Shown here: positions 1 to 64,000 of the stretch, in pieces
Layout of the letters: every line of letters begins with the position of its first letter
How positions within the stretch are numbered: the first letter of the stretch is position 1
Source: Sphingomonas quercus
GTDB lineage: Bacteria; Pseudomonadota; Alphaproteobacteria; Sphingomonadales; Sphingomonadaceae
Reading direction: 5' to 3'
Assembly (NCBI RefSeq): GCF_018863195.1
Contig: NZ_JAHKRT010000003.1
Coordinates: forward strand, 372,001-436,000
Length of the DNA stretch: 64,000 nucleotides
Notes under the pieces: model-generated
The model's input: the letters and a program-made list of their open reading frames with translations, nothing else
Told to the model about the DNA's origin: nothing
Database searches by the model: none
Translations under genes and position numbers: made by a program

Positions 1-427
1 CGTCGGCCCCGCCCCTGCCCGCGCGGAGATCCGCCGCCTCGTTCACTGGTTCGACGAGCGCCTGCATGGCGAGGTCGTCGCCCCTCTGATGCGCGAGCGG
101 ATGACCAAGCGGCTCGTCCACCGCCAGTCGCCGGACGCCGGCGCCCTCCGCGAGGCGATGAAGCAGGCCAACGCCCATCTCGATTATGTCGACTGGCTGC
201 TCGATCACCGCCGCTGGCTGGGCGGGCCGATCCTCAGCCTTGCCGATCTCGCCGCCGCCGCCCAGCTTTCGGTCGCCGATTATCTCGGCGGGCTGGACTG
301 GCGCGGGCATGAGCAGACGCGCTCCTGGTATTCGGTGATGAAGTCGCGCCCGGCCTTCCGCCCGCTGCTCAGCGAGCGGATGGAGGTGATCGGCCCGCCG
401 GCCCATTATGACAAGCCGGATTTCTAG
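1..427 (+). CDS. fzlA: FzlA-like glutathione S-transferase fold protein, 3' part only
   Basis: The reading frame is open from base 2, so the gene starts before the window and only the helical C-terminal GST domain is present, about 141 residues. It contains the helix with WFDERLHGEVVAPLM, a 'GGPILSLADLAAAAQLSVADYL' type GST core and the ending GPPAHYDKPDF. In alphaproteobacteria the GST-fold protein FzlA binds FtsZ and is needed for constriction. My recollection is that its conserved C-terminal tail ends in a PPxHY...DF pattern, which is why I favour FzlA over a generic GST. The N-terminal thioredoxin-like domain lies outside the window, so absence of a glutathione site cannot be checked. The family is well supported; the specific name is an inference. 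Confidence 0.72.
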   Translation, partial: VGPAPARAEIRRLVHWFDERLHGEVVAPLMRERMTKRLVHRQSPDAGALREAMKQANAHLDYVDWLLDHRRWLGGPILSLADLAAAAQLSVADYLGGLDWRGHEQTRSWYSVMKSRPAFRPLLSERMEVIGPPAHYDKPDF

Positions 428-447
428 ACGAAACGGGGAGAGGGAAG

Positions 448-864
448 ATGTTTGCAGCGGTCGCCGCCCTGATGCTCGCCGGCAGTGCGCCGGCCGCGAC
501 GGAGGCCGCGATCCGCGCCGCCTCCCGGGAATTCGACGATGCCCAGCTGCACGGCGACCGCGCCGTGCTTGAGCGCTATCTTGCGCCGGATTTCCTGTTC
601 GTGCGCGGTTCCGGCAAGGTCACCGGCCGGCAGGAGTTCATCGACACCTTCGCCGGCGGCACACTGAAGCTGGAGCCGTTCACCATCGTCAACCGCAGCT
701 TCGTCGGTCTCGGCGCGGATGCCGGGATCATGGCCGCCGAAGGCACGATGCGCGGCACCGCCAACGGCAAGCCGTTCGTCGATCATTTCCGCTTCGCCGA
801 CACCTTCCTGCGCCGCGGCGGGCGCTGGCAGGTCGTCTATGTGCAGGTGACGCCGCTGCCGTAA
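448..864 (+). CDS. Exported SnoaL/DUF4440-type (NTF2-like) protein
   Basis: 138 residues. The first ~17 residues (MFAAVAALMLAGSAPAA) look like a short signal peptide, so the protein is probably periplasmic. The rest fits a cone-shaped NTF2-like fold: an N-terminal helix (EAAIRAASREFDDAQLHGDRAVLERYLAPDFLFV) followed by strands ending in the common 'F..TFLRRGGRWQVVYVQVTPLP' pattern of DUF4440. Members bind small ligands or act as enzymes, but no catalytic assignment is possible here. A GGGGAGAGGGAAG stretch directly before the ATG is a good ribosome-binding site. It lies 20 bases after the fzlA-like gene and may be co-transcribed with it. Confidence 0.75.
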   Translation: MFAAVAALMLAGSAPAATEAAIRAASREFDDAQLHGDRAVLERYLAPDFLFVRGSGKVTGRQEFIDTFAGGTLKLEPFTIVNRSFVGLGADAGIMAAEGTMRGTANGKPFVDHFRFADTFLRRGGRWQVVYVQVTPLP

Positions 865-887
865 GCGATCGGCGCGTCCAGGCGGCC

Positions 888-1094
888 TTAAGTAAAAATC
901 CGCCAGACGATCGCCGCCATCACCGCCCAGAACAGGGCGAGGCCGAGCACGATCGCCGTGGCGCCGAGCCGCGCCGGGGCCGGCTGGGGATCAGGACGCA
1001 CGTCATGCAGCGGCGCGCGCGTCAGCCACGCGCCCCAGGCATCCTTGGGCGGCGAAGCGTCCGTGACGGGCTCCGGAGGTGTCCACGACTCCAT
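888..1094 (-). CDS. Small single-pass membrane protein, unknown function
   Basis: 68 residues with a hydrophilic, proline-rich N-terminal half and one clear membrane helix near the C-terminus (ATAIVLGLALFWAVMAAIVWRIF), ending almost at the membrane. I do not recognise the family. It lies downstream of ubiG on the same strand, 28 bases after the ubiG stop, so it may be the last gene of that transcription unit. No strong ribosome-binding site is visible before the ATG. Codon use is G/C-ending like its neighbours, which supports it being real. Confidence 0.5.
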   Translation of the reverse strand: MESWTPPEPVTDASPPKDAWGAWLTRAPLHDVRPDPQPAPARLGATAIVLGLALFWAVMAAIVWRIFT

Positions 1095-1122
1095 CTTGTG
1101 AGGCTAGACGGAGTCGTGTTGA

Positions 1123-1857
1123 TCAGTCCTTAACGCGCACCGCCGTCACCAAATAATCAAGCGCGACATCGTCGGACAGCACGAAGCCGCGCGCCGGCGA
1201 GAAACCCAGGCCGCGCACATCGGTCGCCGTCAGCCCGACCCGCCCGAGCAGGCCGGTCAGCTCGTCCGGCGTCAGGAATTTCCGCCAGTCATGCGTGCCC
1301 CTGGGCACCATGCCCAGCCCCTCGCCGATGGTGATCAGCGCCAGCCGCGACAGCGGCGTGCGATTGGGCGTCGACAGGATCATCAACCCGCCCGGCGCCA
1401 GCGCCCGCGCCAGCCCGCCCACGAAGGCGGCCGGGTCGGCGACATGCTCGACCACCTCCATCGACACGACAAGGTCGAAGCGCTCGTCCTCGCCCAGCGT
1501 CTCGACGCCGCCGGCGCGGTAAGAGACGTTGAGCCCCTGCCCGTCGGCATGATGGCGGGCGACGGCGATATTCTCCGGCGCCGCGTCGAGGCCCAGCGCG
1601 TCCGCGCCGAGCCGGGCCAGCGGTTCGGTGAGCAGCCCGGCGCCGCAGCCCACGTCGAGCGCCCGGCGTCCCGCGAGCGGCCGGCGCGCACGCGGATCGC
1701 CGCCCCAATGCGCGTCCACCGCCTGGCGCAGATAGGCGAGCCGCGCCGGGTTCAGCCGATGCAGCATTGCTGATGATCCCTTCGGATCCCACCATTCGCT
1801 GGCCAGCGTCCCGAAATGGGCGGCTTCAGCGGGATCGACGGTGGTGCTTGCGTTCAT
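1123..1857 (-). CDS. ubiG: Ubiquinone biosynthesis O-methyltransferase UbiG
   Basis: 244 residues, the usual UbiG length. It performs both SAM-dependent O-methylations in ubiquinone synthesis. The UbiG-typical N-terminus is present (HFGTLASEWWDPKGSSAMLHRLNP, residues ~14-37), followed by SAM motif I ALDVGCGAGLL (~66-76), an acidic residue ending the next strand (GLDA), and the post-motif stretch DLVVSMEVVEHVADP. The methyltransferase core ends in HDWRKFLTPDEL, also UbiG-like. It is transcribed away from lysC across a 79-base shared promoter region, an arrangement I associate with sphingomonads. Confidence 0.93.
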   Translation of the reverse strand: MNASTTVDPAEAAHFGTLASEWWDPKGSSAMLHRLNPARLAYLRQAVDAHWGGDPRARRPLAGRRALDVGCGAGLLTEPLARLGADALGLDAAPENIAVARHHADGQGLNVSYRAGGVETLGEDERFDLVVSMEVVEHVADPAAFVGGLARALAPGGLMILSTPNRTPLSRLALITIGEGLGMVPRGTHDWRKFLTPDELTGLLGRVGLTATDVRGLGFSPARGFVLSDDVALDYLVTAVRVKD

Positions 1858-1936
1858 GGAAACCGGCTCATATCAGGGCGCCGCCTCGTTGCCCGACGAG
1901 CATTCCTACCGCAACAATATTTCGAGCGCACTCCCT

Positions 1937-3199
1937 ATGGCCCGTATCGTCATGAAGTTCGGCGGCACCTCGATGGCCGGGATCGAGCGCATCCGGAATG
2001 TGGCGCGCCGCGTTAAGAAAGAGGTCGAGGCCGGCAATCAGGTCGCCGTCGTCGTCTCGGCCATGGCCGGGGAGACGGATCGGCTGGTCGGCTTCTGCCG
2101 CGAGGCCTCCTCGCTTTACGACACGCGCGAATATGACGTCGTCGTCGCCAGCGGCGAACAGGTGACGAGCGGGCTGCTGGCGATCACGCTGCAGAGCCTC
2201 GGCGTGCCGGCGCGCAGCTGGCTCGGCTGGCAGCTCCCGATCCGCACCACCGATGCCCACGCCTCGGCGCGCATCTCGACGATCGACACCGAGGCGATGC
2301 TCGCCTCGCTGGCCAATGGCGAGGTGGCGGTGGTCCCCGGTTTCCAGGGGCTGACCGAGGAGGGCCGCGTGACCACGCTCGGCCGCGGCGGCTCGGATAC
2401 GTCGGCGGTGGCGGTGGCGGCGGCGATGAAGGCCGACCGCTGCGACATCTATACCGATGTCGACGGCGTCTACACCACCGATCCGCGCATCGTGCCCCGC
2501 GCGCGCAAGATTGAGAAAATCACCTATGAGGAAATGCTGGAGCTGGCGTCGGTGGGCGCCAAAGTGCTCCAGACGCGCTCCGTGGGCCTGGCGATGAAGG
2601 AAAAGGTGCGCGTCCGCGTCCTCTCCTCGCTGCGCGACCCGGACGAGGATGTGACGGATGCCGGCACCTATGTCGTCGGCGAGGAAGAGATTGAGGAGCA
2701 GTCCGTGGAACGCCAGCTCATCACCGGCATCGCCTATGATCGCAACGAGGCCAAGATCACGCTGGTCAACGTGCCCGACAAGCCGGGCGCGGTCTCCAGC
2801 ATCTTCACCCCGCTCGCCGATGCGTCGATCAACGTCGACATGATCGTGCAGAACGTCTCGCACGGCACCGGCTCCACCGACGTCACCTTCACGGTGCCCG
2901 GCGCCGAGCTTGCCCGCAGCCTCGACGTGCTGGAGAAGGCGCGCGAGCAGATCGGCTACGCCACGATGACCCACGACACCAAGGTCGCGAAGGTGTCCGT
3001 GGTCGGCGTCGGCATGCGCAGCCATGCCGGCGTCGCGGCGATGATGTTCCAGGCGCTGGCCCAGCGCGGCATCAACATCCAGGCGATCACCACGTCCGAG
3101 ATCAAGGTTTCCGTGCTGATCGAGGAGGATTATGTCGAACTGGCGGTGCGCGTGCTGCACACTGCCTATGGGCTGGATGCCGAGGACGAGGCAGCCTGA
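1937..3199 (+). CDS. lysC: Aspartate kinase LysC
   Basis: 420 residues from this ATG (MARIVMKFGGTSMAG). It catalyses ATP-dependent phosphorylation of aspartate, the first step to lysine, threonine, methionine and diaminopimelate. The amino-acid-kinase domain starts with KFGGTSMAG and includes VVVSAMAGETD, VASGEQV, LGRGGSDTSAVAVAAAM and YTDVDGVYTTDPR. Two ACT domains follow (~270-420), with the NVPDKPGAVSSIF and SHAGVAAMMFQALAQRGINIQAITTSEIKVSVLI patterns that confer feedback control by amino acids. An upstream in-frame extension to 1841 is possible but would overlap the divergent ubiG start and carries no family sequence, so I chose the family N-terminus. Confidence 0.95.
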   Translation: MARIVMKFGGTSMAGIERIRNVARRVKKEVEAGNQVAVVVSAMAGETDRLVGFCREASSLYDTREYDVVVASGEQVTSGLLAITLQSLGVPARSWLGWQLPIRTTDAHASARISTIDTEAMLASLANGEVAVVPGFQGLTEEGRVTTLGRGGSDTSAVAVAAAMKADRCDIYTDVDGVYTTDPRIVPRARKIEKITYEEMLELASVGAKVLQTRSVGLAMKEKVRVRVLSSLRDPDEDVTDAGTYVVGEEEIEEQSVERQLITGIAYDRNEAKITLVNVPDKPGAVSSIFTPLADASINVDMIVQNVSHGTGSTDVTFTVPGAELARSLDVLEKAREQIGYATMTHDTKVAKVSVVGVGMRSHAGVAAMMFQALAQRGINIQAITTSEIKVSVLIEEDYVELAVRVLHTAYGLDAEDEAA

Positions 3200-3231
3200 T
3201 CACAGGCCGGCCATTTCTGCATTAATGGAGC

Positions 3232-3257
3232 AATCCACAATTCCCCGATTGTGGATT
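3232..3257. promoter_or_regulatory. Perfect 10-bp inverted repeat between lysC and the fnr-type gene
   Basis: AATCCACAAT and its exact reverse complement ATTGTGGATT are separated by six bases (TCCCCG). The repeat lies 32 bases after the lysC stop and ends 18 bases before the fnr-type ATG. No T tract follows on either strand, so an operator or mRNA hairpin is more likely than an intrinsic terminator. Each arm also resembles a DnaA box: TGTGGATTA on the right is one base off TGTGGATAA. It is not the TTGAT-N4-ATCAA FNR box. Confidence 0.6.
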
Positions 3258-3275
3258 AGCGTCTAGAATGCGGAC

Positions 3276-4007
3276 ATGACGCTCCAGACCGACGTGTCCG
3301 CCTCAGGCGCGGCTTCCCCCACCCTGCCGGCGTTCTGCGCCGAATGCCCGGTGCGGACGGAGGCGGTCTGCGCCGCCCTCGACCCGGTCGATCGCACGAC
3401 CCTGGCCAAGGTCGGTCATCACCGCACCTATGCGCGCGGCGAGACGATTTTCGCGGCCGGCGACGAGAGCATCGCCTGCGCGACGCTGGTCAGCGGCGCC
3501 GTCAAACTGTCGGCCACCGGCCGCGACGGGGTCGAGCGCATCGTCGCCCTCGTCCACCCGGCCGGGCTGCTCGGCCACCTCTTTTCGGCGGAGATCAGCC
3601 ATGACGCCGTCGCGCTGACCGAGAGCCGGCTCTGCCTGTTCCCCCGCCGCGATTTCGAGCGATTGATGTTGCTTGCCCCCGCCTTGCTGCAGGGCGTGCT
3701 GGAGCGGACCGTGCGCGAGCTTGATCGCGCCCGCGCGCTGGCCGACCTGATCGGCCGGCGCGACGCGCGCTCACGGGTCGCGGGCCTGCTGCTCTCTTTC
3801 TCGCAGGCGGCGGGCAGCGCCTGTCATCCGGCGCCGACCTTCGAGCTGCCGCTGACCCGCGGCGAGGCGGCCTCGCTGCTGGGGCTGACGATCGAGACGG
3901 TGAGCCGGCAGCTGTCCGCGCTGGAAAGCGACGGCCTGATTCGCAAGCACGGCCTGCGCGGCATTCACATATTGGAGCCGGTCGCGCTGGCCTCGATGAT
4001 GAGCTGA
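3276..4007 (+). CDS. fnrL: FNR-type oxygen-sensing Crp/Fnr transcription regulator
   Basis: 243 residues. The N-terminal cysteines C21, C24 and C32 (CAECPVRTEAVC) together with C120 in the beta-roll (TESRLCLFPR) match the four [4Fe-4S] ligands of FNR proteins; C68 is extra. The cyclic-nucleotide-binding-like domain spans ~35-140, then a dimer helix. The C-terminal winged helix is LTRGEAASLLGLTIETVSRQLSALESDGLI. Its E-x-x-S-R recognition residues are those that read TTGAT half-sites in FNR, so the regulon should be microaerobic/anaerobic genes. A close alternative is FixK, but FixK lacks the cysteine cluster. Its own upstream region holds a different perfect inverted repeat at 3232-3257. Confidence 0.87.
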   Translation: MTLQTDVSASGAASPTLPAFCAECPVRTEAVCAALDPVDRTTLAKVGHHRTYARGETIFAAGDESIACATLVSGAVKLSATGRDGVERIVALVHPAGLLGHLFSAEISHDAVALTESRLCLFPRRDFERLMLLAPALLQGVLERTVRELDRARALADLIGRRDARSRVAGLLLSFSQAAGSACHPAPTFELPLTRGEAASLLGLTIETVSRQLSALESDGLIRKHGLRGIHILEPVALASMMS

Positions 4008-4011
4008 CCGC

Positions 4012-4209
4012 TCACATCAGCAGCCACGCCACCGTCATGCCCACCCCCCATAGCAGCACGAGCAGCGGCAGGGTGAGCATCTGGGCGAGCGCGGCACCGC
4101 TGCCCAGCCGGCCGGAACCGGTCTCGATGCCGTTCGAGATCCACGCCGCAAAGCTCTGGGGAGAAGGGCGGTGCTGCTGCGGGTGAAGGGGTGCGGATGG
4201 CTCGGTCAT
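4012..4209 (-). CDS. Small membrane protein, unknown function
   Basis: 65 residues: a polar, proline- and glutamine-rich N-terminus and one C-terminal membrane helix (MLTLPLLVLLWGVGMTVAWLLM). It lies tail-to-tail with the fnr-type gene, four bases after its stop. A GAGGAAGTGAGCC ribosome-binding sequence is seen upstream on the minus strand. Family not recognised. Confidence 0.5.
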   Translation of the reverse strand: MTEPSAPLHPQQHRPSPQSFAAWISNGIETGSGRLGSGAALAQMLTLPLLVLLWGVGMTVAWLLM

Positions 4210-4348
4210 GGCTCACTTCCTCAACGGATGCGCCCGCATCCCACGGCCCGACGCCGCCTGCCTTGACCGCCGTCAAACCGGCTTTTGAAGGGGATGCACG
4301 CGCGCCGCATTCGGCTAAGGGAGGCGCGACAGGCAGGAGATTGACGCA

Positions 4349-5371
4349 TTGGATATGGATAAGGGGCGCGCCCGGCTGCAGGCGCTGATGGCGCGCGGCG
4401 CCGCCTTTCTCGGCACGGACTACGCGATCATGGCCGGCGCCATGTCGTGGGTGTCGGAACGGCATCTGGTGGCGGCGGTGTCCAATGCCGGCGGCTTCGG
4501 GGTGATCGCCTGCGGGGCGATGACGCCCGCGCTGCTCGACGCCGAGATCGCCGGCACCAGGGCGCTCACCGACAGGCCGTTCGGCGTCAACCTCATCACC
4601 ATGCATCCCGACCTGATGGAGCTGATCGATATTTGCGGGCGGCATGGCGTCGGCCATGTCGTGCTGGCCGGCGGATTGCCGCCGTCCGGCTCGATCGACC
4701 GCATCAAGGCCACCGGCGCCAGGCTGGTCTGCTTCGCCCCGGCGCTGGCGCTGGCCAGGAAGCTGGTCCGTTCCGGCGTCGACGCGCTGGTCATCGAGGG
4801 GATGGAGGCCGGCGGTCATATCGGCCCGGTCTCCACCTCGGTGCTGGCGCAGGAGATATTGCCCGAGCTCGCCCAGACGCTGCCGGTCTTCGTCGCCGGG
4901 GGCATCGGCCGGGGCGAGGCGATCGCCGCCTATCTGGAGATGGGCGCGGCCGGCGTGCAGCTCGGCACCCGCTTCGTCTGCGCCACCGAGAGCATCGCGC
5001 ACGCCAATTTCAAGAAGGCGTTCATCCGCGCCTCAGCGCGGGATGCGGTGGCGTCGGTGCAGATCGACCCGCGCCTGCCGGTGATCCCGGTGCGCGCGCT
5101 CAAGAATGCCGGCAGCGAGCTGTTCACCGCCAAGCAGCGCGAAGTGGCGCAGGCGCTCGACGAGGGCGGTCTCGCCATGGCCGAGGCCCAGCTCCAGATC
5201 GAGCATTACTGGGCGGGCGCATTGCGCCGCGCGGTGATCGACGGCGATGTTGAGCATGGCTCACTGATGGCCGGCCAGTCGGTCGGCATGGTCACCAGGG
5301 AAGAGCCGCTGGCGGAGATCATGGCCACCCTCATCGCCGAGGCGGCGGCGGCGCTGGCAGCGCGGGGCTAG
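4349..5371 (+). CDS. Nitronate monooxygenase (2-nitropropane dioxygenase family)
   Basis: 340 residues, an FMN-dependent TIM barrel that oxidises alkyl nitronates such as propionate 3-nitronate, a detoxification role. Visible elements are the N-terminal IMAGAMSWVSERHLVAAVSNAGGFGVIACGAM, GMEAGGHIGPVS (FMN-phosphate and active-site histidine region, typical EGxEAGGH), PVFVAGGIGRGEAIAAYLEMGAAGVQLGTRFVCATES. Some relatives are enoyl-ACP reductases of the FabK type, which share the fold, so substrate is inferred. I chose the TTG start because AGGAGA ends 8 bases before it; the next in-frame ATG is only two codons later. Confidence 0.88.
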   Translation: MDMDKGRARLQALMARGAAFLGTDYAIMAGAMSWVSERHLVAAVSNAGGFGVIACGAMTPALLDAEIAGTRALTDRPFGVNLITMHPDLMELIDICGRHGVGHVVLAGGLPPSGSIDRIKATGARLVCFAPALALARKLVRSGVDALVIEGMEAGGHIGPVSTSVLAQEILPELAQTLPVFVAGGIGRGEAIAAYLEMGAAGVQLGTRFVCATESIAHANFKKAFIRASARDAVASVQIDPRLPVIPVRALKNAGSELFTAKQREVAQALDEGGLAMAEAQLQIEHYWAGALRRAVIDGDVEHGSLMAGQSVGMVTREEPLAEIMATLIAEAAAALAARG

Positions 5372-5514
5372 TTCGGCGCGCCCGGGGCCGTGGCGTTCAG
5401 ACCCCGGCCCCCGGGATCCGGTGGACGGAAAACCTCCCCTCCGTTCAGCGCATTCGCCGATCCCGATCCCGCCCCCTTTCCCTCTGCCGCGTCAATCTGA
5501 TAGCGGTCGGCGCA

Positions 5515-7797
5515 ATGACCCCGCCCGCCACGCCCGCAACCATCGCCGCGCGCTCGATCCTGACGAGCCTGCACGATGTCATGGCCTCGCGCTCGCCCGC
5601 CCAGGCGAAGCTAAACCGGGTCGTCCAGATCATCGGCGAGTCGCTCGATAGCGAGGTATGCTCGATCTACCTGCTGCGCGACGGCCAGCTCGAATTGTTC
5701 GCGACGCGCGGCCTCAACCCGGAATCCGTGCACGTCACCCGGCTGGCGCTGGGCGAGGGTCTGGTCGGAACCATCGCCGACGAGGTCGAGACGATGAACC
5801 TCGCCGAGGCGACCAGCCATCCCGCCTTCGCCTATAAGCCGGAAACGGGCGAGGAACTCTATCACAGTTTCGCCGGCGTTCCGATCGTGCGGCGCGAGCG
5901 CGCGGTCGGCGTCCTTTGCGTTCAGCATGTCGCAAGCCGCCGCTACGATGATGTCGAGATCGAGGCGCTGCAGACGGTGGCGATGGTTTTGGCGGAATTG
6001 ATCGCAGGAGCAGGGCTCATCGACATGAGCCGCGGCGCGGGCGTGGATGCGCGCGACGCCGGCGCCATCCGCCTCACCGGCCTCAAGCTGGTCGACGGAA
6101 TGGCCGCCGGCCGCGCGGTGTTCCACCAGCCGCGCATCGTCGTCGAGCATACTGTCGCGGAGGATATCGAGGCCGAGCGCCACCGCGTCTATTCCGCCTT
6201 CCGCCAGATGCGCGAACAGATCGATCGCATGATGGGCCACGCCGAGTTCGGCGGCGCGGGCGAGCATCAGGACGTGCTCGAGACCTACAAGATGTTCGCC
6301 TATGACGAGGGCTGGAGCCGTCGCATCAACGAGGCGATCGACAGCGGGCTCACCGCCGAGGCGGCGATCGAGCGCGTCCAGCAGCGTACCCGCATGCGCA
6401 TGCGCGAGATCTCCGACCCGCTGCTCCAGGATCGCATGCATGACCTGGAGGATCTCTCCAACCGGCTGTTGCGGATCGTCTCCGGCCAGCTCGGCACCGC
6501 CGCCCAGCTTGGCCTCAGGCAGGATTCGATCCTCATCGCCCGCAATCTCGGGCCGGCGGAGCTGCTCGAATATGATCGCCGCCGCCTCAAGGGCGTAATC
6601 CTCGAGGAAGGGTCGCTGACAGCGCACGTCACCATCGTCGCCCGGGCGATGGGGGTACCGGTGCTCGGCCGCGTCGGCAATATCCGGCGCGTGGTGGTCG
6701 AGGATGATCTGCTGCTCCTCGATGCCGGCGAATCCCAGGTGCTGGTGCGCCCGACGCCGGCGATGGAGGAGAGCTTCGAGACGCGGCTCGGCGAGACGCA
6801 GCGCCGCCGTGCCTTCTTCGTCCAGACCCGTGATCTACCGCCGGTGACGAAGGACGGGCAGCGTATCACGCTGATGATCAATGCCGGCCTGCGCGACGAC
6901 GTGGCGGCGCTGGACGTCACCGGCGCCGACGGCATCGGCCTGTTCCGCACCGAGTTCCAGTTCCTCGTCGGCGCCACCCTGCCGGCGCGCGAGCGGCAGC
7001 AGCGCCTCTATCGCGACGTGCTGGATGCCGCCGGCGACCGGCCGGTGATCTTCCGCACCGTCGATATCGGCGGCGACAAGGCGCTGCCCTATATGCGCAG
7101 CGACGAGATGGCCGAGGAGAATCCGGCGATGGGCTGGCGGGCGCTGCGCCTCAGCCTGGAGCGCGACGCGCTGATGAAGGCGCAGGCCCGCGCCCTCCTC
7201 GAGGCCACCGCCGGCCGCGAGCTCAACGTCATGTTCCCGATGGTCTCGGAGCCTTGGGAATATGAGGAGGCACGCGCCCTGTTCGAGCGCCAGCGGGCGT
7301 GGATGCGCGATCGCGGCAAGCTGTTGCCGACCGCCATCCACTATGGCGCGATGCTGGAGGTGCCGGCGCTGGCCGAGATGCTCGACCAGCTGCTGCCGCG
7401 CCTCGACTTCCTGTCGATCGGCACCAACGATCTCACCCAGTTCCTGTTCGCCGCCGATCGCGCCCACCCCAAGCTCGCCGAGCGTTACGACTGGCTGTCG
7501 CCGGCGATCCTGCGCTTCCTCGCCCGCGTCGCCGGGCAGGCGCGCGCCGCCGGCGTGCTGCACGGCGTCTGCGGCGAGATGGGCGGACGCACGCTCGAGG
7601 CGATGGCGCTGATCGGGCTCGGCATCGATCGCCTGTCGATCACGCCGGTGGCGGTCGGCCCGGTCAAGGCGATGGTGCGGACCCTCGACGCCGGCGCACT
7701 CAGGGCGCGCATGGGCGAATGGCTGGCCCAGGGTCCCCGCGACATGCGCGGGCTGCTCAGCCGATGGGCGGAAGAAAACGGCGTTTCGCTGGCCTGA
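5515..7797 (+). CDS. ptsP: PtsP, nitrogen-PTS enzyme I with GAF domain
   Basis: 760 residues. It autophosphorylates with phosphoenolpyruvate and passes phosphate to NPr, the first step of the nitrogen-related PTS, which signals nitrogen and carbon status rather than importing sugar. A GAF domain covers ~25-165 (SEVCSIYLLRDGQLELFATRGL, HSFAGVPIVRRERAVGVLCVQ). The enzyme I N-domain follows, with swivelling His region GSLTAHVTIVARAMGVPVLG (phosphorylated His predicted at H371). The PEP-binding barrel has DGIGLFRTEFQFL, RTVDIGGDK, MFPMV, SIGTNDLTQFLFAADR and the catalytic GVCGEMGG (C686). NPr and EIIA-Ntr partners are not in this window. Confidence 0.95.
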   Translation: MTPPATPATIAARSILTSLHDVMASRSPAQAKLNRVVQIIGESLDSEVCSIYLLRDGQLELFATRGLNPESVHVTRLALGEGLVGTIADEVETMNLAEATSHPAFAYKPETGEELYHSFAGVPIVRRERAVGVLCVQHVASRRYDDVEIEALQTVAMVLAELIAGAGLIDMSRGAGVDARDAGAIRLTGLKLVDGMAAGRAVFHQPRIVVEHTVAEDIEAERHRVYSAFRQMREQIDRMMGHAEFGGAGEHQDVLETYKMFAYDEGWSRRINEAIDSGLTAEAAIERVQQRTRMRMREISDPLLQDRMHDLEDLSNRLLRIVSGQLGTAAQLGLRQDSILIARNLGPAELLEYDRRRLKGVILEEGSLTAHVTIVARAMGVPVLGRVGNIRRVVVEDDLLLLDAGESQVLVRPTPAMEESFETRLGETQRRRAFFVQTRDLPPVTKDGQRITLMINAGLRDDVAALDVTGADGIGLFRTEFQFLVGATLPARERQQRLYRDVLDAAGDRPVIFRTVDIGGDKALPYMRSDEMAEENPAMGWRALRLSLERDALMKAQARALLEATAGRELNVMFPMVSEPWEYEEARALFERQRAWMRDRGKLLPTAIHYGAMLEVPALAEMLDQLLPRLDFLSIGTNDLTQFLFAADRAHPKLAERYDWLSPAILRFLARVAGQARAAGVLHGVCGEMGGRTLEAMALIGLGIDRLSITPVAVGPVKAMVRTLDAGALRARMGEWLAQGPRDMRGLLSRWAEENGVSLA

Positions 7798-7819
7798 TCG
7801 GGACAAGGTGATTTGACTG

Positions 7820-7851
7820 GCCTCTCTCCACAGGCCACAGAGGGGAGAGGC
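7820..7851. other. GC-rich hairpin between ptsP and the rodZ-like gene
   Basis: A 10-bp stem (one G-T pair), arms 7820-7829 and 7842-7851, encloses a 12-base loop. It is followed by AACAATGTT, not a T run, so intrinsic termination is doubtful. It occupies most of the 86-base gap between two plus-strand genes and could attenuate, process or stabilise the transcript. Confidence 0.45.
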
Positions 7852-7883
7852 AACAATGTTCCATATAAGGTGCAGCGGATCGC

Positions 7884-8729
7884 ATGAGCGAGACGGACGA
7901 GCATCCCCGGGGAGGAACGGTCGGCGCGCGCCTGCGTGCCGCTCGCGAGGCGGCTGGCCTGTCGGTCGCCGACGTGGCGCAGCAGACGCGCGTCAACGCA
8001 CGCCATCTCGCCGCGATCGAGGAGGGGGATAATGGCGAGCTGCCGGCGGCCCCCTACAGCACCGGCTTTGTGAAGGCCTATGCGCGCGTCGTCGGGCTCG
8101 ACAGCGTCGCGCTCGCCGCCGAATTCCGCCAGGACTTCGACCGCACCAATTTCCGCACCGTCGAGGCGGTGCGCTATGAGCCGGCCGATCCCGCCCGCTT
8201 GCCGTCGCGCACTCTGGCCTGGGCGGCGGCGTTCGTCGCGCTCATCATCATCCTTGCCTATGCGCTGTGGCGCGACGGGCGCTTCACCGGCGAGACCGCC
8301 GACGATCAGGCGCGTATTGCCGCCGCGGGCGAGCCCGCCGCCGCCCCTCCCGCGCCGGTCGCCGCGCCCCGACCGGCCGCGCCCGTGGCGCCCGCCCCAG
8401 CCGCCGACGGACCGGTGCTGCTCACCGCCGTCGAACCGACCTGGATCCGCGTCTACGAGCGCGCCGGCACCACCTTGTTCCAGGGCGAGCTGACTCCGGG
8501 CCAGAGCTACGAGGTGCCGGCCACTGCGGCCGAACCCCTGATCCGCCTCGGCCGGCCGGAATCGCTCAAGGTCTCGGTCGGCGGGCGCGAGGTGGCGCCG
8601 CTCGGCAAACCGGCCCACACCGTCAAGGACGTCAGCCTGCGCGGGCCGGACCTGCTCGCCCGCCCCACCGACGACGCCGCACCGGCGCCCGCGCCGACCC
8701 CGGTCGCGCCGCCGCCCGCCGCCCCTTAA
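7884..8729 (+). CDS. RodZ-like HTH membrane protein
   Basis: 281 residues with RodZ architecture. A cytoplasmic xre-type helix-turn-helix spans ~10-80 (VGARLRAAREAAGLSVADVAQQTRVNARHLAAIEEGD...STGFVKAYARVVGLD), one membrane helix ~111-129 (LAWAAAFVALIIILAYALW), a long Ala/Pro linker, then a periplasmic DUF4115 domain (PVLLTAVEPTWIRVYERAGTTLFQGELTPGQSYEVP...). RodZ links MreB filaments to the wall elongation machinery in rods. Here it sits between ptsP and cpoB, so an envelope role is consistent. The final residues are a low-complexity Ala/Pro tail. Confidence 0.8.
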   Translation: MSETDEHPRGGTVGARLRAAREAAGLSVADVAQQTRVNARHLAAIEEGDNGELPAAPYSTGFVKAYARVVGLDSVALAAEFRQDFDRTNFRTVEAVRYEPADPARLPSRTLAWAAAFVALIIILAYALWRDGRFTGETADDQARIAAAGEPAAAPPAPVAAPRPAAPVAPAPAADGPVLLTAVEPTWIRVYERAGTTLFQGELTPGQSYEVPATAAEPLIRLGRPESLKVSVGGREVAPLGKPAHTVKDVSLRGPDLLARPTDDAAPAPAPTPVAPPPAAP

Positions 8730-8788
8730 TCTCAGCGACAGCCACCGGCGGCTAGATTGTCGCGCCGGATCAGTATCGGGAAGATCTC

Positions 8789-9772
8789 ATGCGTATCGCT
8801 CTCCTCTCCGCGCTCCTCCTCGCCGGTGCCTCGGCCCCCGCGCTCACCCAGCCCGCCTCGGTCGACAGCCGCGTCGGCAAGCTGGAGAAGGAAATGCGGG
8901 CGGTGCAACGCAAGGTCTTCCCCAATGGCGGGGAGCAGTTCCTCGAGCCGGACATCCGTCCGGCCGCCCCGGCTCCCGCCCCGGCGCCGGCGCTCCAGTC
9001 GGACAGCGCGCTCAACGATCTCACCGCCCGCGTCGACGCGCTGGAACGCCAGCTCCAGCAGATCACCGGCCAGGTCGAGCAGAACCAGTTCAAGACGCGC
9101 CAGCTTGAAGATGTCCTCAACAAGCTGAAATCAGACACCGAATTCCGCCTCGGGGCGCTGGAGGGCGGCACCCCATCCGGGCCGGCCGGTGCCGCGCCCG
9201 CACCGGCCGGGGCCGCGCCGACGATCGTCGTGCCGCCGCCGCCGGCCGCGGCCGCCCCTGGCCGGGCGGGCTTGCCGCCGCGCGGCACCCGCCCGTTCCA
9301 GTCCGCACCGACGCCGCCGCCACCGCCTACGACCGGCGCCGAGGCCGCGCCTGTGGAGGCGGCGGCGCCCTCCACCGGCGATCCCGCCGAGGACGCCTAT
9401 CTCTCCGGCTATCGCCTGTGGGCGGCCAAGAAATATCCCGAGGCGGAAGCAGCGTTGAAGGATGCCGCCACCAAATATCCCAAGCATCGCCGCTACAGCT
9501 ATGCGCAGAATCTGCTTGGCCGCACCTATCTGGACGAGGGCAAGCCGGCGCTTGCCGCCGAGGCGCTCTACACCAATTACCGGACCAGCCCGCGCGGCGA
9601 GCGCGCCTCGGACAGCCTTTATTATCTCGGTCAGGCGCTGGTCCAGCTGAAGAAGACCACCGAGGCCTGCCGCGTCTATGACGAGCTGCGCGACGTCTAT
9701 GGCGAAAAGCTCGACGCCGCCGCCAAGTCCCGCCTCGCCACCGCGCGCACCAGTGCCAAGTGCGGGGCCTGA
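8789..9772 (+). CDS. cpoB: CpoB/YbgF, Tol-Pal associated periplasmic TPR protein
   Basis: 327 residues. A signal peptide (MRIALLSALLLAGASAPALTQ) is followed by a short coiled-coil segment with RVGKLEKEMRAVQRKVFPNGG, a pattern seen in alphaproteobacterial YbgF proteins, and a second coiled coil (LNDLTARVDALERQLQQITGQVEQNQFKTRQLEDVLNKL). An Ala/Pro/Gly linker (~125-195) leads to C-terminal tetratricopeptide repeats (~200-325: AYLSGYRLWAAKKYPEAEAALKDAATKYPKH...). CpoB coordinates peptidoglycan synthesis with outer-membrane constriction. It is not next to tolQRAB-pal here. Its last 20 bases overlap the tilS start. Confidence 0.88.
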   Translation: MRIALLSALLLAGASAPALTQPASVDSRVGKLEKEMRAVQRKVFPNGGEQFLEPDIRPAAPAPAPAPALQSDSALNDLTARVDALERQLQQITGQVEQNQFKTRQLEDVLNKLKSDTEFRLGALEGGTPSGPAGAAPAPAGAAPTIVVPPPPAAAAPGRAGLPPRGTRPFQSAPTPPPPPTTGAEAAPVEAAAPSTGDPAEDAYLSGYRLWAAKKYPEAEAALKDAATKYPKHRRYSYAQNLLGRTYLDEGKPALAAEALYTNYRTSPRGERASDSLYYLGQALVQLKKTTEACRVYDELRDVYGEKLDAAAKSRLATARTSAKCGA

Positions 9773-10775
9773 AGGCAAAGGCCCCGCCGCCGCCGGGCGC
9801 TTCCGCGCGGATCTGGCGAAACTGACCGACGCCGATCGTCTCGGCGTCGCAGTCTCGGGCGGGCCGGATAGCGTCGCGCTGCTGTTGCTGGCCCGGGCAG
9901 CACTTCCCGGCCGCGTCGAGGCCGCCACCGTCGATCATGGCCTGAGGGCGGAGGCCGCGGAGGAAGCGCGCTTCGTCGCCAAGCTCTGTGCGGCGCTCGA
10001 CGTGCCGCATGCCACCCTCGCCGTGACGGTCGAGGCGGACGGGGGCAGCGTCCAGGCGGCCGCGCGCGCCGTGCGCTATGCCGCCCTCGCCGGCTGGGCC
10101 GCGGCGCATGGCCTCCCCGCCATCGCCACCGCCCACCATGCCGACGATCAGGCCGAAACCCTCCTTCTCCGCCTCGCCCGCGGCGCCGGCCTCGCCGGGC
10201 TGGCGGGGGTGCGGCCCCGCCGGGCCGTCGCCACCTCCCTCCGCTCGCGTCGGGCCTCCCGGGATGCAGCCGGCGGCGACAGCGGCACGATTCCCATCGT
10301 CCGCCCCCTCCTCGGCTGGCGCAAGGCCGAGCTGATCGCGATCGTCGCCTCAGCCGGAATCATCGCGGTCGCCGACCCCTCCAACGCCGATCCCCGCTAT
10401 GATCGCACCGCCGCCCGCGCCCTCCTCGCCGGCACGGACTGGCTCGACGCCGATCGCCTCGCCCGCGCCGCTGCCAACCTCGCCGAGGCCGAGGACGCGC
10501 TGGAATGGACCGCCGACCGGCTGTGGGCCGAACGCGCCGCCGTCTCCCCCGCCGGGATCGCCTTCGATCCCGCCGGCCTGCCCGCGGAGTTGCGCCGCCG
10601 CCTGCTGCTGCGCGCCTTGACGGCGCTCGGTGCCGCCCCGCCGCCGCGCGGCCCGGCGCTCGCCCGGTTTGCCGCGGCCCTCGAGTCGGGGGAGACGGCG
10701 ACGCTCGCCGGCATCCGCGCGGAGGGTGGCAAATTATGGCATTTTGCCATCGCCCCGCCTCGGCGCGGTCATTGA
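9753..10775 (+). CDS. tilS: tRNA(Ile)-lysidine synthetase TilS
   Basis: 340 residues from a GTG that overlaps the end of cpoB by 20 bases. TilS converts the wobble cytidine of tRNA-Ile(CAU) to lysidine so that it reads AUA; it is essential. The N-type ATP pyrophosphatase motif SGGPDS is at 35-40, followed by [44 protein letters not shown] and [11 protein letters not shown]. The C-terminus is shorter than in E. coli TilS (432 residues), as is common in alphaproteobacteria. A longer in-frame start at 9678 would only add residues read out of frame from cpoB. tilS followed by ftsH is a widely conserved order. Confidence 0.92.
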
Positions 10776-10860
10776 TCGGCCCTATGGCTGCGTCATTCCA
10801 TTGTCATTAACGCCTGGATGCCTATCTTCGCTGGCGACTCCGCATGAAAGCCATGATGCA

Positions 10861-12822
<1,962 letters not shown>

Positions 12823-12829
12823 TCAATTG

Positions 12830-12860
12830 ATGGCGCGGCGACCGCAAGGCGCCGCGCCAT
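12830..12860 (+). terminator. Probable ftsH terminator hairpin
   Basis: Perfect 11-bp stem: ATGGCGCGGCG at 12830-12840 and its reverse complement at 12850-12860, with a 9-base loop. It begins 7 bases after the ftsH stop. Only a short TTGATAT follows, so termination may be partial. No competing gene spans it. Confidence 0.55.
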
Positions 12861-12947
12861 TTGATATCTCCACGACGGAGACTGATTTCTCCGTTTCGGA
12901 GTAGCTTCTGCGGAAGATTGTCCTCTTTTGGGGCATGTTCTTCGGCG

Positions 12948-13346
12948 ATGCCGTCCATGCCGACTCTCGCCTTACAGTTGCGAAGCGCCGCCGACGCGGT
13001 CACCCTGCTCGGGCCGGCACTTGCTCATCGCGACAAGGAGCGGGTTCATGCCGCCTATGTGGCGGAATGCGGCCTGGTGCTCGCCGTCGACGAGGTCGAG
13101 GGCCTGTCATGCGCCTGGATCGACCTGCCGATCCGCCATCTGATCGGGCGCACCCTCCAGCTCGGCGGCGTCGGCATCGTCATCGCCCATAACCACCCGA
13201 GCGGCGATCCCGCGCCCAGCGCACACGACATCGCCGCCACCCGCGCGCTCGCCAATGCCGCACGCGTCATGGACATTCGCCTGCTGGATCATCTGATCTT
13301 CGCGCGCAGCCATTGCGCCAGCTTCCGCGCCCTCGGCCTGCTTTAG
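12948..13346 (+). CDS. JAB-domain protein (RadC C-terminal domain only)
   Basis: 132 residues that cover just the RadC-type JAB/MPN domain. The metal site motif is intact: an upstream glutamate region (AYVAECGLVLAVDEVEG) and HNHPSGDPAPSAHD (His-x-His ... Ser-x-x-Asp pattern). The N-terminal helix-hairpin-helix domain of full RadC (about 225 residues) is missing, and the open frame further upstream (from 12861) shows no such domain. RadC relatives are poorly understood; JAB domains are metalloproteases or isopeptidases in other contexts. ATG 12948 or 12957 are both possible starts; neither has a strong ribosome-binding site. Confidence 0.78.
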   Translation: MPSMPTLALQLRSAADAVTLLGPALAHRDKERVHAAYVAECGLVLAVDEVEGLSCAWIDLPIRHLIGRTLQLGGVGIVIAHNHPSGDPAPSAHDIAATRALANAARVMDIRLLDHLIFARSHCASFRALGLL

Positions 13347-13403
13347 CGCTCCGCCATCGCTCCGACAGGGGAGCGGGCAGCGATCAGGCTTCCGGAGCCC
13401 TCA

Positions 13404-13613
13404 TCAGCGCTTCTTCAACGCCTCCGGCTTATGCACCGCTTCCTTGCCGGTCTTGTCGCTCTTCACCCGAAATTGCGGCGCGTCCTTGCTGGCCTTGGCG
13501 CGATGGCCACCCGCGCTGGTGGTGCCGGTCTCCTTGCGGACGACCGTGCCCGAGGTCGTGCCCTGGGAGGTTTCCCAGCGGACGTGATCCCCTGCCTTCA
13601 GGCTCTTGCTCAT
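13404..13613 (-). CDS. DUF2945 (hypervirulence-associated Tudor domain) protein
   Basis: 69 residues (MSKSLKAGDHVRWETSQGTTSGTVVRKET...). The KAGDHVxWxTSQGxTxGxVVRK core is the hallmark of DUF2945, a small beta-barrel Tudor-like fold, and the tail is lysine-rich. Function is unknown; a nucleic-acid or peptide-binding role is plausible. The start chosen (10 codons into a longer frame) has GGAGAGACGCC immediately upstream on the minus strand. It is convergent with the JAB gene. Confidence 0.82.
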   Translation of the reverse strand: MSKSLKAGDHVRWETSQGTTSGTVVRKETGTTSAGGHRAKASKDAPQFRVKSDKTGKEAVHKPEALKKR

Positions 13614-13690
13614 GGCGTCTCTCCACAACCCACCGATCAGCAACCATCGGCTGCGTCGATTGGCTCCATCGGAAGGATGTCGGAGAGCGC

Positions 13691-13764
13691 TGGAGCGGGT
13701 GAAGGGAATCGAACCCTCGTCGTAAGCTTGGGAAGCTTCTGCTCTACCATTGAGCTACACCCGC
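13691..13764 (-). tRNA. tRNA-Gly (anticodon CCC)
   Basis: On the minus strand the 74-base sequence begins GCGGGTG, pairs with CACCCGC, has discriminator T and ends with encoded CCA. D arm GCTC/GAGC, T arm GAGGG-TTCGATT-CCCTT, and anticodon loop TTCCCAA place CCC at positions 34-36, so it reads GGG. The outermost anticodon-stem pair (27-43) is a G-A mismatch; everything else pairs. It lies alone between convergent and divergent protein genes. Confidence 0.95.
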
Positions 13765-13879
13765 GCGCTGTCAGCCACCTGCCACAGCCGCCCCGCCCCG
13801 GTCAACGCCAGCCCGGCGATTCCCACGCGTCGACGAGGCCGCTATCATCGCCCGCATGATGGGCAGGGAGGCAAGAGCG

Positions 13880-14764
13880 ATGAGGATCGGTTTCCTGGGG
13901 CTGGGGCGAATGGGGACGGCGATCGCGCTCAACCTGCTGCGCGCCGGCCATGAGGTGGCGGTGTGGAATCGCTCGCCCGACAAGGCCGATGCGCTCGCCG
14001 CCGCGGGAGCGGAGGTCGCCGCCACGCCGCGGGCCGCCGCCGAGGGGCGGGAGATCGTGTTCTCGATGCTGTCGGACGATGCCGCGCTGCATGCCGTGCT
14101 GCGCCGGGCCGACGGGTTGCTCGCCGGGCTCGGCGAGGGTGCGCTGCACGTCTCGCTGAGCACGATCGGCGTCGCGACCGCCGACCACGCCGTCGATCTC
14201 CATGTCGAGCGCGGCCAGCATTATATCTCGGCGCCGGTCTTCGGCCGGCCCGATGCCGCCGCCGCGGCGCAGCTGACCATCGTCGCCGCCGGGCCCGCTG
14301 CCGATATCGATCGCGCCCAGCCCCTGCTCGATGCGATCGGGCGGCGCACGTTCCGCGTCGGGACGCGGCCGTCGGCGGCCAATCTCGTCAAGCTATCCGG
14401 CAACTTCCTGATCCTCGCCGCCATCGAGGCGATGGCCGAGGCCATGGCGCTGGCCGAGAAGAGCGGCGTTGCGCCCGCGCTGCTGCTCGAGGTGCTTACC
14501 GACACCCATTTCAACGCGCCGGTCTATCGCAACTACGGCGCGCTGCTCCTCGAGCAGCGCTTCCGCCCGGCCGCGTTCGCCGCCCCGCTCGGCCTCAAGG
14601 ACATGAAGCTCGCCGGCGCCGCCGCCGAGGCCGCCCGCGTGCCGATGCCGTTCCTCGCCCTGCTCCGCGAGCAGCTGGTCGAGACGCTTGTCAAGGAAGG
14701 CGAGGATGTCGACTGGTCCGCCATCGGCCTCACCGTCGCCAGGAACGCCGGCCTCAACCGCTAG
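13880..14764 (+). CDS. NAD(P)-dependent beta-hydroxyacid dehydrogenase family reductase
   Basis: 294 residues, a Rossmann N-domain (MRIGFLGLGRMGTAIALNLLRAGHEVAVWNRSPDKA; GxGxxG intact) and an all-helical C-domain. This family includes 3-hydroxyisobutyrate dehydrogenase, tartronate semialdehyde reductase and glyoxylate/imine reductases. The catalytic-lysine region reads SAANLVKLSGNFLILAAIEAMAEA; the lysine is in the expected place. The usual substrate-binding 'DAPVSGG' is replaced here by SAPVFGRPDAA, as in glyoxylate/succinic semialdehyde reductase or imine-reductase-like members, so the substrate differs from the second family member at 30058. AGGGAGG lies 9 bases before this ATG. Confidence 0.86.
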   Translation: MRIGFLGLGRMGTAIALNLLRAGHEVAVWNRSPDKADALAAAGAEVAATPRAAAEGREIVFSMLSDDAALHAVLRRADGLLAGLGEGALHVSLSTIGVATADHAVDLHVERGQHYISAPVFGRPDAAAAAQLTIVAAGPAADIDRAQPLLDAIGRRTFRVGTRPSAANLVKLSGNFLILAAIEAMAEAMALAEKSGVAPALLLEVLTDTHFNAPVYRNYGALLLEQRFRPAAFAAPLGLKDMKLAGAAAEAARVPMPFLALLREQLVETLVKEGEDVDWSAIGLTVARNAGLNR

Positions 14765-15602
14765 GGTCGGCGTTGCCGGCGGTCTGCAGGATCCAGCGCT
14801 CGCCATCCTCCATGCCGAGCGCGGTCAGCCGGCCGCTGGCATAGGCGCCGGTGTCGATGCCGATGCGGTTCTCGCGCATCTCCACCTCCGGGGTGATCGA
14901 GTGGCCGTGGATGATCAGCGCGCCATGGTCGCTCGCATTGTCGAGGAATTCGCTGCGGATCCAGCGCAGGTCGCTGTTCTTCTGGTCCTCCATCGCCACG
15001 CCCGGCCGGATGCCGGCGTGGACGAACAGATAGCCGCCCGCCTGGTAGGAGGGCGTCAGCTCCTGCATCCAGCGCAGATGCGCCGCCGGCACATGCGTCC
15101 GGATCAGCTCGGCGAGGCCAGCGGCGTCGGCGCCCTCATAGTCGATCTCGTCGATGCCGTAGCTGAGCAGCGTCTCGCGCCCGCCGACCTGATCGAACAG
15201 GCCCGCCGCCCGCCGGTCGCCCCGGGCGACGAGCAGCAGCACCTCCTCGTGATTGCCCATCAGGAACACCGCCCGCCGCCCCGCCGCCTCCAGCGCCATC
15301 AGCGCTTCGATCACGCCGCGCGAATTCAGGCCGCGATCGACATAATCGCCGAGGAAGACGAGCGTCGTGCGCGCCGGCCGCCGCGCGGCATTGTCGGCGT
15401 CGATCATCGCCAGCAGCTCGCCGAGCAGATCGTCGCGGCCATGGATGTCGCCGATTGCGTAGAGCCGCTCGCCTTCCGGCGCGACATAGCCGTGGCGGGG
15501 GCTGCGGATGCGCGCCAATCGCCGGGAATAAGCGTCCACGCCTTCCTCCGCGCCGCTGGCCGGTTTCGCCCGCGCCAGGTCGATCAGTCGCCTCACCACC
15601 AT
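14754..15602 (-). CDS. Metallophosphoesterase (Ser/Thr protein phosphatase-like)
   Basis: 282 residues of the PPP-type calcineurin-like family, with GDIHGRDDLL, FLGDYVDRGLNSRGVIE and LMGNHEEVLLL carrying the dinuclear metal ligands. Later histidines appear in YLFVHAGIRPG and IIHGHSITPEV. Relatives are bacterial PrpA-type protein phosphatases or Ap4A hydrolase-like enzymes; which one cannot be told. The preferred ATG gives MVVRRLIDLARAK; the frame extends further upstream but without family sequence. Its stop overlaps the 3' end of the convergent dehydrogenase by 11 bases. Confidence 0.85.
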   Translation of the reverse strand: MVVRRLIDLARAKPASGAEEGVDAYSRRLARIRSPRHGYVAPEGERLYAIGDIHGRDDLLGELLAMIDADNAARRPARTTLVFLGDYVDRGLNSRGVIEALMALEAAGRRAVFLMGNHEEVLLLVARGDRRAAGLFDQVGGRETLLSYGIDEIDYEGADAAGLAELIRTHVPAAHLRWMQELTPSYQAGGYLFVHAGIRPGVAMEDQKNSDLRWIRSEFLDNASDHGALIIHGHSITPEVEMRENRIGIDTGAYASGRLTALGMEDGERWILQTAGNADPSG

Positions 15603-15639
15603 GCGCCGCGCCTTACCGCGAAGCCGGCCGCCGCGATAC

Positions 15640-16848
15640 CTATCGCAGCGCGCGGCCGAGCGCGATCGCCACGCCGCCCGCCGCCAGCCCCGCCAGCAGC
15701 ACCAGGAACAGCGCGCCATAGCCATTGCCCGCATCGTCCAGCGTCGCCATCGCCACCAGCGGCCCGGCCACCGCCGGCAAGGTGTTGGCGCAGTTCATCA
15801 GCCCGAGATCGCGGCCGCGATGGCGGGCTGACGGCAATATCTGCGCGACCAGCGCCACGTCGATGGTCAGGAACACGCCGAGCCCGGCGCTGAACAGGGT
15901 ATAGCCGCCCATCGCCGCCAGCCGGTCCGGCCGCGCCAGCATCAGCAGCAGGCCGGCCGCCATCAGCGCGATGGCGCCGAGCAGGAACGGCCGCCGCCGC
16001 CCCGATCGATCGGACCAGCGCCCCGCGCCGAGCGAGGCGAGCGCCGTCACCGCCGTTGCCACCGTCATCGTCCACGCGAAGCCGAGCTGCGCCTCCGGCC
16101 CTGCCAGCCGCACCCCGTCCTTGAGGTAGAACAGGAAATAGCCGGTCAGCACCGTGCCCGAGAGCTGCACCATGAACTTGGCGAACCACAGGCTGCGAAA
16201 CGCCGCCCAGCGCCGCGCCACCGCCTCCACGGCAATGCCCGCGCCGGCGCCGGTATCGGCGGTGTCGGGCAGGTCTCGCGGCCAGAACAGCATCAGCGGC
16301 AGGATCAGCCCGCCCATCATCACCGCAATGGTGAGGATGCGCGCGCCGTCCGTCGCCAGCACCGGCAGGCCGACCAGCGCCGAGGCCAGCGAGCCCAGCG
16401 GCCAGGCGAGATTGGTATAGGCCGACACCCGCCCCTTGAGCCGATCCGGCACCTTGTCGGCGAACAACGCGGTCATCGGGCTGAACATCGTGTTGAAGAA
16501 CAGCTGGAACAGCACCACGCCCAGCATCAGCCGCCATCCGTCCGGCGCCATGGCGATCAGCGCATAGCTCGCCCAGGCGCCGGCCAGCCCGATCCACAGC
16601 CAGGGCAGCCGCGTCCCCGCCCGCGCCCGGCTACGGTCGCTGAGCAGGCCGGCGACGACATTGGCGATGGTGGCGACGATCACGCCGGCGAGCAACGTCT
16701 CGCTCAGCAGCACCACCTTCCCCGCCCCCGCCAGCCCCTCGGCGCGCAGCGGCACGGCGATGGTCAATAGCGGCAGGAAGGCGATATAGGCCCCGGCATT
16801 GGCCGCCGGATAAAGCCAGTTGAACCGGGCGAGGGCGCGGTCAGTCAT
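15640..16848 (-). CDS. MFS transporter
   Basis: 402 residues with about 12 hydrophobic segments, starting FNWLYPAANAGAYIAFLPLLTIAVPL. The MFS loop 2-3 signature is present in divergent form (GLLSDRSRARAGTRLPWLW, where the usual GRRP pattern reads GTRLP) and again between helices 8 and 9 (GAGRWSDRSGRRRPFLLG). The two related patterns show the internal duplication of the fold. The substrate is unknown; a sugar-responsive LacI repressor is the next gene upstream on the same strand, so a saccharide is a reasonable guess only. The ATG at 16848 was chosen because the longer frame is read from an intergenic repeat. Confidence 0.84.
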   Translation of the reverse strand: MTDRALARFNWLYPAANAGAYIAFLPLLTIAVPLRAEGLAGAGKVVLLSETLLAGVIVATIANVVAGLLSDRSRARAGTRLPWLWIGLAGAWASYALIAMAPDGWRLMLGVVLFQLFFNTMFSPMTALFADKVPDRLKGRVSAYTNLAWPLGSLASALVGLPVLATDGARILTIAVMMGGLILPLMLFWPRDLPDTADTGAGAGIAVEAVARRWAAFRSLWFAKFMVQLSGTVLTGYFLFYLKDGVRLAGPEAQLGFAWTMTVATAVTALASLGAGRWSDRSGRRRPFLLGAIALMAAGLLLMLARPDRLAAMGGYTLFSAGLGVFLTIDVALVAQILPSARHRGRDLGLMNCANTLPAVAGPLVAMATLDDAGNGYGALFLVLLAGLAAGGVAIALGRALR

Positions 16849-17021
16849 GGAATCGTTCACAATCCCCCCAACCGTTCGTCCTGAACAGGCATCGAGCCTG
16901 TCGAAATGCCGTATCGAAGGGCGATGGCGCAACGGCCCTTCGACACGAGGCTTCGACAAGCCCGGCCTCTCCCCGAGGCGAACCGGACGGGTAGCTCCCC
17001 AAAAAAACGACGGCCAATCCC
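16849..17021. repeat. Intergenic repeat-like sequence (REP-type candidate) and A-tract
   Basis: The gap between the LacI gene and the MFS gene contains short inverted modules: CAGG...CCTG near 16884-16900 and several copies of TTCGACA / TGTCGAA (16897-16960). Such dyad-rich 'CTGAAC...TGTCGAA' sequences are commonly scattered between sphingomonad genes. A run of seven A (17002-17008) gives a T7 tract on the minus strand just after the LacI stop, without a convincing stem before it. Confidence 0.4.
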
Positions 17022-18056
17022 TCAGCCCGGCCGCGCAGTGGACCCGCGCACCACGAATTCGAACGGCAGCACATGCACCGTGCCGTCCGGCGCCGCGCCC
17101 TCGATGAGCAGCGCCGCCGCTCGCTCGGCCATCGCCGCGGTGGGATGGCGGATGGCGGTCAGCGCCGGCAGGCTGAAGCTGACCGGCGGCGTGTCGTCGA
17201 AACTGACCAGCGACAGCGCGTCGGGCACCGCCAGCCCGGCATCCCCCGCCCGGTGCAGCATCGCCAGCGCCTGCTCGTCGCTGCTCGCGATCACCGCCGT
17301 CGGCCGATCCTTGAGCGCGAGCAGCGCATCGGCCGCCGCCAGCCCGGATTCGAAGCTGAACTCGCCCTCCTGCACCAGCTCCGGGGCCACCGTCAGCCCG
17401 GCTTCGGTCATCGCCCGGCGAAAGCCGGCCAGCCGGACCCCGCTCACCGCATAGTCGGCGCTCCCCGCGAGGAAGCCGATCCGCCGGTGGCCAAGCCCGA
17501 TCAGATGGCGCGTCGCCACCGCAGCGGCCTCGTTTTCGTCCATCTCGATACGGTGGCCGCGCGCATCGCCACCGCCCGCGCTCAGCCGCGCATAGGGCAC
17601 GCGCCGCGCGTCCAGCCGATCGAGGATGGCGGCGTCCTGCGAATGGGGCGGCGTCAGGATCACCCCGTCCGGCCGCAACGAAGAGACGATCGCATCGACG
17701 CGCTGGTGCAGCCGCGCCTGATGCCCGTCGAGCAGCTCAAGCAGCAGATGATATCCGTCCGCCTCGCAGCGCGGCATCGCCCCGAGCAGCATCTGCGCCA
17801 CCCAGTCGCTGCCGCGTCCGGCGCGCCATTTCTCCAGCGTCGGCTCACGGTCGTTGAAGGCGATGAGCAGATAGGATTTCGATCCGCCCATGCGCCGCGC
17901 CGCCATGTTCGGCACATAGCCGAGCTTGTCGATCGCCGCGCGCACCCGGTCGCGCAGCGCGTCGGTGACGTTCGGGCCATTGTTGATGACCCGCGACACG
18001 CTCTGCAGCGAGACCCCTGCCTCCTCGGCGACATGCCTGATCGTGACTGATTTCAT
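17022..18056 (-). CDS. LacI-family transcription regulator of the carbohydrate locus
   Basis: 344 residues. The N-terminal helix-turn-helix is canonical (VTIRHVAEEAGVSLQSVSRVINNGPNVTDALRDRVRAAIDKLGYVPN), followed by the hinge (MAARRMGGSKSYLL) and a periplasmic-binding-protein-like sensor domain ending in the PTAAMAERAAALLIEGA pattern. It should repress until a sugar binds. It faces the TonB-dependent receptor; a perfect 18-bp palindrome of LacI operator type lies 105 bases upstream of its start, so it probably regulates both itself and the locus at 18.4-30 kb. Confidence 0.92.
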   Translation of the reverse strand: MKSVTIRHVAEEAGVSLQSVSRVINNGPNVTDALRDRVRAAIDKLGYVPNMAARRMGGSKSYLLIAFNDREPTLEKWRAGRGSDWVAQMLLGAMPRCEADGYHLLLELLDGHQARLHQRVDAIVSSLRPDGVILTPPHSQDAAILDRLDARRVPYARLSAGGGDARGHRIEMDENEAAAVATRHLIGLGHRRIGFLAGSADYAVSGVRLAGFRRAMTEAGLTVAPELVQEGEFSFESGLAAADALLALKDRPTAVIASSDEQALAMLHRAGDAGLAVPDALSLVSFDDTPPVSFSLPALTAIRHPTAAMAERAAALLIEGAAPDGTVHVLPFEFVVRGSTARPG

Positions 18057-18160
18057 GCGCCCTGCATCGCCTGCCCTGCCTGTCGGTCGCCATCCCCGCG
18101 CGGGCAGGCTTATCCGCCGCCGGCCCCGCACTGCAACGATAATCACAAAGGATATTTTCT

Positions 18161-18178
18161 GTTGTGAACGTTCACAAC
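18161..18178. promoter_or_regulatory. LacI-type operator palindrome
   Basis: GTTGTGAACGTTCACAAC is a perfect 18-bp palindrome with the central CG of LacI/GalR operators. It lies in the gap between the LacI gene and the TonB receptor gene, 105 bases from the former and 258 bases from the latter start. A TATTTT hexamer is at 18153-18158, right beside it. Confidence 0.85.
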
Positions 18179-18237
18179 ATATGCTCTAAGCGACTCGCAC
18201 GCGGGCCGTCGAGCCCCGGCGCACGAGAGGAACAGTC

Positions 18238-18249
18238 ATGAAAGGGTGA
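18238..18249 (+). other. Three-codon start-stop ORF with strong ribosome-binding site
   Basis: ATG AAA GGG TGA, preceded by GAGAGG with 7-base spacing. It lies in the long leader of the TonB receptor gene and in the same frame as it, 198 bases before the receptor ATG. It may be a minimal leader ORF or the relic of an older start. Confidence 0.35.
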
Positions 18250-18435
18250 GGCTGGGCGCGGCTGCGCAAGCTATTGCCATTTATCAAGACGAACCGGGGA
18301 GGTCAGCTGCGTGATGAGCGCGGAAAGACTTCGCTCGTGCTGCGACATCATCGTCTTGCAGGGACGGATACGGGCCTCCGCATCCGTGATGGAAAAATAT
18401 TGTCCGCCGCATCTGGCGGGAACAGGGAGAACATT

Positions 18436-20868
18436 ATGAGGAACGGGGCGATTCTCGCTGCCGGCACGGCGCTCAGCCTGGCGATCGCGGCCCAGCCCGC
18501 CTTCGCGCAGGACACCGCCGCCGCAGCCTCGCCGGCCGCCGGGAACGGCGCGATCGCGGACATCGTCGTCACAGCGACGCGCCGCGAGACGAGCCTTCAG
18601 TCGACGCCGGTCGCCATCTCGGCGTTCAGCCAGGCGACGCTCGATCGGCAGCAGGTCAAGGACGTCACCGATCTGGCCCGTTTCGTCCCCTCGCTCCAGT
18701 TCAATCAGCAGGGCGATCAGTCGGCCGTGCTGCTGACGCTGCGCGGCATAGGCAATGACAGCGCCTATACCGAGGTCGCCGATCCGGAAGTCGCCATCTA
18801 TGTCGACGGCGTCTACAGCCCGCGCGCCCAGGGCGCCTCGGTGCTGATGTACGACATGGAGCGCGTCGAGGTGCTGCGCGGCCCGCAGGGGACGTTGTTC
18901 GGCCGCAACGCCACGGTCGGCGCCCTCAACCTCACCACCGCCAAGCCGGTGCTCGGCGAATTCTCCGCCTATGTCGAGGGCGTCGCCGGCTCCTACAGCC
19001 GTCTCGGCCTGCGCGGCGCGATCAATATTCCCGTCACCGACACGCTGGCCGTGCGCGTCTCGGCGATCACCGATCGCCATGATGGCTATGCCGATTACCA
19101 GCAGGCGCCGAACGTTCCGGGCGTCAGCCCCTCGGCCTTCGTCACCTCCGGCCAGAAATATTACGCCGCCGATCAGCAGTCCGGCCGCGTCAGTGTGCTG
19201 TGGGAGCCGTCCGACCGGTTCAGCTGGAACCTCAATGTCGAGGGTTACAAGGATACCGGCACCCCCGTCACCGGCCTGATGCAGACGCCGCGCAGCGGCC
19301 AGAAGCGCTGGTCGATCCTGGCGGACACCGCGCCGGAGCAGGATCGCTGGTCGGTCAACATCCGCTCGACGATGGATTACAACATCTCGGACGCCATCCA
19401 GCTCAGCTATATCGGCGGCTATCAGAAGATCGGCGGCACCACCGCCGTCGATTCCGATGCCGGCGTGCTGCCGCCGACCGGGCCCAACACCCCGGGCGGC
19501 GCCTTCCAGGAAAACCGCACGGTCTGGTCGCGCTACGAATTCCAGAGCCACGAGGTGCAGCTCAAGTCGCGCGGCACCCAGACGATCGACTGGATCCTCG
19601 GCGCCTATTACAGCCATGAGAAGAACGCGATCCGCTTCGATATCGATCAGCGCAACGGCTATCGCAACGGCACCTTCAGCTGGGCCGGCAGCTTCATCCA
19701 GAGCGATCGCGAGATCGACAGCTATGCCGCCTTCGGTCAGGCCACCTGGCACGTCACCGACGGCATCCGGGTGACCGGCGGCCTGCGCTACACCGACGAT
19801 CACAAGAAGGATGTCGGCGGCCGCAACGTCACCTTCGGTGGCTCGCCCTGCACGCCCGAGCAGAGCGCGCCCGGCGGCGCCTGCACCACCGGCATCTTCG
19901 GCCAGTATCCCGATGCGACGGCGGCCGAGCTGGTCTCGCTGCTGCCGGGCTTCGGCATCGCCAACAACGACGTGAAGGGCAAGTGGGACAAGATCACCTA
20001 TCTCGCCCGCGTCGATGCCGACATCACCGCCGGCATGCTCGGCTATGCCAGCGTCAGCAGCGGCTTCAAGTCCGGCAACATCCAGGACAATGCCGGCCTC
20101 ACCGATCCGGAATCGCTGACCAACTATGAAGTCGGCCTCAAGAGCCGGTTGTTCGACAACCGCGCGACCTTGAACCTCGCCGCCTATTATTCCGACTTCA
20201 AGGGCTATCAGGTCAATCAGGCGGTCACCAATCGCGACGCCAACGGCAACGTCATCTCCAGCCAGCTCGTCACCCAGAATGCCAAGGGCGCCAAGGCCTA
20301 TGGCATCGAGGCGGAGCTGAACTGGAACGTCACCGATCATGATCGCATCCAGGGCTCGGCCACCGTGCAGAAGACCAAGCTGGATGAGCTGCAGAGCATC
20401 GACGCCCGCCTCTACAACAACTCCGACCAGGGCAAGGTGGCGGAGCTGAAGGGCAACGAGCTGGCCCACGCGCCGCGCTTCTCGGGCACGATCAGCTACG
20501 AGCATGACTTCGATCTGGCGAACGGCGACACGATCACGCCGCGCTTCACCACCCATTATGAGACGAAGAGCTGGCTCAGCTACTTCAACGGTGACGGAAA
20601 TCCATTCGTGAATCCGAACCTCACCGGTACGGCGCGCGGCGTCTACGGCACCGACTTCGATCGCCAGAAGGCCTATTTCCGGTCCGATGCGTCGATCCGC
20701 TGGCAGAAGGACGGTGGCAAGTTCCTGGTCGAGGCGTTCGTGCAGAACATCGAGAACAAGAACATCCGTACCAACGCCGGATCATTCGGTGCGCCGGCGA
20801 CGCCGATCTTCCTGTCGGTATTGCAGCCGCCCCGCACCTGGGGCGTCCGGGCGCGCGCCAACTTCTGA
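18436..20868 (+). CDS. TonB-dependent outer-membrane receptor
   Basis: 810 residues. A signal peptide (MRNGAILAAGTALSLAIAAQPAFAQ) is followed by a TonB box/plug (IADIVVTATRRETSLQSTPVAISAFSQATLDRQQVKDVTDLARFVPSLQ) and 'RGPQGTLFGRNATVGALNLTTAKP'. The long beta-barrel ends in the C-terminal phenylalanine typical of Bam substrates (RARANF). It would import a ligand across the outer membrane with TonB energy; the GH3 genes downstream suggest an oligosaccharide rather than a siderophore. The chosen ATG has AGGGAGAAC upstream and begins the signal peptide; the frame is open further 5'. A strong terminator follows at 20905, separating it from the next genes. Confidence 0.93.
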   Translation: MRNGAILAAGTALSLAIAAQPAFAQDTAAAASPAAGNGAIADIVVTATRRETSLQSTPVAISAFSQATLDRQQVKDVTDLARFVPSLQFNQQGDQSAVLLTLRGIGNDSAYTEVADPEVAIYVDGVYSPRAQGASVLMYDMERVEVLRGPQGTLFGRNATVGALNLTTAKPVLGEFSAYVEGVAGSYSRLGLRGAINIPVTDTLAVRVSAITDRHDGYADYQQAPNVPGVSPSAFVTSGQKYYAADQQSGRVSVLWEPSDRFSWNLNVEGYKDTGTPVTGLMQTPRSGQKRWSILADTAPEQDRWSVNIRSTMDYNISDAIQLSYIGGYQKIGGTTAVDSDAGVLPPTGPNTPGGAFQENRTVWSRYEFQSHEVQLKSRGTQTIDWILGAYYSHEKNAIRFDIDQRNGYRNGTFSWAGSFIQSDREIDSYAAFGQATWHVTDGIRVTGGLRYTDDHKKDVGGRNVTFGGSPCTPEQSAPGGACTTGIFGQYPDATAAELVSLLPGFGIANNDVKGKWDKITYLARVDADITAGMLGYASVSSGFKSGNIQDNAGLTDPESLTNYEVGLKSRLFDNRATLNLAAYYSDFKGYQVNQAVTNRDANGNVISSQLVTQNAKGAKAYGIEAELNWNVTDHDRIQGSATVQKTKLDELQSIDARLYNNSDQGKVAELKGNELAHAPRFSGTISYEHDFDLANGDTITPRFTTHYETKSWLSYFNGDGNPFVNPNLTGTARGVYGTDFDRQKAYFRSDASIRWQKDGGKFLVEAFVQNIENKNIRTNAGSFGAPATPIFLSVLQPPRTWGVRARANF

Positions 20869-20904
20869 TCCCCCTCCCGCCATGTCCCCCCGTCATGGCA
20901 TTCT

Positions 20905-20944
20905 GCGGCCATCGCCTCGCTCCGAGAGCGATGGCCGCTCTTTT
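20905..20944 (+). terminator. Rho-independent terminator of the TonB receptor gene
   Basis: Perfect 11-bp GC-rich stem, GCGGCCATCGC at 20905-20915 and its complement at 20928-20938, with a further CTC/GAG pairing inside the loop, followed by TCTTTT. It starts 36 bases after the receptor stop. Confidence 0.9.
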
Positions 20945-21078
20945 GTTGAAGTCGTGGTTCCGCGCCTGTTCGCTTCGGGCCTGTTGAGAAGCAGCCACGG
21001 CATCCCGACAGGCGCAACGCCGGCTTCCCGGCTAGCTCGAAACGAGCGGGACGCGTTCAGGATCAGGGAAACGGCAGC

Positions 21079-22623
21079 ATGAACCGACGCATCGTCATCG
21101 TCGGCGGCGGCACGGCGGGCTGGCTCACCGCGGCCTGGCTGATCCGGACGCTCGGCCCGGCGGGCTGGGCAGTGACCGTCGTCGAATCCGCCGATATCGG
21201 CATCATCGGCGTCGGCGAGGGCACCTTCCCCACCATCCGCGACACGCTGGCAGCGATCGGCGCGGACGAGCGCCGCTTCCTCAAGGAGGCCGACGCCAGC
21301 TTCAAGCAGGGCGTCCGCTTCGTGGACTGGGCGGGCGGCCCCACCCCGGGCAGCCCCGCCGACGATTATTTCCACCCGTTCAACCTGCCCTATGGCGGCG
21401 ACGAGCCGGGCCTGCTGCCCTACTGGATCAAGGCCGAGGGCGAGGCGCGCAGGCCCTCTTATGCCGATGCGGTGACGGCGCAGGGCCATGTCATCCGCGC
21501 CGGCCGCGCGCCCAAGCGGGCAGAGGATCCCGCCTTCGCCGGGCCGATGAACTATGCCTATCATTTCGACGCCGCCCGCTTTGCCGCGTACCTGCGCGAC
21601 ACCGCGATCGGCCACGGCGTCGAGCGCATCGAGGCGACGATCGGCGAAGTTCGCCGCGCGCCCGACGGCACCATCGCCGCCGTCGTCCCCACCGATGGCC
21701 GCGCGGCCGTCGCCGGTGATTTCTTCGTCGACTGTTCGGGCTTCCGCGCGCTGCTGATCGGCGACACGCTGGCCAGCCCCTTCGCCTCGTGCGGCGGAGT
21801 GTTGTTCAACGATCGCGCGCTCGCCATCCAGGTGCCGCACGCCGCTGCCGACACCCCGATCCGCCCCTATACGCTGGCCACCGCCCATGAGGCCGGCTGG
21901 ACGTGGGACATCGGCCTCGGCGCCCGGCGCGGCATCGGCTATGTCTATTCCAGCCGCCACTCCGACGACGAAGCCGCTGAGCGCGTGCTGCGCGCCTATG
22001 TCGGGAAAGGCGCGGATGGCCTCTCCGTCCGCCAGCTGCGCTTCGCCACCGGCTATCGCGAGCGCCAGTGGGTCGGCAATTGCGCCGCCATCGGCCTTGC
22101 CGCCGGCTTCTTCGAGCCGCTCGAATCCACCGGCATCATGCTGATCGAGATCGCCGCGCGGATGCTCGGCGATTTCCTCGCCGCCCCCGCGCTCGATGCC
22201 GGCGCGATGGCTGCCGCGTCGCGCCAGTTCAACCAGCTGATGGCCGCCCGCTTCGCCGCCATCGTCGAGTTCCTCAAGCTGCATTATTGCATCAGCGGCC
22301 GGCGCGACACCGCCTATTGGCGCGACAACACCGATCCCGCCACCTGGCCCGAAGGCCTGCGCGACAAGCTCGCCCAGTGGCGCCACCGCCCGCCCTCGCG
22401 CTTCGACTTCGTCGTCGATCACGAGACTTTCTTGTCGGCGAGCTGGCGCTTCATCCTCTACGGCATGGGCTTCCGCACCGATCCCGCCGCGACATTGGCG
22501 GTGACTCCCGCCGACGCCGACGCCGGCGCCGCCTTCATCCGCGTGCGCCAGGCCGCCGATCAGGCGGTCGCCGCCCTCCCGAGCCATCGCGCGCTGCTCG
22601 ACCAGCTGCGCCTCGCCGCCTGA
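21079..22623 (+). CDS. Flavin-dependent tryptophan halogenase family protein
   Basis: 514 residues, normal for the family. The FAD-binding GGGTAGW (9-15) is intact. The catalytic lysine of tryptophan halogenases aligns with K76 (ADASFKQGVRFVDW) and the catalytic glutamate with E349 (EPLESTG). The diagnostic WxWxIP reads GWTWDIG at 273-279, with the proline replaced by glycine. Such genes recur beside TonB receptors and glycosidases in Caulobacter, sphingomonads and xanthomonads, where their true substrate is mostly unknown. A halogenase or a reassigned flavin monooxygenase are both possible. It has its own start after the receptor terminator and is 5 bases from the GH3 gene, so these two are likely co-transcribed. 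Confidence 0.88.
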   Translation: MNRRIVIVGGGTAGWLTAAWLIRTLGPAGWAVTVVESADIGIIGVGEGTFPTIRDTLAAIGADERRFLKEADASFKQGVRFVDWAGGPTPGSPADDYFHPFNLPYGGDEPGLLPYWIKAEGEARRPSYADAVTAQGHVIRAGRAPKRAEDPAFAGPMNYAYHFDAARFAAYLRDTAIGHGVERIEATIGEVRRAPDGTIAAVVPTDGRAAVAGDFFVDCSGFRALLIGDTLASPFASCGGVLFNDRALAIQVPHAAADTPIRPYTLATAHEAGWTWDIGLGARRGIGYVYSSRHSDDEAAERVLRAYVGKGADGLSVRQLRFATGYRERQWVGNCAAIGLAAGFFEPLESTGIMLIEIAARMLGDFLAAPALDAGAMAAASRQFNQLMAARFAAIVEFLKLHYCISGRRDTAYWRDNTDPATWPEGLRDKLAQWRHRPPSRFDFVVDHETFLSASWRFILYGMGFRTDPAATLAVTPADADAGAAFIRVRQAADQAVAALPSHRALLDQLRLAA

Positions 22624-22628
22624 AGGAC

Positions 22629-24857
22629 ATGATGAAAGCCCTGATCCTCGCCGCTCTTCTCGCCGGCACCGCCGCCGGCGCCGCCCAGCCCTGGGCCGAC
22701 CGCAGCCTCTCTCCATCCGAGCGCGCCGGCCTGCTCGTCGCGGCAATGACGCAGGACGAGAAGCTCGCCTATGTCCACGGCTATTTCCCGCCGCTGGCCA
22801 AGGGCGTGCCGGCCTCGCTGAACATGATCCCGTCCGCCGGCCTCGTCCCGGGCGTGCCGCGCCTCGGCATCCCGGCGCTGCGCGAGAGCGACGCCAGCCT
22901 CGGCGTTGCCAATCAGGTCGAGCAGCGCAAGGGCGACACCGCCACCGCGCTCCCCGCCGGCCTCGCCACCGCCGCCAGCTTCAATCCCGAGATCGCGCGC
23001 GCCGGCGGCGCGATGGCGGGGGCGGAGGCGCGCGCCAAGACCTTCAACATCCTGCTCGCCGGCGGCGTCAACCTTACCCGCGATCCGTGGAACGGCCGCA
23101 ACTTCGAATATCTCGGCGAGGATCCGCTGCTCGCCGGCGTCATGGCCGGGGAGGCGATCAAGGGGGTGGAGAGCAACCATATCGTCTCCACCGTCAAGCA
23201 TTTCGCGCTCAACGCGCAGGAGACCGGCCGCCAGATCCTCGACGCGCGCATCGACCCGGTGGCGCTGCGCGAAAGCGACCTGCTCGCCTTCGAGATCGCC
23301 ATCGAGCGCGGCCGTCCCGGCTCGGTGATGTGCGCCTACAACAAGGTCAATGGCGACTGGTCGTGCGAGAATGACGCGCTGTTGAACGGCGTGCTCAAGG
23401 GCGACTGGGCCTATCCGGGCTGGGTGATGTCCGATTGGGGCGGCGTCCATTCCACCGAGAAAGCGGCCAATGCCGGCCTCGACCAGCAATCCGGCCAGGA
23501 ACTCGATTCCGCGATGTTCTTCGGCAAGCCGCTCGCCGAGGCAGTGAAGGCCGGCCGCGTCCCGCAGGCCCGGCTCGACGACATGGTCCGCCGCATCCTC
23601 ACCGGCGTCATCTCCAGCGGTCTCTACGACGATCCGACGCCGGCCAAACCCCGGCCGATCGATCTCGCCGCCCACGCCGCGGTGGCGCAGCAGGCCGCCG
23701 AGCAGGGCATCGTCCTCCTCAAGAACGAGGGCGGCCTGTTGCCGCTGGCGAAGACGGCGAAGCGGATCGTCCTGATCGGCGCCCATGCCGATGTCGGCGT
23801 GCTCTCCGGCGGCGGCTCGTCGCAGGTCCGCTCGACCGGCGGCGCCCCCGTCGAGATTCCGCTGACGAGAGGCGAGGCGTCCTCCTTTGCGCGCATCACC
23901 TGGCACGCCTCCTCGCCGATGAAGGCGATCCGCGCGCTCGCCCCGCAGGCCGAGGTCACCTACATCGACGGCAGCGATCCGGCCGCCGCGGCCGCCGCCG
24001 CGCGCGACGCGGATCTCGCCATCGTCTTCGCCTGGCAATGGCAGACCGAGGCGCAGGATGCCGAGACGCTGGCGCTCCCCGACAACCAGGATGCGCTGAT
24101 CGAGGCGGTCGCCGCCGCCAACAAGCGTTCGCTGGTCGTGCTGGAGACGGGCGGCCCGGTGCTGATGCCGTGGATCGCTCGCGTGCCGGCGGTGCTCCAC
24201 GCCTGGTATCCCGGCCAGCGTGGCGGAGAGGCCATCGCCAACATCCTGTTCGGCGATGTCAATCCGTCCGGTCGCCTGCCGATCACCCTGCCGGTGTCGG
24301 CCGATCAGGCGCCGCGCCCGGCGCCTGTCGGGCTCGCCAACCTCCACGCCATGGAGAGAGCCCGCGAGGCCGGCGACAAGACCGCGAAGATCGCCCCGTT
24401 CGCGGTCGATTATCCCGAAGGCGCCAATGTCGGCTATCGCTGGTATGAGAAGACCGGCCGCACCCCGCTCTTCCCGTTCGGCTACGGCCTGTCCTACACA
24501 CGCTTCACCTATGCCAACGCCACGGCGAGCGGCGGCGAGACGCCTTCGGTCAGCCTCGACGTCACCAATGCGGGCGCGCGCGCCGGCGCCGACGTGCCGC
24601 AAATCTACATGCAATCGACAGATGCGGGCGGCCTCGTCACGTGGCGGCTGGCCGGCTTCACCCGCCTGACTCTGGCACCCGGCGAGACGCGGCGCGTTAC
24701 CGTGCCACTCGATCGGCGAACCTTCGCGCGCTTCGATCCGGCGACCAGGGCCTGGGTGGTCGCGGGCGGCCCCCGCGCCGTCGCCGTCGCTCGTTCGGCG
24801 ACCGATCGCGCCCTTGTCATGACGCTGGACGTGGCGCCCGCGCGGCTGGCACGCTGA
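22629..24857 (+). CDS. GH3 beta-glycosidase (beta-glucosidase/xylosidase type)
   Basis: 742 residues with a signal peptide (MMKALILAALLAGTAAGAAQ), so periplasmic. The GH3 N-domain has NLTRDPWNGRNFEYLGEDPLLAG, the STVKHFALNAQET substrate motif, and the nucleophile in VMSDWGG (D269). The C-terminal alpha/beta sandwich follows (AAEQGIVLLKNEGGLLPL...), then a fibronectin-III-like domain (SLDVTNAGARAGADVPQIYMQ...ETRRVTVPLD). This domain set is that of broad beta-glucosidases. It retains a two-ATG start (22629 and 22632). It begins 5 bases after the halogenase stop, arguing for one operon. The exact sugar is not readable from sequence. Confidence 0.92.
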   Translation: MMKALILAALLAGTAAGAAQPWADRSLSPSERAGLLVAAMTQDEKLAYVHGYFPPLAKGVPASLNMIPSAGLVPGVPRLGIPALRESDASLGVANQVEQRKGDTATALPAGLATAASFNPEIARAGGAMAGAEARAKTFNILLAGGVNLTRDPWNGRNFEYLGEDPLLAGVMAGEAIKGVESNHIVSTVKHFALNAQETGRQILDARIDPVALRESDLLAFEIAIERGRPGSVMCAYNKVNGDWSCENDALLNGVLKGDWAYPGWVMSDWGGVHSTEKAANAGLDQQSGQELDSAMFFGKPLAEAVKAGRVPQARLDDMVRRILTGVISSGLYDDPTPAKPRPIDLAAHAAVAQQAAEQGIVLLKNEGGLLPLAKTAKRIVLIGAHADVGVLSGGGSSQVRSTGGAPVEIPLTRGEASSFARITWHASSPMKAIRALAPQAEVTYIDGSDPAAAAAAARDADLAIVFAWQWQTEAQDAETLALPDNQDALIEAVAAANKRSLVVLETGGPVLMPWIARVPAVLHAWYPGQRGGEAIANILFGDVNPSGRLPITLPVSADQAPRPAPVGLANLHAMERAREAGDKTAKIAPFAVDYPEGANVGYRWYEKTGRTPLFPFGYGLSYTRFTYANATASGGETPSVSLDVTNAGARAGADVPQIYMQSTDAGGLVTWRLAGFTRLTLAPGETRRVTVPLDRRTFARFDPATRAWVVAGGPRAVAVARSATDRALVMTLDVAPARLAR

Positions 24858-24885
24858 TCGTCCGGTTGCGACAGAAGGAACGATC

Positions 24886-26166
24886 ATGGCCATGAGCCCC
24901 ACCTCCGGCGATCAGCACGCCGCGCGCACCAGTGGATCGGTCGCCGATCTGCGCTGGTTCGTGTTCGCGCTGTTCTTCATCTTCGGCGGCATCACCAGTC
25001 TCAACGACGTGCTGATCCCCAAGCTGAAGGCGCTGTTCACGCTCAGCTATCACGAGGCGATGTTCGTCCAGTCGGCGTTCTTCGCCGCCTATTTCATCGT
25101 CTCGCTGCCCGCCGCGATGATCGTCCAGCGCGTCGGCTATATGCGCACCGCCTCAATCGGCCTGCTGACGATGATGGCCGGCTGCCTGCTGTTCATCCCG
25201 GCCTCGGGCTCGGGCACCTTCGCGCTGTTCCTGGCGGCGCTGTTCGTGCTCGGCGCCGGCATCACCATCGTGCAGGTCGTCGCCAATCCGCTGATCTCGA
25301 TGCTCGGTGACACCCACACCGCGCACAGCCGGCTGACCTTCGCCCAGGCGTTCAATTCGCTCGGCACGACGATCTTTCCACCGGTCGGCTCGGTGCTGAT
25401 CCTCGGCTCGCTCGCCAGCGTCGACCCGGGCTCGCTCTCCGGCACCGCGCTCGCCGCCTATCGCGCCGCCGAGACCCGCACCATCGTCCACACCTATCTC
25501 GGCCTCGCCGCTGCGCTGCTGATCATCGCCGCTGTCGTCTGGCTGCGCCGCAACCGGCTGCGCGAGGTGCAGGCGAAGGACAATATCCTCCAGGCGTTCG
25601 GGCTGCTCCGCCGGCCGCGCTTCGCCTTCGGCACGCTCGGCATCTTTCTCTATGTCGGCGCCGAGGTCGCGATCGGCTCGCTGCTCGTCAACTATCTGAT
25701 CCAGCCGGACGTGCTCGGCATCGGCGCGGAGGATGCCGGCAAGCATCTCATCTTCTACTGGGGTGGGGCGCTGGTCGGCCGCTTCATCGGCGCGGCGGTG
25801 CTGCGTATCGTCCATCCCGGCACCGTGCTGGCCTCGGTCGCGGTCGGCGCCATCGCGCTGATCCTGATCTCGGCCAACACCACCGGCCTCGCCTCGGGCT
25901 GGGCATTACTCGGCGTCGGGCTGATGAACGCGATCATGTTCCCGACCATCTTCAGCCTGGCCAGCGAGGGGCTCGGCCCTCGCGCGGCGGAGGGCTCGGG
26001 CATCATCTGCATGGCGATCGTCGGCGGCGCCATCGTGCCGCTGCTCGCCGGGCGGGTCGCGGATGCCTCGGGCCTGCGCTTCGCGCTGATCGTGCCGGCG
26101 CTCTGCTATGTCCTGATCGCGGTGTTCGCGCGCTATTGCCGAACCCATCCGGCGGTCGAGGCCTGA
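24886..26166 (+). CDS. FucP/GluP-type sugar:proton symporter (MFS)
   Basis: 426 residues, about 12 membrane segments. The family signatures are clear: FFIFGGITSLNDVLIPKLKALFTLSYHEAMFVQSAFFAAYFIVSLPAAMIVQRVGYM and LGAGITIVQVVANPLISMLGD, plus AFNSLGTTIFPPVGSVLIL. Known members move L-fucose, glucose, galactose or oligosaccharide-derived sugars across the inner membrane with protons. Here it would take up the monosaccharide released by the neighbouring GH3 enzymes. It follows the GH3 gene by 28 bases with GAAGGAACGATC before the ATG, and the next antiporter gene starts 7 bases after its stop. Confidence 0.9.
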   Translation: MAMSPTSGDQHAARTSGSVADLRWFVFALFFIFGGITSLNDVLIPKLKALFTLSYHEAMFVQSAFFAAYFIVSLPAAMIVQRVGYMRTASIGLLTMMAGCLLFIPASGSGTFALFLAALFVLGAGITIVQVVANPLISMLGDTHTAHSRLTFAQAFNSLGTTIFPPVGSVLILGSLASVDPGSLSGTALAAYRAAETRTIVHTYLGLAAALLIIAAVVWLRRNRLREVQAKDNILQAFGLLRRPRFAFGTLGIFLYVGAEVAIGSLLVNYLIQPDVLGIGAEDAGKHLIFYWGGALVGRFIGAAVLRIVHPGTVLASVAVGAIALILISANTTGLASGWALLGVGLMNAIMFPTIFSLASEGLGPRAAEGSGIICMAIVGGAIVPLLAGRVADASGLRFALIVPALCYVLIAVFARYCRTHPAVEA

Positions 26167-26173
26167 GCCCGGG

Positions 26174-27451
26174 ATGGCCGGGTCGGTCCATCAGACGGAG
26201 CTGCTGCTCGCATCGGTGCTGCTGCAGCTCATCGTGATGATCGGCGCGGCGCGGATTGGCAATTCGCTGTTCCGCCGCATGGGCCAGCCGGGGGCGGTGG
26301 GTGAGATCGTCGCCGGCCTCACGCTCGGCCCGTCGCTGTTCGGCTATCTGTTTCCGCAGGCTTCGGTGGCGCTGTTCGGCGCCACGCCGCAGCCGGCGGT
26401 AACGGTGCTGAGCCAGATCGGCCTCGTCCTGCTGATGTTTCAGATCGGCTGCGGCTTCGAGTTCGGCCAGCTCGGCAGCGCTCGCCTGCGCCGCGCGACC
26501 TTGTTCGTCGCCATCCCCTCGATCGCGGTGCCGTTCGCGCTCGGCTTCGGCATCGGCATCGTGTCCGCCGCCAGCCTCGCGCCGGGCATGGACCGGCTGA
26601 TCTACAGCCTGTTCTGCGGGATCGCGCTGGCGATCACGGCGGTGCCGGTGCTCGGCCGCATCCTCGTCGAATATCGCCTTGCCGGTGACGAGCTGGGCGT
26701 CGTCGCCATCTCCGCCGCCGCGATCAACGACGTCGTCGGCTGGGTGCTGCTCGCCCTGATCTCCGCCTATGCGACGGCGACGCTCACCGGCGCCCATGCC
26801 GCTCTGTCGCTCGGCGCGCTGGCGCTGTTCATGCTGCTGCTGCGCTGGCCACTGATGCCGCTCGCCGATCGGCTGGTGGCGCGCATGCCGGTGCGCGACG
26901 GCACAATCCCGCCCAACCTGCTGGCGGTGCTGCTCTGCCTCGCCTTCGTGCTGGCGATCTGCACCTTCCGCCTCGGCATCTTCGCCATTTTCGGCGGCTT
27001 CGCGGCGGGCCTGCTGTTCCACCGCCACCGCGCGCTGGCCGAGGCATGGCAGCGGCAGGTGGGCGGCTTCGTGCTGGTCTTCTTCCTGCCGATCTTCTTC
27101 ACGTTCACCGGCCTGCGCACCAATCTGCTCGGCCTTACCGTCGCCGACATCGGCTGGCTGTTCGTCGTTGTCGTCGCCGCGATCGGCGGCAAGATCCTGC
27201 CCGTCTATCTTGCCGCGCGCGCCTCCGGCTATGCGCCGCGCCCGGCGCTGACGCTCGGCGCCCTGATGAACACCCGCGCGCTGATGGAGCTGATCGTGCT
27301 CAATATCGGCCGCGAGCTCGGCTTCCTGCCGCCGACGATGTTCACCATGCTGGTGGTGATGGCCGTGGTCACGACGCTGATGACCGGCCCCCTGCTCCGC
27401 CTCCTCCTTCCCCGCGCGCATCTGGCCGATCGCACCCGCGTCGACGCCTGA
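26174..27451 (+). CDS. CPA2-family cation:proton antiporter
   Basis: 425 residues with about 12-13 hydrophobic segments, matching the membrane domain of Kef-type exchangers (GQPGAVGEIVAGLTLGPSLFGYLFP, LSQIGLVLLMFQIGCGFEF, AISAAAINDVVGWVLLALI). The paired Asn-Asp of the ion site appears as INDVVGW. No C-terminal TrkA-N regulatory domain is present. It is inserted between the sugar symporter and the second GH3 gene in one run (gaps of 7 and 29 bases). It may relieve proton or sodium load created by symport, which is inference. Confidence 0.88.
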   Translation: MAGSVHQTELLLASVLLQLIVMIGAARIGNSLFRRMGQPGAVGEIVAGLTLGPSLFGYLFPQASVALFGATPQPAVTVLSQIGLVLLMFQIGCGFEFGQLGSARLRRATLFVAIPSIAVPFALGFGIGIVSAASLAPGMDRLIYSLFCGIALAITAVPVLGRILVEYRLAGDELGVVAISAAAINDVVGWVLLALISAYATATLTGAHAALSLGALALFMLLLRWPLMPLADRLVARMPVRDGTIPPNLLAVLLCLAFVLAICTFRLGIFAIFGGFAAGLLFHRHRALAEAWQRQVGGFVLVFFLPIFFTFTGLRTNLLGLTVADIGWLFVVVVAAIGGKILPVYLAARASGYAPRPALTLGALMNTRALMELIVLNIGRELGFLPPTMFTMLVVMAVVTTLMTGPLLRLLLPRAHLADRTRVDA

Positions 27452-27480
27452 CCTGCGCGCCTCAAGCAACGGACCTTGCG

Positions 27481-29979
<2,499 letters not shown>

Positions 29980-30057
29980 GCGTGGCGCCGGCTTGACGTC
30001 CGCGGCCCCGGTCCCGCAAAGGCGGTGCATACGGGATAGTCGGGAAGGGCACGGCGC

Positions 30058-30939
30058 ATGGGCGACACCACGGGTCTTCGCATCGGTTTCATCGGCCTTG
30101 GCGTCATGGGCTTTCCCATGGCCGGCCATCTTGCCGCCGCCGGCCACGACGTCACCGTCTACAACCGCACCCCCGCCAAGGCCGAGGCGTGGCTGGCGCA
30201 GCACAAGGGCAAGGCCGCACTCACCCCCGCCGCCGCCGCCGAGGGCGCGGACATCGTCATCACCATCGTCGGCGCGGACCATGACCTGCGCGAGGTGACG
30301 CTGGGCGAGGCAGGCGCCTTCGCCGCGATGAAGCCCGGCGCGCTGTTCATCGACCACACCACCGTTTCCGCCGAGATCGCCCGCGAGCTTGCCACCGAGG
30401 CCGCCGCCCGCGGCCTGCTCGCCCTCGACGCGCCGGTCTCCGGCGGCCAGGCCGGCGCCGAGCGCGGCGCGCTGACGATCATGGTCGGCGGCGACGCCGA
30501 TGCCTTCGCGAAGGGTGAGCCGGCGATGGCCGCCTATGCCCAGCGCATCCGCCACCTCGGGCCGGCCGGCAATGGCCAGCTCACCAAGATGGTCAACCAG
30601 ATCTGCATCGCCGGCGTGCTCCTCGGACTGTCGGAAGCGGTGCATTTCGCCGGGCAGGCCGGTCTCGATGTCGACGCCGTGCTCGACGTCATCTCCAAGG
30701 GTGCCGCGCAGAGCTGGCAGATGGAGAATCGCGGCTCGACCATGGCCCGCAAGGAGTTCGACTTCGGCTTCGCGGTGGACTGGATGCGCAAGGATCTGGG
30801 CCTTGTGCTGGCCGAGGCCCATCGCCAGGGCCTGTCGCTGCCCGGCACGGCGCTGGTCGATCAATTCTACGCCGAGGTCCAGCGCATGGGCGGCGGCCGT
30901 CAGGACACCTCGTCGCTGATCCGCCGCCTCGATCGGTGA
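30058..30939 (+). CDS. 3-hydroxyisobutyrate/2-hydroxy-3-oxopropionate dehydrogenase family
   Basis: 293 residues. The Rossmann motif is LRIGFIGLGVMGFPMAGHLAAAGHDVTVYNRTPAKAEAW. The substrate motif is the standard DAPVSGGQAGAERGALTIMVGG, and the catalytic lysine lies in GNGQLTKMVNQICIAGVLLGLSEA. The C-domain has QSWQMENRGSTMARKEFDFGFAVDWMRKDLGL. This fits 3-hydroxyisobutyrate dehydrogenase or tartronate semialdehyde reductase better than the 13880 gene does. It lies 78 bases after the GH3 gene on the same strand; whether it belongs to the carbohydrate locus is unclear. Confidence 0.87.
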   Translation: MGDTTGLRIGFIGLGVMGFPMAGHLAAAGHDVTVYNRTPAKAEAWLAQHKGKAALTPAAAAEGADIVITIVGADHDLREVTLGEAGAFAAMKPGALFIDHTTVSAEIARELATEAAARGLLALDAPVSGGQAGAERGALTIMVGGDADAFAKGEPAMAAYAQRIRHLGPAGNGQLTKMVNQICIAGVLLGLSEAVHFAGQAGLDVDAVLDVISKGAAQSWQMENRGSTMARKEFDFGFAVDWMRKDLGLVLAEAHRQGLSLPGTALVDQFYAEVQRMGGGRQDTSSLIRRLDR

Positions 30940-30947
30940 TCCGGCAT

Positions 30948-30970
30948 TTCTGAAACGTTTTAATTCAGAA
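30948..30970. promoter_or_regulatory. Inverted repeat, candidate TetR operator
   Basis: TTCTGAA (30948-30954) and TTCAGAA (30964-30970) form perfect 7-bp arms around a 9-base AT-rich spacer. The site is 31 bases upstream of the TetR-type start, a common position for autorepression. Confidence 0.6.
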
Positions 30971-31001
30971 CCGACCTATCGCCGGTCCCCTGTTCGCGTG
31001 T

Positions 31002-31706
31002 ATGGAATACGCGCTGAATCAGGGGGTGAGCGGCGGTTTGAACGAGATTCCTGCCTTCGTCATTCGTGCCCGGCCGCAGGGCTATGCCTGCAGCATGGAG
31101 ACGATCGAGCACATCCTGCGCGCTGCCGTCAGCGTGCTCGAAAATGAAGGCTGGGACAGTTTCACGCTCCGCCGCATCGCCGCCGAATGCGGGCTGACGG
31201 TGGGCAATCTCAGCTATCATTTCGCGACCAAGGAGATGCTCGTCGTCGAGATGATCGACGCGCTGCTCAACGGCTATCGCGACATGTTCGACGATCTCGT
31301 CCACCGGCTGGACATGCCGCCGGAGGAGCGGCTGGTGGCGCTCCTCCACCTCAATCTCGACGACATCCGCTCGCGCCGCGCCACCCGCCTGTTCCCCGAG
31401 CTATGGGCGCTCGCCAACCGCAACCCGGTGATCGAGGAGCGCGTGCTCGGCTTCTATCGCCACGCCCATACCCGCATGGGCGAGACGATCCGCGCCATCA
31501 ACCCCGCGCTCGACGCGGAGGAGAGCCGGGCGGTGGCGATGTACATCTCCGCCTCGATCGAGGGCACCGCCCTCTTCGCTGGCGAGAACAAGCCGTGGGA
31601 GCGGCAGATGCACTGGGTCAAGGCGATGGCGGTGGAGGCGATGGTTCACCTCGCCAGCACCATCACCCGCGAGAAGCTCCGCGCGCTCGAGCCGCCGCAG
31701 GACTAG
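31002..31706 (+). CDS. TetR-family transcription regulator
   Basis: 234 residues from 31002. The helix-turn-helix reads HILRAAVSVLENEGWDSFTLRRIAAECGLTVGNLSYHFATKEMLVVEMIDALL, the standard TetR pattern (~35-85). The C-terminal ligand and dimer region is helical with 'SIEGTALFAGENKPWERQMHWVKAMAVEAMVHLA'. An ATG at 31095 (METIEHILRAAV) would give 203 residues, nearer the usual length. The 31 extra residues have less biased codon use, so this alternative is quite possible. The ligand is unknown. An inverted repeat at 30948-30970 is a likely self-operator. Confidence 0.88.
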   Translation: MEYALNQGVSGGLNEIPAFVIRARPQGYACSMETIEHILRAAVSVLENEGWDSFTLRRIAAECGLTVGNLSYHFATKEMLVVEMIDALLNGYRDMFDDLVHRLDMPPEERLVALLHLNLDDIRSRRATRLFPELWALANRNPVIEERVLGFYRHAHTRMGETIRAINPALDAEESRAVAMYISASIEGTALFAGENKPWERQMHWVKAMAVEAMVHLASTITREKLRALEPPQD

Positions 31707-31734
31707 CCCGGGGCCGAAACATGGTCTTTGCTGG

Positions 31735-31827
31735 TCATGCCGAACGTGTTTCAGCATCCCTACGTCCACGAACCCGAAACTTCGCGGCGGAGCGGCCCCT
31801 GAACCCTGTTCAGGGTGACGACGCGGA
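31735..31827. repeat. Degenerate intergenic palindromic repeat (REP-like)
   Basis: The stretch has a GTCATGCCGAAC...TTTCAGCATCC module at one end and CCTGTTCAGGGTGACGA at the other, the two halves of a commonly dispersed alphaproteobacterial palindromic repeat (GTCATGCTGAAC / GTTCAGCATGAC types). Pairing is imperfect. It fills most of the 170-base gap between the TetR gene and the PLP enzyme gene. Confidence 0.45.
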
Positions 31828-31876
31828 TGACCGGAGCGATAATCTCCTCGACCAACGCAGCTGACAGGATCACCCT

Positions 31877-32989
31877 TTGCCACCCCGCCTTGTCGAGCCC
31901 GCCACCGGCGCCGCCTATCCCATCGACCTGCCCCGCTGGCGCGGCGATGCCGGCGGCCCGCTGATGATCACGCCGCTGCCCGGGATCGGCCGCGACGACA
32001 TCGATGCCGCCGCGCCGGGCCTGTGGCGCTATCGCGCCGCGCTGCCGCTTGCGGTGGCCGTCCCGATCACGCTCGGCGAGGGGCGCACCCCGCTCGTCGC
32101 CCACCGCCGTGGCGGCCGCGATGTCCTCCTTAAACTCGACTGGTTCGGTCCTACCGGCAGCTTCAAGGACAAGGGCGCGGCGATCATGCTGTCGGTGCTG
32201 CGCGAGCAAGGCGTCGCCGCGCTCGTCGCCGACAGTTCCGGCAATGCCGGCGCCGCGATCGCCGCATACGGGGCGGCGGGCGGGCTCGACGTCCGCATCC
32301 TCGCCCCCGAGGCCGCCTCGCCGGCCAAACTCGCCCAGATCCGGCTTTACGGTGCCGATGTGCGGACGGTCGCCGGCCCGCGCCAGCATTGTGAAGCTGA
32401 GGCGATCCGCCAGTCGACCGATCGCTTCTACGCGAGCCACAATTGGCAGCCCTTCTTCCTCCAGGGCACCAAGCTCACCGCCTACGAGCTATGGGAGGAT
32501 CTCGGCTTCCGCGCGCCGGACGCGGTGATCATCCCGTGCGGCGCCGGCAGCAACGTGCTCGGCTGCGACATCGGTTTCGGCGAGTTGCGTGCCGCCGGCC
32601 AGATCGACCGGCTGCCCCGCCTCTACGCCGCTCAGCCGGCCAATTGCGCGCCGCTCGCCGCCGCCATCGCCGGCACGCCGGCGCCGCCCTTCGCCACCAC
32701 CATCGCGGAGGGCGCCTCGATCCGCCAGCCGGTGCGCCCGACGGAGATCGTCGCGGCGGTCCGCCGCTCGGGAGGCGCCGGGGTGATGATCGCCGATGCG
32801 GCGATCGGCGCCGCGATGCTCGACCTTGCCCGCACCGGGCTGTTCGTGGAGCCGACCGCGGCGCTGGCAGTCGCGGCGCTGGATGAGTTGCTCGCGACGG
32901 GCGCCATCGCGCCGGGCGAGACGGTGGTCGCGCTGCTTACCGGCACCGGCCTCAAGGCGATGCCGACGGCGATGGCGCTGCTGGAATAG
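31877..32989 (+). CDS. Threonine synthase-like PLP-dependent enzyme
   Basis: 370 residues of the fold type II PLP family. GEGRTPLV opens the domain, the Schiff-base lysine is in WFGPTGSFKDKGA, then DSSGNAGAAIAAYGAAGG (Asn for PLP O3'), PCGAGSNVLG (phosphate loop) and a late 'LLTGTGLKAM' ending as in threonine synthases. It most resembles the shorter class of threonine synthase that converts O-phosphohomoserine to threonine; a related diaminopropionate or cystathionine-type lyase cannot be excluded. No other threonine genes are adjacent. The TTG start has ACAGGA 8 bases upstream; no better in-frame ATG exists nearby. Confidence 0.82.
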   Translation: MPPRLVEPATGAAYPIDLPRWRGDAGGPLMITPLPGIGRDDIDAAAPGLWRYRAALPLAVAVPITLGEGRTPLVAHRRGGRDVLLKLDWFGPTGSFKDKGAAIMLSVLREQGVAALVADSSGNAGAAIAAYGAAGGLDVRILAPEAASPAKLAQIRLYGADVRTVAGPRQHCEAEAIRQSTDRFYASHNWQPFFLQGTKLTAYELWEDLGFRAPDAVIIPCGAGSNVLGCDIGFGELRAAGQIDRLPRLYAAQPANCAPLAAAIAGTPAPPFATTIAEGASIRQPVRPTEIVAAVRRSGGAGVMIADAAIGAAMLDLARTGLFVEPTAALAVAALDELLATGAIAPGETVVALLTGTGLKAMPTAMALLE

Positions 32990-33142
32990 CGTGCCGAACT
33001 GCCCCGTGGTGGTGGCGCGCGAGACCTCCGCGCGCCGGAATGCGACCTACCGGGAGCCACCCGATCGCCTCGCTTCACCCGCCCCCCGACCGATACCGCC
33101 AGGGGGCGTCCTCGTCACGCGTGAGAGGTGGCGAAATCCGGT

Positions 33143-33478
33143 TTATTCCCCCGCCTTCATCCGCTCGCGTTCGCCTTCGGCTTCCTCGTCATAGCCCGAG
33201 GAGGGCGCCGGCTCGTTGCGGTTGGGCTGGGTGATGGATGGCGGGTCCGATGTCGGAAACGTCTCGTCCAGCGCCACGTCCAGCTTGCCGTCCTCGCTCG
33301 ACGGGTCGCGGCGCAGCTTGGCGATGTCGCTGGCATCGTGGCCGGTGCGGATCTTCGGCGGCGCTGGCCGGGCGTCGTCGCTGCCTTGCTCGGCCGACCC
33401 TTCGCCCTCCGGCGGCGGCGCCACGCTCAGCCTGTCGAGCGCGCTGTCGGCCACCGGTCCGTCCTCGTGAATGTCCAT
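33143..33478 (-). CDS. Small acidic hydrophilic protein with DETFPTSDPPS motif
   Basis: 111 residues, strongly acidic, no signal or membrane segment. The stretch LDVALDETFPTSDPPSITQPN matches the 'LDEALEETFPASDPPS' motif of small uncharacterised proteins found in many proteobacteria and actinobacteria, often stress-induced; the biochemical role is unknown. The ATG chosen (MDIHEDGPVADSAL) is the first with sensible composition. It faces the histidine kinase gene, and the two starts are about 125 bases apart, so they may share a regulatory region. Confidence 0.68.
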   Translation of the reverse strand: MDIHEDGPVADSALDRLSVAPPPEGEGSAEQGSDDARPAPPKIRTGHDASDIAKLRRDPSSEDGKLDVALDETFPTSDPPSITQPNRNEPAPSSGYDEEAEGERERMKAGE

Positions 33479-33602
33479 TGTACTGATCCTCTTCCGCCTC
33501 GCAAAAAAACGATCGGTGAGCGGCCGCGTTCCTTTCGACGAAACCGCCATTCCGAGCGACGAACCTCCGGGCCTGCCCGGCGCATCCATGCTAGGCAGCG
33601 CA

Positions 33603-34790
33603 ATGGCTCCTCCCCTGCCAGCGGCAGCCGTGCCGGCCCGGCCGATCGACCTGCGCACGGCAACCATCTCGATCATCGGCTTCTGGCTGTTCTATTTCGC
33701 CATCGTCACGCTGCGCGCGGCGGTGATGGGTTTCGAGGGCCAGTTCGACATGGTCGGGCGCCGCCTCGTCGTCGCGCTGGTCGGCACGGTGCTCACCTTC
33801 GGCCTCTATGCGGCGCTACGCCCGTTCGCCGGCCAGTCCCTGCCGCGCAAGGTGGCGGCGGCCGCGCTGCTCACCGTCCCGTTCGCCACCCTGTTCGCGA
33901 CGTTCAACTGGGCGGCCTTCTACGCGCTCGACCCGATGAAGCCGGCCGCGGCCACGCGGCAGAAGGACGGCGCCGCCTCCAATGGCCAGTCCCGCTGGGG
34001 CGAGGAAGCGGAGATGATGATGCAGCCGCACGTCGTCATCGCCGATGGCGCGGTGACCTGGTATTTCTTCTTTGCCGCCTGGGCCGCGCTGCACATCGCG
34101 CTCGGCTATGCCCAGGATGTCCGCCTTGCCGAGCGGCGGGCCGCGGCGTTCCGCGCGGCCGCGCGCGACGCCGAGCTGCGCGCGCTGCGCTATCAGGTGA
34201 ACCCGCACTTCCTGTTCAACACTCTGAACTCGCTGTCGACCCTGGTGATGCGCAATCGCCCGGAAGAGGCCGAGCGCATGATCCTCAACCTCTCCACCTT
34301 CTTCCGCACCTCGCTGACCGCCGACGCCGCCGACGATCTCGCCCTTGACGAGGAAATCCGCCTCCAGCGTCTCTATCTCGATATCGAAGCGGTGCGTTTC
34401 CCCGACCGCCTGCGCATCGCCATCGACGTGCCCCCGGCCCTGGCCGACGCCTGCATCCCCGGCCTGCTGCTCCAGCCGGTGGTCGAAAACGCCATCAAGC
34501 ATGGCGTCAGCCGCGCGACGCGGCCAGTCACGCTGTCGATCCGCGCCACCTCGGTGCTGCCCGGCAGGCTCACCATCACCGTCAGCGACGACGGCCCCGC
34601 CACCGGCAATGCCGACACCATCGCGGCGCCTTTCGATCACGCCGTCGAAAGCACCGGCACCGGGCTCAGGAACGTGCGCGCCCGCCTCGCCGCCCGCTTC
34701 GGTGACGATGCCGGCATCCACTGGGGGCCGTTGCCGGTGGAAGGCTTTGCGGTGACCATCGAACTGCCGCTGGTGCACCATGGCTGCTGA
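33603..34790 (+). CDS. LytS/YehU-type sensor histidine kinase
   Basis: 395 residues from this ATG. Four membrane helices occupy the N-terminal part (SIIGFWLFYFAIVTL, LVVALVGTVLTFGLYAAL, ALLTVPFATLFATFNWAAFYAL, TWYFFFAAWAALHIAL). The His_kinase domain follows with LRALRYQVNPHFLFNTLNSLSTLV (phospho-accepting H202) and an ATP lid with LLLQPVVENAIKHGVS and GTGLRNVRARL. No extracellular sensor domain is evident, so the signal is probably sensed in the membrane. The stop overlaps the response-regulator start by 11 bases. An earlier in-frame start (33471) would overlap the divergent gene and is less likely. Confidence 0.88.
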   Translation: MAPPLPAAAVPARPIDLRTATISIIGFWLFYFAIVTLRAAVMGFEGQFDMVGRRLVVALVGTVLTFGLYAALRPFAGQSLPRKVAAAALLTVPFATLFATFNWAAFYALDPMKPAAATRQKDGAASNGQSRWGEEAEMMMQPHVVIADGAVTWYFFFAAWAALHIALGYAQDVRLAERRAAAFRAAARDAELRALRYQVNPHFLFNTLNSLSTLVMRNRPEEAERMILNLSTFFRTSLTADAADDLALDEEIRLQRLYLDIEAVRFPDRLRIAIDVPPALADACIPGLLLQPVVENAIKHGVSRATRPVTLSIRATSVLPGRLTITVSDDGPATGNADTIAAPFDHAVESTGTGLRNVRARLAARFGDDAGIHWGPLPVEGFAVTIELPLVHHGC

Positions 34791-35511
34791 GCGCCTGCGC
34801 ACCCTCGTCGTCGATGACGAGCCGCTGGCGATCGAGCGCATGCAGATCCTCTGCGCGCGCCTGCCCGCGATCGATCTTGTCGGCACGGCGAGCGACGGCG
34901 ATTCGGCGCTGCGCCTCGCTCGCTCACTGGCGCCCGATCTGCTGTTGCTCGACATCGCGATGCCGGGGCTGGATGGGCTCGACGTCGCCCGCGCCCTTGA
35001 AGGGGCGGCGCGGCCGCCGGCGGTGATCTTTGTCACCGCCTTCGATCAGTTCGCGGTGTCCGCCTTCGATGTCGCAGCGGTCGATTACCTGCTGAAGCCG
35101 GTGGCGGCCGATCGCCTGGCGCGCGCGGTCGATCGCGTCACCGCGAGGCTGGCCGATCCGCCGGAACGGGCGGCCTCCGATTACGCTCAGGAATTCTGGG
35201 TGCCGTGGCGCGCCGAGATGGTGCGCATCGCCGCCGCCGATATCGACCGGATCGAGGCGGAGCGCGATTATATGCGCCTGCACGTCGGCGCGCGCTCCTT
35301 CCTCCTTCATGAGACCATCAGCGAGCTGGAACGCCGGCTCGATCCGGCGCGCTTCATCCGCGTCCATCGCTCGGCGATCGTCCGCCGGGATCTCGTCGCC
35401 AGGCTGCTCCACGACGGCCTCGGCACATGGTCGATGGCGCTCGCCGATGGCACCATGCTGCGCATCGGCCGCACCTACCTGCCCAACGTCAAGCAGCTGG
35501 CAGGGCGCTAG
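34780..35511 (+). CDS. LytTR-family response regulator
   Basis: 243 residues. The receiver domain has acidic pair D12-D13, phospho-acceptor D58 (LLLLDIAMPGLDG), the T/S position in FVTAFDQFA and K106 (YLLKPV). The C-terminal LytTR DNA-binding domain starts near 140 (MVRIAAADIDRIEAERDYMRLHV...) and holds FIRVHRSAIVRRDLVARL and the ending RIGRTYLPNVKQL. It would be phosphorylated by the kinase encoded just upstream, with which it overlaps by 11 bases, and bind direct repeats. Its targets are unknown; the flanking acidic-protein gene is a candidate. Confidence 0.93.
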   Translation: MAAERLRTLVVDDEPLAIERMQILCARLPAIDLVGTASDGDSALRLARSLAPDLLLLDIAMPGLDGLDVARALEGAARPPAVIFVTAFDQFAVSAFDVAAVDYLLKPVAADRLARAVDRVTARLADPPERAASDYAQEFWVPWRAEMVRIAAADIDRIEAERDYMRLHVGARSFLLHETISELERRLDPARFIRVHRSAIVRRDLVARLLHDGLGTWSMALADGTMLRIGRTYLPNVKQLAGR

Positions 35512-35543
35512 AAAAAGACCCTCTCCCCCTTGGGAGAGGGTCT
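35512..35543 (-). terminator. Strong intrinsic terminator between convergent genes
   Basis: A 12-bp perfect stem, AGACCCTCTCCC at 35516-35527 and its complement at 35532-35543, with loop CCTT. On the minus strand it is followed by T5 (the AAAAA at 35512-35516), so it terminates the UrcA gene; on the plus strand it may also help terminate the response-regulator transcript. Confidence 0.9.
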
Positions 35544-35556
35544 GAAGGTGGTTTCC

Positions 35557-35901
35557 TCACCGGCTGCGACGTGCGCCGGTGAAAGCGACCGCCGCCACCT
35601 GCTGCCGCCGTTCCGCGGCGATAACCGCCAGCTCCATCGGCGCCTGCGCCCCGGCGATGGCCGCGATCCGGCACTTCCTGTCCATCGCCCGAACGGCGAT
35701 GCCCGCGCCGGACCAGCCGCAGCTGCGGTCCGCCGCGCGCCTGATGCGCCGATCGAGCGCGGCGCGGCCGGCGTCGGTGGCGAGGTTGAGATCATGATAG
35801 CTGACCGCGACCGGACTGCTCTGGCGCGGGGCGGCATCGGCCTGGCCGACGAAGGCGGTGACTGTCGTCGAGATGGCGAGGATAAGGGTCGTGACACGCA
35901 T
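35557..35901 (-). CDS. UrcA family secreted protein
   Basis: 114 residues with a signal peptide (MRVTTLILAISTTVTAFVGQADAAP). The mature part begins with VAVSYHDLNLATDAGRAALDRRIRRAADRSCGWSGAG..., the UrcA signature with a paired cysteine, D...L.T..G...L..RI..AA...C, and a second cysteine (DRKC). UrcA proteins are small periplasmic proteins frequent in sphingomonads, function unknown. The ATG is preceded on the minus strand by AAGGAGCAAGCCG. It is followed by the terminator at 35512-35543. Confidence 0.85.
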   Translation of the reverse strand: MRVTTLILAISTTVTAFVGQADAAPRQSSPVAVSYHDLNLATDAGRAALDRRIRRAADRSCGWSGAGIAVRAMDRKCRIAAIAGAQAPMELAVIAAERRQQVAAVAFTGARRSR

Positions 35902-36082
35902 CGGCTTGCTCCTTCCCTGAAATATGGGCGGTTGCGGCGGCAGGCCCGAACGGCTGGCCGCCCGCAATTCCCGCATAGGCCGGGAGCAGCCGCCGCGCCT
36001 GCGCGCGTCGACCGGGCAGCGGCTGGCGTCGCCCGACGGCATGGCGCGCCGACGAACCATCCACCCGTAGCGACGAACGCCT

Positions 36083-36862
36083 TCAGCCGCGCGTCACCGT
36101 CACCGTCTGCTGGTTGAGCTGCGCCTGTCCGAAGATGGTCATGAAGCTGATGTCGGTGGCGTCCCGCCCGACGCAGATGCGCCCCAGCCCGTCCGCCTGC
36201 GACTGGCCGGTGGCGTCGACCAGCCGCCAGCCATCGGCCAGCCACACCTCCACCACCGCATGGAAATCCGGCGGATCGACGCCCAGCCCATAGGCCGACA
36301 CCGCCCGCGCCGGCAGGCCGCCCGCCCGCGCGAAGGCGGTCAGCAGATGGGCGAAATCGCGGCACACGCCCTGCCGGCTGATGAAGGTGTCGGCGGCGGT
36401 GGTCGTGCCGTCGCTGGTGCCGGGGCGGTAATCGACATGCTCGCCGATCCACGCCGCCATCGCCAGCACCAGATCGCCGCCCTCCAGCCCGGGGAATTCC
36501 CGGGCGACGAAAGCCGCAAAGCGGTCCGCCTCGCAATAGCGGCTCGGCCACAGATAGGGCACGACCAGCGCCGGCAGCGCCCGCCGCGACGCCGCGGGCA
36601 GGCCGGCGATCGGGTCGGTCGCCCGCTCCACCTCGACCGTGGCGGTATAGGTCGCCAGGAAACGCCCTTCCGCTTCGAGCCAGGTGCGCCGGCCGATGCT
36701 CTCCTCGCCCGGTACCGGCAGCAGCGGCCCGTTGGCGCCGTCTACCACCAGCAGATCCTCGACGATGCGCTGGTCCGCCATCGGCGCCACCTCCAGCGCC
36801 AGCAGCACGTCTGCGGCCTCGGCGAAATAATAGTCCAGCTCGGCACGAATGTTCAGCCGCAT
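36083..36862 (-). CDS. Transglutaminase-like domain protein
   Basis: 259 residues, cytoplasmic by sequence. An N-terminal bacterial transglutaminase-like beta domain (MRLNIRAELDYYFAEAADVLLALEVAP...) is followed by the papain-like core with catalytic Cys in SRQGVCRDFAHLLTAFARA, His in DPPDFHAVVEVWLADGW, and Asp in RLVDATG. Such proteins are cysteine peptidases or transglutaminases, sometimes near alpha-E and ATP-grasp genes, which are absent here. GGAGGG lies 6 bases upstream of the chosen ATG, which excludes the longer frame. Confidence 0.88.
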   Translation of the reverse strand: MRLNIRAELDYYFAEAADVLLALEVAPMADQRIVEDLLVVDGANGPLLPVPGEESIGRRTWLEAEGRFLATYTATVEVERATDPIAGLPAASRRALPALVVPYLWPSRYCEADRFAAFVAREFPGLEGGDLVLAMAAWIGEHVDYRPGTSDGTTTAADTFISRQGVCRDFAHLLTAFARAGGLPARAVSAYGLGVDPPDFHAVVEVWLADGWRLVDATGQSQADGLGRICVGRDATDISFMTIFGQAQLNQQTVTVTRG

Positions 36863-36938
36863 GGCCTGCCCTCCTTCCAGCATCCTGTGTCGGAACGCGC
36901 GAACCCGCTTCGTGACGCTATCGGCCGTACCGTGCCGC

Positions 36939-37658
36939 TCAGCCCTGTTCCAGCCGCACCAGCGTGGCACACAGCGCGTCGGCGCCGCGCCGGTCGGCGC
37001 CGAACGGAATGACGCTGGTATAGGTCATGCCGTTGCGCTCCAGCTGATAGCGGATTTCGAGGAAGGCGGTTTCCTGCATATGCGTGACGGAGCGGGATTT
37101 GCCGCCGAAGGTATAGCCGCCGAACAGCCCGCCGCGCGATGCCCCGCCCAGCGTGAAGCGGCCGCCATGTTTGGTGTTGGTGATCTGCACCGCCTCGCGC
37201 TCGACGCTGATATGGGCAAGCTGCGAGGGGCGGAGCCAAAGCTCCTCATAATTGGTCGAGCGATCGACGATCACGAGATCGCCCGCCTGCGTCACCGCCA
37301 GCGCGCCGGGCGCGCCTTCCCACCAGCAGCGCCATTGCGACACGGAAGCCGGGATCGCGCGCACGCCCTCGGCCAGCTGGTTCGCCACCGCCTTGTACCG
37401 CGTCGTACGGATCGGCGAGAGGATGAAGCGCGTCACGCCCTTGGCGACGAAGCCGGCGATGATCAGCATGATCACGCCGATCGTGATCGCGCTGCTGACG
37501 CGCAGATGCGCCAGCTCCGACAGCACCGGCAAACCGACCAGCACGAGCACGACCAGGCCGGGCACGACCTGCATCATCTTCTCGGTCTTCTGGACGCAGT
37601 CCAGCGCCTCGGGATAGGCCTTGGGTGACGCGGGCACGGCCGCGACGGGATCGCTCAT
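36939..37658 (-). CDS. Membrane protein of unknown function, PH-like C-terminal half
   Basis: 239 residues. Two membrane helices are present near the N-terminus (MQVVPGLVVLVLVGLPVLSEL and ITIGVIMLIIAGFVAKG). The rest is a soluble beta-rich domain (GALAVTQAGDLVIVDRSTNYEELWLRPSQLAHISVEREAVQ...) that looks like a bacterial PH-type or lipid-anchored regulatory domain, but I do not recognise a family. The ATG at 37658 begins MSDPVAAVPASPKAYPEALD. It lies 76 bases upstream of the transglutaminase-like gene on the same strand and could be its partner. Confidence 0.7.
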   Translation of the reverse strand: MSDPVAAVPASPKAYPEALDCVQKTEKMMQVVPGLVVLVLVGLPVLSELAHLRVSSAITIGVIMLIIAGFVAKGVTRFILSPIRTTRYKAVANQLAEGVRAIPASVSQWRCWWEGAPGALAVTQAGDLVIVDRSTNYEELWLRPSQLAHISVEREAVQITNTKHGGRFTLGGASRGGLFGGYTFGGKSRSVTHMQETAFLEIRYQLERNGMTYTSVIPFGADRRGADALCATLVRLEQG

Positions 37659-37822
37659 CGGTGGTGTTCTCCGTCCCCCCGGCGGTGAGCACCATCCGAT
37701 ATGAACGGAATGGCGGCATCTTGCCAAGTCCGTTCCGATCGCCTGCCCCCTCATGGCACAGGGGCTTTTCGCGGGGGCACGCGCACCCCATCTCCCCTTC
37801 TCGATTCCCGCTTGCCCATACC

Positions 37823-37837
37823 GAACAAATAGGAAAC
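37823..37837. promoter_or_regulatory. Candidate LexA (SOS) box upstream of uvrA
   Basis: GAAC-AAATAGG-AAAC differs at one base from GAAC-N7-GAAC, the reverse form of the alphaproteobacterial LexA box GTTC-N7-GTTC. It is 10 bases before the uvrA ATG, and uvrA is a standard SOS gene. Confidence 0.55.
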
Positions 37838-37847
37838 AAAGCCGGTC

Positions 37848-40796
<2,949 letters not shown>

Positions 40797-41065
40797 GACC
40801 TGGCGGGAGCCAATCCGCCGACGATCGAAGGCTCCGCGTCCCGACCATTCAGCCGATCCCCCGGAACACCGGCGACTCTCCGACAAGGAGACATCGCGGA
40901 CGGTGTCGGGAAACAATCAACGCGCCGATATTGCGATAAAGGATGGGGGCCAGCGCGATCTCCGGTTGCGCGTCACGCCTTCGTACAGGCGGCCACATTC
41001 CGTCGCACCGGTGTCGCCGGCCCATGCTAGGCTGGCCCTTCCACACCAGAAGGAGGCTCATCGTC

Positions 41066-41491
41066 ATGACCACGCGCACCGCTACCGCCCGCTACGAAGG
41101 CATGGGCAAGGACGGCAAGGGCCATATCTCCAGCCAGTCGGGCGTGCTGTCCGATACGGTCTACGGCTTCGGCACGCGCTTCGGCGACGAGCCCGGCACC
41201 AATCCGGAAGAGCTGATCGCGGCAGCCCATGCCGGCTGCTTCACCATGGCGCTGTCCTTTGCGCTCGCCAAGGAAGGCTTCACCGAGGGCACGCTGGAGA
41301 CCAGGGCGAAGGTGACGCTGGAGCAGGACGGCGCCGGCTTCACCATCACCCGCTCGGACCTGGAACTGAACGCCTCCGTGCCCGGCATCGACGCCGATCG
41401 CTTCGCCGAGATCGCCGCCGAGGCCAAGGCCGGCTGTCCGGTGTCGAAGCTCCTCAAGGCGGAGATCAGCCTGACCCACCACCTGTCGTGA
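41066..41491 (+). CDS. osmC: OsmC-family organic hydroperoxide reductase
   Basis: 141 residues, standard for OsmC. Peroxidatic and resolving cysteines are present: C58 (AAAHAGCFTMALS) and C124 (AKAGCPVSKLLKA), with the conserved glutamate at E49 (TNPEELIAAAHA). It is the OsmC rather than Ohr subgroup judging by 'GVLSDTVYGFGTRFGDEPGTNPEEL'. It reduces organic peroxides in the cytoplasm. AAGGAGG ends 9 bases before the ATG, which fixes the start within a longer open frame. The 269-base gap before it shows no gene. Confidence 0.94.
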   Translation: MTTRTATARYEGMGKDGKGHISSQSGVLSDTVYGFGTRFGDEPGTNPEELIAAAHAGCFTMALSFALAKEGFTEGTLETRAKVTLEQDGAGFTITRSDLELNASVPGIDADRFAEIAAEAKAGCPVSKLLKAEISLTHHLS

Positions 41492-42243
41492 CGCAAAGCA
41501 ACTCATACTGAACCCGGGCGGCGCCGGCTCGCGCCAAGGAAGAACGACCGGCGCCCGTCACCCAGTCCGACCATGGCAGGGCCGGGCGAAGGAAAGGTAA
41601 ACAAGGCGGGCTGAAATCAATGTGCGTGGCGATATTTTTGCGACGCAGCACCGGCTTGCCGGGGACTCGTCGATGCGCGACCCTCTGAAGAGCGAGGGCG
41701 GGGCGCGGCAACTGCGGACGCGCTGTTTGCGGTGATAGCGCCTCGCAGCGCAAAGGCGGCAGTAGCGGCGGCAGAGGCGAAAGCGGCTGAGGCGCGGCGC
41801 AGTAACGGCGCATCGGTGAGCCCCACCATCTCCAACGTAAATGGGGGCCGGTCCCGAAGGATCGGCCCCCACTGCGCCGAGCGAGGCTCAGCGCTGCTCC
41901 CGGACGGGAGCGTGCATCGCCTGCTCAGGCGTCGCTGCATCGCGCATGGCCTCGCGGCCTCGTGCTGGTCAGCGGCCCTTCCTGGGGCGCCGGTGCTGGT
42001 CCGGCTTGCGCCATTCCGGCTACCCGGCGCCTCTTCCGGCGCCCAGTTCGCCGCGATGATCGGTGCTTGCGCTCCAACATCGCCGAGAACCGGCTTCTGA
42101 TCAGGATTTCATCCCTGTTTCCAGAGGCTTATCCGTCTCATCCACATCCAGATGGTCACGCCGGAGGCCGAGTCGCGCCAAGCGGAAAATGAGGTGTCGC
42201 GCCTGTGGATAACGGGGATATCGGGGATACTCGCGATGCGGGA
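41492..42243. other. 752-base stretch without a convincing protein gene
   Basis: No frame here carries recognisable family sequence or a good start. The longest candidates are a 107-codon minus-strand frame (41617-41940) and a 122-codon plus-strand frame (41732-42100), both Ala/Arg/Ser-rich. The minus-strand frame stays open up to ~42110 but without a start codon. A very stable hairpin lies at 41842-41871 and a smaller GGCGCC stem near 42028-42043. The area may hold a structured RNA or decayed gene. Confidence 0.5.
41842..41871 (-). other. Very stable 13-bp hairpin, possible terminator or RNA 3' end
   Basis: Arms 41842-41854 and 41859-41871 pair over 13 bp with a single G-T wobble and a CGAA tetraloop. 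On the minus strand the stem is followed by TTTACGTT, a short T run, so a minus-strand transcript from ~42100 could end here. No T run follows on the plus strand. Confidence 0.55.
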
Positions 42244-42522
42244 TCAGTCGCCGACCTGCTCCTGCAGCGCCTGCGCCGTCCGGCGCGGCACGGCAAAGGC
42301 AACGCGCTGGCCGTCCATGGTGCCGCTGACGCGGGCCCCGGTGACGGTGAAGGCGAACGGCGTGCGGCTGAACGCCTCTTCGCCCGAAAGCGTCACCGTG
42401 CCGTCGGCGTTGCGGGTTGCGGTGTAGTGAAACACATGGGTACCGTCGCGCACAGTGTGCACGGGAGCCGCGAGGGCGGTGCCGGCGGAAACCAGGGCGA
42501 TGGCGGCGATCAGGAAGCGCAT
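42244..42522 (-). CDS. Small exported protein, unknown function
   Basis: 92 residues with a signal peptide (MRFLIAAIALVSAGTALA) and a mature beta-rich domain (APVHTVRDGTHVFHYTATRNADGTVTLSGEEAFSRTPFAFTVTGARVSGTMDGQRVAFAVPRR). No cysteines, no membrane segment after the signal. I do not recognise the family. The start was chosen to begin the signal peptide, with GGAGATTGCC upstream on the minus strand. Third-position GC bias matches neighbouring genes. Confidence 0.68.
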   Translation of the reverse strand: MRFLIAAIALVSAGTALAAPVHTVRDGTHVFHYTATRNADGTVTLSGEEAFSRTPFAFTVTGARVSGTMDGQRVAFAVPRRTAQALQEQVGD

Positions 42523-42691
42523 GGCAATCTCCATTCAAGGATGATGAGGCATGCTTTTCAGGTCTGTTCTGTTCTGGGATCGAGTATTTGTTTTGCGTTG
42601 CAGCATCGCAATCGCAAAAAATGTCGCGGCGGTTGCAGGCTGCGCAACCGTGCGGCGTTGACCGGGCCTTTTCCGGCGGTATCGTCCGGCC

Positions 42692-43186
42692 ATGCTTCAA
42701 GCGGCACCCGATCCGGCCAACATCGCCCACACCATCCAGCTGGCGGTGGCGCCCTTGTTCATGCTCGCCGGGATCGGCAGCTTCCTCAATGTGCTGGCCG
42801 GCCGGCTGGTCCGCTCGGTCGATCGGGCGCGGGCGATCGAGGAGGTATTCTCCAACCTCGCCGGCGAGGAACGCGGGCGCGCGGTGTGGGAATTGAAGGT
42901 CATCGACCGGCGGATGAAGATGGCCAACTGGTCGGTCATCTGCTGCACGGCGTCGGGGGCGATGCTCGGCCTGACGGTCGCCGCGCTGTTCGTGGCCCAG
43001 GTCGCCGGGGCAGGCTTCGGCACGGTGCTGGCGCTGTGTTTCGTGCTGTCGATGCTGCTGTTCGTAGCCGGGCTGATCCTGTTCCTGTTCGAAGTGCGGC
43101 TCGCCATCCACATGACGGAGATCCGCACCGAGCAGCTGGAGCGCCAGGGCGCGGCGAATCGCTGGCTGCTCGGCCGCCGCCAATGA
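42692..43186 (+). CDS. DUF2721 family membrane protein
   Basis: 164 residues. The N-terminus HTIQLAVAPLFMLAGIGSFLNVLAGRLVRSVDRARAIE is the DUF2721 signature (membrane helix then NVLxxRLxRxVDRxR). Two further membrane helices follow (ICCTASGAMLGLTVAALFVAQV and FGTVLALCFVLSMLLFVAGLILFLFEV). The family is widespread and uncharacterised. The gene is convergent with the micro-ORF on the opposite strand, and the two share the hairpin at 43187-43215. Confidence 0.88.
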   Translation: MLQAAPDPANIAHTIQLAVAPLFMLAGIGSFLNVLAGRLVRSVDRARAIEEVFSNLAGEERGRAVWELKVIDRRMKMANWSVICCTASGAMLGLTVAALFVAQVAGAGFGTVLALCFVLSMLLFVAGLILFLFEVRLAIHMTEIRTEQLERQGAANRWLLGRRQ

Positions 43187-43215
43187 AAAAGGCCGCCGGG
43201 GCTTTCACCCCGGCG
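43187..43215 (-). terminator. Intrinsic terminator for the minus-strand micro-ORF transcript
   Basis: Stem CGCCGGGG (43194-43201) / CCCCGGCG (43208-43215) with a six-base loop, extended by GGC/CC pairing, then T5 on the minus strand (AAAAA at 43186-43190). It may also end the plus-strand DUF2721 transcript. Confidence 0.85.
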
Positions 43216-43272
43216 ACCCTCTTACATGGTCAGCGGCCGGAGGTTCCGGCCCGGAAGAATTAGGGCTGCGGA

Positions 43273-43329
43273 CTAGCGCGCCATCTCCCGAACGGACCGA
43301 ACCGACCTCTCGGCTGAACCATGAGACAT
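43273..43329 (-). CDS. 18-residue micro-ORF with extended Shine-Dalgarno
   Basis: The frame encodes MSHGSAERSVRSVREMAR and a TAG stop. AGGAGG sits 7 bases before the ATG inside a 15-base stretch complementary to the whole 16S rRNA 3' tail. An intrinsic terminator with T5 lies about 60 bases after the stop, and a second GGCCGG/CCGGCC-type stem lies between them, so the unit is a compact independent transcript of roughly 180-250 bases. The peptide is basic and repeats SVRSVRE. Function is unknown: it could be a real peptide, a leader, or the coding part of a dual-function small RNA. The initiation and termination signals are what support it, as 18 codons alone do not. Confidence 0.55.
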   Translation of the reverse strand: MSHGSAERSVRSVREMAR

Positions 43330-43330
43330 C

Positions 43331-43345
43331 GGATCACCTCCTTTC
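43331..43345 (-). promoter_or_regulatory. Exceptionally long Shine-Dalgarno, full anti-SD complement
   Basis: On the minus strand GAAAGGAGGTGATCC precedes the micro-ORF. The plus strand reads GGATCACCTCCTTTC, identical to the usual 3' end of bacterial 16S rRNA, so all 15 bases can pair with the ribosome. Ordinary genes in this window use 4-7 bases. Confidence 0.8.
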
Positions 43346-43473
43346 GCATTGTTAACGACACCACCAATGTGAGTCGCCGGGGCCGATAGAACAAGACTTG
43401 AACTTGATTTTTTTCCCTGTCAGAATCAGCAGCCTTGTGCGTGCGCCGCGGCTCCCGCTTCACCGCGCAGCGT

Positions 43474-43623
43474 TCAATGCCGTTTGAAATATTGCACGTC
43501 GCGCTCATGACGCTGGGCGGCTTCCTTGGTGTCGAAGGTGCCGAGATTGCGGCGCTTACCGGTCTTCTCATCCTTCTTGCGCGAATAGAGGCGATAGTCG
43601 CCGGATTTCAGCTTGCGGATCAT
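43474..43623 (-). CDS. 49-residue conserved basic protein
   Basis: MIRKLKSGDYRLYSRKKDEKTGKRRNLGTFDTKEAAQRHERDVQYFKRH. The layout (basic beta hairpin YRLYSRKKDxKTGKRRNLGTF, then helix TKEAAQRHERDVQYFK) resembles small arm-type or AP2-like DNA-binding domains and is familiar as a short conserved hypothetical protein in proteobacteria. AAAAGGAG lies 8 bases before the ATG. Function unknown; nucleic-acid binding is a guess from charge and fold. It lies 51 bases downstream of the lipoprotein gene. Confidence 0.78.
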   Translation of the reverse strand: MIRKLKSGDYRLYSRKKDEKTGKRRNLGTFDTKEAAQRHERDVQYFKRH

Positions 43624-43673
43624 GGCGGCGGCTCCTTTTCCTGCCGCTTCTTCAACGCTTCGCCAGCACGCAA

Positions 43674-44204
43674 TTATCCCCGGCAATCCTCGATCACCCG
43701 GGCGACTTCGGCCCAGGCCGGCAGGACGAGGCGCGGGCCGATCCCCTCGACCATGAAGCGGCCGCGGCTGAAGGCGATACGGTCCAGCGCCGGATCGCGT
43801 GCCGCCATTCGCCAGCCGACGCCGCCCATCACCGCCCCCGTCGCCACCGGCTGCGTGCCGAACGAGGTCGTCAGCGTCGCGGCAGCCGCCATCGTGACGC
43901 CGGGCCGGTAAAGGATCACCTCGCGCCCCGCCACGGCGCACTGGATGACGAACAGCGGCGCGCCGGGATCGGCACCGAAGGCGGCGATCGAGCCGTCCTT
44001 GCCCAGCGTGTAGCGCCACGTTCCCGGCGTCAGCGCGACGTCGCGCCAATCCTCGGCTGCGGCGGGCGGCGGCGCCGGGCGGGCGACGGGCGCAGGCGGC
44101 GGCGGCTTGGGCGCGGCGTGCGTGACCACTGGCGGCGGCGCCTTGGGGGCGACGCAGCCGGCAACGAGCAACGGCAGGAAGAGGAGAGCGAGGCGACCTG
44201 TCAC
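43674..44204 (-). CDS. Putative lipoprotein, unknown function
   Basis: 176 residues. The N-terminus MTGRLALLFLPLLVAGCVAPK has a lipobox (LVAGC), so it is predicted to be lipidated and envelope-anchored. A proline/alanine-rich spacer follows, then a compact domain (WRDVALTPGTWRYTLGKDGSIAAFGADPGAPLFVIQCAVAGREVILYRPG...). Family not recognised. It follows uvrB on the same strand with a 10-base gap and is probably in its operon. Confidence 0.8.
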   Translation of the reverse strand: MTGRLALLFLPLLVAGCVAPKAPPPVVTHAAPKPPPPAPVARPAPPPAAAEDWRDVALTPGTWRYTLGKDGSIAAFGADPGAPLFVIQCAVAGREVILYRPGVTMAAAATLTTSFGTQPVATGAVMGGVGWRMAARDPALDRIAFSRGRFMVEGIGPRLVLPAWAEVARVIEDCRG

Positions 44205-44214
44205 AGCAGGGCTC

Positions 44215-46416
<2,202 letters not shown>

Positions 46417-46474
46417 TGATCGGGATATGGGAAACCGTCCGCCCCGCTGCAATCACCGGGGGGAGAGTTCGCAA

Positions 46475-46714
46475 ATGCGCCTCATGCTGCCCGCGATGAT
46501 TCTGCTCGCGCCCACGCTCGCCGCCGCCCAGCAGGCGATCCAGCCCGGCCTGTGGGAGGTGACGAGCACCGTGACCGATGTGGAATTGCCCACCAGCGCG
46601 GGCAGCTTCACGCCGACCGCCTACAACGTCAGCGGCATGATGAAGGTGTCCGGCGCGCAGGCGATGACGATGAAATTCACCGGCACGGACAAGCTGGTCG
46701 GCCCCTGTAAATAG
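46475..46714 (+). CDS. Short exported DUF3617-like protein
   Basis: 79 residues: signal peptide (MRLMLPAMILLAPTLAAAQQ) and a mature start QAIQPGLWEVTSTVTDVELPTSAG, which matches the opening of DUF3617 proteins (QPGLWE.T..V). Those are usually around 130-160 residues and cysteine-containing; here the frame stops after DKLVGPCK, so the C-terminal half is absent. It may be a natural short version or a truncated copy. It is divergent from uvrB with 58 bases between starts, and GGGGGGAGAG precedes the ATG. Confidence 0.65.
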   Translation: MRLMLPAMILLAPTLAAAQQAIQPGLWEVTSTVTDVELPTSAGSFTPTAYNVSGMMKVSGAQAMTMKFTGTDKLVGPCK

Positions 46715-46844
46715 GGCGGCCGAACCGCCCGCCCTGATCGGCCTGATCAAATCCCGGGGCATGACGGTGGCGGGCGGCGCGGGCGGTCGCGCATCATGTC
46801 GAAAGCGGTTCAGCATCGCCGGGGAAGCCTCTAAGGGCGGCGGA

Positions 46845-48404
46845 ATGGAACCCTCCCCCTCGCCTGCCCGGCGCGCTTATGTGCTGGGGCTGTTCACGCT
46901 GATCTATGCGTTCAATTTCATCGATCGGCAGATCGTGTCGATCCTCGCCCCGGAGCTGAAGGCCGCGCTCGGCCTTGCCGACGCGCAGATCGGGCTGTTG
47001 TTCGGCACCGCCTTCGCGCTGTTCTACGCGCTGTTCGGGCTATCGCTGGCGCGGCTGGCCGACGGGTGGAACCGGGTGCGGACGCTCGGCCTGGGCCTCG
47101 CTCTCTGGTCGGGGATGACGATGCTGTCCGGCCTCGCCGGCAATTTCGCCCAGCTCGGGCTGGCGCGCATCGGCGTCGGCATCGGTGAGGCGGCGGCGTC
47201 GCCAGCGGCGATGTCGGTGCTGCAGGATTATTTCCCCAGGCGGCAGCGCGCGACCGTACTCGCCATCTATTCGAGCGGCATCTACTTGGGCATGGGCGCG
47301 TCGCTGATGCTCGGCGGGCGGATCGTCGCCTGGTGGCAGGCGCGCTGGCCGGAGGCGCCGCCCTTTGGCCTTGCCGCGTGGCAGGCGACCTATCTGCTGG
47401 TCGGCGCCCCGGGCTTGCTGCTGGCGCTGCTCTGCTGGGCGACAGTGCGCGAGCCGGTGCGCGGGGCCATCGACGGGGAGCCGCAGCCCGGCGACGCCGA
47501 GCCGTTCCGCGCCGCGCTCGGCGTGGCGGCGACCTTGATGCCGCCGTTCAGCCTGCTCGGGCTCCGCGGACCGCGGCTGGCACGCAACCTGACGCTGCTG
47601 CTCCTGTGCGCGGTGGGGGCGTGGGCGGTGACGGCGGTGACGGACGGCCTGCTTTCCCCCGCGCGGCGGCCGGCGGTGGCGTACCTCGCCGGCATCGCCA
47701 TCACCACCAACCTCATCCAGTGGAGCGCCATCGCGCTCGGCCTCTACGCCTCGCTGAGCTGGATCGCCGCGCTCCGCCACCACGATCCGCAAGCGACGGC
47801 GCTGATCCTGTGCAACAAGGCCTTCCTGGCGCTGGCGGTCGGCGGGGGCGTGCTCAGCCTGGGAAGCTACGGGCTGTCGGCGTTCCTCATGCTCTACGCC
47901 ACCCGTTATCTCGGCGCCGGGCCGGCGGACGGGCTGGTACTGGGGGCGATCTCCGCGGTGGCGGGCGGCTGCGGCACGGCGCTCGGCGGCGTCATCGCTG
48001 ATGCCGCGCACCGGCGCCATGCCGGCGGACGGGTGTTCGTGGCGTGCGCGGCGGTGATGCTGTCGACGCTGTGCCTTGCCGTGCAATATACCAGCCACAG
48101 CTGGGCCGTGTTCCTGACCGCGCACGGCCTCGCCACGCTGTTCCTGACGATGTGGCTGGGACCCGTCTTCGCCACCGCGCAGGACCTCGTCAGTCCGCGC
48201 ATCCGGGGCCTGGGCGTGGCGGTGCAGTTCCTCGCCATCAACCTGATCGGGCTCGGCCTCGGCCCCTATTGGGTGGGGCTGGCCAGCGACGTGACCGGAT
48301 CGCTGCGCGTGGCGATGCTTTCGGTGCTGGCGCTGGCGCCGGTGGTCCTGGCGCTGTTCCTCTCCGCGGTCAGAAGCCTTCCGGCAGGCAGGCCGGGCCG
48401 ATGA
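46845..48404 (+). CDS. MFS transporter, Spinster-like
   Basis: 519 residues, about 12 membrane helices. The start [67 protein letters not shown] is characteristic of the bacterial Spinster/hexuronate-like MFS group, and [44 protein letters not shown] is also typical. Family members transport organic acids, sphingolipid-like or aromatic compounds; the substrate is unknown here. The [13 protein letters not shown] is the first fitting start. The stop overlaps the 3' end of the convergent dGTPase gene by 35 bases. Confidence 0.87.
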
Positions 48405-49533
48405 GTTCCTCATAGCGGGCGATGGCGTAGCGATCGGTCATTCCGGCGATGAAATCGGCGATGTGGCGGCCGGCGCTCTCCGCGTCGGCGGGCATCGACG
48501 CCCGCCACGCTTGCGGCAGGCGGGCGGGATCGTCGCGATAGGCGGCGAACAGCCCCGACACCACCCGCGCCGCGGCCGCCGCCACCTCCAGCTGGGGGGG
48601 CGAATGATAGAGCTCGTCATACATGAAGCGCTTGAAGGCGCGCTCTTCGGCGGCCATCGGCGCCGAGAAGCCGATCAGCGGCCGGCCCGCCTCCCGCACC
48701 GCGTCGGCGGAGTTGATGCCGGCCTCGACGATGCGGCGGCGGCTTTCGGCGATGACGTCGTTGACCATCGCGCCGATCTGGTCGCGGATCAGCTCGCGCA
48801 GGCGGCGCGCCTCGGCGACGTCGGCGAGGCGCGCGCAGACCTCGGCCCAGCCGTGCGAGACCAGCGGCTGGACGAGCAGCCGGTCGAGCGGCAGGATGCC
48901 GGCGCGCAGGCCGTCGTCGATATCGTGATTGTCATAGGCGATGTCGTCGGCGATGGCGGCCACCTGCGCCTCCAGCGACGGCCAGCGATCCAGCTCCAGG
49001 GGATAATCGGCATCGACCTCGGCCAGCGCCCAGGGGGGATTGGCGACGGGGCCGTTATGCTTGGCCAGCCCCTCCAGCATCTCCCAGCTGAGATTGAGGC
49101 CGTCCCAATAGGGGTAGACCGACTCCAGCCGGGTCAGGATGCGCAGCGTATGGGCATTGTGATCGAATCCGCCTGTGGCCGCCGCCGCCGCCTTCAGCGC
49201 ATCCTCCCCGGCATGGCCGAAGGGCGGGTGGCCGAGATCGTGGGCGAGGCACAATGCCTCGGTCAGGTCCTCGTTGAGGCGGAGGGCGCGCGCGATGGTG
49301 CGGCCGATCTGCGCCACTTCCAGCGAATGGGTGAGGCGGACGCGGAAATGATCGCCGTCCGGCGCGACGAACATCTGCGTCTTGTGGCGCAGGCGGCGGA
49401 AGGCGATCGAATGCACGATGCGATCGCGATCGCGCTGAAAGGCATCGCGTGGGCCACGGGCGCCGGATTGTTCGGCATGGCGGCGACCGCGGCTCCGCGC
49501 CGGATCGCTGGCGTAGGAAGCGAGGCCGCTCAC
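48370..49533 (-). CDS. dgt: dGTP triphosphohydrolase-like protein
   Basis: 387 residues of the HD-domain dGTPase family, type 2 (shorter than E. coli Dgt). It hydrolyses dNTPs to nucleoside and triphosphate and helps dNTP homeostasis. Metal-binding HD residues are seen in [21 protein letters not shown] and [18 protein letters not shown], plus the later D in [15 protein letters not shown]. The N-terminal [16 protein letters not shown]...[27 protein letters not shown] is the family opening. The start overlaps the stop of the SPOR gene by 4 bases (ATGA), so the two are translationally coupled. Confidence 0.93.
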
Positions 49534-51026
49534 TTCTTTTTCTTCTTCGGCGCCGCTTTCTTGCTGGTGGTGGTGGCGGCCTTCTTCTTGGGGGCCGCCT
49601 TCTTCTTCGTCGCAGCACTCTTCTTGGATGTGGTCGATTTACGCGACGTGGCTTTTTTGGAGGACGCCGTCTTGCGGCCGGAGCTTGCCTTGCGGCCGGG
49701 CTCGGCCGGCGCCTTCACCTGGATCTTGGCACCGGCGAGGGTGGTGATCTCCTCGCCCTTCCTGCTGGTGAACATGAAGCTGCCGGCGACCTTGTTGACG
49801 ACGGCGCGCGCCTCCTTCTCCGACGTGAACGGGCCGACGAGCAGGCGGTTGGTGGCCCCGGCGCGGGCCAGCGCCGGGGTGCGATTGCGCAGGGCGGAGG
49901 CGTTCTTCCCCTTCACCGCCGACCACGCCTTCGGCATGGCGCCACGGTTGGCGCCGCTCGCCACCTGCACCCAGATGCGCGACGGATTGGGCTCGACCTT
50001 GCGAGCCTTGGCCTCGGCGGCCTCGCGCTGCTTCTCGGCGCGCTCCTCGGCCTCGACGCGCGCTGCCTCGGCGCTTTCGCGGGCGGCGCGCTCGGTAAGC
50101 GGCGGCGGTATCGGCGGGGCATTATCGTCCGCCGCCTTGTTACGCAGCATCGTCGCCGCGGCGGCGCGTGCGCGGCGCGAATTGGCCGGCGCCGTTTCCG
50201 GCCGATAGGTGGCGGCGGGCGCCGAGGCGCCGAGCCCGGCGAGCTCGGCGGCGGTGTAGCTGGTGCCGTCCGACGGCATCTCGCCGAAATGGACGGCGTG
50301 CGCCTTGCCCGCCGCATCGAGCGCGCCAAGCCGCGCGAAGAAGGGCTGCATCGCGGCGGCCTGCGCCGGCATCATCACCGAGGAGGCAATGGCGCTGGCA
50401 CCGGGCACGTCCCCCGTCATTGCCAGCACGAAGGCGCGCGCGCGCCACGCCGCCGCGTCGTTCTTGTAGAGCAACGGAGTGAGCATCTGCACCGCTGCCG
50501 CGCGATCCCCGGCGATGCCGAGCGACAGCGCCAGGCGACGGGTTGTCTCCGCATCGCTGCCGGCGGCGAGGGCGAGGCGATAATCCTTCTGCGCGCGCTT
50601 GGGTTCGCCGCGCAGATCCCAGGCAAGCCCACGGTCGCTGGCGATCTGCGCCTCCGGCACGCCGAGATCGACGGCAGTGTCGAACAGACGCTGCGCCTCG
50701 CGCGGCTTGTCCATGCGCAACAGCGCCGTGGCGAGGCCGGCCTTGATCGACCCGGTCTTGGGCGAAAGGCTGTCGGCGCGGGCGAAGAAGCCGACCGCGG
50801 CATTGGCGTCGCCGACATCGAGCGCGGCATGGCCCGCGCCGATCAGCGCGCCGACATCCCGCGGCGAATTCGACAGGGTGCGCAGATATCCGGCCAGCCG
50901 ATCGGCGGGATCGCCCGCGGAATCGAAACGCATCTTCGCGAATGGATCGGCGGCGGGCGGTTGGGCGACAGCCGGCGCAGTGAGCCCGGCGCCGAGCGAC
51001 AGGAAGAGAATGGCTTGGCGGATCAT
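49530..51026 (-). CDS. SPOR- and TPR-containing envelope protein with Lys-rich tail
   Basis: 498 residues from the [16 protein letters not shown] signal peptide is followed by tetratricopeptide-like helices (~30-220: [46 protein letters not shown]...), a disordered, charged segment (~290-345, [31 protein letters not shown]) and a SPOR domain (~350-440: [24 protein letters not shown]...[20 protein letters not shown]). SPOR domains bind denuded glycans at the septum, so a division role fits its position directly after ftsZ. The last ~50 residues are almost all Ala, Lys, Ser and Thr, ending [10 protein letters not shown]. Overlaps dgt by 4 bases. Confidence 0.85.
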
Positions 51027-51123
51027 GGCGTCCAATGGCTATGGTCGCCGGAGCTGAACGCAGCCAGAAGGGCCGCGGCCGCCTGCGCCGAACCGTGTCG
51101 GCGCAAGGACGAGCCGCCGGCCG

Positions 51124-52572
51124 TTACTGGTTATTCTGCTGGCTGAGGAAACCCGGCAGATCGAGCGGGGTACCGGCACGCGCGCCGGGCTGCTCGTCGA
51201 CCTGCGCCTTGGCGGCGCCGCGGGCGATTTTCGACATCCGCTCGAACAGGGTATCGCCCTCGCGCGGGGCGGCGCGGGTGGCGCGCGGGCCTTCGGCGGC
51301 GGCCTCCTCATTCAGCCAGCGACGGGTGGCGCCGCCTTCGGTCTCGGCGGCCGCGACCGGAGCGGGCGCGGGCTGCGGGGCCGCCGGCGGCAGGACGCTG
51401 TCGGCGCCGAGCACCAGCTCATCCTCGTCCTCCTCGACGCGGGCGGCAGGCTCCGGCGCGGCGGCGGCCTCGGCGACCGGCGGCGCGACCGGGGCCGTGG
51501 CCTGCGGGGCGGCGGGGGCGGCCGGGGGTGCGGACGGGCTGTCGGTGCGTGCGCGCGAGGCCGGCGGGAAAGCGAATACCTTGGCCGGCTCGGCCATCGC
51601 CGCCGGGTCGGCCTCGATGCCGGTCGCGACGACGGAGACGCGAATCTTGCCTTCCAGATCGTTGTTGAACGCCGAGCCCCAGATGATGTTGGCGTCCGGG
51701 TCGACCAGTTCCTTGATGTGGCTGGCGGCCTCGTCGACCTCCATCAGGCGCATATCCTCGCCGCCGGTAATCGACACGATGACGCCCTTGGCGCCCTTCA
51801 TGCTGACGCCGTCGAGCAGCGGGTTGGCGATCGCCTTCTCGGCGGCCTCGATGGCGCGATTGTCGCCCTCGGCCTCGCCGGTGCCCATCATCGCCTTGCC
51901 CATCTCGCTCATCACCGAGCGGACGTCGGCGAAATCGAGGTTGATGAGGCCGGGCATGACCATCAGGTCGGTGATGCCGCGCACGCCCTGCTGCAGCACC
52001 TCATCCGCCATCGCGAACGCTTCCTTGAAGGTGGTCGACGGGTTGGCGATCAGGAACAGATTCTGGTTGGGGATGACGATCAGCGTGTCGACATGCTTCT
52101 GCAGCTCCTCGATGCCGGCATCCGCCGCCTTCATGCGGCGATTGCCCTCGAAGCTGAACGGCTTGGTGACGACGCCCACCGTCAATATCCCGCGATCGCG
52201 CGCCGCCTTGGCGATGACCGGCGCCGCGCCGGTGCCGGTGCCGCCGCCCATGCCGGCGGCGATGAAGCACATATGGGCGCCGTCCAGCGCCTTCTCCACC
52301 TGCTCCAGCGTTTCCTCGGCGGCGGCGCGGCCAATCTCCGGACGGGAGCCGGCGCCGAGACCCTGGGTGATGCGCAGGCCGAGCTGGATGCGGCGTTCCG
52401 CCGCCGAGGCGTTGAGCGCCTGGGCGTCCGTGTTGGCGACGATGAAATCGACACCCTGGACCGCGGAATGGATCATGTTGGCGATGGCGTTGCCGCCCGC
52501 GCCGCCGACGCCGATCACGCTGATCCGCGGACGCAGCTCGTCGACTTCCGGACGGACGAACTCGATGCTCAT
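51124..52572 (-). CDS. ftsZ: Cell division GTPase FtsZ
   Basis: 482 residues. The tubulin-like GTPase polymerises into the Z ring. Conserved parts: [15 protein letters not shown], the signature [20 protein letters not shown], the T7 synergy loop [11 protein letters not shown], then a long Ala/Pro/Glu-rich disordered linker and a C-terminal peptide ([15 protein letters not shown]) for FtsA and other partners. The linker (about 130 residues) is long, as is usual in alphaproteobacteria. GGGAGTGAGCGC precedes the chosen ATG. It is last in the dcw cluster, separated from ftsA by 108 bases that carry two GANTC sites. Confidence 0.98.
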
Positions 52573-52626
52573 GCGCTCACTCCCAAATCCCGTTCCGAAA
52601 AGCTTCGGGTTTCCCAACTTGACTAT

Positions 52627-52640
52627 GAATCAGGTGATTC
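52627..52640. promoter_or_regulatory. Paired GANTC (CcrM) sites in the ftsA-ftsZ gap
   Basis: GAATC and GATTC lie 4 bases apart on a 14-base stretch (GAATC-AGGT-GATTC on the plus strand), about 55 bases before the ftsZ start. GANTC is the CcrM methylation site. In Caulobacter the ftsZ promoter is known to depend on such methylation. Confidence 0.6.
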
Positions 52641-52680
52641 GGGTACGCCAACCCAAAATCACTTTCGCCCCCAGTTTTCT

Positions 52681-53946
52681 TCAATAACCGGAGCGAAAGG
52701 CGGCGATCAGCCGCCCCATCAGCCCGCCACCGCTCGCCCTCACCACCGTCTGCGGCCCGAGGGTGAGGTCCCGCAGGTCGGTGGCATCCGATGCGGCATA
52801 GCGCACCAGACCGGCCAATGTCGCGAAGGCCGGGCCGGAATGTGCTTCAGGCAGGCCGATCAGACCGCGCGGGCGCCCGATGCGTACGGCGCGGCCGAGC
52901 GCGCCCTGCAGATAATCAGCAATGCCCTTCAGTTCCGCGCCGCCCCCGGTGAGCACCACCTGCCGGCCGACCGGGCCGGTGAAGCCGTGGATCTTCAGCA
53001 CGCGATCGATCTCGGCGGTGAGCTGCTCCAGACGCTGGCGGATGACGGCGATGAGCTGGGCGCGGGTGATACGGTGCGGCTCGCCCTGCGCCTCGTCCTG
53101 GCCGGCCATCGGCGCGACCTCGATCATGTCGTGATTGTCGCGCGGGCTGGTCGTCGCCGAGCCGTGGAAGCATTTCATCCGCTCGGCATGGTGGCGCCGC
53201 GTCCCGAAGGCGGAGGCGACATCGTCGGTGACGTCGGCGGCGCCGATCGGGATAGTGCTGAGGCCGACCAGGACGCCACCGGCGAACAGCGAGACGTTGG
53301 TGACGCCCGCGCCCAGCTCGACCAGCGCGACGCCGAGTTCGCGCTCCTCCTCGGACAGGCAGGTCATGCCGGTGGCGACCGGCGAGGCGACGATCAGCTT
53401 GACGTCGAGATGGGCCGAACGCACGCAGGTATCGAGGTTGCGCACCGGCGAGGCATCCGCAGACAGAACGTGGATATCGACCGCCAGTCGATCGGCGTGC
53501 AGGCCGAGCGGGTTCTTGACGCCGGTCAGGCCGTCCAGCGTGTAGAGCGTCGGCTGGGCATGGAGAACCATGCGGCCGTCGGGATGAATGGCGCGGCGGC
53601 CCTCGGCAAGCAGATCGTCAATGTCCGCCTGTTCGACGCGGTGGCCGCCGAGATCCACCTCGAACTGGGCAATGGCGCTGTCCAGCCCGCCGGCCGAGAA
53701 GCCGACCCAGACGTTCTCGATGTTGAGCCCGGCGATGCGCTCGGCCTGCTCCACCGCCTCGCGAATGCCCATCTCGGTCGCGCCCATATCGGCGATATAG
53801 CCGCGCGACACGCCCCGGCTCTCGCGCTGGCCGGTGCCGAGCACGGTGAGCTGGCCGGCCTCGTCCACTTCGGCGATCAGCGCCGAGATCTTGGACGACC
53901 CGATATCCAGAGCGGTGATGAGGTTGCCGCCATGCGCCTGTGCCAC
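52681..53946 (-). CDS. ftsA: Cell division protein FtsA
   Basis: 421 residues, actin-like ATPase that ties FtsZ to the membrane. Phosphate-1 motif LITALDIGSSKISALIAE, IC-domain stretch GISRGYIADMGATEMGIREAVEQAE-like segment (SRGVSRGYIADM), phosphate-2 VELGAGVTNVSLF and adenosine motif VVLTGGGAELKGIADYL are present. The C-terminal amphipathic helix (GLMGRLIAAFRSGY) is the membrane anchor. It starts 23 bases after the ftsQ stop. Confidence 0.96.
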   Translation of the reverse strand: MAQAHGGNLITALDIGSSKISALIAEVDEAGQLTVLGTGQRESRGVSRGYIADMGATEMGIREAVEQAERIAGLNIENVWVGFSAGGLDSAIAQFEVDLGGHRVEQADIDDLLAEGRRAIHPDGRMVLHAQPTLYTLDGLTGVKNPLGLHADRLAVDIHVLSADASPVRNLDTCVRSAHLDVKLIVASPVATGMTCLSEEERELGVALVELGAGVTNVSLFAGGVLVGLSTIPIGAADVTDDVASAFGTRRHHAERMKCFHGSATTSPRDNHDMIEVAPMAGQDEAQGEPHRITRAQLIAVIRQRLEQLTAEIDRVLKIHGFTGPVGRQVVLTGGGAELKGIADYLQGALGRAVRIGRPRGLIGLPEAHSGPAFATLAGLVRYAASDATDLRDLTLGPQTVVRASGGGLMGRLIAAFRSGY

Positions 53947-53969
53947 GAAAAGCCCCTTTTCCTCTTATG

Positions 53970-54935
53970 TTATGTCGCGTCGCGCGGCGCGGTGGCGCCC
54001 GGCGGCGGAATTGGCGGTGCCTCGCTGGCGGGCGGCGCGATCGGCGCCGCGACCTTGCCCGGCTCGGCGGCGGTGCGGGCGTAGATCTTGCCCGGCACGC
54101 GCATGTCGAAGCGCAGAAAGCCGCGGCCGAGCAGCGATGCGGCCTGATCCATGCGCGCGAACTTGGTGATGGCGGCGTGCGCCTCGGCCTCCCCCTCGGG
54201 CAGGGCCAGCGTCTCGCCGGACTGGAAATGGACATCCCAGCGCCGCCCGCCGACCCAGGTCGCCCCGGACCACATCGCCTTCAGCGACGGCGCCGCCTGG
54301 ATCAGGCGGGTGAGCGCCGCCACCTGCATATTGGCGTCGGGGCCGACGACCAACGGCAGGTCAGGCATGTGATCGAAGCGCACCGGCTCCAGCGGCACGC
54401 CGCCGCCGTCGACCAGCATCAGCTTGCCCTGGTTCTGCCAGATCGCCGCCGGGGTGCGCTCGACGATATCGACGAGCAGCGTGTCCGGCAGGCGGCGCGA
54501 AACACGTGCATCGGCGATCCAGCCATAGCGCAGCAGCTTCTCGCGGATCGCCGACAGGTCGACCAGCGGCATCGCCATGGTCTCCTGATCCAGCGCCGCG
54601 GAATAGACGGTGAGCCGGTCCATATGCTTGAGGCCGGTGATCTCGACCCGCTTCACCACCAGTCCCGCCGCGCCGAGCGCGTCGCCGAGCGCGTGACCGG
54701 CCATGGCCGGCACGCCGGCATAGCCGAGGCCGACACCGGCCAGCACCACCGCGCCGACCACCCCCAGCCAGCGCAGGCCGGTTTTCATCTTCTCGACCGG
54801 GACGGTGATCGGCAGCGCGGCAGCAGCAGCCGCCGCCCGCGAGGGCCGCGCAGTGGCACCGCGCCGGGGCGGCTGGGTGACCGGCCGCTTGTGGCGGGGC
54901 GCCGCCCCGCGCCTGATCGTGGCCTTGTCGCTCAA
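53970..54935 (-). CDS. ftsQ: Cell division protein FtsQ
   Basis: 321 residues. A basic, Ala/Arg/Pro-rich cytoplasmic N-terminus is followed by one membrane helix (TGLRWLGVVGAVVLAGVGLGYAGV), the POTRA domain (LVVKRVEITGLKHMDRLTVYSAALDQETMAMPLVDLSAIREKLLRYGWIADARVSRRLPDTLLVDIVERTPAAIWQ) and the beta domain. The C-terminus is an Ala/Pro tail. The TTG start overlaps the ddl stop (TTGA), matching the coupling pattern of its neighbours; it could also be a later start. FtsQ recruits FtsB and FtsL. Confidence 0.9.
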   Translation of the reverse strand: MSDKATIRRGAAPRHKRPVTQPPRRGATARPSRAAAAAAALPITVPVEKMKTGLRWLGVVGAVVLAGVGLGYAGVPAMAGHALGDALGAAGLVVKRVEITGLKHMDRLTVYSAALDQETMAMPLVDLSAIREKLLRYGWIADARVSRRLPDTLLVDIVERTPAAIWQNQGKLMLVDGGGVPLEPVRFDHMPDLPLVVGPDANMQVAALTRLIQAAPSLKAMWSGATWVGGRRWDVHFQSGETLALPEGEAEAHAAITKFARMDQAASLLGRGFLRFDMRVPGKIYARTAAEPGKVAAPIAPPASEAPPIPPPGATAPRDAT

Positions 54936-55873
54936 CGCGCCCCCCGATGGTGATCGAGCGCATCGTCCACGATCCGCTGGACGAGCGCCTCGTAGGTCAA
55001 GCCGACATGTCTCGCCTGTTCCGGGACGAGGCTCAAGGGGGTCATGCCCGGCTGGGTGTTGACTTCCAGCAGGTAGAGGCCGGCCTCGCCGCGTGCCTCG
55101 TCCCAGCGGAAATCGGAACGGCTGGTGCCGCGGCAGCCGAGCACGCGATGCGCCTTCAGCGCCATCGCCATTGCCGCCTCGGCGATGGCGGCCGGAATTT
55201 CCGCCGGACAGACATGAACGGTGAGCCCGTCGGTATATTTGCTGTCGTAATCGTAGAAACCGGACTTGGGCTTGAGCTCCGTCACCGCCAGCGCCGCGTC
55301 GCCAAGCACGGCGACGGTGAGCTCGCGACCGGGGATGAACGGCTCGGCCAGCAGCGCGTCGAAATGCCGCCACGGCCCCTCGGTATCGCGCCCGATCGGA
55401 TAGCCGTAATTGCCCCCTTCGGTGACGATGGCGACGCCAACCGACGAGCCTTCATTGACCGGCTTCAGCACATAGGGGCGCGGCAGCGGGTCCTCGGCGT
55501 AGAGGCTGTCCGATGCGACGATCCTGCCGCCGGGCATGCGGATGCCATGCGGCACCAGCTCGTTCTTGGTGAGCTGCTTGTCGATGGCGATCACCGAAGT
55601 CGCCAGCCCGGAATGGGTGTAGGCGACGCCCATCAGGTCGAGCATGCCCTGCACCGTGCCGTCCTCCCCGGGCGAACCGTGCAGCGCGTTGAACACCAGG
55701 TCCGGCCTCGCCGCGGCGAGGCGGGCGGCGACGTCGCGATCCATGTCGATCTCGGTGACGCGGTGGCCGAGGCTGCGCAGCGCCGCAGCGACCCCGCGTC
55801 CCGACGTCAGCGACACCTCGCGCTCGGCGGACCAACCGCCCATCAGCACGGCGACGTGCAGCGCCTCGGTCAT
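54932..55873 (-). CDS. ddl: D-alanine--D-alanine ligase
   Basis: 313 residues, ATP-grasp enzyme making D-Ala-D-Ala for MurF. Visible motifs: [60 protein letters not shown], and [18 protein letters not shown] with metal-binding E and N. The ATG overlaps the murB stop by four bases (ATGA) and its own stop overlaps ftsQ. The longer open frame upstream reads out of murB and was dropped. Confidence 0.96.
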
Positions 55874-56756
55874 GCCGGCAGCCCCACGCGCGCAATCTCC
55901 CATTCCAGCTCGACGCCGCTGGCGCTCTTCACGCGGCGGCGCACCTCCTCTCCCAGCGCCTCGATATCGGCGGAGCGGGCGGCGCCGAGGTTGAGGAGGA
56001 AGTTGCAATGCTTCTCCGACACCTGGGCGTCGCCGACGGTCAGACCGCGGCAACCGGCGGCGTCGATCAGCCGCCACGCCTTGTCGCCGTCCGGGTTCTT
56101 GAAGGTCGACCCGCCGGTGCGGCTGCGCAGCGGCTGGCTTGCCTCGCGCTCGGCGGCGATGCGGTCCATCTCCGCGCCGATCGCGGCCGGATCGCCCGGC
56201 CCACCTTCGAACAGCGCCTCGACGACGACGGCGTCGGCGGGCACCTCGGAGTGGCGATAGGTGTAGCCGAGGCGGGCGGCGGGCCAGGTCTCGACGCGGC
56301 CATCGCGGGTGACGAGCGTCGCCTCGACGAGGATGTCGCTGGCGTCGCGGCCATAAGCGCCGGCGTTCATGCGCACCGCGCCGCCGACCGTGCCGGGAAT
56401 GCCGCGCAGGAATTCAAGGCCGGCAATACCGGCGTCTCGCGCCGCGCTGGCGACGGTGATGCCCATCGCGCCGGCGCCGGCGCGGACGCGGTTGCCCGGC
56501 TCGATACCGACGGTGGCGAAGCTCTTCGGCAGGCGGATGACGACGCCGGGCACGCCGCCGTCGCGGACGATCAGGTTCGATCCGACACCGACCGCCATCA
56601 CCGGCGTGGCGGCCGGCAGCGCCTTCAGGAATTCGGCGAGATCGGCGACGTCGGCCGGGCGCACCAGCCATTCCGCCGGCCCGCCGGTGCGGAACCAGAT
56701 GAAGTCGGCGAGCGACGCGCCCGGCTCGGCCGTGCCCCGGATCGCCGGCAGGCCGG

Positions 56757-56760
<4 letters not shown>
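55870..56760 (-). CDS. murB: UDP-N-acetylenolpyruvoylglucosamine reductase
   Basis: 296 residues, FAD-dependent, completes UDP-N-acetylmuramate. FAD-binding signatures [13 protein letters not shown] and [21 protein letters not shown], substrate loop [18 protein letters not shown], and the catalytic serine in [11 protein letters not shown] are present, with the late glutamate in [15 protein letters not shown] start that overlaps the murC stop (GTGA) is preferred over an ATG 39 bases upstream, because residues between are not conserved and the overlap style matches the cluster. Confidence 0.94.
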
Positions 56761-58156
<1,396 letters not shown>

Positions 58157-58160
<4 letters not shown>

Positions 58161-59311
58161 GCGAGAGCTTCCTTGCGAACCGGAATGGGGACCGCTGGCA
58201 GCGGGTCGAGATCGGTGGTGCGGCCGAGCCGCTCGACGAGATCGGCGAGCCGCTCCACCGCGTCGGGCCGGCCGGCGGCGCGCGCGAAGGCAGCGGCCTC
58301 GGCCAGCGTGTCCGCGGTGGCGGCCATGTCGGCGATCGCGGCGGCGAGGCTGGCGGGGGTGAAGTCGGCCTGTGCGATCATGCGCGCGCCGCCGCTTTCG
58401 GCCATCTCCCGGGCGTTGAACGTCTGGTGATCATCCATCGCGCTCGGCAGCGGTACCAGGATCGCGGGCCGACCGGCAGCGGTCAGCTCCGCGATCGTCG
58501 AGGCGCCGGCGCGGGCGATGACGAGGTGCGACACGGCAAGTCGCTCCGGCATGTCGGCGAGATAGGTGTGGACCTCGGCGGCGATGCCATGAGCGGCGTA
58601 GCGCGCCCGGGCCTGATCGGCATCCTCGGGCCGCGCCTGATGCACGACCGACAAGTGCGCGCGCAGCGGCTCGGGCAGCGCGGCGAGACCGTCGGGCACG
58701 ACCGTCGACAGGATCGTCGCGCCCTGGCTGCCGCCGGTCACCAGCACGCGAAACGGGCCGCCCGGCTCAAGGCGCGGCGCCGGCCGCATGCGCAGGTCGA
58801 GCACCTCGGCGCGCACCGGGTTGCCGACCAGCTCGACCTTGCCCTGCCAGCGCGGCCTGATGCGCTGGACGATGTCATAGGCGGTGGCGATCGCCTCGAC
58901 GCGGGGTGCGAGCAGGCGGTTGGTGCGGCCGAGCACGGCGTTCTGCTCGTGGATCGCCGAGGGGATATCGCGCGCAGTGGCGGCGAGCAGCGCCGGCAGC
59001 GCGGGATAACCACCGAAGCCGATCACCGCGGCGGGCTTCACCCGCTTGTAGAGACGGCCGGCCATACGGCGGCCGGCGACGATGTCGCCCAGCGCGCGCA
59101 GCCAGCCGAGCGGGCCGCTGCCCACGCGGCCGGCGCGCATCACCTGCACGTCGACGCCCTCGAACAGGCCCGGAAAGCGGGTGCCCCGCTTGTCGGTGAT
59201 CAGGGTGACGCCATGACCGCGCGCGATAAGCTCCTGCCCCAGCGCATGCGCCGGCACCATGTGGCCGCCGGTTCCGCCGGCGACGAGCACGAAGCTTTGG
59301 GTGATCCTCAT
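58157..59311 (-). CDS. murG: Undecaprenyldiphospho-muramoylpentapeptide GlcNAc-transferase
   Basis: 384 residues, GT28 glycosyltransferase that turns lipid I into lipid II at the inner membrane. The N-terminal donor-fold loop [19 protein letters not shown] is complete, followed by [39 protein letters not shown] and the UDP-GlcNAc-binding end [41 protein letters not shown]. The start overlaps ftsW by 4 bases. Confidence 0.97.
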
Positions 59312-60519
59312 GCCTGGGTCCGCACCGTCACATAGGGTGAACGCTGCAAATAGGGGTTGCGGCGAGTGAAGGCGAGCAGCAGCCCCATGCCGATCGACAG
59401 CGCGATCATCGACGAGCCGCCATAGCTGATGAACGGCAGGGTCATGCCCTTGGACGGCGCGATGCCGACATTCACGGCCATGTTGATCAGCGCCTGGGCA
59501 CCGAACTGCACGGCGAGCCCCGCCCCGGCGTAGAGCAGGAAATTATCCTCCTGGTCGAGCAGCTTGACGAACACCCGCACGACGATGGCGAGATAGAGGG
59601 CGGCGACCGCGAGGCAGGCGACCAGCCCGAATTCCTCGCCGATCACCGAGAAGATATAGTCGGTATGCGCCTCCGGCAGCCGGAATTTGGCGATGCCAGC
59701 ACCCGGCCCGGTGCCGAACAGGCCGCCGCCGGTGATCGTCGCATGGGCCATGTCGACCTGATAGGTGTCGCCCTGCCCGTGGAGGAAGTTGTTGATGCGC
59801 AGCGTGGCCACCGGGTAGAATTCATACGCCGCCAGGACAAGGCCGACGGCGCCGCCGCCGAGCCAGGCGATGAGCCGCATCGGCGCGCCCGACAGCATCA
59901 CCAGCGCACCCCACATCAGCGCGAACATCACCGACTGGCCGAAATCCGGCTGGAGCATCAGCAGGCCGCCGATCAGCGCGGTGAAGCCCGCCGACACCCA
60001 CAGCACCGGCAGCTTGCGGTCCTGCGTGCGAAGCGACAGCAGCCAGGCGAGGCTGACGACGTAGAAGGGCTTGAGGAATTCCGACGGCTGGAACTGGGCG
60101 AGGCCGACGCCGATCCAGCGCCGGGCGCCGTTCACCTCGACGCCGAGCAGCGGCACCAGCATCAATGCCACGACGAACGCCGCCGCGCCGCCCAGCGCGA
60201 AGCGGCGTGCCGTCTCCTTGGGTAGCATCGAGATGCCGATCATCACCGGCACGCCGATCATCAGCCACAGCAGCTGCCGCCAGAAATAATGGAGCGGCGC
60301 GAACTGTACGGCCCCGCCCGAATAGCGCGCGCCCGCCGCCGGCGAGGCCGCCGCCACCGCCAGCAGGCCGACCGAGATCAGCACCGTGACGAGCAGCAAC
60401 AGGACGCGGTCGATTTCCCAGAACCAGCGGCCGATCGCGCTCATGTCGCCGCGCCCGCCGATGCGGGTGAACTTGCTGCGGCGGCGCCGGGCCGGCTGGG
60501 GAACGACAGTGCCGGTCAT
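59308..60519 (-). CDS. ftsW: SEDS-family peptidoglycan glycosyltransferase FtsW
   Basis: 403 residues, about ten membrane helices. SEDS signatures: GVEVNGARRWIGVGLAQFQPSEFLKP, LLMLQPDFGQSVMFALMWGALVMLSG, the AHATITGGGLFGTGPGAGIAKFRLPEAHTDYIFSVIGEEFGL segment, and the final INMAVNVGIAPSKGMTLPFISYGGSSM. It polymerises septal glycan with its partner FtsI (not in the window). The chosen ATG overlaps the murD stop by 4 bases; a basic cytoplasmic stretch (PQPARRRRSKF) precedes the first helix. Confidence 0.96.
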   Translation of the reverse strand: MTGTVVPQPARRRRSKFTRIGGRGDMSAIGRWFWEIDRVLLLLVTVLISVGLLAVAAASPAAGARYSGGAVQFAPLHYFWRQLLWLMIGVPVMIGISMLPKETARRFALGGAAAFVVALMLVPLLGVEVNGARRWIGVGLAQFQPSEFLKPFYVVSLAWLLSLRTQDRKLPVLWVSAGFTALIGGLLMLQPDFGQSVMFALMWGALVMLSGAPMRLIAWLGGGAVGLVLAAYEFYPVATLRINNFLHGQGDTYQVDMAHATITGGGLFGTGPGAGIAKFRLPEAHTDYIFSVIGEEFGLVACLAVAALYLAIVVRVFVKLLDQEDNFLLYAGAGLAVQFGAQALINMAVNVGIAPSKGMTLPFISYGGSSMIALSIGMGLLLAFTRRNPYLQRSPYVTVRTQA

Positions 60520-61790
60520 GGCAACGCCTCCACGGCGGCACGGAACGCATCGCCCCGCGCCTCGAAGTCGCTGAACTGGTCGAACGACGCGCACGCCGGC
60601 GACAGCAGCACCGTCTCGCCCGGCCGGGCGGCAGCGGCAGCGGCGCGCACGGCGGCGTCGAGGGTGCCGGCGTTGATCACCGGCATGTGAGGCGCCAGGA
60701 GCCGCTCGAACAGATTGGCGGCATCCCCGATGACATAAGCGGCGCGGACATGGCCGAAGCCGGGGGCGCAGGCGTCGAGATCGTCGGTCTTGGCCAGCCC
60801 GCCCGCGATCCAGTGGATCGCCGGATAGGCCATCAGCGCGGGCGCCGTCGAGGTGGGGTTGGTCGCCTTGCTGTCGTTGACGAACAGCACGCCGTGACGC
60901 TCCGCCACCCGCTCCATGCGGTGCGGCAAGCCCGGATAGGTTCGCAGCGCCCGCTCGACGACATCGTCGGCGATGCCCAGCGCACGGGCCGTGGCGCGGG
61001 CGACGGCGACATTCTGGGCGTTGTGCGGGCCCTGGAGGGAAGGCCAGGCGGACTGGTCGCCGACGTCGGTCGACGCGACGGTGATCAGCGCCCGGCCCGC
61101 GAGCGAGGCCGCGATCGCGCGCGTCTCATCATCCTCGGTGGCGATCACCGCGGCATGAGCAGGCGACTGCATCGCGAACAGCCGCGCCTTGGAGGCGGCA
61201 TAGCCTGCGAAGCCGTCATAGCGGTCGAGATGATCGGGGGTGATGTTGGTCAGGACCGCGACATCGCAGTCGAGCCCGAAGGTCAGGTCGATCTGGTAGC
61301 TGGACAGTTCCAGCACATAGACGCCACCCTCCGGCAGCGGCTGCTGGGCGAGGATCGGCAGGCCGATATTGCCACCCATCGCCGCGGGAATGCCGGCGGC
61401 CGCGACGATATGGTGGATGAGCGCGGTGGTGGTGGACTTGCCGTTGGTGCCGGTGATGCCGACGACACGATGCGCCGGCAGGCCCGGGCGGGCTTGCGCG
61501 AACAGCTCGATATCCCCGACCACGGGCACGCCGGCGGCCTTCGCCCGCGCGGCGATCGGATGGCGGTTGAGCGGCACGCCCGGCGAGACGACCACGCCCG
61601 CATAGCCGGCAAGGTCGATCTCCAGCGGATCGGCGAGCGGCACGTCAACCCTGGCGCGCGCCTCCGCCTTGCCGTCCCAGGCGACGACCTCGGCGCCGAA
61701 CGCGGCCAGTGCCTCCACCGTCGCGATGCCGGAGCGCGCGAGCCCGAGCACCGCGAAGCGCCTCCCCGCAAAGATCGGGCTGGTGATCAC
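60516..61790 (-). CDS. murD: UDP-N-acetylmuramoylalanine--D-glutamate ligase
   Basis: 424 residues. N-domain [31 protein letters not shown] loop [54 protein letters not shown] and the C-domain ligand site [17 protein letters not shown]...WIAGG, plus [23 protein letters not shown], identify MurD. The start is a GTG overlapping the mraY stop (GTGA); the longer open frame further 5' reads out of mraY and is not part of it. Confidence 0.96.
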
Positions 61791-62857
61791 CGCAGTTTGA
61801 GCGTGGCGAGACCCGCCAGCGCCAGGATGAAGGAAATGATCCAGAAACGGATGACGACGGTCGGCTCGCTCCAGCCGAGCTGTTCGAAATGATGGTGGAT
61901 CGGGGCCATGCGGAACACGCGCCGCCCGGTGCGCTTGTAGAAGAACACCTGGATGACGACCGACAGCGCCTCGATCACGAACAGGCCGCCGACGATGCCG
62001 AGCACGATCTCGTGATGCGTCGTCACCGCCACCGCGCCGAGCGCGCCGCCGAGCGCGAGGCTGCCGGTGTCTCCCATGAACACCGCCGCCGGCGGCGCAT
62101 TGAACCACAGGAAGGCGAGCCCCGCCCCGATGATCCCGGCGCAGAAGATGGTGAGGTCGCCCGCCCCGGGCACGTGCGGGATGTTGAGATAGGTGGCGAA
62201 CTTCACGTTGCCGACCATGTAGGCGATCACGAAGAAAGCCAGTGCGGCGATGATCACCGGCATGGTGGCAAGCCCGTCCAGCCCGTCCGTCAGGTTCACG
62301 GCGTTGCCGAAGGCGACGATGGTGAAGGCGGCGAACAGCACATAGAAGGCGCCGAGATCGATCACCGCGCCGTTGTAGAAGGGCAGATAGAGGTGCGTGC
62401 CGTTGGAACGCACGATCATCCAGCTGGCCACGCCGGCGATGACGAACTCCATGGCGAGGCGCGCCTTGCCGGAGACGCCGGCGCTGCTGCGCTTTTTGAC
62501 CTTGTCGTAATCGTCCATGAACCCGATCGCGCCGAAGCCGAGCGTCACGAACAGCACGCCGAAGGTATAAGCCGAGCGCAAGTCCATCCACAGCAGCAGC
62601 GACACCGTGACCGAGGTCAGGATCATCAGCCCGCCCATGGTCGGCGTGCCGCGCTTGGCGAGATGGGTCTGCGGGCCGTCCTCGCGGATCGGCTGGCCCT
62701 TGCCCTGGCGCACCCGCAGAAAGCCGATGAACTTCGGCCCGATGATCAGGCCGAGGAACAGGGCGGTCACCGCCGCGGCGCCGGCGCGGAAGGTGATGTA
62801 GCGGATAAGATTGAGGATTCCGGGAAAGCCCAGATGCTCGGCGATCAGATAGAGCAT
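61787..62857 (-). CDS. mraY: Phospho-MurNAc-pentapeptide translocase MraY
   Basis: 356 residues, about ten membrane helices; it makes lipid I from UDP-MurNAc-pentapeptide and undecaprenyl phosphate. Signatures: [67 protein letters not shown] (first DD region), [38 protein letters not shown] and [24 protein letters not shown] (catalytic His cluster). The ATG lies within the last 13 bases of murF. Confidence 0.98.
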
Positions 62858-64000
62858 GATTTACGCGACCCCGCCAGCGCCTCGACCATGCGGCCCAGAC
62901 CCACGGCGTTCGACCCCTTGACCAAGATGACATCGCCCGGGGCGAGGATGGCGCGCAGCCTGTCCTCCGCCGCCCGGGCGTCGGCCACATGGACGAATTC
63001 GGTGACGCCCTCAAGTGCTTCGGCCAGCGGCGCCATCGCGGGGCCTACGAGCAGTGCCAATTCCACGCCGGCTTCCCGTATCGGATCGGCGAGCCCGGCG
63101 TGGAAGCGCGCCGAGCCGGCCCCGAGCTCGCGCATCTCGCCGAGCACGGCGATGCGCCGGCCCCGCTCGCGGCCGAGCATCGCCAGCGTCGCCGCCATCG
63201 AGGCGGGATTGGCATTGTAGCTTTCGTCGATCAGCCTCGCCTCGCCTTCGGCAAGCGTGATCGTGTGGCGCTCGCCCCGGCCGGGGAGCCCGCGCATTTC
63301 GGCGAGAGCGAGTCCCGCCGCGGCAAGATCCCCGCCGGCCGCGAACACCGCCGCGATCACCGCCAGCGCGTTGGCCAGCCAATGGGCGCCGGGCATGCCG
63401 AGCGTGAAGGTCAGCATCGTATCGGGCAGTCGGGCGCTGATCAGCGTGCTGCCGCCCTCCAGCCGCATCGTATCCGAAGCGCGGACGTCGGCCTCGCGGC
63501 TGGTGCCGAAAGTGAGGATGCTGTCCGTATAGCGCCGCGCGATGCCGATCAGCCGCTCGCGGTGGGGGCTGTCATAGGGCAGGATGGCGGTGCCGCCGGG
63601 CTCCAGGCCCTGGAAGATTTCCGCCTTGGCATCGGCGATGGCGGTCTCGTCGGCGAAGAATTCGGCGTGTGCCGGCGCGATGGCCGTGATCAGCGCGACA
63701 TGCGGCATGACGAGGCGGGTGAGCTGGGCGAGCTCGCCGGCATGGTTCATGCCCATTTCGAGCACGGCATAGCGGCTGGCCGCCGGCATGCGCGCCAGGC
63801 TGAGCGGCACCCCGACATGATTATTGTAGCTCTTCACCGAGCGATGGGCGTGGCCGGGGGCGGCGCGCTCGAGGGCGGCGAACAGCGCTTCCTTGACGCT
63901 GGTCTTGCCGACCGAGCCGGTCACCCCGATCACCTTGCCACGCATGCGCTGGCGAGCGCCGCGGGCGAGCGCGTTCAAGGCGGCATCGGTATCGTCAACC
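62845..64000 (-). CDS. murF: UDP-MurNAc-tripeptide--D-Ala-D-Ala ligase, 5' end missing
   Basis: 385 codons are visible, about 80-90% of a usual MurF; the N-terminal domain continues past the right edge. The frame reads in from the edge with [21 protein letters not shown], typical of the MurF linker, then the ATP loop [59 protein letters not shown] and [21 protein letters not shown]. It adds D-Ala-D-Ala made by Ddl. An ATG at 63978 is internal, not the start. Confidence 0.96.

Follow-up and report, generated by a model that had tools for sequence, protein, structure and literature searches.

A small RNA gene with an extended Shine-Dalgarno sequence and an 18-codon ORF in Sphingomonas quercus, a probable branch of the CC2171 family

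The window analysed here, 64,000 nucleotides of Sphingomonas quercus DNA (NZ_JAHKRT010000003.1, positions 372,001 to 436,000), carries on its minus strand a compact unit in which an extended Shine-Dalgarno sequence, a micro-ORF and an intrinsic terminator follow one another. We are confident that this unit is a free-standing small RNA gene of about 174 nt that forms the Sphingomonadaceae branch of the Rfam family CC2171, published as rreB/rreR. The RNA is most likely translated and acts through the ribosome, and a functional micropeptide is less likely. To the explanation as a whole, in which this identity is combined with a translated RNA that grips the 30S subunit and is gated by a closing helix (P1), we assign a probability of about 0.4.

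The features of the unit are collected in Table 1. The first-pass annotation had drawn the unit from 43187 to 43345. The transcription unit probably starts upstream of this, near 43359, a guess from two putative hexamers, and a transcript of 174 nt (43359-43186) was assumed with its start placed by these hexamers.

Table 1. Features of the unit, in window positions.
Feature	Position	Strand	Evidence
Extended Shine-Dalgarno GAAAGGAGGTGATCC, perfectly matching the 16S 3' tail over 15 nt	43331..43345	minus	sequence, pattern search, duplex energies
Micro-ORF MSHGSAERSVRSVREMAR, 18 codons and TAG	43273..43329	minus	sequence and ORF analyses of relatives
ATG start codon, one base after the Shine-Dalgarno	43327-43329	minus	sequence
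P1 5' arm (closing helix; codons 3-10)	43302..43323	minus	predicted fold of 43359-43186; covariation in other clades
Inner imperfect hairpin, with the stop codon and the 3' half of the ORF	43241..43301	minus	predicted fold alone
P1 3' arm, directly before the terminator	43225..43240	minus	predicted fold; covariation in other loci
Intrinsic terminator, GC-rich hairpin and T5	43186..43219 (T5 43186-43190)	minus	sequence, folds, class comparison
-35-like hexamer TTGTTC, 17 nt before the -10-like hexamer	43389..43394	minus	by-eye reading
-10-like hexamer CACATT	43366..43371	minus	by-eye reading
RF01867 (CC2171 sRNA) match	43190..43353	minus	51 bits (gathering score 75)

The first-pass annotation had described an 18-codon ORF followed by a hairpin and a T5 terminator, and all of these are present on the minus strand. 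It had further claimed a 15-base perfect match of the leader to the 16S 3' tail and a pairing stronger than that of any other gene. The match is exact and unique: the 15-mer has no second exact copy on either strand of the 64-kb window, and the other three matches carry three mismatches each. Its last 14 bases, AAAGGAGGTGATCC, occur exactly twice in the genome, in the unit and antisense to the 16S 3' end. The duplex of the 15-mer leader with the 16S tail of its own genome reached -29.9 kcal/mol, compared with -17.4 kcal/mol for the best rival start region among 196 mechanically called ORFs of at least 100 aa, which are not all genes, so the claim about pairing strength was borne out as well. 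The best non-overlapping window elsewhere, among 18,275 sampled 22-base windows, gave -24.2 kcal/mol. In the window the match is perfect over 15 nt; in the GTG-start clades in which the Shine-Dalgarno continues into AG, 17 nt are expected. The 15-mer can equally be read as the 16S 3' end in antisense, which raised the question whether the unit belongs to an rRNA gene. This possibility was rejected: the Rfam scan of the window at Rfam's own cut-offs reported only a tRNA, and immediately past the 15-mer the sequence no longer matches 16S. A search of the genome with RF00177 found no match despite a readable 16S 3' end near a contig end (L001) and is hence uninformative.

At a relaxed threshold the unit matched RF01867 with 51 bits (E 7.6e-10), short of the gathering score, over model positions 1-159 of 159, and the alignment contained the shared 5' motif, the closing stem and the terminal hairpin. 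The same model matched 85 of 385 genomes of the class at E 0.001, 13 of which reached the gathering cut-off. At E 0.0001 it matched 51 of 299 genomes of the phylum, all from the unit's own class (the share of the 299 that lies outside the class is not stated), and Caulobacter vibrioides was the sole match among 14 control genomes. Related DNA was found in 55 of 98 genomes; 53 of these were the genome itself or members of the same family, some with weak matches, and the remaining two, from the same order, matched short and weakly. The Shine-Dalgarno and start pattern with up to one mismatch occurred in 93 of the 385 class genomes and the reversed pattern in none. A pattern scan of named contigs gave at least 119 matches, and the 80 listed included Sphingomonas, Novosphingobium, Rhodobacteraceae, Bradyrhizobium, Methylobacterium, Bosea, Brevundimonas, Roseococcus and Azospirillum, together with one SAR92-labelled record whose ORF is apparently unrelated. 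Judged by sequence, the family of the unit is spread widely in the Alphaproteobacteria.

The unit is a single copy in its own genome. One genome of the same family had two RF01867 matches (G109:C1:805104-805255, L054, and G109:C1:2921849-2922077), one of them of the MSHC type. A plasmid collection yielded one 30-base match, in Azospirillum thermophilum (NZ_CP029356.1, 468807-468836), under a gene annotated as hypothetical protein. At four loci (L073, L153, L193 and L210) the same Shine-Dalgarno and ATGTCTCATGG start open ORFs of 56-59 aa with a secretion-signal-like beginning.

For comparison among relatives, loci were grouped by the start of the peptide, not by taxonomy: MSHGS (64 loci), MSHC (53), Rhodobacteraceae-type (12), Bradyrhizobium-type (8) and smaller groups. 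The Sphingomonadaceae set was gathered with TGTC[TC]CATGGTTC, which fixes codons 1-5 by construction; 66 loci were found and three short ones dropped, leaving 63. Loci L065-L213 were gathered by Shine-Dalgarno patterns, and four of them (L077, L091, L164 and L209) were judged unrelated by look. ORFs of at least 40 codons were excluded from the counts of GC3, terminators, helices, arfB, fold probability and internal 16S copies. All counts across loci refer to related sequences, which are not independent.

The ORF and terminator turned out to be conserved in relatives, a check that had been proposed with the unit. The ORF had exactly 18 codons in 59 of the 63 MSHGS-type loci, and a terminator-like hairpin was found in 55 of 64 MSHGS loci compared with 12 of 64 shuffled sequences. 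The stop codon was TAA at 39, TGA at 18 and TAG at 6 of the 63 loci. In-frame stops were absent from frame 0 (0/1071 codons) and occurred at 18/1008 and 12/1008 in the other frames. The GC content by codon position was.56/.57/.76 within the MSHGS ORF and.63/.64/.63 past the stop, and.62/.65/.78 and.65/.66/.64, respectively, in MSHC. A rise of GC3 within the ORF that is flat after the stop was also seen in the MSHR and MSD groups; in Rhodobacteraceae and Bradyrhizobium GC3 was not clearly above both other codon positions. The length was 18 codons in 12/12 Rhodobacteraceae-type and 14 codons in 8/8 Bradyrhizobium-type loci, and it ranged from 14 to 35 codons across the named groups. The fixed length, the three interchangeable stop codons and the GC3 signature support the use of the ORF indirectly. 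Within this set of related sequences, the kept ORF bounds and the GC3 pattern thus speak for translation.

The closing helix P1 is formed, in the predicted fold of 43359-43186, by start-proximal codons and the stretch before the terminator, and it does not overlap the terminator stem. The slightly longer segment 43180-43360 folded to -89.9 kcal/mol (z -5.2, equalled by 0/200 shuffles) with the Shine-Dalgarno paired and P1 missing. The mean P1 probability in the window was 0.59 for 43359-43186 and 0.02 for 43360-43180. When seven different sets of ends were assumed it varied between 0.00 and 0.76, and GGAGG was unpaired with a probability of 0.10 to 0.36. The discrepancy would fit competition between two states as well as folding errors that arise from using a single sequence. 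In relatives the mean P1 probability was 0.40 (57 MSHGS) and 0.72 (43 MSHC), and about 0 in Rhodobacteraceae, Bradyrhizobium, MSD and MSSV.

We then compared the pairing of each locus's own P1 arms with that of arms from other clades. The arms were located by the terminator alone, and the terminator start of the window locus was misplaced in that scan. The own arms paired better in 54 MSHGS loci (-23.3 vs -15.7 kcal/mol), in 43 MSHC loci (-23.4 vs -15.3 kcal/mol) and in 11 Rhodobacteraceae-type loci (-17.0 vs -11.9 kcal/mol), and the effect was weak in the mixed group. In eight Bradyrhizobium-type loci the own arms (-13.7 kcal/mol; other clades' arms -11.9) were no better than shuffled ones (-13.9). 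An unanchored helix scan of 189 sequences gave a weak difference (mean score 15.7 vs 14.2 shuffled) and was replaced by position-anchored tests. When loci were anchored without regard to complementarity, 76 of the 119 outside MSHGS could be positioned (63 distinct sequences) and 43 failed. Across these 63 sequences, 72.1% of the cells paired in the best of seven registers, whereas permutations with the register chosen anew each time gave a mean of 54.2% and a maximum of 60.5%. When the MSHC group was left out and the register kept, the figure was 52.2%, compared with a permuted mean of 39.6% and maximum of 44.6%. Both-sided changes occurred at six of the seven pairs. Since the observed pairing exceeds the permuted maximum, P1 is a supported feature of the family, and the stem co-variation that the first-pass annotation had proposed to look for is present across clades.

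The other proposed check, a synonymous bias at the codon level, came out differently. In 56 distinct MSHGS ORFs, pN/pS in frame 0 was 1.36 for codons 2-18 and 2.07 when only codons 7-18 were counted, which gives no sign of purifying selection on the peptide in the Sphingomonadaceae, with the reservation that RNA constraint may shape these ratios. Frame 2 of the same ORF gave 0.31-0.35, indicating that RNA constraint or base bias contributes to pN/pS besides the missing selection on a peptide. In the window, frame 2 meets a TGA within the Shine-Dalgarno and no start codon was seen after it, so its low ratio probably follows from variability at second codon positions. The strict conservation of the early codons needs no peptide either, because codons 1-5 were fixed by the gathering and codons 3-10 lie in the predicted helix. 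A functional micropeptide, itself the active product and expressed by means of the strong Shine-Dalgarno, would agree with the fixed length and stop in the Sphingomonadaceae and with the GC3 signature of the two largest groups. It would also agree with the motif CTGG[AG], found at +28..+56 in 44 of 65 MSHC, MSHR and MSD loci, 41 of them in one frame that yields a Trp codon (shuffled mean 11.5, maximum 24). Several small sets had pN/pS below 1, for example 0.37 over codons 7-20 of four 20-codon ORFs (9 changes). The MSHC sets ranged from 0.67 to 1.01. Against a functional micropeptide stand the MSHGS ratio over codons 7-18 and the values of 0.90 in the 25-codon MSHC set, 1.33 in Bradyrhizobium and 1.11 in Rhodobacteraceae, where codons 7-18 alone gave 0.88. 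MSHGS residues 7, 11, 13, 15, 16 and 17 accept unlike amino acids, and the length varies between the named groups. With the synonymous bias absent in the Sphingomonadaceae, a selected micropeptide is not supported, and we consider this explanation unlikely.

The surroundings of the unit were also inspected. In the window, uvrB lies upstream and the next gene encodes a convergent DUF2721 protein. The terminator abuts the end of this ORF (42692-43186), and the hairpin may therefore serve both strands. Upstream of the unit, at 43477-43623 on the minus strand, lies a 49-codon lysine-rich ORF with a weak AP2 match below the Pfam cut-off. In a subset of MSHGS loci (L028, L030-L034, L112, L135, L171 and others) a CCCGGTGAAACG-like block about 35-50 bases before the ORF replaces the -10-like hexamer of the others, which, read by eye, perhaps points to another sigma factor. 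The recurring neighbours vary between clades. Nine of the 12 Rhodobacteraceae-type loci (L095, L100, L103, L110, L114, L144, L170, L173 and L211) are followed, in the same orientation, by a gene that resembles the ribosome-rescue gene arfB and carries a GGQ motif. In seven of the nine it starts at +170 to +322, and the one gene checked, at L173, matched Pfam RF-1 (E 8.4e-22). At L150, a by-eye reading suggests the start of such a gene at the edge of the available DNA.

These neighbourhoods bear on other explanations. A role as leader or transcription attenuator of the gene that follows would suit the arfB-like gene of the Rhodobacteraceae; the same motif was found in the flanking DNA of 0/171 other loci scanned, the next gene in the window is convergent, and P1 stays clear of the terminator stem in the fold of the assumed transcript, all of which makes this explanation very unlikely. 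Rather unlikely, in our judgement, is a trans-acting base-pairing sRNA with its target-binding part elsewhere and an ORF that only tunes stability. The unit's own terminator, the clade-specific neighbours and the typing of the family as sRNA in Rfam agree with it, but apart from the Shine-Dalgarno and the P1 arms little sequence is conserved in the Sphingomonadaceae consensus. The Alphaproteobacteria also have small RNAs with C-rich anti-Shine-Dalgarno loops, and the G-rich tail could putatively pair with such loops, so that the RNA would be a sponge for them and not for ribosomes. The match, however, extends through GAUCC, a stretch that agrees with 16S but not with a CCUCC loop, and an exact GGAGG[TC]GATCC occurs in 24 of the best 30 loci by DNA similarity and in 21 of the best 30 by RF01867; a sponge is the least probable of the explanations weighed here.

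The first-pass annotation had proposed three roles: a highly translated micropeptide, a decoy RNA that binds ribosomes, and an sRNA with dual function. The covariation of P1 and the kept ORF bounds favour the ribosome-binding or dual-function roles, while the pN/pS ratios argue against the selected micropeptide. As a tentative mechanism, we propose a P1-gated RNA that holds the 30S subunit and is slowly translated, with translation and not the peptide being kept. The 5' tail bears the extended Shine-Dalgarno and the start codon, and from codon 3 the RNA would be able to close through P1 into one long hairpin with the terminator directly after it. A 30S subunit would grip the tail by 15-17 base pairs, which would easily pay for opening its weak local pairs, since opening the tail costs 5.4 kcal/mol compared with the energy of the 16S duplex given above. 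The bound subunit would then have to melt P1 to thread the start region. As P1, when formed, would obstruct threading from codon 3, initiation should be slow and gated, and the RNA would hold 30S subunits. Each round of translation may open the hairpin and in this way set the lifetime of the RNA or the holding of the ribosome. Transcription, the docking and holding of 30S and any regulatory effect are what we infer from these features. If the RNA does hold 30S subunits, initiation capacity would be acted on by a naturally occurring RNA that is conserved widely. The question shifts from the role of the peptide to the role of its translation.

Copies of the 16S tail inside the ORF were considered as a further element. 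A general internal anti-Shine-Dalgarno was rejected for the window, as MSHGS loci were at the shuffled level: by duplex energy the mean z was -0.26 (64 MSHGS, 0 below -2), by similarity to the 16S tail it was 0.21, and 16S-tail 7-mers occurred in 3/64 ORFs (shuffled mean 3.6). For MSHC the corresponding values were -0.51 (53 loci, 8 below -2), 0.70 and 14/53 (shuffled mean 3.9, maximum 12). The duplex z was lower in the smaller groups, and in the eight Bradyrhizobium loci the values were -2.0, 2.29 and 8/8 (shuffled mean 0.5). A piece of the 16S tail (CTGGATC or TCACCTC) lies within the ORF at about +36 to +47 in MSHC and about +18 in the Bradyrhizobium type, above shuffles. Such an internal copy could compete for the Shine-Dalgarno in these two types. 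An improbable extension of the P1-gated mechanism is a class-wide ribosome gauge: the RNA would report or buffer free 30S subunits, the tail binding 16S, the hairpin setting a threshold and translation of an unimportant peptide resetting the switch. Under it, the internal 16S-tail copy of Caulobacter-like and Bradyrhizobium ORFs would compete for the same strand, and such a copy was not found in the Sphingomonadaceae.

The unit resembles CC2171 in its extended Shine-Dalgarno with the following TGTCTCAT, in a predicted closing stem that would join the start of the ORF to the segment ahead of the terminator, and in the terminal hairpin. It differs in starting with ATG, whereas the family consensus starts with GTG. 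Rfam types the family as an sRNA gene and its description, as shown, has no ORF, whereas the window unit carries one of 18 codons. In rreB of Bradyrhizobium and rreR of Rhodobacter an extended Shine-Dalgarno reportedly precedes a micro-ORF on a short, free-standing RNA, an anatomy that the unit is predicted to have; the peptides differ from that of the window unit after MS, and their 16S match is reportedly 17 nt compared with 15 nt here. The lengths of the Bradyrhizobium-type 14-codon and Rhodobacteraceae-type 18-codon loci fit rreB and rreR, which we take them to be. The 2017 study of rreB reportedly searched for matches of at least 16 nt to the 16S 3' end before an sORF, a length that the 15 nt of the window fall short of, and the orders listed in its abstract are said not to include the Sphingomonadales. 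The rreB RNA reportedly co-sediments with 30S and becomes more stable when its start codon is removed, and its reported weak translation is ascribed to the long Shine-Dalgarno. This reported behaviour would fit gated initiation.

The rreB study (Hahn et al., RNA Biol 2017, 14:1353-1363) is cited in PMC7298713. A Mesorhizobium CC2171 match, MH_s33, appears with apparent sequencing coordinates in a table of PMC5596092, and the Rfam 15 paper (PMC11701678) gives one additional covarying base pair for RF01867. According to PMC4117421, two Caulobacter RNAs that had earlier been predicted as ncRNAs are translated. According to PMC7298713 and PMC10117765, rnTrpL/peTrpL of Sinorhizobium is likewise a small RNA that also encodes a peptide (14 aa). 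It is leaderless and derived from a tryptophan attenuator, whereas the window unit has an extended Shine-Dalgarno and a convergent next gene. Our literature search found no text joining CC2171 to rreB/rreR or describing a member from the Sphingomonadales, which is weak evidence as most subscription papers lay outside the search. The unit thus links an Rfam family typed as non-coding, a published micro-gene pair and an unannotated sphingomonad unit. Its kind is already known from CC2171 and from rreB/rreR; new are the lack of any sign of peptide selection, the rise of GC3 that ends at the stop, the cross-clade covariation of P1 and the Sphingomonadaceae branch itself.
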